64,000 nucleotides of DNA from Microbacterium sp. RURRCA19A (lineage in GTDB: Bacteria; Actinomycetota; Actinomycetes; Actinomycetales; Microbacteriaceae). The stretch covers positions 1,116,001 through 1,180,000 of the forward strand of contig NZ_FTNQ01000001.1 of NCBI RefSeq assembly GCF_900156455.1. The letters run 5' to 3'. Numbering within the stretch: the stretch's first letter is position 1; the number at the start of each line of letters is the position of its first letter. The position numbers and the translations under genes were made by a program. A model generated the notes under the pieces. That model worked only from the letters and a program-made list of their open reading frames with translations, was not told the DNA's origin and did no database searches. Positions 1 through 64,000 of this stretch are shown piece after piece.

Positions 1-390
1 GCCCGCGCCCACCCGGCCGCCCGCGCCCTCTTCGACGACGACGACGGGCGCTCGGCCGACGAGCTCCGCGCCGACGCGGCCGCAGCGGCCGACCGCGGCG
101 ACTGGGACGCCGCGATCGTCCTCCGCTTCCGCGCGTTCGCGCGCGGACTGTCCGAGCGCGGCATCGTCGACCCGCCGCCGGGGGCCACCGCCCGCGCCTT
201 CGCCCGAACCGCCGGGGCGACGCTCCCCTCCCTCGAGGGCCCTGCACTCGCGGCGGCCTCGGTGTTCGATGACGTGCGCTATCTCGGACGCCCGGGCACG
301 GCCGACGCCTACGCCCTCGTCCGCCGCCTCGACGAGACCGCGGTGCGCGCCCGTGTCGGAATCCCGGATGCCGGGGCGGTCGCGCCGTGA
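1..390 (+). CDS. DUF4129 domain protein, C-terminal part (5' end outside window)
   Basis: The frame is open from the first base to TGA at 388-390, giving about 129 residues with no start inside the window. The visible part is soluble, alanine- and arginine-rich and contains the stretch LFDDDDGRSADELRADAA. It fits the cytoplasmic C-terminal tail of DUF4129 proteins, which are membrane proteins encoded beside MoxR ATPases and DUF58 proteins. The assignment rests mainly on context: the next three genes are DUF4350, MoxR and DUF58. The stop overlaps the GTG of the next gene (GTGA), so it belongs to the same operon. The biochemical role of the family is not established. Confidence 0.75.
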   Translation, partial: ARAHPAARALFDDDDGRSADELRADAAAAADRGDWDAAIVLRFRAFARGLSERGIVDPPPGATARAFARTAGATLPSLEGPALAAASVFDDVRYLGRPGTADAYALVRRLDETAVRARVGIPDAGAVAP

Positions 391-1549
391 CGTCGCTCGC
401 CGGACCGACGACCCGCCGCCGCCGGACCGCGGTCGGCTGGATCGCGTTCGTCGCCGGCCTCGCCGTGGTCGGGCTGTTCGGCACGACGCTGGTGTTCGGC
501 GGGTGGACGCCGCGCGATGCGCTCGACCCCGATTCCTCCGCCCCGGACGGCACCCGCGCGGTCGTCCGCGTCCTCGAGCAGCAGGGGGTGCGGGTCGTCG
601 TCGCACGCGACCTCGCCGCCGCCGAACGCGCCCTGGATGCCGCGCCGAGCACGCTCGTCCTGCGCGACGCCCCGATGCTCAGCGACGCGACGCTCCGCCG
701 TCTCACGGCGAAGGCGAGCGACGTCGTGCTCGTCGAGCCGCGCTCCCGGACGCTCGAGGTCCTGCTGAACGGATCAACGCTGGGCGACGTCGTCGACGAC
801 CGCTCCGTCGACCCGGTGTGCGATCTTCCCGCACCCCGTGCGGCCGGCCCCGCCCGTGTGGGCGAGCTGTACGCACCCGGTGACGGCGTGACCGGGTGCT
901 ACCCGGCGGAGGGCGGATTCGGCGTCCTCGTCCACGCGGACGGTGACCGGTCGGTCGCGGCGCTCGACGGTCTGTCCGTCCTCACGAACCGGGCGCTTCC
1001 GCTCGACGGCGACGCCGCCCTCGCCCTCGGGCTGCTCGGACGCAACGCGACGCTCGTCTGGTACGTGCCGTCGCTCGCCGACGCCGACACCGGCGACGCC
1101 GTCCCCACGATCGGCGACCTCACCCCGGGGTGGGTGACGCCGGCGATGGCGCTGCTGCTGATCGCCGGACTCACGGCCGCGGTGTGGCGCGGGCGCCGAT
1201 TCGGTCCGCTCGTGACCGAACGCCTGCCCGTCATGGTGCGCGCGAACGAGACCACCGAGGGACGGGCCCGGCTCTACGCCGCCTCCGGCGACGCCGCGCA
1301 CGCGCTCGACGCGTTGCGCCGTGCCGCCCGCCGCCGACTGGTGCGACTGCTCGGTCTGCCGGCGCGCACGCCGGCGGGGCAGATCGCCGACGCGGTGGCG
1401 GAACGGCTCGGAACCGACCGGGCGGTCGTGTACGGCATCCTGATCGACGACCTCCCCCGCACCGACCGCGAGCTCGTCGCGGCCAGCGATCGACTGCGCG
1501 ATCTCGAGACGAGCGTCCGCGCGACCCTCCGAACGGAAAGGACCCCCCG

Positions 1550-1553
<4 letters not shown>
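387..1553 (+). CDS. DUF4350 domain-containing membrane protein
   Basis: A 388-residue protein starting at GTG 387, which overlaps the previous stop by four bases. One hydrophobic segment lies at about residues 15-38 and another at about 250-266, so the roughly 210 residues between them probably lie outside the cytoplasm and the last 120 (arginine-rich) inside. This topology and the position between DUF4129 and MoxR match actinobacterial DUF4350 proteins. The family is thought to work with MoxR/DUF58 in cell-envelope maturation, but no activity is proven. The stop overlaps the moxR ATG (ATGA), implying translational coupling. Confidence 0.85.
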
Positions 1554-2577
<1,024 letters not shown>

Positions 2578-2578
<1 letters not shown>

Positions 2579-3879
2579 TGCACGTCACCGGCCGCCTGGC
2601 CCTGCTCGTCGCCCTCGGCGTCGTCCCCCTGGTCCTGCTCTCCTCCGCCGGGGCCGAGCCGTGGGCCGTGGTGGGCGGCTGGCTCGCGCTGTGCGCGGGG
2701 CTGGCCGCTGTCGACGTGCTGCTCGCCGCGAGTCCCCGGACGGTCGAGATCACCCGGCGGCTGCCCGAACGCGCCCTGCGGGACGAGCCGGTCGCGGGGG
2801 AACTGCGGGTGCGAAACCTCGGCCGTCGCCTGCTCCGCGCCCACGTGCGCGACGCGTGGCAGCCCACCGCGGGCGTCCCCCCGGAGCGGCTGCGCTTCGT
2901 CGTGCCGCCGGGGGAACGACGCGGCGCTCCCCTGCCGCTCCTGCCGCGCCGGCGCGGCGAGCTTCGCAGCGAGTTCGTGGTCGTGCGGTCGAACGGGCCG
3001 CTGCGCCTCGCCGGGCGGCAGGCGACGATCCCGGCCGCGGCCGGACTCCGCGTGCTCCCCCCGTTCACTTCGCGACGACACCTGCCGTCGCGCCTGGCGC
3101 GTCTGCGCGAACTCGACGGCAACACGACCCTGCAGGTGCGCGGTCCCGGCACCGAGTTCGACAGCCTGCGCGAATACGTGCGCGGCGACGATGTGCGTTC
3201 GATCGATTGGCGCGCCACGGCCCGCGCGGGAACGACGATGCTGCGCACCTGGCGCCCCGAGCGCGATCGACACGTCGTCATCGTCGTCGACACCGGCCGG
3301 ACCGCCGCGGCGCGGGTGGGCGACGGCACCCGGCTGGACGCCGCGATGGAGTCGGCCCTGCTCCTCTCCGCCCTCGCGGCACGGGCGGGCGACCACGTGC
3401 ACCTGCTGATGTTCGATCGGGTGACCCGGGCGCGCGTCACGCGCGTCGACGGCGCGGGGCTGCTTCCCGCGCTCGTCGACGCGATGGCCTCCGTCGAACC
3501 GCAGCTCATCGACACCGACTGGGATGCCGCCTTCACTCAGGTGCGCGGGTTCACGCAGCGCCCGGCCCTCGTCGTGCTGTTGACGGCCGCGGACGATCCG
3601 GAGGCTGCGCGCGCGTTCCTCGCGTCACTGCCCGCCGTCGCGGCACGTTCACGTCTGCTCGTCGCGACGGCCACGGACGGCCCCGGCGACGCCCCCGCGC
3701 TCGACGACGCCGCCGCCGTCTACGCCGCGGCCGCCGTCGAGCGCGCCCGATCGGACGCCGATCGCGTGCGGGAGGCCGTCGAGCGGGCCGGCGGCGACGC
3801 GATCTCGGCGTCGGCCGACGACCTGCCACCGCTGGTCGCCGACCGCTATCTCGCGCTCAAGGCGGCCGGGCGCCTCTGA
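2578..3879 (+). CDS. DUF58 domain-containing protein
   Basis: A 433-residue protein with two hydrophobic N-terminal segments (about residues 5-45) and then a soluble region. The DUF58 signature RGDDVRSIDWRA sits at residues 202-213. It is followed by a von Willebrand A-like core that includes VVIVVDTGRT. DUF58 proteins are the usual partners of MoxR ATPases; a MIDAS-type metal site would be expected in the VWA-like part. The ATG at 2578 overlaps the moxR stop. It is the last gene of this operon; 150 bp then separate it from the ole operon. Confidence 0.9.
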
Positions 3880-3946
3880 GCGCACGGCGGCACGGCCCGC
3901 TCCCTCTCTCACATACCCCATGCAGCCTGTCGCATACGTCGCGGCT

Positions 3947-3952
3947 TATCCT
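3947..3952 (+). promoter_or_regulatory. possible -10 element (TATCCT) upstream of oleA
   Basis: TATCCT in the 150-bp gap before oleA resembles an actinobacterial -10 hexamer. It would give a leader of about 70 nt. No convincing -35 is visible, so this is a weak call. Confidence 0.3.
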
Positions 3953-4029
3953 GGGGGGTACCCTTCCAGCCGCCGGCGTGTCCCTCCGCGCGCGGCTCGG
4001 CCGTCTACGCACAGGATGCGGGAGCTCTC

Positions 4030-5052
4030 TTGCCAGGAAACGCCACCACTCGCTTCGACGATGTGGCCCTCGTCTCGGTGGCCAGCGTGCTGCCCAGCCG
4101 CGTGACCACCTCCGACGACATCGAAGAGAGGCTGGCGCCCGCTCTGTCGCGGCTGAAGCTGAAGCCGGGACTCCTGCGCCGCGTGGCCGGAGTGGTGGAG
4201 CGCCGCAACTGGGCCGAGGGCGAGTCGTCCGACGAGGCGACGATCGCCGCCGGCAAGCAGGCGCTCGCCGAGGCGGGCGTCGACCCGAGCGAGGTCGGGC
4301 TCATCATCAACACCTCGGTGACGCGCAAGCACCTCGAGCCGTCGGTGGCCGTGCGACTGCACCACGGGCTCGGGCTGCCGAGCTCGGCGATCAACTTCGA
4401 CGTGGCCAACGCGTGCCTCGGCTTCATCAACGGCATGAGTCTCGCGGCGGGCATGATCCAGTCGGGTCAGGTCAAGTACGCCCTCATCGTCAACGGCGAG
4501 GACGCCGACGAGATCCAGGTCAACACGATCAACCGGCTCGTGCGCGAAGACCTCGACCGCGACGCGTTCATGCAGGAGTTCGCGTCGCTGACGCTCGGCT
4601 CCGGCGCCGCGGCCGCGGTGCTCGGCCGCGCGAGCGACCATCCCGAGGGCCACCGGATCGTCGGGGGCGTCACGCGCGCCGCCACCCAGTTCTACGACCT
4701 CTGCGTCGGCAGCGTCGACGGCATGTTCACCGACGCGAAAGCGCTGCTCAAGGGCGGCCTCGACCTCGTGGTGTCGGCGTGGAAGGAAGCCCGGGAAGAG
4801 TTCTCGTGGACGGGTATGGACCGCTACATCACCCACCAGGTCTCGTCGGTGCACACCTCCGCGATCGTCCGCGCCGCGAAGCTCGACCGCGGCCGGGTCC
4901 CGGTCACCTACCCCCACCTGGGGAACGTGGGGCCCGCCTCCATCCCGATCACCCTGGCCGACGAGCAGAAGACCCTGCGCCGCGGCGACCGCGTCCTGCT
5001 GATGGGAGTGGGCTCCGGGCTGAACACCGGGATGCTGGAGCTGGCCTGGTGA
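4030..5052 (+). CDS. oleA: OleA-like thiolase (3-oxoacyl-ACP synthase III family), olefin biosynthesis
   Basis: A 340-residue thiolase-fold protein. The nucleophilic cysteine is C129 in NACLG, and the other two members of the family triad are H269 (ITHQ) and N299 (HLGNVG). OleA joins two fatty acyl-CoAs head to head by a non-decarboxylative Claisen condensation, giving a 2-alkyl-3-ketoacid, the first step of long-chain olefin synthesis. I distinguish it from FabH by its neighbours, an OleB-OleC fusion and OleD in the same operon, and by its divergent active-site surroundings. The start is TTG 4030, preceded by GGGAG at 4020-4024; no better ATG or GTG fits. The stop overlaps the oleBC GTG by four bases. 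Confidence 0.88.
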   Translation: MPGNATTRFDDVALVSVASVLPSRVTTSDDIEERLAPALSRLKLKPGLLRRVAGVVERRNWAEGESSDEATIAAGKQALAEAGVDPSEVGLIINTSVTRKHLEPSVAVRLHHGLGLPSSAINFDVANACLGFINGMSLAAGMIQSGQVKYALIVNGEDADEIQVNTINRLVREDLDRDAFMQEFASLTLGSGAAAAVLGRASDHPEGHRIVGGVTRAATQFYDLCVGSVDGMFTDAKALLKGGLDLVVSAWKEAREEFSWTGMDRYITHQVSSVHTSAIVRAAKLDRGRVPVTYPHLGNVGPASIPITLADEQKTLRRGDRVLLMGVGSGLNTGMLELAW

Positions 5053-7691
5053 CGATCACGGACCTGTCCGCGACCCTTCCCCCGGCGGGGCTCCCCGGTC
5101 TCGACCCCGCCCTCTCCCGCCTCGTCGAGGTCGACGGCGCTGGCGCAGATGCGGGTCGCCGGCGCACATGGCACGTGCTGGACACCGGTCCCGCGCTCAC
5201 CGCACGCGGCCTCACCCCCGTCGGCACGATCGTCGCCGTCCACGGCAACCCGACCTGGTCGTACCTGTGGCGCGCGCTCGTGAACGCGTCGCTCGCCCGC
5301 GCCGACGCGGGCGCTCCCGCGTGGCGCGTCGTCGCGGTGGACCAGCTCGAGATGGGCTTCTCCGAGCGCACCGATCTGCGCCGGACGCTGGCGCAGCGCA
5401 TCACCGATCTCGGCGGCCTCGTCGACGCCCTCGGCATCCAGGGTCCGATCGTGACCATCGGGCACGACTGGGGCGGGCCGGTCTCGCTCGGCTGGGCCGT
5501 GCAGCACCGCGAGCGGCTCGCCGCCGTCATCGCGTTGAACACCGCGGTGCATCACGCCGAGGATGCGCCGCTGCCGTTCCCGCTGCGGGTCGCGACCGCG
5601 CGCGGCGTCCTCGCCGCGGGCACGACCGGGACGACCGCGTTCCTCGACACGACCCTGGCCCTCGCCGACCTCGACCCGGCGGTCCGCGCGGCGTTCCGCA
5701 CGCCCTACGCCACGGCCGCGCGCCGCCGCGGGATCGGCGGGTTCGTCGCCGACATCCCGGCGACCGCCACGGACGAGAGCACCCCGGCGCTGCGCGCTCT
5801 CTCCGCCGGTCTCCGCGAACTCGAGGTCCCGGCCCTGCTGCTGCGCGGCCCGAAGGACCCCGTATTCCTCGAGGCGCATCTCGACGACCTCGTCGACCGG
5901 CTGCCGCACGCCGACGTCCACCGCTACGAGGGCGCGGGCCACCTGATGGCCGAGGAGCGTCCGTACGCCGAGGCGGTGCTCGACTGGCTCGCCGCGCAGA
6001 GCGCTCCGGATGCCGACACCCCCACGCCCGCGGACGACACCCCCGCCCCCGCTCCCCTGTGGGCGGCCCTCGACACGCGCCGCGAGGACGACGACGTCGC
6101 GGTCATCGACATGGCCACGGGTTCCACCGAGACCCCGCTGCGGGTGAGCTGGCGGCAGCTCGCCGAACGGGTCGACGAGCTCGCCGCGGGCCTGGACGCC
6201 CTCGGCATCCGCGCGGGCGACCGCGTCTCCCTCCTCGTCCCCCCGGGGCCCACGCTCACCGCCGTGCTGTACGCGTGCCTGCGCATCGGCGCCGTGGTCG
6301 TCGTGGCCGACCGGGGGCTCGGCATCCGGGGTCTCTCCCGCGCCGTCCGCGGGACGGTGCCCGACGTCGTCATCGGCGAGGTCGCCGGGCTCGCCGCCGC
6401 GCGCGCTCTCGGCTGGCCGGGCCGTCGGGTGTCGGCCGCGGCTCTCCCCGCCGCCGCGATGCGCGCCCTCGGGGTCGACGCGAGCCTCGCCGACATCGCC
6501 CGAGCCGGGCGCGGCCGGACGCTCCCCATCCCTCCGGACGCGGACGCGGACGCCGCGGTCCTCTTCACCTCCGGCTCGACGGGACCGGCGAAGGGTGTCG
6601 TCTATACGCACCGCCAGCTCTCGTCGCTGCGGGACGCCCTCGCCGAGCACTTCGACGTCGGTCCCGACACGGGGCTCGTGACGGGTTTCGCGCCCTTCGC
6701 GCTGCTGGGTCCGGCGCTCGGCACCCGGTCGGCCACCCCCGACATGGATGTGTCCGCACCGCGCACGCTCACGGCGTCCGCCGTGGCCTCGGCGGTGCGC
6801 GCGTCGGACGCGGGGATCGTCTTCCTCTCCCCCGCCGCCGTCCGCAACGTCGTCGCGACCGCCGGCGAGCTGGGGTCCGACGATCGCGCGGCGCTCGACC
6901 GCGTCCGCACGTTCCTCTCGACCGGCGCGCCGGTGGGCACCGCCCTGCTGCAGCGAGCGCAGCAGCTCATGCCGAACGCCACGGCCCATACGCCGTACGG
7001 CATGACCGAGTGCCTCCTCGTCGCGGACGTCACACTGCCGGAGATCGTGGATGCCACCGCCTCCGGCGATCGCGGGGTCTGTGTGGGGGCGCCCATCGGC
7101 CGCGGACGGGTGCGCATCGCGCCTCTCGACGCGGACGGCCGCGCCACCGGCATCCCCACGACCGACTCCGGGGTCACGGGCGAGGTCGTGATCAGCGCGC
7201 CGCACCTCAAGCGCGGCTACTTCCGACTTCACCTCACCGACCGCGAGGCGACGCGCGACCTGGGCGATCTCCGGGGCCGCTGGCACCGCACCGGCGACGT
7301 GGGGCATCTCGACGCCGACGGACGCCTGTGGATCGAGGGGCGGCTCCCCCACGTCATCACGACCGCCGAAGGACCTGTCACCCCGGTCGGCATCGAGCAG
7401 GACGTCGAGGCGGTTCCCGGCGTGGTGCGCGCGGCGGCCGTCGGCGTGGGACCGGTCGGGCGGCAGGTCATCGCGGTGGTGGTCGAACGCGATCCGGGAG
7501 TACGGCGCGCGGGCGTGGCATCCGCGGGTCTGACCGAGGTCGTGCGCGCGGCGACCGCGTCGCCGATCGCGGCCGTGCTCGTGGTACCGGCGCTCCCGAC
7601 CGACATCCGCCACAACTCCAAGATCGACCGCTCGCGCCTCGCGGCCTGGGCCGAGCGGGCGCTCGCGGGCGAGCGACCGACGGCGCCGTGA
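5049..7691 (+). CDS. oleBC: OleBC fusion: beta-lactone decarboxylase plus beta-lactone synthetase
   Basis: An 880-residue two-domain protein. Residues 1-317 are an alpha/beta hydrolase of the haloalkane-dehalogenase type: HGNPTW at 65-70, nucleophile D140 in GHDWGG and H298 in GAGH. This half (OleB) decarboxylates a beta-lactone to the cis-olefin. A linker rich in Pro, Asp and Ala (about 318-337) leads to an AMP-ligase-fold half (OleC) with the P-loop LFTSGSTGPAKG from residue 505 and later TPYGMTE and RTGDVGHLD. OleC makes the beta-lactone from the 2-alkyl-3-hydroxyacid using ATP. OleB-OleC fusions are known in actinobacteria such as Micrococcus luteus. Start GTG 5049 overlaps the oleA stop; the stop overlaps the oleD GTG. 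Confidence 0.92.
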   Translation: MTITDLSATLPPAGLPGLDPALSRLVEVDGAGADAGRRRTWHVLDTGPALTARGLTPVGTIVAVHGNPTWSYLWRALVNASLARADAGAPAWRVVAVDQLEMGFSERTDLRRTLAQRITDLGGLVDALGIQGPIVTIGHDWGGPVSLGWAVQHRERLAAVIALNTAVHHAEDAPLPFPLRVATARGVLAAGTTGTTAFLDTTLALADLDPAVRAAFRTPYATAARRRGIGGFVADIPATATDESTPALRALSAGLRELEVPALLLRGPKDPVFLEAHLDDLVDRLPHADVHRYEGAGHLMAEERPYAEAVLDWLAAQSAPDADTPTPADDTPAPAPLWAALDTRREDDDVAVIDMATGSTETPLRVSWRQLAERVDELAAGLDALGIRAGDRVSLLVPPGPTLTAVLYACLRIGAVVVVADRGLGIRGLSRAVRGTVPDVVIGEVAGLAAARALGWPGRRVSAAALPAAAMRALGVDASLADIARAGRGRTLPIPPDADADAAVLFTSGSTGPAKGVVYTHRQLSSLRDALAEHFDVGPDTGLVTGFAPFALLGPALGTRSATPDMDVSAPRTLTASAVASAVRASDAGIVFLSPAAVRNVVATAGELGSDDRAALDRVRTFLSTGAPVGTALLQRAQQLMPNATAHTPYGMTECLLVADVTLPEIVDATASGDRGVCVGAPIGRGRVRIAPLDADGRATGIPTTDSGVTGEVVISAPHLKRGYFRLHLTDREATRDLGDLRGRWHRTGDVGHLDADGRLWIEGRLPHVITTAEGPVTPVGIEQDVEAVPGVVRAAAVGVGPVGRQVIAVVVERDPGVRRAGVASAGLTEVVRAATASPIAAVLVVPALPTDIRHNSKIDRSRLAAWAERALAGERPTAP

Positions 7692-8647
7692 AGGTCCTCG
7701 CCACCGGGGCGTCCGGCTTTCTCGGGCGCGCGGTCGTCCGGGCGCTGCAGGACGCCGGCCACGACGTCAGAACGCTGCAGCGGCGACCGTCCGGCGTGCC
7801 GGGTGCGGACGACCGCCTCGGATCGGTGACCGACCCGGATGCCACCGCTGCCGCCGTCGAGGGCGTCGACGCCGTCGTGCATCTGGCGGCGAAGGTGTCG
7901 CTCGCGGGCGACCCGGGCGAGTTCCGCGCCGTCAACGTCGAGGGCACCCGGACGCTGCTCGATGCCGCCGCCGCGGCGGGGGTCACGCGCATCGTGCACG
8001 TGTCGTCTCCGTCGGTCGCACACGCCGGGCATGCCCTGGCCGGGGTCGGGGCCGAGCCCGCCGATCCCGCCGGCGCCCGCAGCGAGTACGCCCGCACCAA
8101 GGCGGAGGCCGAGCTCCTCGCCCTCTCCCGCGCCGGGGAGTCGGCATCCCTCGTCGCGATCCGGCCGCATCTCGTGTGGGGCCCCGGCGACACGCAGCTC
8201 ATCGCCCGCGTGGTGGACCGCGCGCGCCGAGGGCGATTGCCGCTGCTCAACGGCGGCACGGCGCTGATCGACTCGACGTACGTCGACAACGCGGCATCCG
8301 GGATCGTGGCCGCGCTGGAGCGCGTCGACGACGTCAGCGGCCGCGCCTATGTGCTCACGAACGGCGAACCACGCCCCGTGGGCGACCTGCTCGCCGGGAT
8401 CTGCCGCGCGTCGGGCGTACGACCGCCGCGGTTCAGCGTCCCCGCCGGGGTGGCGCGCGCGGCCGGAGGGCTCGTCGAGCGGGTCTGGGCCGTCCGCCCG
8501 GGGAGCGATGAGCCCCCGATGACCCGCTTCCTCGCCGAGCAGCTCTCCACGGCGCACTGGTTCGACCAGACCGAGATCCGCCGCGATCTGCGCTGGACGC
8601 CCGCCGTCTCGCTCGACGAGGGCCTCCGCCGCCTCTCCCGCGCCTGA
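7688..8647 (+). CDS. oleD: OleD-like NAD(P)-dependent 2-alkyl-3-ketoacid reductase
   Basis: A 319-residue extended short-chain dehydrogenase. It has the Rossmann motif TGASGFLG (residues 6-13), active-site serines near 106-107 (VSSPS), and Y134/K138 in the YxxxK motif of SEYARTK. In the olefin pathway OleD reduces the OleA product to the 2-alkyl-3-hydroxyacid that OleC then lactonises. Start GTG 7688 overlaps the oleBC stop by four bases. It is the last gene of the operon and faces katG across a 264-bp convergent gap. By sequence alone it could be another SDR (3-beta-hydroxysteroid dehydrogenase-like); the operon decides. Confidence 0.88.
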   Translation: MKVLATGASGFLGRAVVRALQDAGHDVRTLQRRPSGVPGADDRLGSVTDPDATAAAVEGVDAVVHLAAKVSLAGDPGEFRAVNVEGTRTLLDAAAAAGVTRIVHVSSPSVAHAGHALAGVGAEPADPAGARSEYARTKAEAELLALSRAGESASLVAIRPHLVWGPGDTQLIARVVDRARRGRLPLLNGGTALIDSTYVDNAASGIVAALERVDDVSGRAYVLTNGEPRPVGDLLAGICRASGVRPPRFSVPAGVARAAGGLVERVWAVRPGSDEPPMTRFLAEQLSTAHWFDQTEIRRDLRWTPAVSLDEGLRRLSRA

Positions 8648-8708
8648 CCCGGGCATCCCGGCTCCCCGGCGCCGGCTCGCTTGCGCCGCCCCCCTCTCCC
8701 CGATATCC

Positions 8709-8777
8709 GCGATAAACGCGATTCACCGCGAGAAACGCCACGGCGTCCCGTTTCTCGCCGCCGATAGCGTTTATCGC
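8709..8777. repeat. nested intergenic palindrome
   Basis: The outer arms are GCGATAAACGC (8709-8719) and its perfect reverse complement GCGTTTATCGC (8767-8777). Inside them are GCGAGAAACG (8728-8737) and CGTTTCTCGC (8749-8758), also perfect, and inside these ACGCC/GGCGT (8735-8739, 8742-8746). The element lies between the convergent oleD and katG genes. It could form a long cruciform or a two-way terminator; it may be a member of a dispersed repeat family. Confidence 0.85.
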
Positions 8778-8791
8778 GCCCACGCGGCACG

Positions 8792-8841
8792 GACCCCCCG
8801 CGGCGCCGACCCCCCCCGCGGGACCGACCCCCCGCGGCACC
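8792..8841. repeat. three tandem C-tract units
   Basis: Three imperfect copies of a 16-18 bp unit reading GA, six to eight C, GCGG, then a short purine/C tail, at 8792-8807, 8808-8825 and 8826-8841. The unit lies between the palindrome and the katG terminator. Length variation in the C runs suggests slippage. Confidence 0.7.
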
Positions 8842-8868
8842 GCCTCCGGCACGGCGCCGAACACGGCA

Positions 8869-8898
8869 GAAGGCCCGCCCCACGGGGGACGGGCCTTC
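8869..8898 (-). terminator. katG rho-independent-type hairpin
   Basis: GAAGGCCCG (8869-8877) pairs perfectly with CGGGCCTTC (8890-8898) around a 12-nt loop, 13 bp beyond the katG stop. A long U tract is lacking, as is common for actinobacterial terminators. It may also stop transcripts arriving from oleD. Confidence 0.8.
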
Positions 8899-8911
8899 GG
8901 GATGCCGGGGC

Positions 8912-11664
<2,753 letters not shown>

Positions 11665-11698
11665 GACGCGCCGGGAAACGTCCGGAATCGCGGATGCC

Positions 11699-12694
11699 TC
11701 AGCCCGACGTCAACGTCGGAGTGCCGGCCTCGTACTCGGTGACGTCACCGGTCTCGCCCGAGCGGAACGCCCGGCGCCCCCACACGAGCATGTACGCGAG
11801 GAAGAGGCCGAGGGCCGCCGCGCCGATCGCGATCTTCACCTGCCACGGCAGCGTCGAGGGCGTCACGAAGCCCTCCACCAGGCCCGAGAGCCCGAGCGCG
11901 AACACGAGGCCCACCGCGACCGTCGCGAGCGATCGCCCCTCCGCCGCGAGGGCCGCGGATCGCGTCCGGCGGCCCGGCGCGACCCACGCCCAGAAGATGT
12001 GGAGCCCGGCCGCGCCGGCGACGAAGATCGCCGTGAGCTCGAGCAGGCCGTGCGGGAGGATGAACTGGAAGAACACGTCGGCGCGGTCGAAGGCGACCAT
12101 GATGGCCGCCGAGGAGCCCACGCCGACGGCGTTCTGCATCAGGACCATCAGCGGCCAGAAGCCCGTGACGCCGAACAGGACGCACTGCGCCGCGATCCAC
12201 GCGTTGTTCGTCCACACCGTTCCGGCGAAGATCGCGTTCGGGTTCTCGCGGTAGTACTGCACGAACTGCTCATCGGCGTAGTTCTGCAGCTCGCTGCGCG
12301 CGCCGAGAGCCGCGACGGCGCGGGGATCCGACGAGATCCACACCGCGACGAGCGTCGCCACCACGACGAAGGCCACCGCGACGGCCAGCGTCGTCCACCG
12401 GACGCGGTACAGCGCGGCGGGCAGCTGCTGCAGGAAGAACCGGGGCGCCTGGCGGAGCACGTTCTCGCGGACCCCGGTGAGCCGCAGCCGGGTGCGGGCG
12501 AGGAGGATCGACACGTGGTCACCCTGGGGCGTCCGTCCGGCGGAGGTCTTGATGTCGGCGAGGTCCGCCGAGGCCGCGCGATAACGGGTGACGAGCTCGT
12601 CGACCTCCGGGCCGCTCAGCCGCCGCGTGCGCCCCAGCTCGTCGAGCCGCGCCCATTCCTGCCGACGGGCCGCCGTGAGGGCGTCGAGGTCCAT
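11699..12694 (-). CDS. stage II sporulation protein M (SpoIIM/DUF95) family membrane protein
   Basis: A 331-residue protein. The first 110 residues are soluble and charged, and at least five hydrophobic segments follow, including LAVAVAFVVVATLVAVWI, CVLFGVTGFWPLMVLM and LLELTAIFVAGAAG. This is the layout of SpoIIM-like proteins found beside MoxR/DUF58 and RDD genes in non-sporulating actinobacteria, where the function is unknown. It is divergent from the RDD gene, with only 16 bp between starts. I chose ATG 12694 because TACAGT (12702-12707) would place the transcript start there; an ATG at 12712 would overlap the divergent gene. Confidence 0.85.
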   Translation of the reverse strand: MDLDALTAARRQEWARLDELGRTRRLSGPEVDELVTRYRAASADLADIKTSAGRTPQGDHVSILLARTRLRLTGVRENVLRQAPRFFLQQLPAALYRVRWTTLAVAVAFVVVATLVAVWISSDPRAVAALGARSELQNYADEQFVQYYRENPNAIFAGTVWTNNAWIAAQCVLFGVTGFWPLMVLMQNAVGVGSSAAIMVAFDRADVFFQFILPHGLLELTAIFVAGAAGLHIFWAWVAPGRRTRSAALAAEGRSLATVAVGLVFALGLSGLVEGFVTPSTLPWQVKIAIGAAALGLFLAYMLVWGRRAFRSGETGDVTEYEAGTPTLTSG

Positions 12695-12701
12695 GTGGTC
12701 A

Positions 12702-12707
12702 ACTGTA
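12702..12707 (-). promoter_or_regulatory. -10 element (TACAGT) of the SpoIIM-like gene
   Basis: TACAGT on the minus strand ends 7 nt before ATG 12694, suggesting a leaderless mRNA. The box lies between two divergent start codons, so the two promoters must overlap each other's coding sequences. Confidence 0.5.
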
Positions 12708-12710
12708 CGC

Positions 12711-13544
12711 ATGGCCTCCCCCGCGCCCCTCCCCGCGACCCGAATCTCGCGCGCGCACCTCGACGCCGACGAGACGCTCACCGGAGAGGCCGTCGCGCTG
12801 GATGTTCAGCCGCTCGGCTTCTTCCTCCGGGCGGTGGGATGCCTCATCGACATGGTCGCGGGGATCGCCCTGCTGATCGGGGGCTCGCTGTTCCTCGCCG
12901 TGCTCGTGGCGGGGGGCACGATCCCGGACTCCGCCTTCCGCATCGGACTGATCACCCTCCTCGTCGTCGTGATGGTCGTGGTCCCGACGGCCGTCGAGAC
13001 CCTCTCGCGCGGGCGCAGCCTCGGCCGCTGGGCGGTCGGCGGTCGGGTCGTGCGCGTCGACGGCGGGGCGGCCGGGTTCCGGCAGGCGTTCATCCGCGCG
13101 CTCGTGGGCGTGCTGGAGCTGTGGTTCACGCTCGGCGGCATCGCCGCGATCGTCGGGATGTTCACCCCGCGCGCCCAGCGCCTGGGCGACCTGTTGGCGG
13201 GGACGGCGTGCGAACGCACCCGTGCCCGTCCACTGCCCGCGGCGGCGCCCGGCGTGCCGCCGGGGATGGAGGGCTGGGCCGCGGTCGCCGACGTCTCGCG
13301 CCTGCCCGACCGCCTCGCCGCGCGCATGGCGCAGTTCGTCCGCGGCGCGGAGGCCCTCGAGCCGACCGCGCGGGCACGCGTCGCGGCGGGCCTCGCCGAA
13401 GCGGTGACGCCCTACGTCGCGCCGATCCCCGCCGCCGATCCGGAGACGTTCGTGCGGGCGGCGGCCGCGGTGCGCCGCGAGCGCGAGTACCGCGCGCTGG
13501 TGCTCGAGAACGAGCGCGCGGCATCCCTCACCGAACGCGCGTGA
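12711..13544 (+). CDS. RDD family membrane protein
   Basis: A 277-residue protein beginning at ATG 12711. An RDD domain occupies about residues 30-160: a hydrophobic segment beginning LGFFLRAVGCLIDMVAGI, then FRIGLITLLVVVMVVV, the ETLSRGRSLGRWAVG loop, and a third helix. A soluble alanine/arginine-rich tail of about 115 residues follows. RDD proteins are small membrane proteins, some implicated in ion exchange; the role here is unknown. It forms a divergent pair with the SpoIIM-like gene, the arrangement seen near moxR2 in mycobacteria (Rv3694c/Rv3695), so it probably belongs functionally to the MoxR/DUF58 locus 9 kb away. Confidence 0.88.
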   Translation: MASPAPLPATRISRAHLDADETLTGEAVALDVQPLGFFLRAVGCLIDMVAGIALLIGGSLFLAVLVAGGTIPDSAFRIGLITLLVVVMVVVPTAVETLSRGRSLGRWAVGGRVVRVDGGAAGFRQAFIRALVGVLELWFTLGGIAAIVGMFTPRAQRLGDLLAGTACERTRARPLPAAAPGVPPGMEGWAAVADVSRLPDRLAARMAQFVRGAEALEPTARARVAAGLAEAVTPYVAPIPAADPETFVRAAAAVRREREYRALVLENERAASLTERA

Positions 13545-13598
13545 GTCGCCGGGATTCGTCGCCTCGCGTCGGGATCAGGCGACGAAACGTGGTGACTC
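13543..13598. repeat. palindromic element between convergent genes
   Basis: GAGTCGCC (13543-13550) pairs with GGTGACTC (13591-13598) with one mismatch. Inside them TTCGTCGCCT (13555-13564) pairs perfectly with AGGCGACGAA (13577-13586). The element begins inside the stop of the RDD gene and lies before the oppositely oriented DUF3499 gene. It probably acts as a two-way terminator; like the element at 8709-8777 it contains a GCGA-AAACG type core. Confidence 0.75.
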
Positions 13599-13614
13599 GC
13601 GCCTCCCGGCCGAG

Positions 13615-13821
13615 TCAGGCGCGCAGGGTCTCGTGCCGCACGACGACCCATCCGCGCGGGACCGACAGGCGGTCGGCGTGCAGCGCGCACAGGTCGTGGG
13701 CGTGCGGGTCGCCCGCACGGCCGAGGGGTCCGAGGGCGGCCATCTGGTCGCCGTAGTCGTAGGTGAGGGTGCTCATCGCCTCGCGGGCGCATCCCACCTT
13801 CGAACAGAGTCTGTCGCGCAT
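13615..13821 (-). CDS. DUF3499 family small protein
   Basis: A 68-residue protein of the DUF3499 family, recognisable from RLCSKVGCAREAMSTLTYDY at the N-terminus and HAHDLCALHADRLSVPRGW later. C6 and C11 (CSKVGC) plus the DLCALH cysteine and nearby histidines could bind a metal. It is short but complete and conserved across actinobacteria, where it usually lies beside a metallopeptidase-family gene (mycobacterial Rv3258c/Rv3259). Here that neighbour is at 15471, separated by a MarR/oxidoreductase pair. Function unknown. A TAGGCT box 8 nt before the ATG suggests leaderless transcription. Confidence 0.88.
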   Translation of the reverse strand: MRDRLCSKVGCAREAMSTLTYDYGDQMAALGPLGRAGDPHAHDLCALHADRLSVPRGWVVVRHETLRA

Positions 13822-13829
13822 CGCGGGTC

Positions 13830-13835
13830 AGCCTA
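13830..13835 (-). promoter_or_regulatory. -10 element (TAGGCT) of the DUF3499 gene
   Basis: TAGGCT on the minus strand ends 8 nt before the ATG at 13821. The 11-bp gap to the upstream marR stop leaves no room for a leader. It lies inside the 3' end of the marR region, so DUF3499 can be transcribed separately. Confidence 0.5.
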
Positions 13836-14345
13836 GGCCGACGTCCGTCCGGGCCGGCGACGCCGCGCCGCGGCCGAGCGCGGCGGATCGGAACGCAGAC
13901 GGGCCGCCGCCCGTCCGAGGATGTCGGCGAGGGCGTCGACGTCGGCCTCGTCGAGGGCGGCGAACAGCAATCGCCGCACCGCCTCGATGTGGCCCGGGAA
14001 CACCGCGGCCAACGTCGCCCTCCCCTCATCGGTGAGGGTCACCACGACGCCGCGCTCGTCCTCGGGCGAGGGCGCGCGGACCACCAGGCCGCGCTGCTCG
14101 AGCAACTGCGCCTGGTAGGTCAGGCCGCTCCGGCTGTAGACGACGCCGTCGGCGAGGTCCGTCATCCGCAGCGCTCCGCCGGGGGTGTCGCCGAGGCGGG
14201 CGAGCAGCTGGAACTGCACGTAGCCGACGTCGCCGGCCTCTTTCAGCTGTTTCTCCACGGCATGGCGCAACAGGCTGCCGACCTCCATGAACGCGAAGTA
14301 CGCCTCGAGCTGCCGAGGAGCGAGGGCGGCGGGGGTGTCGGTCAT
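13833..14345 (-). CDS. MarR-family transcriptional regulator
   Basis: A 170-residue winged-helix regulator. The core includes VQFQLLARLGDTPGGALRMTDLADGVVYSRSG split over the recognition helix, followed by the wing region PSPEDERGVVVTLTDEG (about residues 95-111) typical of MarR proteins. The arginine-rich C-terminal tail (RSAAARRRRPGRTSA) is unusual. It is divergent from a quinone-oxidoreductase-like gene, with two palindromes between them, so it most likely represses both until an aromatic or electrophilic ligand binds. The start ATG 14345 lies 6 nt after TAGGAT, leaving no usable Shine-Dalgarno spacing. Confidence 0.9.
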   Translation of the reverse strand: MTDTPAALAPRQLEAYFAFMEVGSLLRHAVEKQLKEAGDVGYVQFQLLARLGDTPGGALRMTDLADGVVYSRSGLTYQAQLLEQRGLVVRAPSPEDERGVVVTLTDEGRATLAAVFPGHIEAVRRLLFAALDEADVDALADILGRAAARLRSDPPRSAAARRRRPGRTSA

Positions 14346-14351
14346 CCTCCG

Positions 14352-14357
14352 ATCCTA
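14352..14357 (-). promoter_or_regulatory. marR -10 element (TAGGAT)
   Basis: TAGGAT on the minus strand ends 6 nt before the ATG at 14345 and abuts operator 1 (14361-14378), which would occupy the spacer upstream of the -10. Confidence 0.55.
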
Positions 14358-14360
14358 TCT

Positions 14361-14378
14361 TGCTTCGACTTCGAAGCA
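14361..14378. promoter_or_regulatory. MarR operator 1
   Basis: TGCTTCGA-CT-TCGAAGCA is an inverted repeat with perfect 8-bp arms. It lies between the divergent marR and oxidoreductase genes, next to the marR -10 box. Confidence 0.8.
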
Positions 14379-14397
14379 GTGTTACGGTCTCGATATT

Positions 14398-14413
14398 GCT
14401 TCGAATTCGAAGC
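14398..14413. promoter_or_regulatory. MarR operator 2
   Basis: GCTTCGAATTCGAAGC is a perfect 16-bp palindrome and a second copy of the operator 1 core, with centres 36 bp apart. It lies 20 bp before the oxidoreductase ATG, where it could block that promoter. Confidence 0.8.
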
Positions 14414-14433
14414 GCATATCCGAGGAGATCAGC

Positions 14434-15378
14434 ATGAAGGCAGTACGGTTCCACGAGGTCGGCGGACCCGAGGTGCTCCGCATCGAGGACGTCGAGACCC
14501 CGACGCCCGGGCGGGGACAGGTGCGGCTCCGCGTCGCCGCATCGGCGTTCAACGCGGCCGACAACGGCATGCGCGCCGGGTTCCTCCCGATCCCCGTCGC
14601 GCTCCCCCACATCCCCGGCTACGACGTCGCGGGCGTCGTCGACGCGCTCGGAGCCGACGTCGAGGGTCTCGACCTCGGACAGCCCGTCGTGGGGTTCCTT
14701 CCGATGGGAGCCGACGGCGGCGCCGCCGAGTACGTCATCGCGCCGGCCGACTCCGTCGTCCCCGCACCGCGCACCGTCCCCCTCGCCGATGCCGCAGCCC
14801 TGCCCTCCGTAGCGCTCACCGCCTGGCAGGCTCTGTTCGACGACGGCGCGCTGCAGGCCGGTCAGCGTCTGCTCGTCGTCGGCGCCGGCGGGGCCGTCGG
14901 CGGGCACGCCGTCCGCCTCGCGCGCCGGGCAGGGGTCCATGTCGTCGCGACCGCGAGCCCCCGCAGTCTCGCCGCGGTGCGTGCCGCCGGAGCCGACGAG
15001 ATCGTCGACCACACGGCACATTCCCTCCTCGACGCCGTCGGCGCGCCGGTCGACGTGCTGCTGAACCTCGCCCCGATCGATCCGGACGACTTCGCGCGTC
15101 TCGTGTCGCTCGTCCGCGACGGGGGCACCGTCGTCAGCACGACGGCGTTCATGCCCACACCGGGCGACGACACGCGCGGTGTGCGCGCGGCCACGGTGTT
15201 CGTCCGCGCGGATCGGGAGCGGCTCGCCGAGATCGTCGGGCTGGTGGATGCCGGCGATCTCGTCGTGGACGTCGACCGGCGGATCCCGCTCGACGCGCTG
15301 CCCGCCCTCCACGCCGAGGCGAGCGAAGGACGTGTGGCGGGCAAGGTGGTCGTCCTCGCCGAGGACACTCCCCGATGA
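14434..15378 (+). CDS. NADP-dependent quinone oxidoreductase-like alcohol dehydrogenase (MDR superfamily)
   Basis: A 314-residue medium-chain dehydrogenase/reductase without structural or catalytic zinc cysteines. The N-terminal GroES-like domain begins MKAVRFHEVGGPEVLRIED and contains HIPGYDVAGVV. The nucleotide-binding motif VVGAGGAVGGHAVRLARRAG lies near residues 149-168. This is the zeta-crystallin/quinone reductase group, which reduces quinones or alpha,beta-unsaturated carbonyls with NADPH. It starts at ATG 14434 with GAGGAG upstream. It is divergent from a MarR regulator and probably induced by that regulator's ligand, a common detoxification arrangement. Confidence 0.9.
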   Translation: MKAVRFHEVGGPEVLRIEDVETPTPGRGQVRLRVAASAFNAADNGMRAGFLPIPVALPHIPGYDVAGVVDALGADVEGLDLGQPVVGFLPMGADGGAAEYVIAPADSVVPAPRTVPLADAAALPSVALTAWQALFDDGALQAGQRLLVVGAGGAVGGHAVRLARRAGVHVVATASPRSLAAVRAAGADEIVDHTAHSLLDAVGAPVDVLLNLAPIDPDDFARLVSLVRDGGTVVSTTAFMPTPGDDTRGVRAATVFVRADRERLAEIVGLVDAGDLVVDVDRRIPLDALPALHAEASEGRVAGKVVVLAEDTPR

Positions 15379-15458
15379 CGCGCGCGTCGGCGGGCGCGCA
15401 CTCCGGTGCCGCTCGCCGACCTTGCGCGATCGCCGCGCGAGCCCGGCGCGCGCGAACG

Positions 15459-15464
15459 TAGGAT
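15459..15464 (+). promoter_or_regulatory. -10 element (TAGGAT) of the metallopeptidase-family gene
   Basis: TAGGAT ends exactly 6 nt before ATG 15471, leaving only GGCGGC between. Consistent with a leaderless transcript. Confidence 0.6.
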
Positions 15465-15470
15465 GGCGGC

Positions 15471-15902
15471 ATGCGTCGTCGAACCCGTGAGGCCCCGCCG
15501 GTCGCGCGCCCCTCGCGCCACGGCCGTCACGGTCGAGAGAACCGCAGCCCCGTCGTCCGGCCGCCGCTGCCTCCGCTGGACACCCGCATCGAGCGCTTCG
15601 ACATCGCCGTGAGCACGGCCGCCGAATTCCTGCGCTCCGCGTGGAGCGACCTGCGCGACGTGTCCTTCGAGATCGGCATCATGCCGCCCGCCGCCGCCGG
15701 CGCGATCCCGCGATGGCAGGTGCTGCGCGAGCAGAAACGCATCATCCTCTACCGGGTGCCGATCGAGCGTCTCGGACATCCCCACATCGACGACGATCTG
15801 CACCGCCGCATGATGATCGAGGGCGCCGTGTTCCGCGCGGCCGCCGAGTATCTCGATCGCGATCCGTGGGACCTCGGGCCCGAGCGCTTCCGCTTCTTCT
15901 GA
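15471..15902 (+). CDS. metallopeptidase-family (DUF1025-like) protein without HExxH
   Basis: A 143-residue protein. The basic, disordered-looking N-terminus (about 40 residues) precedes a conserved core ending in YLDRDPWDLGPERFRFF. The family (mycobacterial Rv3259 type) is annotated as zincin-like metallopeptidase, but the helix that would carry HExxH reads MMIEGAVFRAAAEYL, with no zinc-binding histidines, so hydrolytic activity is doubtful. It is conserved next to DUF3499 in actinobacteria, suggesting a shared unknown role. Here the two are separated by the MarR/oxidoreductase pair. ATG 15471 is supported by the -10 box 6 nt upstream. Confidence 0.8.
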   Translation: MRRRTREAPPVARPSRHGRHGRENRSPVVRPPLPPLDTRIERFDIAVSTAAEFLRSAWSDLRDVSFEIGIMPPAAAGAIPRWQVLREQKRIILYRVPIERLGHPHIDDDLHRRMMIEGAVFRAAAEYLDRDPWDLGPERFRFF

Positions 15903-15918
15903 GCCCGGCGGGTGCGGG

Positions 15919-17316
15919 TCAGGGCAGGACCGTCAGGGCCCCCGCGGCCGCGTCGGCCGGCCACAGCGGGTACCCGGCGAGCGCACCCGGTGCCGCGTAG
16001 GACACCGCGGCGTGGACCGGACGGTCCGGGCTGAGCTCGTAGACCCCCGCGCCCACCGGCACTGTCGCGGATCCTCCCGCCGGAACCGTCACGGTCACCG
16101 GGGCGCCGCCGCCTGGGGGCGTCAGGGTGACCGAGGCGGGTCCTCCCGCGGCATCCGTCGCCACGACGAGCGCAGCGCCCGCCCCCGGCGCGACCGCCAC
16201 GAGACCGGATGATCCGAAGCTCGGCGCGGGGGCGTACCAGGCGAAGTCGGCGCCTGCCCCGAAACCGGTCGTCGACCACACGCCCCCGACGACCGGCTGG
16301 GCGGCGTCGATCGAGACGGTGTACGCGCCGGGTGCGAGGCTCGAGAGGTCGAGGGACGTGGGGGTCCCGGCGGGGAGGTCGAGGGTGCGCGGATTCTCCG
16401 CGGGCGTGCTGCTGCCCACCGGCGTGATCGTCACGGTCGCCGACGTGGCGGATCCGGGCGCGAGCAGTCGCAGCACCGTCCCGGCATCCCCGGCCGACGC
16501 CGTCACGACCTGGACGCCGGGGATCACGAGCGACGTGGACGCCTGGGCGAGCGGGGCGGCCTGATCACTCCCCCCGGGGAGCAGCACACGCGTGAGGCTC
16601 GCCTGCAGGGACGCCCGCACCGGCGCCCCCGTGGCGACGACGCGGACCACCGGGCTCTCCTCGCCCAGCAGGAGGCCCGCGAGGGGGATCACGCGCTGAC
16701 CGCCGGCGGGAACGACGATCCCCGCACCGGATGCCGGGGCGGATACGCCCTGCGCGCCGTACACGGTCAGCTGCACGGTGGCGGCGACGTCGCCCGGGTT
16801 GCCGAGGACCACGAGGTCGTTCGCGCCGGTCGTGCTGGCCCCGGCGACGAGCCACGACTCCGCGAGCGGCGGCCGGCAGGCCGAAGCGCTGAAGCCGATC
16901 AGGTCGGGCGACGCGACCGTCGCCGACCCCGCTGCGGCGTACGCCGTCGCGGTGCGGTCGCGCGGCGGAGCACGGAACACCGTGGCATCCCCCGATCCGT
17001 CCGCGGTCGCTCCCGAGAGGGCGGAGGTCTCCGCCCCGGAGGTGTTCGGACCCGACACGGTGGCCTGCGGGGCGGCGACGCTGACCGCGCCGGCCGACTC
17101 GGCCGTGCGCCCGAGCGCGAACACTGGGCCGTCGCACGCGAGGACGGTGTCCGACGGAGCGGGCGTGACCTCCACGCGGACCGGATCGGCGACGAGACTC
17201 GGCCACGGCGCGGCGATCCCGGCGATCGTCCCGACCACGACCGCCGCGGCGACGGCGCCCCCCACGATGACGCGGGCACCGGTGGTGGCCGCACGAACCA
17301 GGCGACGATCGCTCAT
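15919..17316 (-). CDS. DUF5719 family exported protein
   Basis: A 465-residue protein with one N-terminal membrane anchor or signal segment at about residues 13-35 (GARVIVGGAVAAAVVVGTIAGI). The long extracytoplasmic part is rich in Ala, Gly, Val, Ser and Thr and probably all-beta. It contains repeated Ig-like patterns such as VTLTPPGGGAPVTVTVPAGG. Start ATG 17316 overlaps the stop of the upstream glycosyltransferase by four bases. The pair GT2 plus DUF5719 downstream of whiB is conserved in actinobacteria, which implies a cell-envelope role, otherwise unknown. Confidence 0.85.
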   Translation of the reverse strand: MSDRRLVRAATTGARVIVGGAVAAAVVVGTIAGIAAPWPSLVADPVRVEVTPAPSDTVLACDGPVFALGRTAESAGAVSVAAPQATVSGPNTSGAETSALSGATADGSGDATVFRAPPRDRTATAYAAAGSATVASPDLIGFSASACRPPLAESWLVAGASTTGANDLVVLGNPGDVAATVQLTVYGAQGVSAPASGAGIVVPAGGQRVIPLAGLLLGEESPVVRVVATGAPVRASLQASLTRVLLPGGSDQAAPLAQASTSLVIPGVQVVTASAGDAGTVLRLLAPGSATSATVTITPVGSSTPAENPRTLDLPAGTPTSLDLSSLAPGAYTVSIDAAQPVVGGVWSTTGFGAGADFAWYAPAPSFGSSGLVAVAPGAGAALVVATDAAGGPASVTLTPPGGGAPVTVTVPAGGSATVPVGAGVYELSPDRPVHAAVSYAAPGALAGYPLWPADAAAGALTVLP

Positions 17317-20150
17317 CGGGTACCTCCCCGGACGAAGCCGACGGTGCGCGGGGTGCGGCGCGCGACGCGACGCGACGCGACGGTCGGGACGGCGAGAAGC
17401 GCGGCGACGACGAGCACGCCGATCCACCCTGCCGCGACGAGCTGCTGCAGTCGGGCCTGGGTGCCGTCGAGCGCGGCGCGGGGCTGGACGCCGGAGGTGA
17501 CGCGCCAGAGGTCGCCGCGCGCCGTGGCTCCCACGGCGTCGAGGGAGTCGCGCTGGTCGAGCGATGTCGCCGCCGTGAGGCGGGCTCCGCGGATCACGTC
17601 GTCCTCCCCTCCCGGCCCGGGTTGGAGTAGGACGAAACCGATGCCGCGCGCCGCCAGGGCGCCCACCGCATCCTCCGAGGAGGGCGTGACGAGGTCGGCG
17701 GCGAGGGAGGCCAACTCCTGATCGGCGGGGCGCGCCTCGGTGCGCGTGGCATCCAGGGTGCTCTGCCCGCCGAGCGTGGCGCTGCCTCCCCAGACGACGT
17801 CGACGCGCAGGCCGTCCGCGCGGGGGTCCAGCACGATCGTCCCCACGGACGTCGAGCCCCGTCCCTCCGCGGCGACGAAGGCGGGGAGGGTCGATACGGG
17901 GCCGTTGGTGAGTACGGCGCGCGGCGTGTCGGACGTCATCGCGGTCAGCGACGGTGCAACGGCGACGGTCAACGCGGCGAGGGTCAGCAGGGCGCCGATG
18001 GGGCGGAGCACGCGGATCCGCGAGGGGACCCCGGCGTCCAGCGCGACGACGGCCGCCCCGACCACCCCGAGCCAGGCCAGGCTCAGCCCCGAGCCGGGCC
18101 AGAGCGGGATGGGCGTCGCGTGATCGAACGACACGGCGACACCGACGGCCGCGAACGCCGTGGCCAGGCCCGTCGCGGCGATGAGGAGCAACCCGGCGGC
18201 GGTCAGCCACCGCGGCGTGAGCGCCGCCAGCAGTGCCAGGACCGCGAGCGGCGCGGCGAGCAGGACGATCCACCACACCGGACCTCCGGTGAGGGCCGTC
18301 CATCCTCCCGGGTCGGAGGTGGGGAACCCGGCCGCGAGCAGCAGACGACCGAGTGGGTCGGCGGTGGCCTCGTCCCCCGCGAACGGGACGCCCGGGTCGG
18401 CGAGCAGCCCCCACGGGTTGCCGAGCCGCACCTGCGTCCAGACGAGCGGCGCGAACACCACGATCGACGGCACCACGAGCCACACCACCCGGGCGATGCC
18501 CCGGGGTGCGACCAGCGCGACGACCACGAGCGCGGCCGACCACAGCACCGCGACCGCCGGGGCGAGGGACGGGGCGCACGCGAGGACGGCCACGAGAAGA
18601 ATGGATGCCGCCCCGGCGGGCGCCCACGACCGGTGGGCCACGCTCGCGGCGAAGAAGAGCCACGGCAGCAGCAGGTGGAGCAGGAGCGCTGCCGGGCGCC
18701 CTTCGACCAGGGCGGCGAGGAAGGCGGGCGCGAGTGCCCAGGCGATCGCCGCGGTGATGCGCAGCAGCGACGATTCGGTGACGCGCGTCGCCGCGAACCA
18801 CCCGCCCAGTACCGCGAGCGGGAGGGCGAGGATCCACAGCACGACGAGCGCGCGGGAAGGCTCCGCGGGGGACAACGAGCCGATGAGGGCGAGCAGCGCG
18901 GAGAACGGGTCGGCGGGACCCACGACGTCGAGGCCGAGCGGGCGTGCGCCCCACGCGGCGTCCTGCCAGAGCCCCGCGACGGTCGCGCGCAGCGGCGCCA
19001 ACCCCTCGCCACCGAGGACGGGCCACGCGAGCAGAGGGGCGAAGAGCAGTGCGGAGACCGCCAGCGCGCCGAGGACCACCCACGCGCCGCCGCCGACGAA
19101 GAAGCGCAGCTCCGACCGCACCGGGGCGTCGCTCTCGGCGGCGTCGCCGTCCCATCGCAGCCGCATCTCCGACCGCGAGACGCGGAGGGGGGCGATGCGG
19201 GACCATCCCACCGTGCGGGCGGTCCGGATGCGGCGCCGCGCGCGGGCGACCGCGGCCATCCGCGCCATCACCAGGAGCGTCGCACCCCACTCGGGGAGGA
19301 CCTTGTGCGGGACCTTGCCCACCAGGTGGACGACGCTGCGCCACAGCGCGAGCGGCAGGAACGAGAGCCAGTGCAGCACGACGGCGGGAGCGGGGGCGTA
19401 CGCCAGACGGCGGTGCAGCTGGGCGGTGCGCTCGGCGAACGCCCGGCGCCGCGCGCGCTTGCGCCCGCGCGCCATGGCGGCGACCCCGTCTCCGGCGACC
19501 GCGACGCGCGCCGCGGGGACGAGCGACACGCGGTCGGCGGCGAGCCGGGCACGCACGGCGAGGTCGAGTCCCTCGTCGGCGCCCCCGAGCGCGGGGTCGA
19601 GCCCGCCGAGCGCGCGCCACGACTCCCGGTGCACGAGCATTCCGCGCACGTCCGCCCCCAGCACGTCCGCGTCGCCGTCGCGCTGGCCCTGGTCCAGTTC
19701 GCCGGCGGCGAGCTCGACCGTGCGGCCGTACCGCGTCATGCTGACCCCGAGCGAGACGATCTCGGCCGGGTCGTCCCAGGCGACGAGCTTGGGCGCCGCC
19801 ACCGCGAGCGAGGACGAGAGTTCGAGCGCACCGGCGAGCCGGAGGAGCGCATCGGGGTCGGGGGCGGTGTCCTGAGCGAGGAGCCAGACCGCATCCCCCG
19901 TCAACCGCGGTGTCGCGAGGGCGGTCGCGGCGGCGAAGGTCGTTCCCGCGGAGGCCGTGATGACGCCCTCCGCGCCGGAGGCGGCGGCGATGCGGGTCAG
20001 GGCGGGGTCGTTCCCGCACAGCACGATCGTGAGCGCGTCCACGGGGCGCGTCTGAGCGGCCAGCGCTTCGAGGGTACGCGTGAGGTGGGGGGCTGCGGGG
20101 ATGCGACCTTCGGGGCGGACCACGAGGACGGCGTGTACACGGGCGGGCAT
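17313..20150 (-). CDS. large membrane glycosyltransferase, GT2 domain plus polytopic C-terminus
   Basis: A 945-residue protein. Residues 1 to about 240 form a GT-A/GT2 domain (MPARVHAVLVVRPEGRIPAA; acceptor-side LAQDTAPDPDALLRLAGALE; GADEGLDLAVRARLAADRV). A basic linker and then at least ten hydrophobic segments follow up to about residue 900. It probably transfers a sugar onto a lipid-linked or envelope acceptor at the membrane; the substrate is unknown. It sits in a conserved block with whiB upstream and DUF5719 overlapping downstream. ATG 20150 is 9 nt after TAGGCT (20160-20165). Confidence 0.88.
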   Translation of the reverse strand: MPARVHAVLVVRPEGRIPAAPHLTRTLEALAAQTRPVDALTIVLCGNDPALTRIAAASGAEGVITASAGTTFAAATALATPRLTGDAVWLLAQDTAPDPDALLRLAGALELSSSLAVAAPKLVAWDDPAEIVSLGVSMTRYGRTVELAAGELDQGQRDGDADVLGADVRGMLVHRESWRALGGLDPALGGADEGLDLAVRARLAADRVSLVPAARVAVAGDGVAAMARGRKRARRRAFAERTAQLHRRLAYAPAPAVVLHWLSFLPLALWRSVVHLVGKVPHKVLPEWGATLLVMARMAAVARARRRIRTARTVGWSRIAPLRVSRSEMRLRWDGDAAESDAPVRSELRFFVGGGAWVVLGALAVSALLFAPLLAWPVLGGEGLAPLRATVAGLWQDAAWGARPLGLDVVGPADPFSALLALIGSLSPAEPSRALVVLWILALPLAVLGGWFAATRVTESSLLRITAAIAWALAPAFLAALVEGRPAALLLHLLLPWLFFAASVAHRSWAPAGAASILLVAVLACAPSLAPAVAVLWSAALVVVALVAPRGIARVVWLVVPSIVVFAPLVWTQVRLGNPWGLLADPGVPFAGDEATADPLGRLLLAAGFPTSDPGGWTALTGGPVWWIVLLAAPLAVLALLAALTPRWLTAAGLLLIAATGLATAFAAVGVAVSFDHATPIPLWPGSGLSLAWLGVVGAAVVALDAGVPSRIRVLRPIGALLTLAALTVAVAPSLTAMTSDTPRAVLTNGPVSTLPAFVAAEGRGSTSVGTIVLDPRADGLRVDVVWGGSATLGGQSTLDATRTEARPADQELASLAADLVTPSSEDAVGALAARGIGFVLLQPGPGGEDDVIRGARLTAATSLDQRDSLDAVGATARGDLWRVTSGVQPRAALDGTQARLQQLVAAGWIGVLVVAALLAVPTVASRRVARRTPRTVGFVRGGTR

Positions 20151-20159
20151 GGCGTGGTC

Positions 20160-20165
20160 AGCCTA
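20160..20165 (-). promoter_or_regulatory. -10 element (TAGGCT) of the large glycosyltransferase
   Basis: TAGGCT on the minus strand ends 9 nt before ATG 20150, allowing a leaderless or 1-2 nt leader transcript separate from whiB. Confidence 0.45.
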
Positions 20166-20243
20166 GGCGGGGTACTCCGGGTTGTCGCACGCCGCGCCGG
20201 TTCGCGACGGATCCCTCAGGAACCGCGACGCGGGCGCGGGGGC

Positions 20244-20567
20244 TCAGGCGCGACGCTTCAGCTTGCGACGTTCGCGTTCGCTGAGACCGCCCCAGATGCC
20301 GAAACGCTCGTCGTTCTGCAGGGCGTACTCGAGGCACTCGGACTTCACGTCGCAGGAGGTGCAGATGCGCTTGGCATCCCGCGTCGATCCGCCCTTCTCC
20401 GGGAAGAATGCTTCGGGATCGGTCTGCGAGCACAGCGCGTCGGTCTGCCACGCGAGGGTGTTCTCCTCGGGGGCGTCGATGTCGCGACGGACACCCGGGA
20501 CCCCCAGGTCGACCGGGTCGACGAACCAGTTCTCCGGGACACCGGACCGGTACTGCGATGTCGCCAT
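20244..20567 (-). CDS. WhiB-family iron-sulfur transcriptional regulator (WhiB2/WhmD-like)
   Basis: A 107-residue Wbl protein. Four cysteines, C46, C69, C72 and C78 (C-x22-C-x2-C-x5-C), bind a 4Fe-4S cluster. The GIWGG turn is at residues 90-94, and the basic tail SERERRKLKRRA contacts DNA. Wbl proteins bind region 4 of the principal sigma factor. Proximity to manA, a large GT2 and DUF5719 matches the mycobacterial whiB2 neighbourhood, and WhiB2/WhmD is linked to cell division and septation. The start has a strong GGGGGAGG ribosome site 5-6 nt upstream, and TGTAAT around 20613-20625 may belong to its promoter. Confidence 0.93.
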   Translation of the reverse strand: MATSQYRSGVPENWFVDPVDLGVPGVRRDIDAPEENTLAWQTDALCSQTDPEAFFPEKGGSTRDAKRICTSCDVKSECLEYALQNDERFGIWGGLSERERRKLKRRA

Positions 20568-20706
20568 CTCGTCCTCCCCCTCGTTCGATCCCCTGACGCT
20601 GGCGCGTACGAGTAATTACACCCGTGTCATTCCGATTGGTCAAGTCGCGGATCGTAAACCCTCAAGGGCGAGGTGAACCTTCACGACGCACCGTCGGCGT
20701 GTCGCG

Positions 20707-21867
20707 TCACTCCCCGGGCATCGCGACGAAGAGCTCGCCGCCCTCGACCGACAGCGGCGACTCGTCGGGCGTGATCACTGCGGCATGTCCCGAGGTCAGC
20801 GTCACACTCGCCCCGGAGGCCCCCGTGACGACGGCCTCTCCCCCCACCGCGAGCGCGATCGAGACGCCCGCGAGCGCCACCGTGCCGGACGTGTCGCCGA
20901 GCACGTGGGCGAGAGAGAAGTCCGGGATGCCGGGGGCGAAGAGCTCCACCCCCGCCTCGCCCCGGCGGGGGGCGAGCACGGGCGGGGCCGCGGGGCGGAA
21001 GTCGACGAGCGCGAGAAGCTCCGGCACGTCGATGTGCTTCGGGGTCAGACCGCCCCGCAACACGTTGTCGCTGGCCGCCATGATCTCCACGCCGAGTCCC
21101 GCGACGTAGGCGTGCAACACGCCGGCCGGGACGAAGATCGCCTCGCCGCGCCGCAGCTCGACGAGGTTCATCAGAAGCGCGACGACGATGCCCGGGTCAC
21201 CGGGGTAGGCGGCCTCGAGCGTGCGCGTCAGACGGAGCTCGCCCGCGAACTCCTCGGACCGGGCGGATGCCGCGGCCGCGACGATCTGCTCGATCGCTGA
21301 GGCGTCGGCCTCGTCGAGCGCCCACGCGATCGCCGCCCGGAGAGCTGCGGCCGGGTCATCGGCATCCAACAACCCCCCGAGGGTCCGCACGGCCTCACCC
21401 GTGCCGAGCGCGGCGATCAGGCGACGCGTCGCCTCGATGTCGCGCAATCCCGCGAGCGCGGTGAACGTGTCGCTCAGCGCGACGATGACCTCGGGCTTGT
21501 GATTGTCGTCCTTGTAGTTGCGGTGGCCGGCGTCGCGCGGCACGCCCGCGGCCTCTTCGCGAGCGAAGCCCCGGGCCGCCTGGTCCTTCGACGGATGCAC
21601 CTGGATCGACAGCGGCCCCCCCGCGGCCAGCAGCTTCAGCAGATACGGCAGACGAGCGGGGACGCCCGCGTCGTCCGCGTGCGCGCCCAGCCAGGCATCC
21701 AGCGTCCGGTCGGAACCGTCGTGCACGAGAGCCGGGGACCCCGGGTGGTCCCCGAACCACACTTCGGCCTCCGGGGAGCCCGACGGCGTCCGCCCTTCGA
21801 GACCGGCGATGAGCGTGGAGCTGCCCCAGGCGTAGTCGCGGGGGGTGTTCGAGATCTCGATCAGCAC
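20707..21867 (-). CDS. manA: mannose-6-phosphate isomerase, class I
   Basis: A 386-residue cupin-fold zinc enzyme interconverting mannose-6-phosphate and fructose-6-phosphate, feeding GDP-mannose synthesis. Zinc ligands Q89 and H91 lie in SIQVHPSK and E126 in HKPE. The active-site segment GVEIMAASDNVLRGGLTPKH is intact. The start is GTG 21867 (VLIEISNTPRDYAWGS); the frame continues upstream but without family similarity. TAGGCT 7 nt before the GTG suggests leaderless transcription. It is divergent from the polysaccharide polymerase gene and upstream of whiB on the same strand. Confidence 0.95.
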   Translation of the reverse strand: MLIEISNTPRDYAWGSSTLIAGLEGRTPSGSPEAEVWFGDHPGSPALVHDGSDRTLDAWLGAHADDAGVPARLPYLLKLLAAGGPLSIQVHPSKDQAARGFAREEAAGVPRDAGHRNYKDDNHKPEVIVALSDTFTALAGLRDIEATRRLIAALGTGEAVRTLGGLLDADDPAAALRAAIAWALDEADASAIEQIVAAAASARSEEFAGELRLTRTLEAAYPGDPGIVVALLMNLVELRRGEAIFVPAGVLHAYVAGLGVEIMAASDNVLRGGLTPKHIDVPELLALVDFRPAAPPVLAPRRGEAGVELFAPGIPDFSLAHVLGDTSGTVALAGVSIALAVGGEAVVTGASGASVTLTSGHAAVITPDESPLSVEGGELFVAMPGE

Positions 21868-21874
21868 GGGCGTC

Positions 21875-21880
21875 AGCCTA
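21875..21880 (-). promoter_or_regulatory. manA -10 element (TAGGCT)
   Basis: TAGGCT on the minus strand ends 7 nt before the manA GTG; this also supports the chosen start over upstream in-frame codons. Confidence 0.6.
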
Positions 21881-21915
21881 GCGGCGACGCCCTCGGCTCC
21901 CGTACGCGCGGGCGG

Positions 21916-21921
21916 TACCCT
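21916..21921 (+). promoter_or_regulatory. -10 element (TACCCT) of the first ligase/polymerase gene
   Basis: TACCCT ends 9 nt before ATG 21931, in the 63-bp divergent gap with manA. Confidence 0.45.
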
Positions 21922-21930
21922 GAGGGCACG

Positions 21931-23331
21931 ATGGCGATGTACACCAGTCACCCGGTCTCGGCGCTGCCGACCCCTCCCCCGCGGGAGACCACCGGGCACC
22001 TCCTCCTCCGCGCCTGGTGCGTCTTCGTGCTGTTCCTCGCCCTGGGCGGCGTCGGCGTGATCAACGCCGTCGGCCCCACGGTCACGGGAATCCTCGCGGT
22101 CGCCTCCGCGCTGGTGTCGGCCGTCGTCTGGATCGTCGTCCGCCCTCAGGTCGCGGTGCGGCGTCTGCCGTTCCTGGCGTTCGGCTACGTCACGTGGGCG
22201 GGACTGTCGATCCTGTGGAGCGCCTGGCCCGCGGCATCCGTGCTCACCTGGCTGCTGCTGGCAGTGACCACCTTCCAGGGGCTGTTCATCGGCGCCGTGC
22301 TGACCTGGCGAGACGTCGTGGGTGCCGTCGCCTCGGCCGCCAAGTGGGTCGTGGGGCTGTCGCTGCTGTTCGAGCTCGCCGTCTCGATCTTCGTCCGGGG
22401 TCCGATCCTGCCCGGCTTCCAGTTGCCCGCAGGCCGGATGGATCCCATCGTCTACTGGTCCCGCGACAACCTCTTCGACGGGGGTCGCATCCAGGGCATC
22501 TTCGGCAACGCCAACCTGCTGGGCGCGGCGATGCTCCTCGCCATCATCGTGTTCGCCATCCGCTACGCCGCGCGGGCCCCGCGCCGCTCACTGCTCTGGG
22601 GCTGGATCGCGGTCGCCGCCTTCCTCTTCATCCGGGCCGGCTCCGCCACCACCGTGATCGCCGCGGCGTTCGTCGTGCTCGTGCTCGCAACGGTGCTGGT
22701 CATGCGCACGGCGGGTCGTCCGGGCGAGCGCACCCGCTGGTACGCGCTGTACGCGATCGTGGGACTCGGCGGCGGAGCCGCACTGTGGTTCGGCCGCGAC
22801 GGCGTGTTCGGCGCGCTCGGCCGCGACGCCGATCTCACCGGGCGTGAGGGGATCTGGGCCGACGTGCTGGCGCGGGCGGATCAGCATCCGTTCCTCGGGT
22901 GGGGGTTCTCCACGCCCTGGATCTCGTCTGAGCCGCTCATCGACGGATGGATCGTGGATCACGGGCAGACCGTGATCCAGGCCCACAGCATGTGGCTCGA
23001 CGCCTACTTCCAGCTCGGCGGGGTCGGCGTCGTGCTGCTGGCCCTGGTGTTCCTCGCCTATGTGTGGCGATCGTGGTTCTTCGCGGTGGACCGCCCGCGC
23101 TGGGACCTGCGCGCCGACCGACCGTACTCCCCCCTCACGCTGCTGCCGACGCTGGTGGGAGCCCTCCTGGTGGTGCAGGGCCTCACCGAGTCGACTCCCC
23201 TCCTGCTGTGGGGCTGGATGCTGGTGGTGCTCTTCGGGTCGAAGATCAAGCAGTCGCCCCTGCTGGGGGTCGGCCCGGCCGAACAGAGCATCGCGATCGA
23301 GCGCGGCGAGTTCCAGAGATCGGGGTCGTGA
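21931..23331 (+). CDS. O-antigen ligase/polymerase family membrane protein (first of two)
   Basis: A 466-residue polytopic protein with about ten hydrophobic segments. The Wzy_C-type large loop carries LTGREGIWADVLARADQHPF followed by LGWGFSTPW, and AHSMWLDAYFQLG just before the next helix. Those Arg/His motifs mark enzymes that join or polymerise undecaprenyl-linked glycans on the outer membrane face. It starts the 21.9-64 kb polysaccharide locus and overlaps the next, related gene by GTGA. Which acceptor it uses cannot be told from sequence. Confidence 0.88.
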   Translation: MAMYTSHPVSALPTPPPRETTGHLLLRAWCVFVLFLALGGVGVINAVGPTVTGILAVASALVSAVVWIVVRPQVAVRRLPFLAFGYVTWAGLSILWSAWPAASVLTWLLLAVTTFQGLFIGAVLTWRDVVGAVASAAKWVVGLSLLFELAVSIFVRGPILPGFQLPAGRMDPIVYWSRDNLFDGGRIQGIFGNANLLGAAMLLAIIVFAIRYAARAPRRSLLWGWIAVAAFLFIRAGSATTVIAAAFVVLVLATVLVMRTAGRPGERTRWYALYAIVGLGGGAALWFGRDGVFGALGRDADLTGREGIWADVLARADQHPFLGWGFSTPWISSEPLIDGWIVDHGQTVIQAHSMWLDAYFQLGGVGVVLLALVFLAYVWRSWFFAVDRPRWDLRADRPYSPLTLLPTLVGALLVVQGLTESTPLLLWGWMLVVLFGSKIKQSPLLGVGPAEQSIAIERGEFQRSGS

Positions 23332-24659
23332 GCGACGCACCGCCCGCGATGCGGCCGGACCCGCGGACCGTCCTGGCCTCGGCGGAACTCGCGCGGGCGT
23401 TCGCCCTCGCGGTGTTCGCCGCGACGTTCGGCGGATCGGCGATCCGTGGCGCCGCGGGGGACGTCACGTACGCCACGATCCTCACCGGCCTCTGTCTCCT
23501 CGGCGGGGCGATGCTCGTCACCCGGCGGCGCGAGGTCGAGATCCTGCACCTGGCGCCGACGACCCTCGTGCTGTTCGTCGTGTGGGCCGGCGCGAGCGTC
23601 CTGTGGAGCACGGACGCGCTCCGCAGCGGCACCGGGTGGGCTTCCCTTCTCGGCGTCTCGTTCCTCGGCATCGTCGTCGGGCACGTGCGCGACGCGCATC
23701 AGAGCGTGCGCGCTCTGGGGGACGTCCTGCGCTGGCTGCTGGCGGCTTCCCTGGTGCTCGAGATCCTCAGCGGCATCCTGTGGGACACCCCCATCCCATT
23801 CCTCGGCATCCAGGGCGACATCGCGCGACTCGGTCCCGTGCAGGGGCTCTTCGGCAGCCGGAACGATCTGGGCGTCGTGACGGTCGTCGCCCTGCTGACG
23901 TTCCTCGTGGAATGGCGCACCCGCTCCGTCCGGCCCGCGACCTCGGCGGCCTCGGTGATCCTCGCCGCGCTGCTGGCCGTGCTGAGCGGCTCGCCGACCG
24001 TCCTGATCGTCGCGGTGGTGACGGCGCTCGCGGCTGCGGCGCTCACCCTCGTGCGGGCGCTCCCCCCGCGCCGACGCCGGGCGGCCCAGGTCGGGCTCGG
24101 ACTGTCGGTCGCCGTCTTCTCGACCGTCGCCTGGGCGCAGCGCCTCGCGATCGCCGCCGCGCTCGACGGCCGCGCCGAACTGACGCTGCGCACCGACCTG
24201 TGGGGCGGGATCCTCCGACTCTCCGACGATCGGCCCGTCGTGGGATTCGGATGGTTCGGCCCCTGGGATCCCGCCGCGGCACCCTTCAGCACGCTCAACT
24301 TCGCCCTCGGGCAGCAACACGCCTCGGCATTGAACGCCCCTCTCGACGTCCTCCTGCAGCTCGGGTGGGTGGGGCTCGTGGTCTTCCTCTTCCTCTGCGC
24401 CCTCGCTCTCGCGCGGAGCTGGCTCGTCGCCGGCGAGCGCCGCTCGGTCGTTCACACCTGGGCCCCGTTGACGCTCGTGGTCCTGCTGACGGTGTCCCTG
24501 TTCGAGAGTTCGGTGCTGTCGGGGCCGGGCCTGCTGCTCCTCGTCCTGTGCGCGGTCCGCGCCGGCCAGTCGCGCTCCTGGCGCGAGCGCCTGGAGCGTC
24601 GCTCCGAGCCCTTCGGCGGCCCGGCGTCCACTCAGGGCGGGCGCGAGAGCGGCGGGTAG
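23328..24659 (+). CDS. O-antigen ligase/polymerase family membrane protein (second of two)
   Basis: A 443-residue polytopic relative of the preceding protein, not a recent copy: shared features are limited to topology and the loop pattern RTDLWGGILRLSDDRPVVGF, later QHASALNAPLDVLLQLGWVG. Start GTG 23328 overlaps the previous stop. Two adjacent Wzy/WaaL-like proteins could divide polymerase and ligase duties or serve two polymers. The last codons contain the TAGACT promoter box for glfT2. The family call is clear from topology and the loop motif; the donor and acceptor are unknown. Confidence 0.85.
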   Translation: MSDAPPAMRPDPRTVLASAELARAFALAVFAATFGGSAIRGAAGDVTYATILTGLCLLGGAMLVTRRREVEILHLAPTTLVLFVVWAGASVLWSTDALRSGTGWASLLGVSFLGIVVGHVRDAHQSVRALGDVLRWLLAASLVLEILSGILWDTPIPFLGIQGDIARLGPVQGLFGSRNDLGVVTVVALLTFLVEWRTRSVRPATSAASVILAALLAVLSGSPTVLIVAVVTALAAAALTLVRALPPRRRRAAQVGLGLSVAVFSTVAWAQRLAIAAALDGRAELTLRTDLWGGILRLSDDRPVVGFGWFGPWDPAAAPFSTLNFALGQQHASALNAPLDVLLQLGWVGLVVFLFLCALALARSWLVAGERRSVVHTWAPLTLVVLLTVSLFESSVLSGPGLLLLVLCAVRAGQSRSWRERLERRSEPFGGPASTQGGRESGG

Positions 24660-24662
24660 ACT
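24657..24662 (+). promoter_or_regulatory. possible glfT2 -10 element (TAGACT)
   Basis: TAGACT includes the stop codon of the upstream gene and would start a transcript with a leader of about 40 nt before GTG 24708, which carries a weak GAAAGA ribosome site. Confidence 0.4.
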
Positions 24663-24707
24663 GCGGGCTGGCCGCGACGGCCTGCGCCTCCGACGAAAGA
24701 TCCCTTC

Positions 24708-26618
24708 GTGACGTACACCCTGCAGAACGCGGTGCTCCCGCTCGACCGCGATCCGGACCTCCTCCCCCTGTATGTCGATCCCGAGACCTGGTCCACGATC
24801 GACGAGGAGCCGGTGCGGGTCACCAACGTCGCGCAGCTCAGCAACATCCTCGATCGCCACCGCGCCCGCATCGTCGCCGGTCGCCGCGTGTCCTTCGGGA
24901 CGTACTTCAACGCGTTCCCGGCGTCGTACTGGCAGCACTGGACCGCCGTGCGCGAGGTGCGGCTGACCGTTCGCACGTCCGGGGATGCCACGATCCTGGT
25001 GTACCGCTCGAACGGAGCGGGCACGAAGCAGCGGATCGAGACCCGCGAGGTCCGCGGCGACGCCGCGACGTCGTTCGACCTCGCGCTCGATCAGTACAGC
25101 GACGGCGGGTGGATCTGGTTCGACGTCGCCGCCGACCGCACGGACGCGATGTTCGAGGGCGCCGACTGGACCACCGAGCAGGAGCCGGTGCGGGCGGGCA
25201 AGGCCAGCATCGGGATCACGACCTACAACAAGCCCGACTACTGCGTCACGACGCTGACCGCCCTCGCGGACGCCCCCGATGTGCTCGATGTCGTGGACCG
25301 CGTGTTCCTCATCGACCAGGGCACCGACCTCGTGACCGACCAGACCGCGTTCCCGGCGGTCGCCGAGCGCCTGGGCGAGACCCTGCAGATCGTGCGACAG
25401 CCCAATCTCGGCGGCTCCGGCGGCTTCGCCCGCGCGATGGTCGAGACCCTCGCGCGCCCCGAGAGCGACTTCGTCCAGCTCCTCGACGACGACGTGCGCA
25501 TCGAGCCCGAGTCCATCCGCCGCTCGGTGGTCTTCGGACGCTACGCGTCGGTCCCGACGATCGTCGGCGCCCACATGTTCGACCTGCTCGACCGCCCCAA
25601 GCTCCACGCGTGGGCCGAGGTCGTCGACGACGCCCCGTTCATGTGGCGTGCACTGTTCCAGGAGCGTCTCCCCCACGACTTCAGCGTCGCGAACCTCCGC
25701 CAGACGCCGATGCTCCACATGCGGCTCGACGCCGACTACAACGGCTGGTGGATGTGCCTGATCCCCACCAGCATCCTGCGCGAGATCGGCCTGTCGCTCC
25801 CGGCGTTCATCAAGTGGGACGACGCGGAGTTCTGCGTGCGGGCCCGGGATGCCGGCTACCCGACGGTGTCGATGCCCGGCGTCGCGCTGTGGCACGTCTC
25901 GTGGGTCGGCAAGGACGATTCGATCGACTGGCAGGCCTACTTCCACGCCCGCAACCGGATCGTCGCGGCGCTGCTGCACTCGCAGTCACCGCTCGGGGGC
26001 ACCCTGATCCGCCACAGCCGCCGGGTCGACCTGAAGCACCTGATGATGATGCAGTACTACCCCGTCGAGCTGCGTCACCGGGCGCTGCGCGACATCCTGT
26101 CCGGCCCCGCGCACATGCGCCAGACGTTGGATCGGGCGATGCCCGAGGCGCGCCTGATCGCCCAGAAGCACCCCGAGACCCGCATCCACAAGGATTCCGG
26201 GGTGCCGTTGCGGTCCCGCCGCGGCCGGCAGGTCTTCAAGCGACTCAAGAAGAACGAGTTCGACAGCCCGACGGGCATCGCGCTGCGCACCTTCACCGTC
26301 CGCACCTTGATCTCGCACTGGTTCCACTCCCCGCGCCCCGAGAACGTCGCCCAGCCCGAGGTGGAGTTCGGCAAGGGCGACGCGCACTGGTGGCGCGTGC
26401 CGCTGTATGACAGCGCCCTCGTGAGCGCCGCCGACGGATCGGGCAAGAACATCTACACCCGCGACCGCGCGCAGTTCCGGCGGATGCTGCTCGACAGCGT
26501 GCGTCTGCACCGCCGGCTCCAGCGCGAGTGGCCGCGGCTCGCTCGCCAGTACCGGGACGCCCTGCCCGACCTCGTGTCCGAGAGCCAGTGGCGCGCGACG
26601 TTCGAGGAGCAGGCGTGA
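24708..26618 (+). CDS. glfT2: GlfT2-like galactofuranosyltransferase
   Basis: A 636-residue protein, almost exactly the size of mycobacterial GlfT2 (637). An N-terminal beta-sandwich (about 1-160, containing FGTYFNAFPASYWQHW) precedes a GT-A domain. The metal-binding DDD is at 260-262, the catalytic-base region WDDAEF has D371/D372, and metal ligand H396 lies in WHVSW; D372 and H396 fall at the mycobacterial GlfT2 numbers. A helical C-terminal part completes it. GlfT2 polymerises galactofuranose from UDP-Galf with alternating beta-1,5 and beta-1,6 links on a polyprenyl-linked acceptor. Glf, GlfT1-like and Wzm/Wzt genes nearby support this. The stop overlaps the next GTG. Confidence 0.92.
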   Translation: MTYTLQNAVLPLDRDPDLLPLYVDPETWSTIDEEPVRVTNVAQLSNILDRHRARIVAGRRVSFGTYFNAFPASYWQHWTAVREVRLTVRTSGDATILVYRSNGAGTKQRIETREVRGDAATSFDLALDQYSDGGWIWFDVAADRTDAMFEGADWTTEQEPVRAGKASIGITTYNKPDYCVTTLTALADAPDVLDVVDRVFLIDQGTDLVTDQTAFPAVAERLGETLQIVRQPNLGGSGGFARAMVETLARPESDFVQLLDDDVRIEPESIRRSVVFGRYASVPTIVGAHMFDLLDRPKLHAWAEVVDDAPFMWRALFQERLPHDFSVANLRQTPMLHMRLDADYNGWWMCLIPTSILREIGLSLPAFIKWDDAEFCVRARDAGYPTVSMPGVALWHVSWVGKDDSIDWQAYFHARNRIVAALLHSQSPLGGTLIRHSRRVDLKHLMMMQYYPVELRHRALRDILSGPAHMRQTLDRAMPEARLIAQKHPETRIHKDSGVPLRSRRGRQVFKRLKKNEFDSPTGIALRTFTVRTLISHWFHSPRPENVAQPEVEFGKGDAHWWRVPLYDSALVSAADGSGKNIYTRDRAQFRRMLLDSVRLHRRLQREWPRLARQYRDALPDLVSESQWRATFEEQA

Positions 26619-27586
26619 GCACGGCATCCTTCGACCCGGCGTCCGCGACCATCGTCGTCGTCACCTATAATCGCACCCCGCTGCTGACGCGCCTGCTCGA
26701 GAGCATCGAGCGGATGTCGCCGGCACCGGGGCGCCTCGTCATCGTCGACAACGCGTCGACGGATGACACGACGGAGGTGGTCGAGTCGTTCCGCGATCGG
26801 CTCCCCACCGATCTCGTCTACCGCCGGCTCGAAACGAACACCGGCGGCTCCGGCGGCTTCAGCGAAGGCATGCGCGTGGCCTACGAGCTGGGTTCCGAGT
26901 GGATCTGGCTCATGGACGACGACGTCGAGGTCGTCACCGACGGCCTCGCCCGTATGGGGGCGTGGGCGCCGCGGTTCCGCAGCATCCAGGGACGCCGCTA
27001 CGACTACGACGGCAGCGAGTTCTACTGGCAGTACCGCGTGGCCGAGTCGATGGCGATCCCGATCCCCTTCGCGCCCGCGAGCTTCGACGAGTCGGGTTTC
27101 AAACCGATGAACTCCGGATGCTTCGAGGGCATGTTCATCCACCGCGACGTCGTGGCGAAGATCGGCCTGCCCGACCCGCGCTTCTTCATCTACTGGGACG
27201 ACCAGCTGTACGGGTGGCTCGCCTCCCGCGTGACCGACTCGGTGATCGTGAACGAGTTCGTCCTGCGCCGTACCCGCGAGATCAAGCAGTGGGACATGGG
27301 CATCCGGCATATGAACGCCTCGAGCGACGCGTACCGGTTCTACATCATGCGCAACCGGGCCTACCTCGCGAAGTACTACCGCGAGCTGGGCGTCTACCGT
27401 CCGCTCCTCTTCTCCGCCGGCACCGCGCTGACGTTCGTGAAGGAGCTCATCCGACTGGTCGTGGTCGAGCGGAAGCTGCGTGGCACCAGCCACTTGTTCC
27501 GTGGGCTGCGCGAAGGCCGGAAGATCTCACGCGACGCGTCCTGGCGTCCGATGCCGCCGCTGGAGCCCGCTCAGCCCGTCGCGTAG
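26615..27586 (+). CDS. GT2 glycosyltransferase, GlfT1-like
   Basis: A 323-residue GT2 enzyme. IVVVTYNRTPLLTRLLESI opens the fold, VDNASTDDT binds the nucleotide, WLMDDDVEVV holds the metal-binding aspartates, and FFIYWDDQLYGW the acceptor-side acids. Its position directly after glfT2 (GTGA overlap) and before wzm/wzt matches the GlfT1 arrangement of mycobacteria (Rv3782), in which GlfT1 adds the first galactofuranose residues to the linker. The specific assignment is contextual. Its 3' end overlaps the convergent ABC ATPase gene by 16 bp. Confidence 0.85.
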   Translation: MSTASFDPASATIVVVTYNRTPLLTRLLESIERMSPAPGRLVIVDNASTDDTTEVVESFRDRLPTDLVYRRLETNTGGSGGFSEGMRVAYELGSEWIWLMDDDVEVVTDGLARMGAWAPRFRSIQGRRYDYDGSEFYWQYRVAESMAIPIPFAPASFDESGFKPMNSGCFEGMFIHRDVVAKIGLPDPRFFIYWDDQLYGWLASRVTDSVIVNEFVLRRTREIKQWDMGIRHMNASSDAYRFYIMRNRAYLAKYYRELGVYRPLLFSAGTALTFVKELIRLVVVERKLRGTSHLFRGLREGRKISRDASWRPMPPLEPAQPVA

Positions 27587-28311
27587 TCCGCGTTGTAGCG
27601 GTCGAGTACCTCAGCGATCGGGGCATCCAGCTTCAGCACGCCGCCGTCGAGGTAGAGCCCGCGCGTGCAGAAGCGCCGCAGGTCCTTCTCGTTGTGGCTG
27701 ACGAAGAAGAGGGTCCGACCGTCCGCGAGGAGTTCGTCGATGCGGCGGTAGCACTTCTCACGGAACGAGCGGTCGCCGACGGCCAGCACCTCGTCCACGA
27801 GCAGGATGGGCTCATCCAGCTGCGACACGACCGAGAAGGCCAGGCGCACCTTCATCCCGTTCGACAGGTGCTTGTACGGGGTGTCCACGAAGTCGCCGAT
27901 CTCGGCGAACGCGATCATGTCGTCGAACCGACGCGACACCTCGGCGCGCGGCATCCCGTGCAGGCCGGCCGTGAGCCGGACGTTCTCGCGGACCGTCAGG
28001 TCGCCGACGAATCCCCCGGTGATCTCGATCAGGGGCGCGACGCCCCCGCGGACGTCGACGCGGCCCTCGTCGGGCAGGAGGACACCGGCGACGAGTTTCA
28101 GCAGGGTCGACTTCCCCTGCCCGTTGCGCCCGACGACGCCGATCGCCTCACCTGGCTGCACCGAGAACGACACCCCGCGCAGCGCCCAGAACTCGTCGGG
28201 GCGGGTCCGTCGGGCCGCGCCCCCGAAGAGGTCCTTCAGCGAGCGGCCACCGCGACGGTTGCGGCGGAAGCGGACGCCGAGGTCGTCCACCTCGATCGCG
28301 GGGCGGTCCAT
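27571..28311 (-). CDS. polysaccharide ABC transporter ATP-binding protein (Wzt/RfbE type)
   Basis: A 246-residue ABC ATPase. Walker A GRNGQGKS is at 61-68, the signature LSNGMKVRLAF at 149-159 and Walker B LLVDEVLAVGD at 170-180. It lacks the C-terminal carbohydrate-binding domain of longer Wzt proteins, like the mycobacterial galactan exporter Rv3781. Together with the upstream permease, whose stop it overlaps by four bases, it exports a lipid-linked glycan across the membrane, here probably galactan. Its 3' end runs 16 bp into the opposite-strand GT2 gene. Confidence 0.93.
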   Translation of the reverse strand: MDRPAIEVDDLGVRFRRNRRGGRSLKDLFGGAARRTRPDEFWALRGVSFSVQPGEAIGVVGRNGQGKSTLLKLVAGVLLPDEGRVDVRGGVAPLIEITGGFVGDLTVRENVRLTAGLHGMPRAEVSRRFDDMIAFAEIGDFVDTPYKHLSNGMKVRLAFSVVSQLDEPILLVDEVLAVGDRSFREKCYRRIDELLADGRTLFFVSHNEKDLRRFCTRGLYLDGGVLKLDAPIAEVLDRYNADYATG

Positions 28312-29102
28312 CACAGCTCCTTCAGCACGGGACGTTCCAGACGCGGGAACAGCCACACACCGAGGGCCAGGATGCCGAGGCTCAGCGCGGCACCGACGAT
28401 CACGGTCAGCGGATCCCACTGATCGGGGAAGAACCCGACACGGTAGAGCGTGATGATGCCCGCGAGCGGGTTGACGGCCGCGAGGTCAGCGAACACGCCG
28501 GGGAGGTTCCCGACGCCGTAGATGATCGGCGAGGCGTAGAACAGTGCGCGCAGCACGAGGCGCGTCGTGCGCTCCAGATCGCCGAACATCACGCACAGCG
28601 GCGCCACGATCAGCCCGAGGCCGACCAGCAGCACACTCTGCAGGAGAACCGCGATGGGAAAGAGCAGGAGTCCCCACGTCACCTGGGCGCCGCCGAAGAC
28701 CGCGAACAACACGAGCACCGGGAGGGAGAACAGGAACTCGATGCCCTTGCTCAGCACGATGCGCGTGACCCAGATGCTGCGGGGGATGGACGTCGACCGC
28801 ACGAGGCGCGCGTCCTTCTTGAACGCTCTCGTGAAGTCGGTGACCGCCGAGTTGAACCACACCCACGGCAGGAGCGCCGTGATGAGGAACACGATGTACG
28901 GATCCTCGCCGACCGAGCGGTGGAACACCTGCGTGAAGACGAACCAGTAGATGCCGCTCATCACCAGCGGATCGAGCACCGACCACAGGTACCCCAGCGC
29001 ACTCGTGGAGTACCGGACGCGCAGGTCGCGCGCCGACAGCAGCCACAGCGAGTGGAGAGAGCGCCGCACCGATCCGGGGGCGCCGACGGCGGCGGGGGTC
29101 AC
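28311..29102 (-). CDS. polysaccharide ABC transporter permease (Wzm/RfbD type)
   Basis: A 263-residue ABC-2 permease with six hydrophobic segments. The family features are the cytoplasmic LLSARDLRVRYSTSALGYLW start, ITALLPWVWFNSAVTDF, and SPIIYGVGNLPG before the last loops. It partners the ATPase encoded directly downstream (ATGA overlap). Close to glf and GlfT genes, it fits the galactan export permease (mycobacterial Rv3783). The start is GTG 29102, only 23 bp from the acyltransferase stop, so it is probably part of the glf-acyltransferase-wzm-wzt transcript. Confidence 0.92.
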   Translation of the reverse strand: MTPAAVGAPGSVRRSLHSLWLLSARDLRVRYSTSALGYLWSVLDPLVMSGIYWFVFTQVFHRSVGEDPYIVFLITALLPWVWFNSAVTDFTRAFKKDARLVRSTSIPRSIWVTRIVLSKGIEFLFSLPVLVLFAVFGGAQVTWGLLLFPIAVLLQSVLLVGLGLIVAPLCVMFGDLERTTRLVLRALFYASPIIYGVGNLPGVFADLAAVNPLAGIITLYRVGFFPDQWDPLTVIVGAALSLGILALGVWLFPRLERPVLKEL

Positions 29103-29125
29103 CGGAGAATCCTATGCGCCCGCCC

Positions 29126-32361
<3,236 letters not shown>

Positions 32362-32409
32362 TGCGGGCCCTCCTCCGCGCCCCTCAGGGGGAGATCAGGC
32401 GCCGTCGGT

Positions 32410-32415
32410 TAGCAT
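32410..32415 (+). promoter_or_regulatory. -10 element (TAGCAT) of the DUF6541 operon
   Basis: TAGCAT in the divergent gap would give a leader of about 27 nt that includes the GGGAG ribosome site before ATG 32449. Confidence 0.45.
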
Positions 32416-32448
32416 GACTGACTGTCGTCGAGCGAGAAATGGGAGTGC

Positions 32449-34377
32449 ATGAGCGATTCCTGGTCGGTGATCGTGATGCCTCTGATCGTCTCTGTCCTGG
32501 GGCTGACCGTGCCCGGAATCGCCGTCATGGCCGCCGGATGGGGCGTGCGGCGGCTGCGACTGCTGGCGCTCGCGCCGGTCGTGTCGATCGCGATCCTCGG
32601 CATCTCCGCCACCCTCGCGCCGCTCCTCGGTCTGGGGTGGTCGCCCCTGCCGATCCTCCTGGTCACCCTGCTCGCCGCCGGCGCCGCGTTCGGGCTCCGC
32701 CGGTGGGTCGGACCCGAGCCCGGGGACCGGACCCCGCGCGCCCCGTTCGCCTGGGGGCTGCTCGCCCTCGCCGCCGCGGCCGTCGCGATCGCCCTGCAGA
32801 TGATCTCGGTGTTCGGCGCCCCCGGCAACATCTCGCAGACCTTCGACGCGATCGTGCACCTCAACACAGTCGCGTATGCGGTCGCGCAGCACGACGCATC
32901 GGCCTTCCACATCGGTGCGACCTCCGACATCGGGTTCTACCCCAACGGCTGGCACACCGTCGCCGCCCTCGCGGCCGAGATGACGGGGGTGTCCGTCCCC
33001 GTCGCGGTCAACGCCGCCACCATCGCGCTGGGGGCCGTGGCCTGGCCCGTCTCCGTCGTCGCACTGTCGGCCGCGCTGCTCGGCGAGCGCACGGCCGTGC
33101 TCGTGAGCTCCGCCGCCCTGTCGACCGGCTTCGGGGCGTTCCCCCTGCTCCTGCTCTACTTCGGCGTGCTCTACCCGAACGCCATGGGCTACGCGGTCCT
33201 GCCCGGGGGGATCGCGGCCGTCGTGCATCTCCTCCGCGTCCGTGGGGTCGCCGCGCGTGTGGGTGCGGGGGTGCTGGTGCTGGCTGCGGCCGCGGGAGTC
33301 GGTCTCTCCCATCCCAATGCCTTCCTCGCGATGGTCGCCCTGTCGGCCGCCATCGTCGTCGTCGAGCTGATCGGCGAGGTCTGGGCCCACCCGACCCGAC
33401 GGGGCTGGATCCGCGTCGCCGCGATCCTCGCCGCTCTCGCCCTGGTCATGCTGTTCCTCTGGCGCTTCTCGCGCACCGGGTACGACATGTCGCGCTGGGG
33501 CCCGTGGCAGAGCACCGCCCAGGCGGTGGGCGAGGCGGTCCTGCTGTCGCCGCGCTCGTACCCAATCACGATCACGATCTCCCTTCTCATGATCGTCGGC
33601 CTCATCACCGTCGTCCGCCGCCCGCGCCGGAACCTGGTGGTGCTCGCGCCGTGGGTCGTGGCATCCGTCATGTTCGTCCTGGTCTCGGGCACCGGCGTCG
33701 GCAATCCGATCCGCGAGCTCGTCACCAACCCCTGGTACAACGACTCCTTCCGCCTGGCGGCGCTCCTCCCCGTCGCCGGGATCCCGCTCGTCGTGCTCGG
33801 AGCGCTCACCGTGGTCGACCTCGCCGCGGCAGCCCTGACCTCGCTGCGCGCCCCCGGTGCGGTGCGCGGACTCGTCGCCGCGGTGGGCGTCGTCATCGTG
33901 TTCTCCGTCGCCGTCAGCCCCAACGTGCTGCGCACCGCGAACGACGCCCGTGACTCGTTCGCGCTGACACCGACGTCCGCCCTGCTGACCTCCGACGAGG
34001 AGGCGCTGCTCGAGCGCCTTCCCGAGACCACGCCCGCGGATGCCGTGATCGCCGGCAGCGCGTGGACCGGCGCGTCTCTGGCCTACGCGATCGGCGACCG
34101 CGAAGTGCTCCGCAAGCACGTCTTCGGGAACATCGGTGCCGACGAGCAGTACCTCGACAACCGCCTGAAGGACATCGACTCGGACCCGAAGGTCTGCCAG
34201 GTCGTGGATCGACTCGGCGTCGACTACGTGCTCGACTTCGGCGCGCAGAACGTGTGGAACAACCCGGGCGTCGGTTTCGACCGCCAAGGGCTCTACGGGC
34301 TGACGCCGTCCGCGCATCTCGTCCTCGTGGATTCGCAGGGACCCGACGCGCGCCTGTTCCGCATCGAGGGGTGCTGA
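32449..34377 (+). CDS. DUF6541 family polytopic membrane protein
   Basis: A 642-residue protein with about a dozen hydrophobic segments in the first 470 residues and a soluble extracytoplasmic C-terminus of about 150. The pattern DAIVHLNTVAYAVAQHDASA followed by GFYPNGWHTV resembles GT-C-type membrane transferases, and DUF6541 is grouped with them. It probably transfers a polyprenyl-phosphate sugar to a surface glycan. It heads a six-gene operon of GT4, GT2, GT4, flippase and GT4 with overlapping or adjacent ends. ATG 32449 has GGGAG upstream. Confidence 0.82.
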   Translation: MSDSWSVIVMPLIVSVLGLTVPGIAVMAAGWGVRRLRLLALAPVVSIAILGISATLAPLLGLGWSPLPILLVTLLAAGAAFGLRRWVGPEPGDRTPRAPFAWGLLALAAAAVAIALQMISVFGAPGNISQTFDAIVHLNTVAYAVAQHDASAFHIGATSDIGFYPNGWHTVAALAAEMTGVSVPVAVNAATIALGAVAWPVSVVALSAALLGERTAVLVSSAALSTGFGAFPLLLLYFGVLYPNAMGYAVLPGGIAAVVHLLRVRGVAARVGAGVLVLAAAAGVGLSHPNAFLAMVALSAAIVVVELIGEVWAHPTRRGWIRVAAILAALALVMLFLWRFSRTGYDMSRWGPWQSTAQAVGEAVLLSPRSYPITITISLLMIVGLITVVRRPRRNLVVLAPWVVASVMFVLVSGTGVGNPIRELVTNPWYNDSFRLAALLPVAGIPLVVLGALTVVDLAAAALTSLRAPGAVRGLVAAVGVVIVFSVAVSPNVLRTANDARDSFALTPTSALLTSDEEALLERLPETTPADAVIAGSAWTGASLAYAIGDREVLRKHVFGNIGADEQYLDNRLKDIDSDPKVCQVVDRLGVDYVLDFGAQNVWNNPGVGFDRQGLYGLTPSAHLVLVDSQGPDARLFRIEGC

Positions 34378-34379
34378 TC

Positions 34380-35579
34380 GTGGCATCCCCGGCGACCGTC
34401 GCGGTCGCGTACGACTGCCTGTTCCCCTACTCCACGGGGGGCGGCGAACGGCAGTATCGCGCGTTCGCCGACGAGATGGGCGCGCGAGGGCTCGACGTCG
34501 AGTACCTCACGGCCGTCCAGTGGGACGGCGACGTACCGTCGGAACGGAAATTCCGCATCGTTCCGGTCAGCCGACGCCTGTCGCTCTACGGCGCCGACGG
34601 TGTCCGCCGCATCCCCGCGGCCCTCGCGTACGCCGCCGGACTGTTCCGGTCGCTGGGGCGCAGTCGCGGTCGCTACGACGCCGTCATCGTGAGCGGTCTG
34701 CCGATCTTCAACGTGTACGCCGCGCGCCTCGCACTCCTCGGGACGCGCACGCGCGTCGTGGTGGACTACCTCGAGGTCTGGCACCGACGTCAGTGGGTGG
34801 AGTACTCCGGCCTCGTCACCGGCACGATCGCGTGGCTCCTCCAGCGGGGCGCGATCGCGATCACGCCCCTGGCGACCTGTCATTCGCAGCTGAGCGCGAC
34901 GCGCCTGCGCCGAGAGGGCCTCCGCCGCGCTCCGCTCGTGAGCCCCGGGCTCATCGACGGCGCCGTGGATGCCGCGCCGACGGCACCGGCATCCCAGCCG
35001 CCGTACGTCCTCTACGCCGGGCGCCACATCCCCGACAAGCGCGTCGAGTCGCTGCCCGCCGCGGTCGCCGAGGCCCGCACGACGATCCCCGATCTGCGGT
35101 TGACGGTCCTGGGCACCGGACCGACCTCGGCTCGGATCCGCGCGGAGGTCGACCGGGTCCACGGCTCGGGATGGACCGACTTCCCGGGCTTCGTCGACGA
35201 CGCCGAGCTCGACGCCCTCATGCACGGCGCGCTGGCGTTGATCAACCCGTCCCGCCGCGAGGGATACGGACTCGTCGTCGTCGAGGCCAACGCCCACGGC
35301 ACGCCCGTCGTGCTCGTCGCCGACGAGGGCAACGCCGCCACCGAGCTGATCGACGAGGGCGTCAACGGCGTCGTCGCCCCCAGCACCTCCCCCACCGACC
35401 TCGCCCGGGCGATCCGGGCCGTCGCCGACGGCGGTGACGACCTGCGCCGCTCCGCGCGCGCCTGGTACGACACCGCCGTGGGCACCCGCACCATCCGACG
35501 CACCGTGGAGGGGATCCTGTCGGCGCTGCAGCTGTCGACCGCCCCCGCCCCGCGGATCACGAAAGAAGACACGCCGTGA
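34380..35579 (+). CDS. GT4-family glycosyltransferase
   Basis: A 399-residue GT-B enzyme. The N-terminal half begins VAVAYDCLFPYSTGGGERQY, the glycine-rich acceptor loop. The C-terminal half has YVLYAGRHIPDKRV and the donor-binding E-x7-E motif REGYGLVVVEANAHG. It is a cytoplasmic-face transferase using a nucleotide sugar; the donor is unknown. I prefer GTG 34380 because GAGGGG lies 9 nt upstream; GTG 34371 would overlap the previous stop. The 3' end overlaps the next GTG. Confidence 0.88.
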   Translation: MASPATVAVAYDCLFPYSTGGGERQYRAFADEMGARGLDVEYLTAVQWDGDVPSERKFRIVPVSRRLSLYGADGVRRIPAALAYAAGLFRSLGRSRGRYDAVIVSGLPIFNVYAARLALLGTRTRVVVDYLEVWHRRQWVEYSGLVTGTIAWLLQRGAIAITPLATCHSQLSATRLRREGLRRAPLVSPGLIDGAVDAAPTAPASQPPYVLYAGRHIPDKRVESLPAAVAEARTTIPDLRLTVLGTGPTSARIRAEVDRVHGSGWTDFPGFVDDAELDALMHGALALINPSRREGYGLVVVEANAHGTPVVLVADEGNAATELIDEGVNGVVAPSTSPTDLARAIRAVADGGDDLRRSARAWYDTAVGTRTIRRTVEGILSALQLSTAPAPRITKEDTP

Positions 35580-36775
35580 CCTCTCCCGCCCCCAACGACG
35601 CCGTCGAACTGACGATCCTCATGCCCTGCCTCAACGAGGCGGAGACGCTCGAGGTCTGCATCCGCAAGGCACAGGGCTTCCTCCAGCGCAGCGGCATCCG
35701 CGGTGAGGTCCTCATCTCCGACAACGGCAGCACCGACGGGTCTCAGGCGATCGCCGAGCGTCTCGGCGCCCGCGTCTCGCACGCCCCCCGCCGCGGGTAC
35801 GGCGCCGCACTGATCAACGGCATCGAGCAGGCGCACGGGACGTACGTCATCATGGCGGATGCCGATGACAGCTACGACTTCGAGAACCTCGAGCCGTTCG
35901 TCGAGCGGCTGCGCGCCGGTGCGGACCTCGTGATGGGGAACCGCTTCCGCGGAGGGATCGCCCCGGGCGCGATGCCGCCGCTGCACAAGTACCTGGGCAA
36001 CCCGGTGCTGTCGTTCATCGGCGAGCTCTTCTTCCGCCCGGGCATCCGGGACTTCCACTGCGGTCTGCGCGGGTTCAACCGCGCACGCATCCGCGAGCTC
36101 GACCTGCAGACCACGGGTATGGAGTTCGCCTCCGAGATGGTGGTGCGCGCCTCGCTCGCCCGCTACCGCATCGAAGAGGTGCCGACCACGCTGAAGAAGG
36201 ACGGTCGGTCGCGTCCGCCGCACCTGCGCAGCTGGCACGACGGGTGGCGGCACCTGCGCTTCCTGCTGCTGTTCGCGCCGCGTTGGCTGTTCGTCTACCC
36301 GGGGCTGGTCGCGTTCTTCCTCGGTGCGATCGCGGTGGGCGTGCTCGCCTTCGGCGGCATCAACATCGGCGGGGTGGGTTTCGACGTGACCACGATGGTC
36401 TACGCCAGCGCCCTCTGCGTCATCGGGTTCCAATCGCTGCTCTTCTTCTGGTTGACGAAGCTGTACGCGACCCAGGAGGGGTTCCTCCCCACGAGCGCGA
36501 GATACCGGCGCATCGTGGCGAACTGGTCCGCCGAGCGCGGCCTGCTGATCGGCGTCGGGCTGTTCGTGCTCGGCGTGATCATCGGGATCGTGCAGGTCGT
36601 GCTGTGGGGCAACCTCGACTTCGGTCAGCAGAACGCGGCGCAGGCCGTGCGCATCGCGGTGCCCAGTGCGCTGCTGATCATCCTGGGCTTCCAGACCGTG
36701 ATGATGAGCTTCTTCTCGGGCGTGCTGACCACGCCCCGGCGCGAGCAGCGCCCCGAAGCCGTCATCGAGAGCTGA
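35576..36775 (+). CDS. GT2 glycosyltransferase with C-terminal membrane domain (polyprenyl-phosphate sugar synthase-like)
   Basis: A 399-residue protein. The DPM1-like GT2 domain (ILMPCLNEAETLEVCIRKA; SDNGSTDGS; metal-binding MADADDSYDF; DFHCGLRGF) is followed by four hydrophobic segments from about residue 230. Such enzymes make polyprenyl-phosphate hexoses that GT-C transferases then use on the outer face. The GT-C-like DUF6541 protein two genes upstream is a plausible user. GTG 35576 overlaps the preceding stop (GTGA), and the next gene begins within the stop (TGATG). Confidence 0.9.
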   Translation: MTSPAPNDAVELTILMPCLNEAETLEVCIRKAQGFLQRSGIRGEVLISDNGSTDGSQAIAERLGARVSHAPRRGYGAALINGIEQAHGTYVIMADADDSYDFENLEPFVERLRAGADLVMGNRFRGGIAPGAMPPLHKYLGNPVLSFIGELFFRPGIRDFHCGLRGFNRARIRELDLQTTGMEFASEMVVRASLARYRIEEVPTTLKKDGRSRPPHLRSWHDGWRHLRFLLLFAPRWLFVYPGLVAFFLGAIAVGVLAFGGINIGGVGFDVTTMVYASALCVIGFQSLLFFWLTKLYATQEGFLPTSARYRRIVANWSAERGLLIGVGLFVLGVIIGIVQVVLWGNLDFGQQNAAQAVRIAVPSALLIILGFQTVMMSFFSGVLTTPRREQRPEAVIES

Positions 36776-37905
36776 TGCCCGCCCGTCGAATCCTCGTCGA
36801 CCTGCTCGGCTTCACGGGGTCGCGCGGGGGGACCGAGACCTACGTCCGGGAACTCCTCCCCCGCATCGACGCCCTGCTGCCCGACGTGCGCTTCGCCGCC
36901 CTGACGGGCCGTGCGGGCACCGAACGGGTCGGCGCGTTCTTCCCGGGTCGCGTGCAGACCCTCGGCGCCGTGGGCACCGATCCGGCCACGTGGGCGCTCG
37001 GCGCGGTCGCGGCGACCGATGCGATCGCGCGTCGGCACCGGGCCGACCTCGTGTGGGCACCGGCCAACTTCGGTCCCGTCCTGCGCGGCGTGCCGCGCGT
37101 GGTCACGGTGCACGACGCGATCTACGACGAGGTGCCCGGCAGCCTCGCCCAGCGGGTGCAGCGGGGCGTGACGTCGTGGCTCATGCGCCGCTCGGCCCGC
37201 ACGGCCGACCGGGTGCTGACGGTCTCTCACGCCGCTGCCGAGAGCATCGGCCGCCACCTCGGGGTCCCGTCGGGTCGGATCGCCGTGGTGCACAACGGCA
37301 GCACCGACCCCCGGCCCGTCGCCGATCCGGCGAGAGAGGTGGCATCCCTCGCGATCCCCGCCGGCCGGCCCGTCGTGCTCAGTGTCGGCAACCGCATGCC
37401 GCACAAGAACTTCCCCGGACTCCTCGCCGCCGTCGCCGCGTTGCCGAGGGAGCAGCGCCCGGTGACCGTGATCGCGGGAAGTCGGCTGCCCGATCCGCTG
37501 GAGGCCGATGTGGCCCGGCTCGGTCTCGAGGCCGACGTCGTCCTGCCCGGCTGGGTGAGCGACGCGCAGTTGGAAGCGCTCTTCCAGATCGCCGACCTGT
37601 ACGTGTGCCCGTCGCTCGTCGAGGGATTCGGTCTCCCCGTCGTCGATGCGCTGCGGCGCGGCATCCCGGTGCTGGCGCACGACGTCCCGGTCCTGCGCGA
37701 GGTCGGCGGAGTCGCCGCGCGGTACGCCGACGCGACGGATGCCACCGCCTTCGGCGCCGCGATCGGCGCCGCGTTGGTGTCGCCGCCGGACGCCGACGCG
37801 CGCGAGGCCGCACGGGCCTGGGCGTCGCGGTTCACCTGGGACGGTGCCGCGGCGGCGACCGCCGCCGAGCTGGAGCGCGTGCTGTCGGCGGGACGACGGC
37901 GATGA
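36775..37905 (+). CDS. GT4-family glycosyltransferase
   Basis: A 376-residue GT-B enzyme. The N-terminal ILVDLLGFTGSRGGTETYVR loop is followed by VVTVHDAIYDEVPG, and the C-terminal half has VLSVGNRMPHKNFPGLL and SLVEGFGLPVVDALRRG, where the second acid of the E-x7-E motif is Asp. It resembles mannosyl- or rhamnosyltransferases that take a nucleotide sugar to a lipid-linked oligosaccharide. ATG 36775 overlaps the previous stop and the gene overlaps the flippase ATG. The exact sugar is not predictable. Confidence 0.88.
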   Translation: MPARRILVDLLGFTGSRGGTETYVRELLPRIDALLPDVRFAALTGRAGTERVGAFFPGRVQTLGAVGTDPATWALGAVAATDAIARRHRADLVWAPANFGPVLRGVPRVVTVHDAIYDEVPGSLAQRVQRGVTSWLMRRSARTADRVLTVSHAAAESIGRHLGVPSGRIAVVHNGSTDPRPVADPAREVASLAIPAGRPVVLSVGNRMPHKNFPGLLAAVAALPREQRPVTVIAGSRLPDPLEADVARLGLEADVVLPGWVSDAQLEALFQIADLYVCPSLVEGFGLPVVDALRRGIPVLAHDVPVLREVGGVAARYADATDATAFGAAIGAALVSPPDADAREAARAWASRFTWDGAAAATAAELERVLSAGRRR

Positions 37906-39149
37906 GCGCAGCCCCGTCGCTGCGGCGGCGCCTGCTGGGCTTCATGCTGCTGCCCGCGATCGCGGCGTTCTCTCCGATCGTCGCCCTCCCGGTCGTCGTG
38001 CGCATCGCCGGCGATGCCGGTTGGGCCAGCGCGATCGCGGGCGAATCGATCGGCACGTTCGCCGCGATCGCGATCGGATGGGGCTGGGCGACCATCGGCC
38101 CGGCACTGATCTCCATCGCCGCCGACGACGACGAACGGGCTCGCCTGTACCGGGAGTCGATCGTCGTGCGCCTGCTGATCGCGGTGGTGGCCCTCCCCGC
38201 CCTCGGCGTCGTCTGCTGGTTCATCGCCTCGCCGGGATCGGAGTGGCTCACCATCCTCATGGGCGCGCAGGGAGCGCTCATCGCGCTGTCCTTCACCTGG
38301 TTCAGCGCCGGGGTGGGAGACCCGCGCACGATCGTGATCTTCGACGCCGTGCCCCGCCTGGTCGCGAACATCGCCGCGGCGGGACTGGTGCTGGTCACGG
38401 GCGTGGTCGTGCTCTACCCGCTCGCCGGTATCGCGGTGACCCTCATCGGCACCGGGATCTTCACGATCCGGTTGCTGCGACGGCATCCGGGGCCCTGGCC
38501 CGGGCGACGCGACCTGCCGCGACTGCTGCGCAGCACCCTGCCGGTCGCGCTCAACGACGCCGGCCTCAGCGGCTATTCCAGCGTCCCGGCCCCCGTGGTC
38601 AACGTCACCTCACCCGCGTCGGCGGCCGCCGGGTACGCCACCGCCGACAAGATGCTCAAGCTCGGTCAGTTCATCCCGATGACGCTCGCGAACGCGCTGC
38701 AGAGCTGGATCGGCGAGGCTCACGGAGCCCACCGCGGGCGCCGCATGGGCATCGCCCTGCTGCTGGCCGCGGGCACGGGGCTCCTCGGCTGGGCGGGGCT
38801 CGCCCTCGTGGGTCCCTGGCTCACGAGCGCCTACCTGGGCGCCGCCGCCGGAGCGCCCTTCGACATCCTGCTCGTGATGGGTCTGGTGTTCTTCTTCTTC
38901 TCGGTCCGCACCGCCGTCGCCCGTCTGATCCTCTTCCCCGCCGGACAGGCCGGTCCCGTGATGCGCGCGACCCTGATCGCCACGGTCCTGGGCATCCCGC
39001 TGATGATCGGTCTCGGAATCGCCTGGGGCCCGGTCGGCGCGGCTCTCGGGTACGCCTTCACCGAAGGCGCCGCGACCCTGCTGCTCGCTCGCCGCTGCCT
39101 CCGCGTCCTGCGGGAGCTGCGTCACGCCCCCTCGGAGGCTCCGTCATGA
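37902..39149 (+). CDS. polysaccharide flippase-like (Wzx/MATE-type) membrane protein
   Basis: A 415-residue protein with about twelve hydrophobic segments and almost no soluble domains, starting LRRRLLGFMLLPAIAAFSPIVALPVVVR. Topology and context, inside a glycosyltransferase operon, suggest a Wzx-type flippase moving undecaprenyl-linked repeat units outward. The Wzy-type proteins at 21931 and 23328 could act after it. Sequence similarity to classical Wzx is loose, so a more distant MVF/MATE transporter is possible. ATG 37902 and its stop both overlap neighbours by four bases. Confidence 0.78.
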   Translation: MSAAPSLRRRLLGFMLLPAIAAFSPIVALPVVVRIAGDAGWASAIAGESIGTFAAIAIGWGWATIGPALISIAADDDERARLYRESIVVRLLIAVVALPALGVVCWFIASPGSEWLTILMGAQGALIALSFTWFSAGVGDPRTIVIFDAVPRLVANIAAAGLVLVTGVVVLYPLAGIAVTLIGTGIFTIRLLRRHPGPWPGRRDLPRLLRSTLPVALNDAGLSGYSSVPAPVVNVTSPASAAAGYATADKMLKLGQFIPMTLANALQSWIGEAHGAHRGRRMGIALLLAAGTGLLGWAGLALVGPWLTSAYLGAAAGAPFDILLVMGLVFFFFSVRTAVARLILFPAGQAGPVMRATLIATVLGIPLMIGLGIAWGPVGAALGYAFTEGAATLLLARRCLRVLRELRHAPSEAPS

Positions 39150-40285
39150 CATCCTCTCCCCCGTCCGCCTCGTCGAACGGACCCTCCGCGTCGAACCGGA
39201 AGGACGCCCCCGTGACCGTCGCCATCAACGGGCGGTACCTGCTCGCCTCCTTCGGGGGCGTCCGCCGGTGCGCCATCGAGATCAGCCAGCACCTGTCGCA
39301 GCTGCGCTCCGACATCGTGCTGCTGGTCCCGCCGTCCGCGGTCGACCAGGTGCCCGAGGGGGTTCCGTTCCGTGCGATCGGGCGCACCGGCGGCCCGCTC
39401 TGGGAACAGATCGAGCTGCCGCTGTGGCTGCGTCGAAACGGCTCGCCCCTCCTGCTGAACCCGGCGAACATCGCCCCGATGGTCTATCGGCCGCAGATCT
39501 CCGTGCAGCACGACATCGCGCCGTCGCTGCGCCCGCAGGACTTCACCTTCCTCTTCCGCGTCCAGTGGCACCTGTCGGTGCGCTGGGGGATGCTGCGCCG
39601 CGGCCAGACCCTGGTGACCAGCAGTGACGCGTCGCGGCGGGAGATCGCGGAACGCTTCGGCGTGGCCCCGGAGACGATCGACGTCGTCCACCTCGGAGCC
39701 GACACCCTGCCGGTGCCCGAGGCGAGGCCCGCGCCCGCCGATCCCGCCGTCATCGTCGCCTTCGGCCGCCACGGCGCCGGCAAGAACGCCCGAGCCACGA
39801 TCAACGCGCTGGCCCTGCTCCCCGAGGACGCACCGATCCAGGTGGAGTTCCTCGGCGATCTCGATCCCGCGCTGGAACCCTACGCCGCGGAGAAGGGCAT
39901 CGCGCCCGGTCGCATCCGATGGCGCGGGCGGGTGAGCGACGACGAGCTCGCGGACGCGTTCGCCCGCGCGTCGGCGTTCGTATGGCCGTCTCTGCACGAG
40001 GGCTTCGGACTCCCCCCGCTGGAGGCCCAGCGCCTGGGCACGCCGATCCTCGCCTCCGACATCCCGATCAACCGCGAGATCCTCCGCGACTCCGCGCGCT
40101 ACTTCCCGGCCACGGATGCCGCGGCCCTCGCCGCCCTGATCACGGAGGTCGCGGCAGACCCCGATGCGCGCGCCGACCTCTCGCAGCGCGGTGTCGCCAA
40201 CGCCCGCGACTTCACCTGGCGTCGGACCGCGGAACGATGGAACGACCTCATCGAGGATCGGCTGCGGCGCGGCCGAGGCCTCTGA
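39146..40285 (+). CDS. GT4-family glycosyltransferase
   Basis: A 379-residue GT-B enzyme. After a Ser/Pro-rich N-terminus of about 23 residues come VAINGRYLLASFGGVRRCAI and ISVQHDIAPSLRPQDF. The C-terminal half has VVHLGADTLP, VAFGRHGAGKNARATI and LHEGFGLPPLEAQRLG with an intact E-x7-E motif. Similar proteins are mannosyl- or rhamnosyltransferases. It starts at ATG 39146, overlapping the flippase stop (ATGA), and is the last gene of the six-gene operon. A new promoter follows for the next GT2 gene. Confidence 0.87.
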   Translation: MTSSPPSASSNGPSASNRKDAPVTVAINGRYLLASFGGVRRCAIEISQHLSQLRSDIVLLVPPSAVDQVPEGVPFRAIGRTGGPLWEQIELPLWLRRNGSPLLLNPANIAPMVYRPQISVQHDIAPSLRPQDFTFLFRVQWHLSVRWGMLRRGQTLVTSSDASRREIAERFGVAPETIDVVHLGADTLPVPEARPAPADPAVIVAFGRHGAGKNARATINALALLPEDAPIQVEFLGDLDPALEPYAAEKGIAPGRIRWRGRVSDDELADAFARASAFVWPSLHEGFGLPPLEAQRLGTPILASDIPINREILRDSARYFPATDAAALAALITEVAADPDARADLSQRGVANARDFTWRRTAERWNDLIEDRLRRGRGL

Positions 40286-40310
40286 TTCCGCGACGGACCG
40301 CTCGGCGGGG

Positions 40311-40316
40311 CACAAT
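40311..40316 (+). promoter_or_regulatory. -10 element (CACAAT) of the GT2 gene at 40323
   Basis: CACAAT ends exactly 6 nt before GTG 40323, giving a leaderless transcript. Confidence 0.5.
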
Positions 40317-40322
40317 CGAGGG

Positions 40323-41204
40323 GTGAACATCGGCTTCGTCGTGACGACCCTGGGGCGCCTCGATCCCCTCCGCGCCCTCCTGACCTCCCTCGAGGGCCAG
40401 CTCCGCGACGGCGATCACGTCGTGCTGGTCGCGCAGGGCGCCCAGGACGACGTCGCGGCACTGGCCGCGGAGTTCGCGGCGCGCGGCGTCGCCGTCACCG
40501 CGACGACCTCGGGGCGGGGCGCGTCGCTCGGACGCAACACCGGTGTCGCGGCGCTGCCGCCCGGTGAGGCCGTCGTGACGTTCCCCAACGACAACACCAC
40601 CTACCCCGCCGGCACGGTCGACGCCCTCCACGCCGCGATCGACGACTCCGCGTTCCTCGCGGGGGGATTCACCTCCTGGGACGAGCGCGGGCCCAAGACG
40701 ACCCTGCCGACGCCGGGCACCCCGCTCGACAAGTACAACGTGTGGGCCGTGATCGAGATGGGCATCCTGATGCGCCGCTCGCTGTTCGACGCCGTCGACG
40801 GGTTCGACGAAGACCTGGGCCCGGGATCCGCGACACCCTGGCAGGTCGCCGAAGGCACCGACCTGCTCCTGCGCGCGATGGCGCACGAGCCGCGGCTGCG
40901 GACGGAGTTCCGCTGGCTCCCCGCGGAGGTCCACGTCGACGGCATCTCCACCGGGTTCGGACTGTCGGATGCCGAGCGCCGCCGCAAGCTCCGCGCCTAC
41001 GGTCGTGGCACGGGTCGGGCCTTCGCGGTGCACGGTTACCCGTTGTGGTGGCGCGCCGCGTTCACCGGTGCGGGGCTGCTCTACGGGCTGCGCAACCCGA
41101 AGCCGATCACGGTTGCCGACGGCTGGCCGATGTTCCTCGGCCGGCTCGAGGGCGGCCTGGGGCGCACGCTCGGGCAGGCCCGCATGGTGTCGACGACCCG
41201 CTGA
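40323..41204 (+). CDS. GT2-family glycosyltransferase
   Basis: A 293-residue GT2 protein. VNIGFVVTTLGRLDPLRALL opens the domain. SLGRNTGVAAL and VTFPNDNTTYP (NDN in place of the usual DxD) occupy the donor site, and QVAEGTDLLLRAM the acceptor acids. The C-terminal part lacks clear membrane segments. The NDN motif is unusual but found in some GT2 enzymes. The start GTG 40323 has no spaced ribosome site but a -10 box 6 nt upstream. The next gene has its own promoter, so this is probably a single-gene unit. Confidence 0.82.
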   Translation: MNIGFVVTTLGRLDPLRALLTSLEGQLRDGDHVVLVAQGAQDDVAALAAEFAARGVAVTATTSGRGASLGRNTGVAALPPGEAVVTFPNDNTTYPAGTVDALHAAIDDSAFLAGGFTSWDERGPKTTLPTPGTPLDKYNVWAVIEMGILMRRSLFDAVDGFDEDLGPGSATPWQVAEGTDLLLRAMAHEPRLRTEFRWLPAEVHVDGISTGFGLSDAERRRKLRAYGRGTGRAFAVHGYPLWWRAAFTGAGLLYGLRNPKPITVADGWPMFLGRLEGGLGRTLGQARMVSTTR

Positions 41205-41228
41205 CCGGGTCCGCCGACGCGCCGCTGG

Positions 41229-41234
41229 TAGGCT
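41229..41234 (+). promoter_or_regulatory. -10 element (TAGGCT) of the UDP-xylose synthase gene
   Basis: TAGGCT ends 6 nt before GTG 41241; predicts a leaderless mRNA. Confidence 0.6.
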
Positions 41235-41240
41235 ACGGAA

Positions 41241-42185
41241 GTGTCTTCGAGAGTTCTGATCACCGGCGGCGCCGGCTTCATCGGGTCCCACCTGTCCGAG
41301 CGGTTGCTGGGCGAGGGCCACGAGGTCATCTGCGTCGACAACTTCTTCACGGGGTCGCGCCGCAATGTCGAGCACCTCTTCGGGAATCCGCGCTTCGAGC
41401 TCATGCGTCACGACGTGACGTTCCCTCTGTACGTCGAGGTCGACCAGATCTTCAACCTCGCCTGCCCGGCCTCCCCGGTGCACTACCAGCACGATCCGGT
41501 GCAGACCACGAAGACCAGCGTGATGGGCGCCATCAACATGCTCGGCCTGGCCAAGCGTCTGCGCGTCCCGATCCTCCAGGCGTCCACCTCCGAGGTGTAC
41601 GGCGACCCCGCGGTGCACCCGCAGACCGAGGACTACTGGGGCAACGTCAACCCCATCGGTACGCGGTCCTGCTACGACGAGGGCAAGCGCGCCGCCGAGA
41701 CGCTGTTCTTCGACTACCGGCGCCAGCACGACCTCTCGATCAAGGTCATCCGTATCTTCAACACGTACGGGCCGCGCATGCACCCGAATGACGGTCGCGT
41801 CGTGTCCAACTTCATCGTCCAGGCTCTCCGCGGCGAGCCGATCACCATCTACGGCGACGGCTCCCAGACCCGTTCCTTCTGCTTCGTCGACGATCTCGTC
41901 GACGGCATGGTGCGTCTGATGAACACCGGCCACGAGGTCACCGGCCCCATCAATGTGGGCAACCCCGGCGAGTTCACGATGCTCGAGCTGGCCAACGCCG
42001 TGCTCGAGATCACCGGCAGCACCTCGACCATCGAGCACCGCCCGCTCCCCCAGGACGACCCGAAGCAGCGTCAGCCCAACATCGACCTCGCCCGCCGCGA
42101 GCTCGGGTGGGAGCCGACGGTGGCTCTGCGTCCGGGACTCGAGCGCACCATCGACTACTTCCGCGGAGTGCTCGCCGACGCCTGA
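41241..42185 (+). CDS. UDP-glucuronate decarboxylase (UDP-xylose synthase)
   Basis: A 314-residue extended SDR. It has the NAD-binding GGAGFIGSH (9-17), STSEVYGDP with E118, and Y145/K149 in SCYDEGKR. The family-specific [10 protein letters not shown] (74-83), [21 protein letters not shown] and [17 protein letters not shown] mark UXS rather than UDP-glucose epimerase. It converts UDP-glucuronate to UDP-xylose with tightly bound NAD. No UDP-glucose dehydrogenase is seen in the window, so the substrate must come from elsewhere. It implies xylose (or a derivative) in the surface glycan. Confidence 0.95.
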
Positions 42186-42222
42186 GACGGCGCGTGACAC
42201 CGCGCGAACAGCCGGAGATCTC

Positions 42223-44484
42223 ATGCTTAACACCGTGCGCTCCCTGTGGCGATCGGCGCGCGCACAGCCCGTGTTCCGCGCGGTGACCGCGCGGATCGAC
42301 AGGGCGTGGTGGGCCCGGGCGATCGCCCGCGCCGACATCGTCGACCTCGACTACGTGCACGCGCAGGTGGGCCGCCCCCTCAGCACCGAGGCGGCGATCC
42401 GGCGATACGTGTCCGGCGGGTACCGGGACGGTTTCCGACTGAACCCCCTCTTCGTCGACACCGCCGTGGGCGACCATCTCCCCGAGGCGTGGCGCGTTCC
42501 CGCCCTCTATGCCTATGTCGTCGCGGATCCGCGGGGCCTGCAGGTGAGCCCGCTGTGGGATGCCACCGCGTACGGCGAGCGGCACCCGGAGGCCTGGACG
42601 ACCCCGGGCGGGCCCGTCGCGCACGCGTGGCATCGGCGCGAGACGGACTCGCTCCCGTACGGCCCCGACGCGCTGCCCTCGCCGGCGTCGTGGAGTCGGC
42701 TGTCGGAGGTCATCATCGAGGCCGCCCGGCGTGCCAGAGTCGGAGGGGAGATCGCCGCTCCGCAGGGGACCGTCGCACTCGAGCGGGAGCTGCTCATCGC
42801 GCTCGGTCCTGACGAGTGGGACTTCGACGAGTCGATCGCCGAGGCAATCGCCTTCGCCTCCGTCCCGGGTCAGGGCTCCGCGATCGCCGTCCTGGACGAC
42901 CGAGCCGAGGATTGGACGCTCGCGCAGATCGCGTCTGCATCGAGCAGCCGTATCCGGGCGAGCCGCCGCCGTCACGACGATGCGACCGCGGCCCTCGACG
43001 AGCTCCGTCAGACCTCGGTCGCCGACATCGTGATCGTGCGCGGCCCGAACCAGACGCTGACGGCAACGGATGCCGGCAACCTCGCGGATCGAGTGTCGGA
43101 GTACGGGCCAGGAGCGTTCGTCGCGCCGGTCTGGCTCGACGGCGACGGCACGATCGCCGCGGTCGGTGCGACCGGACAGGGGCGCTTCCTGGCCGGACAC
43201 CCCGTCGAGGACCTCACACCGCTCGTCGATGGCGAAAGCGCCTCGCTCGACGTCCCCGCCCTCGCCGGATCCACCTTCGCCGCCCACCGCAACGGCATCG
43301 GTGCCGAGTTGCGCGGACCCGACGCCGCGGCGGCCGTGTCCGTAGGCGGCACCGCGCGTGTGGCCCTCGACCTGTTCTCCCGAACGAGGTCCGCGGCGGC
43401 CGCGGCCGAGTTGCCCACGATCGTCGAGAATGCCGATGCCCTGCTCCGACGAGCAGGATGGGAACGCGCTCCGTCGGGGCGCTCGTTCCACATCCACCGC
43501 CCCGCACGGCAGGCTGTCCTCGAGGACGGCACATCCGTGCCGGTCCTGCGTTGGGCGCTGCGCACGGCGGCACCCGTCGGACCCCGGGCCGAAGGGTGGG
43601 GCGACACGCATTTCGCCCGCGCACTCGCCGCGGCCCTCCGGCGCCACGGTCAGGAAGTCGTGATCGACGCCTACTCCGCCCGGCACCGCCCCACACGCCA
43701 TCTGGACGACGTCACGGTCGCTCTCCGCGGTCCCGAACCGCTGGAGGCATCCCCCTCCGGGGTCTCACTGCTGTGGATCATCAGCCACCCCGACCAGATC
43801 GGAACGGATGACGTGGCGGGATTCGACGCGATCTTCGCCGCGTCCGCGCCCTGGGCCCGACAGGCTGGAGCAGAGCTCGGGGTCCCCATCCTTCCGCTGC
43901 TGCAGTGCACGGATGCCACGCGGTTCCGGCCTTCCGGGGCCACCCGAAGCGACGACATCCTCTTCGTCGGCACCGCCCGCGGCATCCTGCGCCCATCCGT
44001 CGTCGAACCCATCCGCGCCGGGATCCCCGTCACGGTGATCGGGCCGGACTGGCGCGGGTGGATCCCCGCAGAACGCATCGCGGCGACCGGTGTCGACAAC
44101 GACGCGCTCCCCGATCTCTACGAGCAGGCTGGTGTCGTCCTCAACGACCACTGGCCCGCGATGAGGGAGCGAGGGTTCATCGGCAACCGCCTCTTCGACG
44201 TCGTCGCCGCCGGCGGGCGCGCCATCAGCGACCGGGTCGAAGGCATCGACGTGCTGTTCGAGGGCGCCGTGCGGACCTATGACTCGATTCCCGAGCTGAT
44301 CGACATGCTCTCCGGCGATCTCGATGAGATCTTCCCGACACGCGACGCCCTCACCGGGATCTCCGAGCGCGTCCGCACGGAGCATTCCTTCGACGCGCGC
44401 GCGCGGACGTTGCTGGACGCGGCGCTGAAAGCCCGCGGAGAGCGGTCGGATGACAGGGACCGATCGACGGGACTGGCATCATAG
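42223..44484 (+). CDS. large protein with C-terminal CgeB-like glycosyltransferase domain
   Basis: A 753-residue soluble protein. Residues 1 to about 430 match no family I recognise; they begin with a basic helix and contain LDYVHAQVGRPLSTEAAIRRY and RLNPLFVDTAVGDHLPEAWR. From about residue 500 it resembles CgeB/Glyco_trans_1_2 GT-B proteins: GWGDTHFARALAAALRRHG, ILFVGTARGILRPSV, and the donor-site segment RGFIGNRLFDVVAAGGRAI. It probably transfers a sugar or modifies the polymer made here. ATG 42223 has GGAG upstream. The downstream gtrA gene begins 5 bp after its stop, suggesting one transcript. Confidence 0.8.
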   Translation: MLNTVRSLWRSARAQPVFRAVTARIDRAWWARAIARADIVDLDYVHAQVGRPLSTEAAIRRYVSGGYRDGFRLNPLFVDTAVGDHLPEAWRVPALYAYVVADPRGLQVSPLWDATAYGERHPEAWTTPGGPVAHAWHRRETDSLPYGPDALPSPASWSRLSEVIIEAARRARVGGEIAAPQGTVALERELLIALGPDEWDFDESIAEAIAFASVPGQGSAIAVLDDRAEDWTLAQIASASSSRIRASRRRHDDATAALDELRQTSVADIVIVRGPNQTLTATDAGNLADRVSEYGPGAFVAPVWLDGDGTIAAVGATGQGRFLAGHPVEDLTPLVDGESASLDVPALAGSTFAAHRNGIGAELRGPDAAAAVSVGGTARVALDLFSRTRSAAAAAELPTIVENADALLRRAGWERAPSGRSFHIHRPARQAVLEDGTSVPVLRWALRTAAPVGPRAEGWGDTHFARALAAALRRHGQEVVIDAYSARHRPTRHLDDVTVALRGPEPLEASPSGVSLLWIISHPDQIGTDDVAGFDAIFAASAPWARQAGAELGVPILPLLQCTDATRFRPSGATRSDDILFVGTARGILRPSVVEPIRAGIPVTVIGPDWRGWIPAERIAATGVDNDALPDLYEQAGVVLNDHWPAMRERGFIGNRLFDVVAAGGRAISDRVEGIDVLFEGAVRTYDSIPELIDMLSGDLDEIFPTRDALTGISERVRTEHSFDARARTLLDAALKARGERSDDRDRSTGLAS

Positions 44485-44489
44485 AACCC

Positions 44490-44930
44490 ATGCCTTCCGA
44501 GCCCTCCGTGTCGCGTCCACGCGGCCTCAGGCTCCTCTGGTCGTCCAGCCTCGTGCGCTATCTCGTGATGGGGGGCCTGAGCTTCGCGTTCGACTTCGGC
44601 CTGCTGTGGGCTCTCCATGATCTCGTGGGCGTGCCGCTGCCGATCGCCACGCCGACGGCTTTCCTCGCGAGTTTCGTCGTGACCTATACGCTCCAACGGT
44701 TGTTCGCATTCCGCGCGAGCGACGCAGTCGCGCCGAGCGTCGTCCGGTACACGCTGCTGGTCATCGCCAACACGCTCCTGACCACAGGCATCGTGGCACT
44801 GAGCGACGGCGCCGGATGGTCCTGGATGGTCGGCAAGGTCATCGCTGTCGCGATCACGACCGTCGGCAACTATTACGCATACCGCTACTGGGTCTTCGCC
44901 CGTCCGAAAGGTGCTCCCTCGCATGTATAA
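44490..44930 (+). CDS. GtrA-family membrane protein
   Basis: A 146-residue protein with four hydrophobic segments: YLVMGGLSFAFDFGLLWAL, PTAFLASFVVTYTLQRLFAF, VVRYTLLVIANTLLTTGIVAL and VIAVAITTVGNYYAYRYWVF. The last matches the GtrA signature of a Tyr-rich end. GtrA proteins are thought to help move polyprenyl-phosphate sugars across the membrane. The next gene, a polyprenyl-phosphate-sugar synthase-like GT2 overlapping by 8 bp, is the usual partner. Confidence 0.9.
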   Translation: MPSEPSVSRPRGLRLLWSSSLVRYLVMGGLSFAFDFGLLWALHDLVGVPLPIATPTAFLASFVVTYTLQRLFAFRASDAVAPSVVRYTLLVIANTLLTTGIVALSDGAGWSWMVGKVIAVAITTVGNYYAYRYWVFARPKGAPSHV

Positions 44931-45885
44931 AGGCGCGTCCATTGCGGCTGTCGTCCCGGCGTACAAGGAAGAGAAGATGATCGCGCGGGTCATCGAGACC
45001 ATGCCCGCTTTCGTCGACCACATCGTCATCGTCGACGACTGCAGCCCCGACGACACCAGCGCCGTGGTGCGCGCCGTCAGAGACCCTCGAGTGACGCTGA
45101 TTCGTCACGAGGTCAACCAGGGCGTGGGCGGGGCCATCATCACGGGACACCGGACGGCTCTCGAACTGGGCAGCGACGTGAACGTCATCATGGCCGGCGA
45201 CGCCCAAATGGACCCCGAGTACCTCCCGGCCCTGCTGGACCGTGTCGTCGAGGACGGTTACGGGTTCGCCAAGGCGAACCGCTTCTACTCCCCTGAGTCC
45301 TTCACCGGGATGCCGGGCTACCGTGTCTTCGGCAACATCGCGCTGTCGTTCATCACAAAGCTGTCCTCCGGATACTGGAATCTCTTCGACCCGCAGAACG
45401 GCTACACCGCGATCCGATCGGAGGCTCTTCGCCGAGTGCCGCTCGAGCGCGTCGCCAAGCGTTACAGCTTCGAGAACGACCTGCTGATCCACCTGAACAT
45501 CCTGCAGATCTCCGCCGTCGACGTTCCGATCCCCGCGGTCTACGGCGACGAGGTGTCCAGCATCCGCCTGAGCAAGGTCGTGCCCGAGCTCACCCACCGC
45601 CTCACCGTCGGGTTCTGGCATCGCATCTGGTACCGCTACGTCCTGTGGTCGTTCTCGCCGATCGCGCTGCTGCTGTTCCTCGGCCTGGCCTTCCTCGGCT
45701 TCGGCGCGATCGTGACCATCTGGTTGTTCTTCCAGATCCTGGGCTCCGCGATCGCCACCGCAGCGACGGTGATGCTCGCGGCGCTGCCATTGATGCTGGG
45801 GACGCAACTCCTCATCAGCGCGCTGCAACTCGATATCCAGTCGACTCCGTCGAAGCCGGAGTTCGCACCCTTCCACGAGTCCTGA
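44923..45885 (+). CDS. GT2 polyprenyl-phosphate hexose synthase-like
   Basis: A 320-residue protein. The GT2 domain (VVPAYKEEKMIARVIETMP; VDDCSPDDTS; metal-site MAGDAQMDPE; DPQNGYTAIR) is followed by two C-terminal membrane segments (FSPIALLLFLGLAFLGFG and a long hydrophobic stretch after it). This is the DPM1/GtrB-like arrangement that loads a sugar onto polyprenyl phosphate. It pairs with the GtrA protein upstream, overlapping it by 8 bp. I chose ATG 44923 over GTG 44911 because AAAGG lies 11 nt upstream. Confidence 0.88.
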   Translation: MYKGASIAAVVPAYKEEKMIARVIETMPAFVDHIVIVDDCSPDDTSAVVRAVRDPRVTLIRHEVNQGVGGAIITGHRTALELGSDVNVIMAGDAQMDPEYLPALLDRVVEDGYGFAKANRFYSPESFTGMPGYRVFGNIALSFITKLSSGYWNLFDPQNGYTAIRSEALRRVPLERVAKRYSFENDLLIHLNILQISAVDVPIPAVYGDEVSSIRLSKVVPELTHRLTVGFWHRIWYRYVLWSFSPIALLLFLGLAFLGFGAIVTIWLFFQILGSAIATAATVMLAALPLMLGTQLLISALQLDIQSTPSKPEFAPFHES

Positions 45886-45917
45886 GCACGCCGGGACATC
45901 GTCGCGGCGAGCTCAGC

Positions 45918-46922
45918 TCACACGCGGACGGCGGTTCGGATGAGTCTGCCGCCGTCGGCGGCCGATTCCAGCGAGGCCTCGACGACGCGCAGGACGTGGA
46001 CGGCCTCGCGCATGGTGGAGAGGTTGGTGGGCAACCCGTTGACCGCGTCACGGAACGCCTCGAGTTCGGCGCGCAAAGGCTCGCGCTTGGGGAAGGCGAA
46101 CCGCGTCACGTCGCCCTCCGAGACCCCGCGAAAGGTAGACACTGATTCCCACTCCAGAGCGGCGGTCCCGTTGCGATGCAATGTGAGATCGGCGGTGGCG
46201 GTGTCGGCGATGAAGGTGCCGCGCTCCCCCGTCACGACGGTGACGCGCTCCTTCATAGGGCTCAGCCAGTTGATGAGGTGGTTGACCACGGCACCGTCGG
46301 ACAGGCGTCCGGCGATCGCGATCATGTCCTCGTGCGAGCGCCCGCTCTTGAACGCCGTCTGGGCGGAGACCGCTTCGTACGATGCCTGCACCACCCAGGC
46401 GGTGAGGTCGATGTCGTGGGTGGCGAGGTCCTTCGCCACACCGACGTCGCCGATGCGCGCCGGAAAGGTGCTCTGCCGTCGGGTCGCGATCTGGTAGACG
46501 TCACCGATCTCCCCCTCGGCCAGCCGGGACCTCAGCTGCTGCAGAGCCGGGTTGAAGCGCTCGACGTGGCCGACGGCGCCCACCAGTCCCCGCGCCTCGA
46601 ACAGGTCCGCGAGCGCCTCGCCATCGGTCGAGCTGTCGGCGATCGGCTTCTCCACCAACACGTGCACGTCCGCGGCAGCCAGGGCGGATGCCGCCGCCGC
46701 GTGGAAGCGCGTGGGGACGGCGACGACGGCGATGTCGATGCCCGCCGCCGCGAGCGCCTCGACATCGGGCAGCACGTCCATGCCCGGGGCGACACCGTGC
46801 GGGTCACCGGCGGGATCGGCGACGGCGACGAGATCGATGCCGTCGATCTCACGGAGGAGGCGCGCGTGATGACGTCCCATCATGCCCAGGCCGAGGAGGC
46901 CCGCCCGCAGCCCCTTGCTCAC
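45918..46922 (-). CDS. Gfo/Idh/MocA oxidoreductase, WbpB-like
   Basis: A 334-residue NAD-dependent sugar oxidoreductase. The nucleotide-binding GLGMMGRHHA is near the N-terminus, VLVEKPIAD carries the family EKP motif, and KDLATHDIDLTAW holds the catalytic-type His/Asp. Together with the DegT aminotransferase and hexapeptide acetyltransferase upstream it forms a WbpB-WbpE-WbpD-like set. In that pathway WbpB oxidises C3 of UDP-GlcNAc uronic acid. The start is GTG 46922, overlapping the aminotransferase stop. Other Gfo/Idh substrates are possible. Confidence 0.88.
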   Translation of the reverse strand: MSKGLRAGLLGLGMMGRHHARLLREIDGIDLVAVADPAGDPHGVAPGMDVLPDVEALAAAGIDIAVVAVPTRFHAAAASALAAADVHVLVEKPIADSSTDGEALADLFEARGLVGAVGHVERFNPALQQLRSRLAEGEIGDVYQIATRRQSTFPARIGDVGVAKDLATHDIDLTAWVVQASYEAVSAQTAFKSGRSHEDMIAIAGRLSDGAVVNHLINWLSPMKERVTVVTGERGTFIADTATADLTLHRNGTAALEWESVSTFRGVSEGDVTRFAFPKREPLRAELEAFRDAVNGLPTNLSTMREAVHVLRVVEASLESAADGGRLIRTAVRV

Positions 46923-48016
46923 GACCCCGCTCCAGCGACCGCGGTGACCGCGGCGACGATTCGCTCGAGATCAGCGGAGGTCAAAGAAGGGTGAACCGGC
47001 AACGACACCACTTCACGAGCGGCGCGCTCGGTCTCGGGAAGGTCGAGACCGGGCGCGAATCCCGCGAGGGACGGGAGGCGGTGGTTTGGGATCGGGTAGT
47101 ACACCCCGCTGCCGACCTGATGCTCCTCGCGGAGCGCACGCACGAAACCGTCTCGGTCATCGGCGACTCGGACGGTGTACTGGTGGTAGACGTGGTGGGC
47201 GGCTTCGGCCACGGCAGGAGTCACGACGCCCCCGAGGTTCGCGTCCAGGAACGCCGCGTTGCGGCGCCGCTGCTCGGTCCAGGCGTCGACTTTGGTCAAC
47301 TGCACGCGTCCGATCGCGGCGTGCAGGTCGGTCATCCGGGCGTTGAAGCCGACGACCTCGTTCTCGTACTGGCGTTCCATGCCCTGATTGCGCATGAGAC
47401 GCAGCGACCTCGCAATCTCCGGGGTGCCGGCCGTGACCATGCCGCCTTCACCACTGGTCATGTTCTTCGTCGGATACAACGAGAACATCGCGAACGCCCC
47501 GAACGTGCCGACGGCGCGGCCGTGCAGGCGAGCCCCGTGCGCCTGGGCGGCGTCCTCGAAGATCATCAGTCCGTGGCGGTCGGCGACGGCCTGGAGCGCG
47601 ACCATGTCCGCGGGGTGGCCGTAGAGGTGCACAGGCATGACCGCACGGGTCCGCGGCGTGACGGCGGCCTCGACACTCGCCGCGTCCAGCGCGAAGGTCA
47701 CCGGGTCGATATCGGCGAACACCGGGGTCGCCCCCGTGAGCGCAACGGAGTTCCCGGTCGCCGCGAAGGTGAACGAGGGCACGACGACCTCGTCGCCGGG
47801 GCCGATACCCGCGGCAAGGAGGCCGAGGTGCAGGCCGGAGGTGCCGGAGTTGACCGCGACGGTCTCGCGGCCATGCACGAAGTGCTCGGCGAACTCTCTC
47901 TCGAACGCCGCGACCTCGGGGCCCTGGGCGATCATGCCGCTCTGCAGGACACGATCGACGGCGGCCCGCTCCTCGTCGCCGATGAGGGGTTTGGCCGCGG
48001 GAATGAGATCAGGCAT
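46919..48016 (-). CDS. DegT/DnrJ/EryC1-family aminotransferase, WbpE-like
   Basis: A 365-residue PLP-dependent sugar aminotransferase. PLP lysine K184 lies in SLYPTKNMTSGEGG; VNSGTSGLHLGLLAAG and FEDAAQAHGA are family motifs. In the WbpB/E/D pathway it aminates the 3-keto sugar nucleotide formed by the oxidoreductase. Its start overlaps the acetyltransferase stop by 8 bp and its stop overlaps the oxidoreductase GTG, so the three are co-translated. The assignment to a 3-amino sugar rests on its neighbours. Confidence 0.93.
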   Translation of the reverse strand: MPDLIPAAKPLIGDEERAAVDRVLQSGMIAQGPEVAAFEREFAEHFVHGRETVAVNSGTSGLHLGLLAAGIGPGDEVVVPSFTFAATGNSVALTGATPVFADIDPVTFALDAASVEAAVTPRTRAVMPVHLYGHPADMVALQAVADRHGLMIFEDAAQAHGARLHGRAVGTFGAFAMFSLYPTKNMTSGEGGMVTAGTPEIARSLRLMRNQGMERQYENEVVGFNARMTDLHAAIGRVQLTKVDAWTEQRRRNAAFLDANLGGVVTPAVAEAAHHVYHQYTVRVADDRDGFVRALREEHQVGSGVYYPIPNHRLPSLAGFAPGLDLPETERAAREVVSLPVHPSLTSADLERIVAAVTAVAGAGS

Positions 48017-48635
48017 CGGTGTCCTCCTTGAGTTCGCCGTCGGTCTCGATGAATCGGTCCCCCGTTCGCGGGCAGACCCACGCGTCGCCGTCGCGCTCCA
48101 GGGGCACGCCGGCGGGCCCGACCCAGCCGATCCGGCGAGCCGGTACGCCGGCGACGAGAGCGAAATCAGGAACGTCCCTGGTGACGACCGCGCCGGCGGC
48201 TACGGTCGCCCAGCGCCCGATCTGGACGGGAGCCACGCAGGTCGCGCGCGCACCGATGGACGCGCCCCGGCGCACGGTCACCCCCACCGGTGTCCAATCG
48301 GCGGCCGACTTAGGGGTGCCGTCGGGGTTGATCGCGCGCGGATAGGTGTCATTGGTGAAGACGACCGCGGGGCCTACGAAGACCCCGTCTTCCAACTGCG
48401 CCGGTTCGTAGACGAGGGCGTAATTCTGGAGCTTGCATCCGTCGCCGATCTCGACGCCGGGGCCGACGTAGACGCCTCGTCCGATCACGCAGTCGCGGCC
48501 GATGACGGCGTCCTCGCGGACCTGTGCGAGGTGCCAGACGGAGGAGCCGTCACCGATGACGGCTCCGGTGACGTCCGCGGACGGATCGATGCGAGCTGGA
48601 CGAGACGTCGCGTCCGGGTGAGTAGCGGAAGACAC
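48009..48635 (-). CDS. hexapeptide-repeat N-acetyltransferase, WbpD-like
   Basis: A 208-residue left-handed beta-helix acyltransferase: imperfect hexapeptide repeats run from DVTGAVIGDGSSVWHLAQV to about residue 145. The segment VYEPAQLEDGVFVGPAVVFTNDTYPRA, here split for clarity as ALVYEPAQLEDGVFVG then VVFTNDTYPRA, is typical of WbpD/WlbB enzymes. It acetylates the 3-amino group of a UDP-sugar acid. A short C-terminal tail may be a separate beta structure. GTG 48635 is first in the trio operon, 8 nt after TAGACT. Confidence 0.9.
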   Translation of the reverse strand: MSSATHPDATSRPARIDPSADVTGAVIGDGSSVWHLAQVREDAVIGRDCVIGRGVYVGPGVEIGDGCKLQNYALVYEPAQLEDGVFVGPAVVFTNDTYPRAINPDGTPKSAADWTPVGVTVRRGASIGARATCVAPVQIGRWATVAAGAVVTRDVPDFALVAGVPARRIGWVGPAGVPLERDGDAWVCPRTGDRFIETDGELKEDTDA

Positions 48636-48643
48636 GAGAAGTC

Positions 48644-48649
48644 AGTCTA
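48644..48649 (-). promoter_or_regulatory. -10 element (TAGACT) of the WbpD/E/B-like operon
   Basis: TAGACT on the minus strand ends 8 nt before GTG 48635; a leaderless or nearly leaderless operon start. Confidence 0.5.
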
Positions 48650-48673
48650 ACCGGGCATTCCGGACGACCCCCG

Positions 48674-48679
48674 TAGGAT
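48674..48679 (+). promoter_or_regulatory. -10 element (TAGGAT) of the DUF2142 gene
   Basis: TAGGAT ends 6 nt before GTG 48686, back to back with the divergent TAGACT box 24 bp away. Confidence 0.6.
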
Positions 48680-48685
48680 CGACGC

Positions 48686-50203
48686 GTGCACCGCCGATCC
48701 TCGTCCGCCGTCCGCACGCTCGCACCGTGGCTCGTGCCGCTGATGCTGTTCATCGCGCTCGGAGCGTGGAGCTTCGCCTCCCCCGTCGGAGCCAGCCCCG
48801 ACGACGACTTCCACCTGCCGTCCATCTGGTGCGGCCTGGGCGAACGACCGGGGCTCTGCGAGGATTCCGGAGATCCCGCGACGCGCTTGGTTCCCACCCC
48901 CCTCAAGGACGCCTCCTGCTACGCTTTCCTCCCCGCCGACAGCGCCGCCTGCTGGGATCCTGGCACCTCCGGCCTCTTCGAGGCAACTCGGGTGAACACG
49001 GGTCCGCTCTACCCGCCCGTCTTCTACGCGACAATGAGCGTCTTCGCCGGACCCGATGTGCCCACGTCCGTTCTCCTGATGCGCCTGGCCAATTCGGCTA
49101 TTGCCGTCGGTCTCATCACGGCGGTGTTCTGGGCTCTCCCGCGCCGCCTGCGTCCCGCGCTCGTGCTCTCCGCGGTCGGGTCGGCGGTGCCGCTCGGGGT
49201 CTTCGTCTACGCATCCACCAATCCGTCATCCTGGGCGTTGCTTTCCGCCGCGACGGTGTGGATCAGCGTGTACGCCGCGACGCTGACCACGGGCCGACGC
49301 CAGTGGGTGCTGGCGGGACTGGCGGTGTTGGCGACCGTGCTGGGCGCGGGGGCCCGCGCCGACGCGGGGGCGTTCGCGATCTTCGGCGCACTTCTCGGAC
49401 TGCTTCTGGGACTCGGACGCCGCCGATCCGCGGTGATTCCTCTCGTCACCGCCGCGACCGTGGCCGTGCTCGGCGTAGCTTTCTACTTGAGCGCCGGGCA
49501 GAGCGGGTCGCTCGTCGCCGGCCTTCCCAGTGAGAATCCTCCGCTGACCCGGGCACAGCTCATCGACAACGCTCTCAACGTGCCGACCCTGTGGACGGGC
49601 GCCCTCGGCGGGTGGGGACTCGGCTGGCTCGACACCCCGATGCCCTCGGCGGTGGTCGTCGCCACGACGCTCGTCGTCGGCGGCATCCTGTTCCTCGGGA
49701 TGGCTCGGCCCACACTGCGGGAGGGGATCGCCGCCGCGCTGGCGGTGGCCGCCCTCTGGGGCGTGCCCTTCATCCTCCTCGCGCAGTCCCGGGCCGTCGT
49801 GGGCACGCAGGTCCAGCCTCGCTACATCCTGCCCTTGCTGATCATCCTGCTGGGTGTCGCCTCGGTGGCCGCCGATGTCGAGGGCCGGTGGACCCGAACT
49901 CGACGCATGATCGCCGCCGGAGCGCTTTCGGTCGCCTTCGCGCTCGCGATCTACACGAATGTGCGCCGCTACACCACCGGGACGGACGGGACCGCTCTCG
50001 ACCCCGGCACCGGTGCGGAGTGGTGGTGGCCCTTCGCGCCGAGCCCGCTCCTGACGGTCATCGTGGGATCGCTCGCCTTCGCCGCCGGTCTGGCCGTTCT
50101 GGCCCTCTCCGGTCGACCCGCGCGGGTTACCGGTGACGACGCACCCGCCGCCGGGTCCGATGCCGAGGCTCCGCCGGTGGCGGATGCCGTCACCCGGATC
50201 TGA
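48686..50203 (+). CDS. DUF2142 family polytopic membrane protein
   Basis: A 505-residue protein with about eleven hydrophobic segments. The first external loop carries SPVGASPDDDFHLPSIWCG, the DUF2142 signature with a conserved acidic pair, and cysteines that could form disulfides (C49, C58 and others). DUF2142 proteins have a GT-C-like layout and are usually encoded in surface polysaccharide loci, so it may be a membrane glycosyltransferase using a polyprenyl-linked sugar. Activity is unproven. It is convergent with wzt, 32 bp away. Confidence 0.82.
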   Translation: MHRRSSSAVRTLAPWLVPLMLFIALGAWSFASPVGASPDDDFHLPSIWCGLGERPGLCEDSGDPATRLVPTPLKDASCYAFLPADSAACWDPGTSGLFEATRVNTGPLYPPVFYATMSVFAGPDVPTSVLLMRLANSAIAVGLITAVFWALPRRLRPALVLSAVGSAVPLGVFVYASTNPSSWALLSAATVWISVYAATLTTGRRQWVLAGLAVLATVLGAGARADAGAFAIFGALLGLLLGLGRRRSAVIPLVTAATVAVLGVAFYLSAGQSGSLVAGLPSENPPLTRAQLIDNALNVPTLWTGALGGWGLGWLDTPMPSAVVVATTLVVGGILFLGMARPTLREGIAAALAVAALWGVPFILLAQSRAVVGTQVQPRYILPLLIILLGVASVAADVEGRWTRTRRMIAAGALSVAFALAIYTNVRRYTTGTDGTALDPGTGAEWWWPFAPSPLLTVIVGSLAFAAGLAVLALSGRPARVTGDDAPAAGSDAEAPPVADAVTRI

Positions 50204-50235
50204 TTCCGGATCGCCGCGGCCGCTGCGGACACCGG

Positions 50236-51447
50236 TCAATCGGTGACGCTCGGCCTTCCCACAGTGACGGAGGCCGCAACGGTGCCGACGGTGACATCGG
50301 TCCGCGTCTTCACGGTGAAGAGCGCCGCTTGCGCCAGTCCGTGGCTGCTGGGCTCGCTGACTCCGGCGGCGTTGGCGTTGACGTAGTACTGCCCGGCGCC
50401 CAGATGCACTTCCCCGACGCGGAGATCGATGCTGACCTGTCCGCTGATCGGCTCCAGTCGATGCTCCAGCAGTTCGGTGTTGGACGCCAGCACCATGTGC
50501 CCGAGGGGTGTGTCGATACTGAATCCGAGTTCCCACCGTTCGATGGGCTTCATGGAGTCCACGTGGACACGGATCGTCAGGGGGTCGCCCTCGTGCACGA
50601 CCTTCGTGCGCGTACCGTCGTCGGCGAGGAGTTCGACGCGCTTCACCTGGATCGGGTGCACCGTCTGCTCGGGCGGGGCCTCCCCCACGCGTCGCCCCTC
50701 GAGGACGTCGCGAAGAGCGCCGATGGCGTCGCGGGTTTCGCCGTCGAAGACCACGGCACCGTCCTTGAGGACGATCCCCCGGTCACAGAGCTCGGCGACC
50801 TGCTGGGCCGAATGGCTCACGAGGATGATTGTGCGCCCCTGGGCGCGGAACTCCGCGATGCGGTCCATGCACTTGCGCTGGAAGGTCTCGTCACCGACCG
50901 CGAGCACTTCGTCCACGAGGAGGACATCGGGGTCGGTGTGGATCGCGACCGCGAACGCCAGGCGAACGTACATCCCCGACGAGTAGAACTTCACGGCGGT
51001 GTCGATGAAGTCCCCGATACCGCTGAAGTCGACGATCGCGTCGAACTCGCGGTCGATCTCCTCGCGAGTCATTCCGAGGATCGAGGCGTTGAGGTAGACG
51101 TTCTCCCGACCGCTGAGGTCGGGGTGGAAGCCCGCGCCGAGTTCGAGTAGCGCCGCCATGCGTCCCCGAGTCTCGACGGTCCCGGAGGTCGGCGACAGGA
51201 TCCCGCCGATGAGCTTGAGCAGCGTGCTCTTCCCCGATCCGTTGGCCCCGAGGAGCCCGACCGTCGTCCCTGCTTCGATCGTGAGCGACACGTCGTCGAC
51301 GGCGACGAAGTCGCGGCGGAAGGACTTGCCGAGCCTCCCGAGATGGACGATGCGGTCCTTCAGGCTGTTGTCCTGCCGCACGCGGAAGTGCTTGGACACG
51401 GCGTTCAGGCGGACGATGTCGGGGGCGGTGGTCGCGGTTTCCGTCAT
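50236..51447 (-). CDS. polysaccharide ABC transporter ATP-binding protein with C-terminal Wzt domain
   Basis: A 403-residue ABC ATPase. Walker A GANGSGKS is at 67-74, the signature is YSSGMYVRLAFA and Walker B LLVDEVLAVGD. Residues from about 260 form a predicted beta-sandwich (Wzt C-terminal type), which in O-antigen exporters recognises the capped non-reducing end. This differs from the short ATPase at 27571 and suggests export of a different, probably rhamnose-rich, polymer. It overlaps the permease stop (ATGA) and ends the rfbA-rgpF-rgpF-wzm-wzt operon. Confidence 0.93.
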   Translation of the reverse strand: MTETATTAPDIVRLNAVSKHFRVRQDNSLKDRIVHLGRLGKSFRRDFVAVDDVSLTIEAGTTVGLLGANGSGKSTLLKLIGGILSPTSGTVETRGRMAALLELGAGFHPDLSGRENVYLNASILGMTREEIDREFDAIVDFSGIGDFIDTAVKFYSSGMYVRLAFAVAIHTDPDVLLVDEVLAVGDETFQRKCMDRIAEFRAQGRTIILVSHSAQQVAELCDRGIVLKDGAVVFDGETRDAIGALRDVLEGRRVGEAPPEQTVHPIQVKRVELLADDGTRTKVVHEGDPLTIRVHVDSMKPIERWELGFSIDTPLGHMVLASNTELLEHRLEPISGQVSIDLRVGEVHLGAGQYYVNANAAGVSEPSSHGLAQAALFTVKTRTDVTVGTVAASVTVGRPSVTD

Positions 51448-52373
51448 CACAGCTCCTGAGCGAAGTTGCCCTGCATCCGCGTGAACACGCGGTGCGAGAT
51501 TACGAGCAGCACCAGTCCGATCGCACCGGCGATCAGCATGCGCAGCGCGAGGTTGCCCGGGTAGTCCTCGGGAGTGCCCGCGCCCCAGAAAGCCCGGTGG
51601 AATCCGAGGACGGCGATCGTCAGAGGATTCGCCGCGTAGAACTCCAGGATCCACTCCGGCAGCGAAAAGCGCGTGATGACGTCCTGGACCATTTTCCAGG
51701 AGTAGACGATGGGCGCACTCCACATCGCGAGCATCAGCACGACCTCGGTGAGGTACTGGATGTCGCGCAAGTAGACATTCAAGGCCGACAGCAGCAGGCC
51801 GATGGCGAGGCCGTAGATCGTGATGAGGATCACCGACGGGAAGAACCAGAGCATCTCGACCGGCGTGGGAAGCGCACGGAAGATGAGTGCGGCCACGAAC
51901 AGCACACCCAGCTGAACGAGGAACATGAATGCCGCGCCGCCGATGCTGGCGAGGGGGAAGATCTCTCGGGGCAGATAGATCTTCTTGACGAGCCCGCCGT
52001 TCTGGAGGATCGACCCCGTCGCACCGAAGATCATGTCGTTGAAGAACACGTAGAGCGTCAGTCCCGAGAAGAGGTAGACGGCGAAATTGTCGATCCCCTC
52101 CGCCGCCCGGAGGAATTGCCCCAGGACGATGAAGTACATGAGGAACTGGATGAGCGGTCGAATGACCGTCCAGAGGAATCCCAGAAAGCTATCCCGATAC
52201 CGCGCCTGCAGATCGCGACGCACGAGGAGGTTCAGGAGGTCACGGCGCGCGTAGATCTCACCGACCTTGCCGAAACGACCGGTCGTGCGACGACCGTGCG
52301 GATCGACGACCGCGTAGGGCTCGGCGGAGATCCGCGCGAACCTCGCCTCGGTCTCTGCGCTCATCGCTGCCAT
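51447..52373 (-). CDS. polysaccharide ABC transporter permease (Wzm type)
   Basis: A 308-residue ABC-2 permease with six hydrophobic segments. A cytoplasmic N-terminus of about 50 residues leads to LLVRRDLQARYRDSFLGFLW, then IYLPREIFPLASIGG and MWSAPIVYSWKMV, all typical of Wzm. It pairs with the ATPase downstream and lies 13 bp after the rgpF gene in the same direction. The start is ATG 52373; ATG 52364 is also possible. Neighbouring rhamnosyltransferases suggest it exports a rhamnan-type polymer. Confidence 0.92.
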   Translation of the reverse strand: MAAMSAETEARFARISAEPYAVVDPHGRRTTGRFGKVGEIYARRDLLNLLVRRDLQARYRDSFLGFLWTVIRPLIQFLMYFIVLGQFLRAAEGIDNFAVYLFSGLTLYVFFNDMIFGATGSILQNGGLVKKIYLPREIFPLASIGGAAFMFLVQLGVLFVAALIFRALPTPVEMLWFFPSVILITIYGLAIGLLLSALNVYLRDIQYLTEVVLMLAMWSAPIVYSWKMVQDVITRFSLPEWILEFYAANPLTIAVLGFHRAFWGAGTPEDYPGNLALRMLIAGAIGLVLLVISHRVFTRMQGNFAQEL

Positions 52374-52386
52374 CCTCGTCGTCCTG

Positions 52387-54312
52387 TCATCGCCTTTTCC
52401 GTCGTCCTGCCGTCAGGACCGTGTTGATCCATCTCCCCGGCCGTCTCACCGGATCCATCAGGCGCCGCAGCCGGTGGACCGTTCCCATGTGGTTCGCCCG
52501 CATATACATTCGCAAGAAGTCTCTGCCGGATCCTGAGCCGACGAACCCGACTTCTCGCAGCCGGTCGATCTTCTCGTGCATGTAGCCCGGAATGGTTGCT
52601 GACATCTCGTCGAGCTTGAAATCCAGGGCCGTGTGACTGATCGCCGCATAATCGGGCGCGACGATCGTTCGCGAATGGAACCCCTGCTCGCCCGCCGCGG
52701 AAGCGGGCATGCGTTCCAGGATATGCGCCAATCCGCCGTCTTGATACGCATCGGCACCCCCGAAGTCGGAGTACTTCCAAGGTCGCTCGACGAGCAGACG
52801 CAGGGCCTCCGGACGCGCGAAGAACATGGAGCCGTAGGGAGCGAGCGGCGACACGTCATCCAAGGGAACGCGGATTCCCATCTGATCCGCGAGCAGTTCG
52901 AATCCGGGCTTGTTCGCCCACCACGCACGGCCGAGCGTCGGGTAGCCGATGTGGATCATCGGGGGGAACGCCAGCCCCAGCCCAGGTTCCCGCTGGAACA
53001 GCCCGAGTACGCGTGAGCTGTGCGCGGGGTCGTGCAGAAGATTCAAGAACTGCTGCTCTCGGAAGTGCGTCCCGACGTTGTAACCGTCCTGCGGCGTCTT
53101 CTTGCTGTGCAGCTTGACCACGAGGTCGTAGCGCTCCGACAGCAGGACATCGCGGCATCCGATGAGGAAAGCGCTCTGGTCACGACCGTCGTTCGACTCC
53201 ACCACTCGAACGGACACCTCGCCCCGCTCTCCGGGAATCGCATCGATGTGGGCGCGGATGCGTTCGGCGCGTGCGGAGTCGGGCGTGGTGACGACGAGGT
53301 CGTACGGCACCGGCAAGGTGTCGGTCCGTTCGAGGATCTCTGGCGTCATCTCGTCATAGAAGATATGGGCGATGACCACCACGCGAAGCGGATCGGACGA
53401 GTTGTACGGCGCGTGGTCGGGTCCGATCACCTCCATCAACCCCGCATCGGCGTTGAGCACCTTGGGGGCGACATTCCGCGCCAGGTTCGCGAGGGCGATC
53501 CGGATGGGGTATCCGCCGGTCGCCGCGGCCTCGAGCGCCCACCGTCCGATGACCGCGTAACGATCGAGGAACGGCGGCGAGTGGAAGAACACTCGACGCT
53601 TGAGAACGGGGCAACCGTCCTGGATCAGCGCTTCGGGCGCGAGCAGGGACGCGTTCGAAGTGCCGTACTGCTCCGACTCGAAGGCGACACCGTCCACGAA
53701 ACCGGCATCGCGGAAGGCCTCGGTGAAGACGAGCTCGTGGCCGATCACGGCGTCGCGGTAGCCGTCCATCCGCTGCAGATCACGCCAATACCGGACCCAT
53801 CGCTCGGACGTGAACATCGACCGACGCACCGCGATCCAGAACGACTGCAGGTGGTGCGGAACCCCGGCGGATCCGGTGAACATGTGCCAGGGCTCCGCCG
53901 CGTGGTCGGTCATGCCCCAGAAGTCGATCTCCAGCGCATCCATACGCTCGAACACCGGCCCATACGGACGCACCGGACCGAACCACGTGTCATTCGTCAG
54001 AACGACCTCGTCGAACTCCAACACACCCGCCCCGACATGATCCAACGCATCCTTGTGCGCCCAAATGTCGAACCCGACATTCTCACGCACCAGCACCTCA
54101 TCGGACACCGGCTCCAACCGCTCCCGACCCTCCGGCGTCAACTTCCCGTTGACCACCACCAGAATCCGCGCCGCATGCTCCCGCAACCCCGCCAGCGCAT
54201 GGACGACGTACTCATCCACACCACCACGACGGTCATACACCACATACACCACGAGCCGACGACCACCGTCGGGGAAGACGGCGGCCCGCCTCGCTTCGGG
54301 GACGGCACTCAT
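52387..54312 (-). CDS. rhamnan synthesis F (RgpF) family protein, copy 1
   Basis: A 641-residue protein of the RgpF family, linked to rhamnosyl transfer in streptococcal and O-antigen rhamnans. Two related halves are visible: an N-terminal one with VVYVVYDRRGGVDEYVVHAL and ENVGFDIWAHKDAL, and a C-terminal one with HSKKTPQDGYNVGTHFREQ and GSMFFARPEALRLLV. Residues about 16-138 are identical, at DNA level too, to copy 2, while the rest is clearly diverged. That shared block uses GTG, GGT, CGT and TTG codons more than its surroundings. ATG 54312 overlaps the copy 2 stop (ATGA). Confidence 0.88.
   Translation of the reverse strand: MSAVPEARRAAVFPDGGRRLVVYVVYDRRGGVDEYVVHALAGLREHAARILVVVNGKLTPEGRERLEPVSDEVLVRENVGFDIWAHKDALDHVGAGVLEFDEVVLTNDTWFGPVRPYGPVFERMDALEIDFWGMTDHAAEPWHMFTGSAGVPHHLQSFWIAVRRSMFTSERWVRYWRDLQRMDGYRDAVIGHELVFTEAFRDAGFVDGVAFESEQYGTSNASLLAPEALIQDGCPVLKRRVFFHSPPFLDRYAVIGRWALEAAATGGYPIRIALANLARNVAPKVLNADAGLMEVIGPDHAPYNSSDPLRVVVIAHIFYDEMTPEILERTDTLPVPYDLVVTTPDSARAERIRAHIDAIPGERGEVSVRVVESNDGRDQSAFLIGCRDVLLSERYDLVVKLHSKKTPQDGYNVGTHFREQQFLNLLHDPAHSSRVLGLFQREPGLGLAFPPMIHIGYPTLGRAWWANKPGFELLADQMGIRVPLDDVSPLAPYGSMFFARPEALRLLVERPWKYSDFGGADAYQDGGLAHILERMPASAAGEQGFHSRTIVAPDYAAISHTALDFKLDEMSATIPGYMHEKIDRLREVGFVGSGSGRDFLRMYMRANHMGTVHRLRRLMDPVRRPGRWINTVLTAGRRKRR
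53796..53855. repeat. 60-bp direct repeat, copy 1 (small block)
   Basis: Identical to 55745-55804 (offset 1949 bp), the same offset as the 368-bp block; it codes for the SFWIAVRRSMFTSERW region. The 44 bp between the two blocks differ. Confidence 0.9.
53900..54267. repeat. 368-bp direct repeat, copy 1
   Basis: By eye, base-for-base identical to 55849-56216. It covers codons about 16-138 of rgpF copy 1. Flanking DNA diverges at once on both sides. Confidence 0.92.
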
Positions 54313-56258
54313 GAGCGGGCTCCCTTGACCAGGTGACGGGCCGTCGACGCACCGGCGCGGGCCACGCGCAGGATCGCACGGGCACCCCGACCGATCGGAT
54401 GCATCACCGGATCGACACGGCGCACGAACCCTGCGTGGTTCGTCTTCATGTACATCCGGAAGAACGCCACCGCTCCGCCGATCCCCCACCACCCGGCTCG
54501 GTGAACGAACTGGATTTGCTCGACAGGATAACCGGGGAGGTTAACGGCGAGCTGATCGATCTTGTACTCCAGCGACAGGTGGGTGAGGCCGGCATGCCCA
54601 GGTGTGAGAACCGTGCGCGCATGCAGCCCCTCCTCCCCCGCAGCGGCGGCGACGAGACGCTCCAGCACGCGACGGATGTCGGGGATCCGTTTGTGCGTGG
54701 CGTCCCGGAAGTCGGCGTACGTCCAGTCCTTGGACAACAGCGGGCGCAGGCCCTCCGGGCGTCCGACCCACATGCCCCCCAGGGGCGCCAAGGGGGTGAC
54801 ACCGTCCAGCGGCACTCGGATGCCGAGGTCTTCGGCGACGTCGTGCCCCCGCCCGCGGTACCAGGACCACCCCTCGCCGGTCACGGCGTACCCCGTCTGG
54901 ATGGGGGGAGGAAACACGACCCCGAGCCCGCGCTCACGAACGAACAAGGCGAGGAGGTTGACGATGTACTCGGGGCTTCCGAGGAGGTTGTCACGGGTGT
55001 AGCGGCGGAAGTAGTCGGACACGGTTCGACCGCGCCGGACAGGAAGCCGGTCGTGCACCTTGACGAACACGTCGTACTGTCCGCCCTCCAGTTCCGCCCG
55101 GCATCCGATGAGGAAGGCGCTCATGTCGCGCCCGTCGTGGGACGGGACGAGGCGGACCTCGGCCTTGCGCAGTCGAGACGTCTGCGCGCCGAGCATCCGT
55201 TCCAACTCGGGCACGAGATCGGCGTCCGAGGTGGTCACGATGGCGTCCACCGGGGCGGGGAACCACCCCAGGCGCGCGATCAGATCTGCCGCCGACTCGG
55301 AACCGGTGGCGTGGACGACCACCAGGACCCGGAGACCGGTCGGGTCGTCGGCGGTCGCCACCGTCGTGCGCGGCAGGATGTCGAGCATCGCCAGGTTCGT
55401 GTTGATCACCTTCGCCTGCACGGTGCGCGCGAGGTTGTCGAGGATCAGCGCCGTCGGATACCCGTGCTCCTCGACGTTGTCCATGATCGATCGGCCGATC
55501 ACGGCGTGCCGATCGAGGAACGGCGGCCAGTGGAAGAAGGGTCGCCGCTTCAACAGCGGGCACCCGTCGTCCATGAGGAGAGTCGGGTTGAACAGGGCCG
55601 GATGATCGGTCGGGTAGTCGTCGGAGGCGAACGCGACGGCGGGGCGGAAGCCGTTGCGGACGAACGTCTCGGTGAAAACCGTCTCATGCTTGAGGACGGC
55701 GTCGAAGTAAGACGGCATCTCGGGAAGCTCACGCCAGTAGCGGGCCCATCGCTCGGACGTGAACATCGACCGACGCACCGCGATCCAGAACGACTGCAGG
55801 TGGTAGTGCATCACACCCGTACCGGTGAAGGGGTTCGGGACTTCGCGGGCGTGGTCGGTCATGCCCCAGAAGTCGATCTCCAGCGCATCCATACGCTCGA
55901 ACACCGGCCCATACGGACGCACCGGACCGAACCACGTGTCATTCGTCAGAACGACCTCGTCGAACTCCAACACACCCGCCCCGACATGATCCAACGCATC
56001 CTTGTGCGCCCAAATGTCGAACCCGACATTCTCACGCACCAGCACCTCATCGGACACCGGCTCCAACCGCTCCCGACCCTCCGGCGTCAACTTCCCGTTG
56101 ACCACCACCAGAATCCGCGCCGCATGCTCCCGCAACCCCGCCAGCGCATGGACGACGTACTCATCCACACCACCACGACGGTCATACACCACATACACCA
56201 CGAGCCGACGACCACCCGCAGGAAACATCACCGCACGCTCCACATCAGCCCCCGTCAC
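54309..56258 (-). CDS. rhamnan synthesis F (RgpF) family protein, copy 2
   Basis: A 649-residue RgpF-family protein, tandem with copy 1 and probably adding rhamnose to the same polymer. The N-terminal half is identical to copy 1 over about residues 15-137. The C-terminal half (KVHDRLPVRRGRTVSDYFRR; GGMWVGRPEGLRPLL) is only a distant match, so acceptor or linkage specificity may differ. The start is uncertain: I chose GTG 56258 because the protein then aligns end to end with copy 1 (12 versus 13 residues before the FP-GGRR motif). GTG 56303, ATG 56228 and a frame running into rfbA are alternatives. Confidence 0.85.
   Translation of the reverse strand: MTGADVERAVMFPAGGRRLVVYVVYDRRGGVDEYVVHALAGLREHAARILVVVNGKLTPEGRERLEPVSDEVLVRENVGFDIWAHKDALDHVGAGVLEFDEVVLTNDTWFGPVRPYGPVFERMDALEIDFWGMTDHAREVPNPFTGTGVMHYHLQSFWIAVRRSMFTSERWARYWRELPEMPSYFDAVLKHETVFTETFVRNGFRPAVAFASDDYPTDHPALFNPTLLMDDGCPLLKRRPFFHWPPFLDRHAVIGRSIMDNVEEHGYPTALILDNLARTVQAKVINTNLAMLDILPRTTVATADDPTGLRVLVVVHATGSESAADLIARLGWFPAPVDAIVTTSDADLVPELERMLGAQTSRLRKAEVRLVPSHDGRDMSAFLIGCRAELEGGQYDVFVKVHDRLPVRRGRTVSDYFRRYTRDNLLGSPEYIVNLLALFVRERGLGVVFPPPIQTGYAVTGEGWSWYRGRGHDVAEDLGIRVPLDGVTPLAPLGGMWVGRPEGLRPLLSKDWTYADFRDATHKRIPDIRRVLERLVAAAAGEEGLHARTVLTPGHAGLTHLSLEYKIDQLAVNLPGYPVEQIQFVHRAGWWGIGGAVAFFRMYMKTNHAGFVRRVDPVMHPIGRGARAILRVARAGASTARHLVKGARS
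55745..55804. repeat. 60-bp direct repeat, copy 2 (small block)
   Basis: Partner of 53796-53855, inside rgpF copy 2. Confidence 0.9.
55849..56216. repeat. 368-bp direct repeat, copy 2
   Basis: Partner of 53900-54267, covering codons about 15-137 of rgpF copy 2. Identity ends where 56217 (C) faces 54268 (G). Confidence 0.92.
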
Positions 56259-56319
56259 CGCATCCCACGGATCCTCGGATGCGGCAGAGGGCGTCGACCG
56301 CACACAGAACAGAGAGAGC

Positions 56320-57204
56320 TTAAAGCTGACCGCCGACGCTTCCCTGTGCGAGAGCCTTGAGGAGGTAGGCACCGTAGCCGCTCTTCACGAGGGGTTCGGC
56401 GCGCTCGCGGAGTTCCTCGTCGGTGAGGAAACCCATGCGCCACGCGACTTCTTCGGGGCAACCGATGGACAGGCCCTGGCGCTTCTCGACGGTCCGGATG
56501 AAGTCCGTTGCTTCGGCGAGGGAGTCGAAGGTGCCGGTGTCCAGCCAGGCGGTGCCGCGCGGCAGCAACTCGACGCGGAGGCGGCGCTGCTCCAGGTACG
56601 TGCGGTTGACGTCCGTGATCTCGAGCTCGCCGCGCGGGGACGGGGAGAGCCCGCGGGCGATCTCGATCACGTCGTTGTCGTAGAAGTACAGGCCCGGGAC
56701 GGCGTAATCGCTCTTCGGTGACGCCGGCTTCTCTTCGAGGGAGACCACGCGTCCCGCGGAGTCGAACTCCACCACGCCGTACGCCGTCGGGTCCGCGACG
56801 CGGTAGCCGAACACCACGCCGCCGTCGAGCTCCGTGTACTGCCGCAGCCGCGTGCCCATGCCCTGGCCGTAGAAGATGTTGTCGCCGAGCACCAGTGCGA
56901 CCGGTTCGGCGCCGATGTGTTCTTCACCGAGGAGGAAGGCTTGGGCGAGTCCGTCGGGTGAGGGCTGCACCTTGTAGGTGAGGGAGATGCCGAAACGCGA
57001 TCCGTCTCCGAGCAGCCGTTGGAACTGCTCGGAGTCCTGCGGGGTCGTGATGATGAGGATGTCGCGGATGCCGGCCAGGATCAGCGTCGAGAGCGGGTAG
57101 TAGATCATCGGCTTGTCGTACACCGGGACGAGCTGCTTGGAGACGCCGAGCGTGATGGGGTGCAGTCGCGACCCCGTTCCGCCCGCAAGGATGATGCCAC
57201 GCAT
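56320..57204 (-). CDS. rfbA: glucose-1-phosphate thymidylyltransferase
   Basis: A 294-residue nucleotidyltransferase making dTDP-glucose from dTTP and glucose-1-phosphate, the first step of dTDP-L-rhamnose synthesis. The N-terminal [13 protein letters not shown], the [18 protein letters not shown] signature, [10 protein letters not shown] and [12 protein letters not shown] are all present. ATG 57204 has GGGGAG upstream; the open frame runs a little further without family similarity. It heads the minus-strand operon with two rgpF genes and wzm/wzt, and is divergent from rmlB. Confidence 0.97.
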
Positions 57205-57275
57205 TGTTCGATTCTCCCCGACCCGCCCGTTCCCCGCCAACCTGGGACCCGCCGGACCTCCCTGGTGAGCCGAGT

Positions 57276-58283
<1,008 letters not shown>

Positions 58284-58285
58284 CC

Positions 58286-59704
58286 ATGGCGACGGAGTTC
58301 GGTAAGAACCTCACCGTCACGACCACCCCGATCCCCGGGCTGATCGTGCTGGACCTGCCCGTGCACGGCGACGCCCGCGGATGGTTCAAAGAGAACTGGC
58401 AACGGCAGAAGATGACCGCCCCGGGAATCGACCTCCCCGACTTCGGCCCCGTGCAGAACAACATCTCCTTCAACGACGCCGTCGGCACCACCCGCGGCAT
58501 CCACGCCGAACCCTGGGACAAATACGTCTCCGTCGCCACCGGACGCATCTTCGGCGCCTGGGTCGACCTCCGCGAAGGCGACACCTTCGGCGCCGTCTAC
58601 ACCACCGAGATCGACCCCTCCCGGGCGATCTTCGTCCCTCGCGGAGTCGGCAACTCCTACCAGACCCTCGAACCCGACACCGCCTACACCTACCTCGTCA
58701 ACGACCACTGGTCGCCCACCGCGACCTACACCTTCCTCAACCTCGCCGACGAGACCGCCGCGATTGACTGGCCCATCCCCCTGGACACCGTCGAGATCAG
58801 CGAGAAGGACAAGAACCACCCCCGCCTCGCCGACGTCACCCCCATGGGCCCGAGGAAGATCCTCGTCACCGGCGCGAACGGGCAACTCGGGCGCGCCCTC
58901 CGCGAAGAGTTCGGCGACCACCCCTGGGTCGAATACACCACCCGGGACACCCTCGACCTGACCTCCCCCGACCTCCCCGCCGCCCGCCGCTGGCGCGACT
59001 ACGGCACCATCATCAACGCCGCCGCGTACACCAAGGTCGACACCGCCGAAACCCCCGAAGGACGCAGCCACGCCTGGGCCGCGAACGTCACCGCCGTCGC
59101 CGCCCTCGCCCGCATCGCCACCGCCAACGACATCACCCTCGTCCACATCTCCAGCGACTACGTCTTCGACGGCACCAAACACGGCGCCTACACCCCAGAA
59201 GACCCGCTCTCCCCCCTCGGCGTCTACGGACAGACCAAAGCCGCCGGCGACGCGATCGTCTCCACCGTCCCCCACCACTACATCCTCCGCACCAGCTGGG
59301 TCATCGGAGACGGCAACAACTTCGTCCGCACCATGGCCACCCTCGCCGAACGCGGCATCAACCCCAGAGTCGTCAACGACCAAACCGGACGACTCACCTT
59401 CACCACCGACATCGCCACCACCACCCGCACCCTCCTCGACACCCGCGCCCCCCACGGCACCTACAACATCACCAGCGACGGAGAACCCCAAACCTGGTAC
59501 GACATCGCCCGCGACGTCTACCACCTCACCGGACACGACCCCGACCGCGTCACCGGCGTCACCACCGACGAATACTTCACCGACGCCACCGGCCCCATCG
59601 CCCCCCGACCCCGAAACAGCATCCTCGAACTCGCAGCAACCCGAGACGCCGGCATCCCCCTCGGGGACGGGCGTCGCCGACTCAAGGACTACCTCACGTC
59701 CTGA
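58286..59704 (+). CDS. RmlC-RmlD fusion: dTDP-4-dehydrorhamnose 3,5-epimerase and reductase
   Basis: A 472-residue bifunctional protein finishing dTDP-L-rhamnose synthesis. Residues 1 to about 185 are a cupin epimerase with H73 in RGIHAEPWDKY and VDLREGDTFG. From residue 190 an SDR reductase begins: ILVTGANGQLGRAL (192-205), HISSDYVFDG and YGQTKAAGD (Tyr-Lys pair). The cupin half has VPRGVGNSYQTLE where stand-alone RmlC enzymes have a His-containing GFAHGF-type loop, so its second catalytic group is less clear. ATG 58286 is preceded by AAGGG; GTG 58280 is an alternative. Codon usage is extremely C-ending. Confidence 0.93.
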   Translation: MATEFGKNLTVTTTPIPGLIVLDLPVHGDARGWFKENWQRQKMTAPGIDLPDFGPVQNNISFNDAVGTTRGIHAEPWDKYVSVATGRIFGAWVDLREGDTFGAVYTTEIDPSRAIFVPRGVGNSYQTLEPDTAYTYLVNDHWSPTATYTFLNLADETAAIDWPIPLDTVEISEKDKNHPRLADVTPMGPRKILVTGANGQLGRALREEFGDHPWVEYTTRDTLDLTSPDLPAARRWRDYGTIINAAAYTKVDTAETPEGRSHAWAANVTAVAALARIATANDITLVHISSDYVFDGTKHGAYTPEDPLSPLGVYGQTKAAGDAIVSTVPHHYILRTSWVIGDGNNFVRTMATLAERGINPRVVNDQTGRLTFTTDIATTTRTLLDTRAPHGTYNITSDGEPQTWYDIARDVYHLTGHDPDRVTGVTTDEYFTDATGPIAPRPRNSILELAATRDAGIPLGDGRRRLKDYLTS

Positions 59705-59823
59705 CGTATCGACTCGACGTGCTCGGGCATCTCGCCCACCATCGGCACGCGGGAGCCCCGTCGTCACCTCAGTGCATCGTCGAGGCCACCCGCGAGTGCC
59801 GAGTGCCGACAGTTCCGACGTGC

Positions 59824-62193
59824 TCAGCGGATCTCAGTCATCACGTTCCACTGCGTACCGACGACGCGACTGCCCAGCCAGCCGCCTCGGCCATCGCCGC
59901 GATACATCACCAGATCACCGTTCACCAGCCGCCCCATCACGTCGGGACCACCCTTGCCGTCGAAGTCCCCCGTCGCCGCCACCGGGTCGAACACGTTCCA
60001 CCCGGTCCCAATCTGATCGATCGTGCCCCACCCGCCGAACCCGTTCGTCCCGTAAGACCACAGTGTTCCATCCGACTTTCGAACGAGCAGATCGTCCGCG
60101 CCTTTGCCGCGTAGATCCCCTCCAGCGGACAACGACGTCACCACCGACCACCCCGAACCGATGACTTCTCCGCGGCCGGTGACCCATCCGCCTGTTCCGT
60201 CTCCGCGGTAGAGCCAGAGGAGCCCCTTGCTATCGCGAGCGACGACGTCCAGCCTTCGGTCTCCGTTGAAGTCGATACCGCCGGTCACGAGACTGAGGTC
60301 CTGCCACCCGCTGCCGATCACCGTGGGCGCATCGAACGTTCCGTCGCCTCGGCCCCGCCAGAGTTCGAACACTCCGTCGAGCGTGATGCGAGCGATATCG
60401 TCATGACCATCACCCGTGAAGTCGCCGAGAGGAACCACCCGGCTCGTTCCCCATGTCCGAGACACAGTCAGAGGCTGTTTCCACCCCCCGCCACCGTCTC
60501 CCGGATAAATCGTGAGCACGCCGCTCGTCGAGACGGTCACAACGTCCGATTGACCGTCTCCGGTAAGGTCCCCCGCCCCGCCGGGGAATGCCTTCTTCCA
60601 GCCAGGGCTCGCACCCTCGCTGGTCACCGTCCGCATCACGGACCATCCGCTGCCCACCGGTCCGCTCGACCGAACGAAGCGCCCGGTGTTGTCGCCCACA
60701 AATGACCACAGGAGCCCGCTCGAGTCCACGGCGAGCAGATCGGCGACGCCGTCGCCGGTGAAATCCCCCGGCATGGTGATCGATGTGAAGCCACTCCAAC
60801 CTGTCCCGAGCGACGTGCGACCGGATTGCCATCCCCCGGTGCCGTCGCCGCGATAGAGCCACAATTCCCCGTTCGCGTCGCGCCCGAGCAAATCCTGCTT
60901 GCCGTCTCCGGTGACGTCAGCACCCCCTACAACAGCGGTGAAGTTCGCCCATCCGCTCCCGACGACCCGCGGTTCGGCGAACGTGCCGTATCCCGTGCCC
61001 TTCCAGAAAAGCAGGAGCCCCGCTGTGTTCGTGGTGTAGACGTCCGGAATTCCGTCACCGTCCGCGTCGCTGGCGGCGGTAATTGCTACCGCGTCCGACC
61101 AATCAACCGGGATGCGGCGAGCCGGAAGATCATCGGACCTCGTCTCAAGGGGACGCAGCCACACCTTTTTCGAGCTATCCACCACGATGATGTCGCGACG
61201 CTGGTCACCGTCGAAGTCGCCGACGGCGAGGACACGGTCCGTGGCCACGACGCCGCCCGCCGTCCGGACTCTTTCGCCCCAGGTGTTGTTCTTGAACGGG
61301 TAGGAGAATATCTGACCACTTCCATCGATGGCGACGACCGAGGGGTCAACCCCGTACCGAGGGACCGGCGGCTGGTACCGCGTCGATCCGAACCAGTCGG
61401 TAAAGATGCGCCAGAAGTTCCGGTTGCCGTACGCCGAGCACGAGTCGCCCGTGCCGTACAGGTTCGCTAGTGCAGCGGCATTGGGCACGTACGGCGTGTA
61501 GATGTACAGGCCGGCCGTGGCAGCGTTCTCGATGTAGACGCGTTGCGTGCCGCAGCTGGTCGTCGGATTGAAGAGGATGTTGTTCCAACGCCCCGCCTGG
61601 TACCCCCACCACGTCGGGTTGAGACGGTAGACCTCGAACTGCCGCGCGGCGTAGTAGACCTGGTAGAAGAAACCCTGGGTCGCGGGGTCGCACGGTGCGG
61701 TATCGGGGCATCCCTGGCCGGTGGCGGCCTTGTACTGGAAGTCCTCGGGCCACGTCGAGGAGACGAGCCGCTGCTCCTTCTCGAGCAGCACCAGCAACGC
61801 CTTCTGGCTGATACCGCAGGAAATCCCCACCTTGGCGATGATCGTCGCGGCGCTCTCGTTCGCCGCACCCGCGTATCCGTTGCAGTACTTGTCCGCCGGT
61901 CGGTCGTCGGTGTTCTGCCGGTAGTCCTTGAGACAGGTGTAACCGCTCCGGCAGTTCGGCACCTGCTTCTGCAGGAAAGCCTGGATCTCCGACGCGCTCG
62001 AGGCGGAACCGTCGTAGAACACGGCGTCATCGATGATGTTCCCCGGGTTCCAGTCGGCCGCATTCGCCGCGGATGCGGAGGCGACCGGCGCCACCGTGGC
62101 AGGGAGCGCGACCAGGAGGGCTGCCGCACAGACCCAGGCGGCGAGGACGGCGAGGGCGGCGAGGGCGGCGCGAGGGCGGGACCGTGCGGTCAC
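59824..62193 (-). CDS. secreted FG-GAP/VCBS repeat protein with N-terminal lysozyme-like domain
   Basis: A 789-residue exported protein. A signal peptide (LAALAVLAAWVCAAALLVAL, cleavage near ASA) leads to a domain of about 230 residues rich in Cys and Trp: VPNCRSGYTCLKDYRQNT, CGISQKALLVLLEKEQRLV and SAYGNRNFWRIFTDWFGSTR. That domain is common in actinobacterial envelope proteins and its KALLVLLEKEQ helix recalls a transglycosylase catalytic region; activity is unproven. Nine DxDGDG-type FG-GAP repeats then form a beta-propeller (for example DFDGDQRRDI, DVTGDGKQDL, DFTGDGHDDI), probably binding calcium and glycans. GTG 62193 overlaps the stop of the lipoprotein gene. Confidence 0.85.
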   Translation of the reverse strand: MTARSRPRAALAALAVLAAWVCAAALLVALPATVAPVASASAANAADWNPGNIIDDAVFYDGSASSASEIQAFLQKQVPNCRSGYTCLKDYRQNTDDRPADKYCNGYAGAANESAATIIAKVGISCGISQKALLVLLEKEQRLVSSTWPEDFQYKAATGQGCPDTAPCDPATQGFFYQVYYAARQFEVYRLNPTWWGYQAGRWNNILFNPTTSCGTQRVYIENAATAGLYIYTPYVPNAAALANLYGTGDSCSAYGNRNFWRIFTDWFGSTRYQPPVPRYGVDPSVVAIDGSGQIFSYPFKNNTWGERVRTAGGVVATDRVLAVGDFDGDQRRDIIVVDSSKKVWLRPLETRSDDLPARRIPVDWSDAVAITAASDADGDGIPDVYTTNTAGLLLFWKGTGYGTFAEPRVVGSGWANFTAVVGGADVTGDGKQDLLGRDANGELWLYRGDGTGGWQSGRTSLGTGWSGFTSITMPGDFTGDGVADLLAVDSSGLLWSFVGDNTGRFVRSSGPVGSGWSVMRTVTSEGASPGWKKAFPGGAGDLTGDGQSDVVTVSTSGVLTIYPGDGGGGWKQPLTVSRTWGTSRVVPLGDFTGDGHDDIARITLDGVFELWRGRGDGTFDAPTVIGSGWQDLSLVTGGIDFNGDRRLDVVARDSKGLLWLYRGDGTGGWVTGRGEVIGSGWSVVTSLSAGGDLRGKGADDLLVRKSDGTLWSYGTNGFGGWGTIDQIGTGWNVFDPVAATGDFDGKGGPDVMGRLVNGDLVMYRGDGRGGWLGSRVVGTQWNVMTEIR

Positions 62194-62702
62194 GGCGCCG
62201 GCTCGACCGTGGAGATGGCCGACTCGGCGCGCGTGGAGGGAGATTCGTACCGCACCCGGAACTGCGGAGCGGTCGACGAGTCGTCGACGGAGATCGACAT
62301 GACTCCGCAGTAAGTCACGTCCTTGCCCTCGGTGCCGGTCACCGAGACCGCGCGACCGGAACCCACGAGCTCCAGCGTGCAGGTGCCGTCGCCTTCGGAG
62401 ACCTTCGGCACCATCGCCGTGACCTCGAGATTGCCACCGACGGTCTCGGAGGTGACGATGAGGACGTCTCCCGAGAAGGGAGTCACGGAGGGCGTCGGCA
62501 CCGCGATCGGTGTCGACGAGGCGCTCGGCTCGGGCGTCGACGAGATGGATGCCGATGGCGTGGGCGTCCCGGTGGACACCGCGCCTCCGACGGGAGTTGC
62601 GCAGCCGGCGAGGGCGAGAAGCGCGACGACGCCGACGGGCACGGCCCAGCGGCGACTCCTCTTCACTGAGGGAGACGTCCGGGGGTGGTTCACGGGGATC
62701 AC
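62190..62702 (-). CDS. putative lipoprotein of unknown function
   Basis: A 170-residue protein with a basic N-terminus, a hydrophobic stretch and the lipobox LALAGC (residues about 29-34). A Ser/Thr/Pro-rich spacer and a small beta-rich domain (TCTLELVGSGRAVSVTGTEG; two cysteines that could pair) follow. It is lipid-anchored and extracytoplasmic if the lipobox is used. It is co-transcribed with the FG-GAP protein (GTGA overlap), so it may assist or localise it. GTG 62702 lies 6 nt after CACAAT. Confidence 0.8.
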   Translation of the reverse strand: MIPVNHPRTSPSVKRSRRWAVPVGVVALLALAGCATPVGGAVSTGTPTPSASISSTPEPSASSTPIAVPTPSVTPFSGDVLIVTSETVGGNLEVTAMVPKVSEGDGTCTLELVGSGRAVSVTGTEGKDVTYCGVMSISVDDSSTAPQFRVRYESPSTRAESAISTVEPAP

Positions 62703-62708
62703 GCGATC

Positions 62709-62714
62709 ATTGTG
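62709..62714 (-). promoter_or_regulatory. -10 element (CACAAT) of the lipoprotein operon
   Basis: CACAAT on the minus strand ends 6 nt before GTG 62702; predicts a leaderless mRNA. Confidence 0.5.
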
Positions 62715-62756
62715 CGGGCTGCGCAGCGCGAACGGCGGCTGCCACGCCGCGGGCGG

Positions 62757-63692
62757 TCAGCCGCGACCAACGCGGCGCCGGAGGCGGCGCAGACGCGACC
62801 ACACCGGCTGATGCGCGTCGATCTCGCGTCGCAGGTCGTCACGGATCTCGGCGCGGAGGCGCTCCGACTGCCGGATCGACAGCTCCTCCAGGTGGGCGAT
62901 GAGCTGGTGCTGGAGGGCGGCGAGGTAGAGCGGCAGCCCGTCCCCCTCTCGTCGCGTCCACTGCTCGAGCGCCCGATCGCGCACCAGCGCGTCATCGCGA
63001 GCGTGCGCGTCGGCGAGCGCGAACATGCTGTTGGCGGCGATACCCGTGGCATCCGGTCTTTGCGTCCAGTAGGCCAGGGGATCGCCCGCGACGAAACCGA
63101 ATCCGGCCCGGGCGAGCACGCGGAGATAGAAGTCCCAGTCCTCGACGGCATCCAAAGACTCGTCGTACCAGCCCGCTTCTTCGTGCACCGCCGCCCGGTA
63201 CAGGACGGAGATGGGCACGGCGCGATTCACGCTGAGCATCTCTCCCAGGGAGATGCGTTGCATCCCCGCCCAGAACGGAGCGCGACCGACCTCGACCCAT
63301 CGGTCGCCGCGTTGCTCTTCGTAGACGATCTCCGTCGTCACCGATACCGCCGCGTCCGCGGGATGCGCGTCGAGCCACTCGACGGTTCGGGAGAGGAAGT
63401 CCGGATGCCACAGGTCGTCGTCGTCGTGCAGGACCACCAGCTCGGTCGCCGCCGCGCGCACGCCGGCGTTGGCCGCGATGCACCGCCCGCCCTCCCCCGG
63501 CGCGATGTGGAGGACGTCGGCGGTGGCCCCCGCTTCGGCCACGACCGTATCGACCTCGGCCGGATCGCCCCCGTCGTTCACCACGACGATGCGGCGGTCG
63601 GAATACGACTGCGCGGCGATGTCGGCCAGGGCCCGACGGAGGAAGTCGGGACGTCGTCGGGTGCGGACGACGATTCCGACGCGCGCGGTCAT
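62757..63692 (-). CDS. GT2-family glycosyltransferase
   Basis: A 311-residue GT2 protein. VGIVVRTRRRPDFLRRALAD opens the fold, VVNDGGDPAEVD binds the nucleotide, VLHDDDDLWHPDFL carries the metal-binding acids and SLDAVEDWDFYLRVL the catalytic-side acids. An arginine-rich C-terminus (SRLRRLRRRVGRG) may touch the membrane. I chose ATG 63692 rather than ATG 63704: TATGCT 7 nt before 63692 overlaps the first ATG, which would then lie in the promoter. It follows a GT4 gene on the same strand but has its own promoter. Confidence 0.87.
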   Translation of the reverse strand: MTARVGIVVRTRRRPDFLRRALADIAAQSYSDRRIVVVNDGGDPAEVDTVVAEAGATADVLHIAPGEGGRCIAANAGVRAAATELVVLHDDDDLWHPDFLSRTVEWLDAHPADAAVSVTTEIVYEEQRGDRWVEVGRAPFWAGMQRISLGEMLSVNRAVPISVLYRAAVHEEAGWYDESLDAVEDWDFYLRVLARAGFGFVAGDPLAYWTQRPDATGIAANSMFALADAHARDDALVRDRALEQWTRREGDGLPLYLAALQHQLIAHLEELSIRQSERLRAEIRDDLRREIDAHQPVWSRLRRLRRRVGRG

Positions 63693-63699
63693 GGGTTCG

Positions 63700-63705
63700 A
63701 GCATA
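63700..63705 (-). promoter_or_regulatory. -10 element (TATGCT) of the GT2 gene
   Basis: TATGCT on the minus strand ends 7 nt before ATG 63692 and contains the alternative ATG at 63704. Confidence 0.5.
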
Positions 63706-63713
63706 GGTCCCGC

Positions 63714-64000
63714 CTACAGCTCGGCGTGCAACGCCCAGACGCGCTCGGCGGACGCCGCCCACGCGAAGCCCTTCGCACGATCGCCGGCCAGCACGCGCAG
63801 GCGCTCGGCATCCGGCCCGAGAGCGCGGGCGACGGCGGTGCCGAGCTCCCCCTCCGCGGCGAACGCCGCGGCGTCGGCGAGCACCTCACGGTGGATCGGG
63901 GTGTCGCGGGCGACGATCGGGACGGAGAGCGCGAGCGCGTCCACGGCGCGCCACGGCCAGTCGGTCCGGGTGCTCGCCGCGAGGAACGCGACGGCGTGGG
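63714..64000 (-). CDS. GT4-family glycosyltransferase, C-terminal part (5' end outside window)
   Basis: The frame is open from the window edge (first full codon at 63998) to TGA at 63714-63716, about 95 residues. The visible part (AVAFLAASTRTDWPWRAVDA, then LALSVPIVARDTPIHREVLA) is the end of a GT-B donor domain, where a sugar transferase would give way to a helical tail ending ERVWALHAEL. No start is present in the window. It is a truncated view of a further glycosyltransferase of the same locus. Confidence 0.75.
   Translation of the reverse strand, partial: HAVAFLAASTRTDWPWRAVDALALSVPIVARDTPIHREVLADAAAFAAEGELGTAVARALGPDAERLRVLAGDRAKGFAWAASAERVWALHAEL

Follow-up and report, generated by a model that had tools for sequence, protein, structure and literature searches.

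Recurrent conversion of the N-terminal module of tandem rgpF genes in Microbacterium, accompanied by a strand-asymmetric G+T signature

Gene conversion is known to drive the concerted evolution of paralogues in bacteria, for example of the tuf genes and of release factors, and in GC-biased gene conversion recombining stretches of bacterial genomes gain a compositional bias. A survey of 26 bacterial genes, as described in passages of PMC6053082, revealed paralogues that are closer within than between genomes, silent sites included, and recurrently over species; the words "glycosyl" and "GC content" are absent from its main text. As far as these passages go, the rgpF paralogues of Microbacterium resemble those genes in being more alike within than between genomes, again at silent sites as well; they differ in that homogenisation concerns a single domain of two tandem glycosyltransferases, with a common edge, and in that the tract is strand-asymmetric. 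Passages of a preprint on Mycobacterium tuberculosis paralogues (PMC13061034) likewise describe conversion within the genome of a bacterium that uses NucS, the substitution spectrum being altered; there, however, the spectrum of paralogous regions is enriched in T>C/A>G, the tracts are short (median 101 bp) and strand asymmetry does not appear in those passages.

RgpF is required for rhamnan synthesis in Streptococcus mutans, according to passages of PMC4931226. As in the streptococcal rhamnose polysaccharide loci, a PF05045 member is found in Microbacterium beside dTDP-rhamnose genes and an ABC exporter; differently from streptococcal RgpF, it is present there in two tandem copies. The window, namely the whole stretch of 64,000 nt analysed in Microbacterium sp. 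RURRCA19A, whose genome is a draft of 15 contigs, contains the following genes at this locus:

50236..51723, minus strand: exporter ATPase with Wzt C-terminal domain (ORF, start uncertain; PF00005, PF14524)
51447..52373, minus strand: ABC-2 type exporter membrane protein (PF01061)
52387..54312, minus strand: rgpF A, the downstream gene (641 aa from ATG 54312, PF05045; the ORF reaches upstream to 54492)
54309..56372, minus strand: rgpF B, the upstream gene (687-aa ORF, PF05045; start uncertain, probably further in)
56320..57240, minus strand: rmlA-like nucleotidyltransferase, upstream of rgpF B (PF00483)
57288..58283, plus strand: rmlB-like dehydratase (PF16363, PF01370)
58283..59704, plus strand: fused rmlC-rmlD, rmlCD (PF00908 and PF04321; single copy in the genome)

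In a Pfam profile search both A and B matched PF05045 RgpF, with E-values of 2.1e-118 and 1.8e-104 and bit scores of 396.6 and 350.7 against a curated cut-off of 25, over positions 1-498 and 1-501 of the 503 of the profile. Both genes are thus members of the RgpF (rhamnan synthesis protein F) family by sequence, and the neighbouring rml and exporter genes fit a predicted role in rhamnan formation. No solved structure matched RgpF by sequence at E 0.1; in fold comparison both RgpF halves are predicted to resemble GT-A enzymes, and the top Foldseek matches are two-domain transferases with low TM-score, which outlines the domains and not the function. The start of rgpF A is most likely ATG 54312, since it overlaps the stop of rgpF B, a small correction; counted from this start, the repeat described below covers codons 16-138 of a 641-aa protein.

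The exact repeats shared by the two genes are the following:

53900..54267, minus strand: homogenised tract in rgpF A, exact copy of 55849-56216 (codons 16-138)
55849..56216, minus strand: homogenised tract in rgpF B, exact copy of 53900-54267 and likely donor (direction from tract comparison and trees)
53796..53855, minus strand: second exact run in rgpF A, 60 nt, identical to 55745-55804 (codons 153-173)
55745..55804, minus strand: second exact run in rgpF B, 60 nt, identical to 53796-53855

The uninterrupted identical run is exactly 368 nt long, at an offset of 1949, so that the two patches first noticed by eye were confirmed to the base, and the tract is present exactly twice, with no third copy found in the genome. 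Silent divergence compared along the pair is sharply partitioned: fourfold silent sites are identical at 50/51 positions within codons 16-138, against 7/12 in codons 139-215 (protein identity 60%), 4/14 in codons 216-300 (46%) and 18/53 in codons 301-640 (39%). The C-terminal parts are about 40% identical, in agreement with the distant similarity originally claimed for the rest of the genes, and the identity of silent sites upholds the argument that selection on the protein cannot explain the patch. By our own arithmetic, the chance of a 368-nt run at about 0.7 identity per site is near 10^-57.

Exact N-terminal tracts were found in 15 of 75 tandem rgpF pairs of Microbacterium, compared as one genome per species, with longest runs of 210-961 nt, while an exact run of even 30 nt is absent from the other 60. 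The 75 pairs derive from 77 genomes with at least two matches, G257 being excluded for want of coordinates and G301 because its second gene lies off the contig; the A gene of M. sp. 5K110 (G167) enters as two separate contig pieces, the start of the B gene of L142 is missing, and the identical G261/G262 (L124/L125) and the near-identical G072/G341 (L079/L149) were all kept in the counts. Five of the 15 homogenised genomes are single contigs. Per-pair runs and identities display discrete tract edges beside diverged sequence, and 10/15 pairs have their tract end within residues 205-215, where the first predicted GT-A core has its edge. In an order-wide sample 27/396 genomes match the B protein, seven of them from the genus of the window, its own genome included; outside the genus, G538 and G660 each show more than one match. 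A self-repeat scan of the window's genome (17 sampled 20-kb stretches) revealed one other repeat of at least 100 nt at 90% identity (L178), which lies in the sampled stretch with the strongest skew (z -3.96) and has stops in the frames read.

Phylogenetic analyses of the two parts of the protein gave different patterns, the C-terminal halves clustering according to paralogue and the tracts according to genome. Over residues 16-215, the A and B genes of a genome form sister branches in 13/15 homogenised genomes, and in the two remaining ones they are sisters over residues 16-138; over residues 236-640 they are sisters in only 1/14 (L142). When the homogenised state is placed on the tree of A C-terminal parts, 7 changes are needed, at least 3 of them forced by strong branches. 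Three hallmarks of concerted evolution by gene conversion were found, namely paralogues that are closest within a genome, homogenised silent sites and discrete edges, and gene conversion is well supported. As to its direction, the tract of the window has an amino acid identity of.73-.84 to the B proteins of six relatives and of.57-.66 to their A proteins, it groups with B genes (support 91/86), and an A-type history is rejected, narrowly (p-AU.048).

The tract sequences differ between species. Among relatives that carry tracts, the nearest is M. sp. 5K110; within the tract it is about 7% different from the window, and its own two copies differ at 1/378 sites; therefore both lineages have converted since their split. 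Of the recent gene conversion originally proposed, conversion stands on strong support. A single recent event is rejected: the two tracts of a genome match fully or almost fully, yet relatives do not share one tract sequence, and 15/75 pairs show conversion. Very probably, the N-terminal module of the old paralogues rgpF A and B undergoes chronic, region-limited conversion, the C-terminal parts remaining distinct, and in the window's lineage B overwrote A. No shuffling of rhamnosyltransferase halves was shown; the N-terminal module is homogenised and the C-terminal parts stay apart. One genome speaks for the predicted loss of a gene by recombination, the draft assembly of M. enclense, whose single rgpF has a B-type head and an A-type tail and looks like the deletion product of recombination between the copies.

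The homogenised tracts are also peculiar in base composition. Three islands were detected in the window:

53761..54510, minus strand: G+T-rich island covering the A tract (plus-strand z -5.1)
55771..56460, minus strand: G+T-rich island covering the B tract (plus-strand z -5.4)
58351..60210, minus strand: third G+T-rich island, covering rmlCD and the edge downstream of it (plus-strand z -6.0)

G+T islands with |z| of 4 or more occur at the rgpF N-termini of all 15 homogenised loci and at 0/60 unhomogenised ones. Among A genes, G+T at fourfold sites of the sense strand averages.86 (minimum.73) in the homogenised class versus.48 (maximum.68), and single-copy rgpF genes are unskewed in 15/15 cases (.29-.62, approximate values, with N-terminal codons taken ungapped from residue 34 on). 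In the window's tract the skew arose in place, and it stops close to the edge of the tract. Compared with six B relatives that lack the skew, silent sites differ 32-41 times toward G/T and 2-7 times away, while in control codons 216-640 the same comparison gives 46-57 toward and 51-61 away. Across the 15 A genes the skew change-point tracks the tract end (rho.73, p.002, with tract ends entered by hand from the per-pair run results). On the sense strand of the tract C falls and both G and T rise, so the bias opposes G+T to A+C on one strand, differently from GC-biased conversion, which is ruled out by a tract GC that is not raised (.625 vs.642 and.681). The pooled G/(G+T) is.77 in homogenised and unhomogenised classes alike; per amino acid, the G:T balance shifts (T share of Gly from.44 to.57, of Ala from.18 to.07), and Phe TTC (.93 vs.95) and Thr C (.48 vs.49) are unmoved in skewed tracts.

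The skew of the rmlCD island matches that of the tracts, yet no second rmlCD copy exists in the genome; therefore skew also occurs outside intragenomic conversion. Measured on the coding strand of each gene, rmlCD and rgpF are skewed with opposite signs, so that transcription-linked strand bias offers no general account. At L139, rmlB is mildly G+T-rich and rmlCD A+C-rich, both being coded on the same strand.

A tentative explanation, on its own rather less likely than not, is that the skew is the accumulated bias of conversion through mismatch rejection by NucS. This enzyme attacks G-T, G-G and T-T mismatches and hardly A-C, according to passages of PMC8228993 and PMC11551767. If the heteroduplex were always of one polarity, with the donor antisense strand assumed to pair with the recipient sense strand, NucS would reject transfers in which a sense G/T gives way to A/C and tolerate those in the other direction, and the tract would be driven to G+T without a choice between G and T. 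The lagging-strand template may be the site of such a fixed-polarity heteroduplex; rgpF is co-directional with replication in 5/5 complete genomes, a weak indication as the locus may simply be syntenic. NucS was found in the window's genome and in 14/14 other homogenised genomes, and MutS had no match in the window's genome, the one searched. The explanation has exceptions: the spectrum of PMC13061034, the codon exceptions (Phe, Thr, Gly, Ala), rmlCD and L139 all count against the NucS step, and for M. tuberculosis passages of that preprint suggest that NucS is reduced during recombination.

Other accounts of the skew have to be weighed. That G+T richness is itself the cause, RecA-favoured TGG-rich strands converting more readily and staying homogenised or being selected, appears unlikely. 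It equally predicts the coincidence of homogenised and skewed loci; TGG repeats give the most stable RecA filaments (passages of PMC3763553), GTG and GGT are favoured in the tract (Val G.72, Gly T.51), and Phe TTC would gain nothing from TTT, as observed. However, the largest codon rises, Pro CCG (.94) and Ala GCG (.83), create no TGG, single-copy rmlCD is likewise skewed, and silent-site selection, or self-promotion of the richer copy, would be required in several lineages. We are equally doubtful of recombination-linked mutagenesis, by which single-stranded or repair-synthesised tract DNA would mutate asymmetrically, through damage or an error-prone polymerase, and conversion would copy the changes. 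The skew does follow the tract, and the silent differences include C to T and A to G; but C to G equals or exceeds C to T in 10/12 comparisons, which deamination cannot give, and the balance of G to T stays the same when pooled. As the sole cause, deamination of an exposed strand is thus rejected, since it fits C to T and A to G and not the large C to G share.

Selection on the nucleotides or codons of the N-terminal module, for translation, mRNA structure or an overlapping signal, could keep the copies alike and G+T-rich, and the Phe and Thr exceptions do resemble codon choice; this is nevertheless improbable, since the module is unskewed in the unhomogenised pairs and in single-copy genes, exact identity at neutral sites needs copying, and tracts differ between species. 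Still less probable is a foreign cassette of unusual codon usage that spread among species and replaced both N-termini: among the homogenised species listed, the N-terminal parts do show more fourfold identity than the C-terminal part, partly due to the shared skew itself, but the window's tract clusters with the B genes of its relatives, which lack the skew, the skew is superposed on a vertically inherited protein, and the homogenised label requires repeated changes. An assembly artefact, with one true copy collapsed or duplicated into both genes, is very hard to believe, for although the window's genome is a draft and a contig of the draft 5K110 stops inside the tract, tracts are present in the five single-contig genomes, the 5K110 copies differ at one site and the composition signature is independent of assembly.

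Returning to NucS, its veto combined with a one-polarity heteroduplex may, more speculatively, push the composition of one strand toward G+T wherever recombination is chronic; this would be a "keto-biased" gene conversion specific to one strand. In the openly licensed literature searched we did not find a description of such conversion, nor any account of the strand signature or of the rgpF locus. To our knowledge, the effect of NucS-type mismatch repair on recombination and base composition in Actinobacteria has been little explored. The locus provides a natural contrast within one genus, homogenised pairs against those that are not, with a measurable signature, and the NucS mechanism predicts an outcome for every type of mismatch. 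A warning for interpretation is that silent-site rates and codon usage within these tracts do not mirror codon selection. If the signature is general, base-composition islands would expose otherwise invisible recombination hotspots; if true, G+T islands in NucS bacteria would map hotspots both within genomes, as in the rgpF tracts, and between strains, as in rmlCD.

The locus contains two tandem rgpF paralogues, B upstream and A downstream (coordinates are those of the window; codons are numbered on A):

56372-54309, minus strand: ORF of rgpF B, RgpF by Pfam
54312 (probable ATG) to 52387, minus strand: rgpF A, RgpF by Pfam

The original prediction described two stretches as identical between these genes, 53900-54267 with 55849-56216 and 53796-53855 with 55745-55804, and both matches proved exact. 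The identity claimed for silent sites was also recovered, A and B agreeing at 50 of 51 comparable fourfold sites in codons 16-138 and at only 29 of 79 in codons 139-640. This N-terminal tract occurs twice in all, no match to a third copy being found in the window's genome. Upstream of the pair are rmlA, rmlB and a fused rmlCD, and downstream is an ABC exporter, neighbours that fit a rhamnose polysaccharide locus; a gene with FG-GAP repeats (59824-62193, minus strand) directly adjoins it.

In Microbacterium, the genus of the window, RgpF was detected in 63 of 198 genomes by a Pfam profile search and in 115 of 366 by a search with the B protein, to which 77 genomes have at least two matches; the comparison covered 75 tandem pairs. 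Long exact tracts are present in 15 of these (homogenised pairs), with longest runs of 961, 709, 629, 625, 617, 615, 611, 600, 542, 474 and 368 nt and, for the shorter ones, 346, 307, 225 and 210 nt, while no exact run of 30 nt was found in the codon alignments of the other 60 (unhomogenised pairs). Homogenisation is real, and it is more general than a reader of one window could see. An assembly artefact is rejected for the tracts as a class, since five single-contig genomes (G004, G045, G119, G321 and G359) carry such runs. In 37 of the 60 unhomogenised pairs (e.g. loci L067, L097 and L158) A and B are just 21-46% identical over codons 16-138, and in 33 of these 37 identity is lower in the N-terminal domains than in the C-terminal parts, opposite to what the homogenised pairs show. 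A Microbacterium-like rgpF locus also occurs in a record under the title Stenotrophomonas maltophilia (L058, JACEFY010000002.1), probably through contamination or mislabelling.

Trees were built with FastTree on separate residue ranges (16-138, 16-215 and 236-640). Over residues 16-215, 13 of the 15 homogenised genomes have their own A and B as sister sequences; the other two, those of the window and of M. sp. 5K110, its nearest relative with tracts, show this pairing over residues 16-138. In the C-terminal range, residues 236-640, it is seen in 1 of 14 genomes (L142), and A groups with A and B with B for the loci L066/L155, L119/L147 and L077/L132. Mapped on the C-terminal tree of A, the homogenised label has to change 7 times, and strong branches make at least 3 of these changes unavoidable. 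These sequence comparisons strongly support conversion, instead of plain descent, as the origin of the tracts. The window tract has amino acid identities of.73-.84 to the B and.57-.66 to the A genes of 6 unhomogenised relatives, A is of A type after codon 215 (.75-.84), and the tract is placed with B genes (support 91/86; p-AU.048 for the A placement), which together indicate that B most likely overwrote A in this clade. Codons 139-215 of A (53668-53898) are close to neither type (.52-.61 amino acid identity to six close relatives), suggesting an older replacement, now diverging. About 7% of tract sites differ between the window and 5K110, while copies within a genome differ at 0 (window) and 1 (5K110); therefore conversion continued after the two split.

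In 10 of the 15 pairs the tract (or the last of its exact runs) stops at residue 205-215, the remaining ends being at about 137 (5K110), 138 (window), 245, 312 and 317. In a model of A predicted with AlphaFold2 (mean pLDDT of 84.9), both halves resemble GT-A enzymes in fold. The first GT-A-like core begins with strand 19-25 and closes with strand 207-211, so that the common edge lies at its predicted end. Gene loss by recombination between the copies had also been proposed. M. enclense has a single rgpF (L162:2999-4906), B-like in its first codons and upstream side and A-like in codons 139-640, with no match to a second one in its assembly; this gene is the expected product of unequal crossing-over inside the tract and gives the proposal support, not proof, the assembly being a draft of about 150 contigs.

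The tracts have a strand-asymmetric composition, with an excess of G+T over A+C on the sense strand. The base frequencies at fourfold sites in codons 16-138 are A.01, C.14, G.66 and T.20 for A genes of homogenised pairs and A.07, C.45, G.37 and T.11 for those of unhomogenised pairs; the G+T fraction is.86, with no gene below.73, in the former and.48, with none above.68, in the latter. The T share of twofold pyrimidine codons is.56 vs.20, the G share of twofold purine codons 1.00 vs.82, and the TTG share of Leu rises from.07 to.40. Scanning with 360-nt windows (|z| at least 4) revealed islands at the rgpF N-termini in 15/15 homogenised loci and none anywhere in the 60 unhomogenised loci (mostly 9-11 kb each); in a background sample from the window's genome, 17 stretches of 20 kb, |z| peaked at 3.96. 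The most skewed of these stretches holds a 208-nt repeat, 91% alike, with a spacing of 110 nt (L178:7709-8025). None of the 15 single-copy rgpF genes is skewed (.29-.62); in M. enclense, the fused gene retains a skew (.80), as would be expected if its partner was lost lately. When the window tract is set against six unskewed B relatives, 32-41 silent differences run toward G/T and 2-7 in the other direction, against 46-57 and 51-61 in the control, codons 216-640 of B, and this lopsidedness indicates that the skew arose in place. Its change-point tracks the tract end (rho.79 for 30 genes, A and B of one genome not being independent; rho.73, p.002 for the 15 A genes alone), 3-38 codons inside it.

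The pooled fourfold G/(G+T) of A genes is.77 in homogenised and unhomogenised pairs alike, so the pressure apparently discriminates between keto and amino bases. According to PMC8228993, NucS prefers G-T, G-G and T-T mismatches, A-C being notably weak, and its loss increases homeologous recombination; PMC11551767 reports that recognition in vivo is about equal for G-G, T-T and G-T. NucS is present in 15/15 homogenised genomes, and MutS was not found in a search of the window's genome. If the donor's antisense strand is assumed to pair with the recipient's sense strand, transfers replacing sense G/T by A/C would produce G-T, G-G or T-T mismatches and the reverse transfers A-C, A-A or C-C, while exchanges of G with T and A with C would yield little bias, their mismatches being mixed. 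On this scheme the sense strand would gain G and T, matching the observed skew. From dnaA and rgpF positions, rgpF is co-directional with replication in 5/5 complete homogenised genomes, so the needed pairing would be that of an antisense fragment on the lagging-strand template; this direction is consistent with the assumption, not proof of it. A serious rival is the preference of RecA for TGG-rich strands, documented in PMC3763553, which may explain the skew or could act together with NucS. A preprint (PMC13061034) reports for paralogous regions of M. tuberculosis a spectrum different from that of the rgpF tracts, which does not fit the proposed NucS bias.

Other observations do not fit it either. 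The window's strongest strand-asymmetric island (58351-60210) covers the fused rmlCD and its downstream edge; it is as strong as those of the tracts, likewise with its G+T excess on the minus strand (z -6.0), despite rmlCD being single copy in the genome. Compared with 22 relatives, silent differences on the sense strand of rmlCD number 81-121 toward A/C and 8-17 in the opposite direction; compared with 5K110, skewed too, they number 48 and 18. Exchange between strains could explain the island. An island is found at rmlCD of 5K110 (L094) too, and locus L135 has a similar rmlCD codon bias without an island in the 360-nt scan. Phe and Thr codons depart from the G+T rule and Gly and Ala codons shift between G and T (few sites in each case), and in locus L139 two genes that share a coding strand are mildly skewed in opposite directions.

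No account of this compositional signature was found in the literature as far as searched. Conversion as such is already known; a strand-specific bias tied to it is, within the same search, new.
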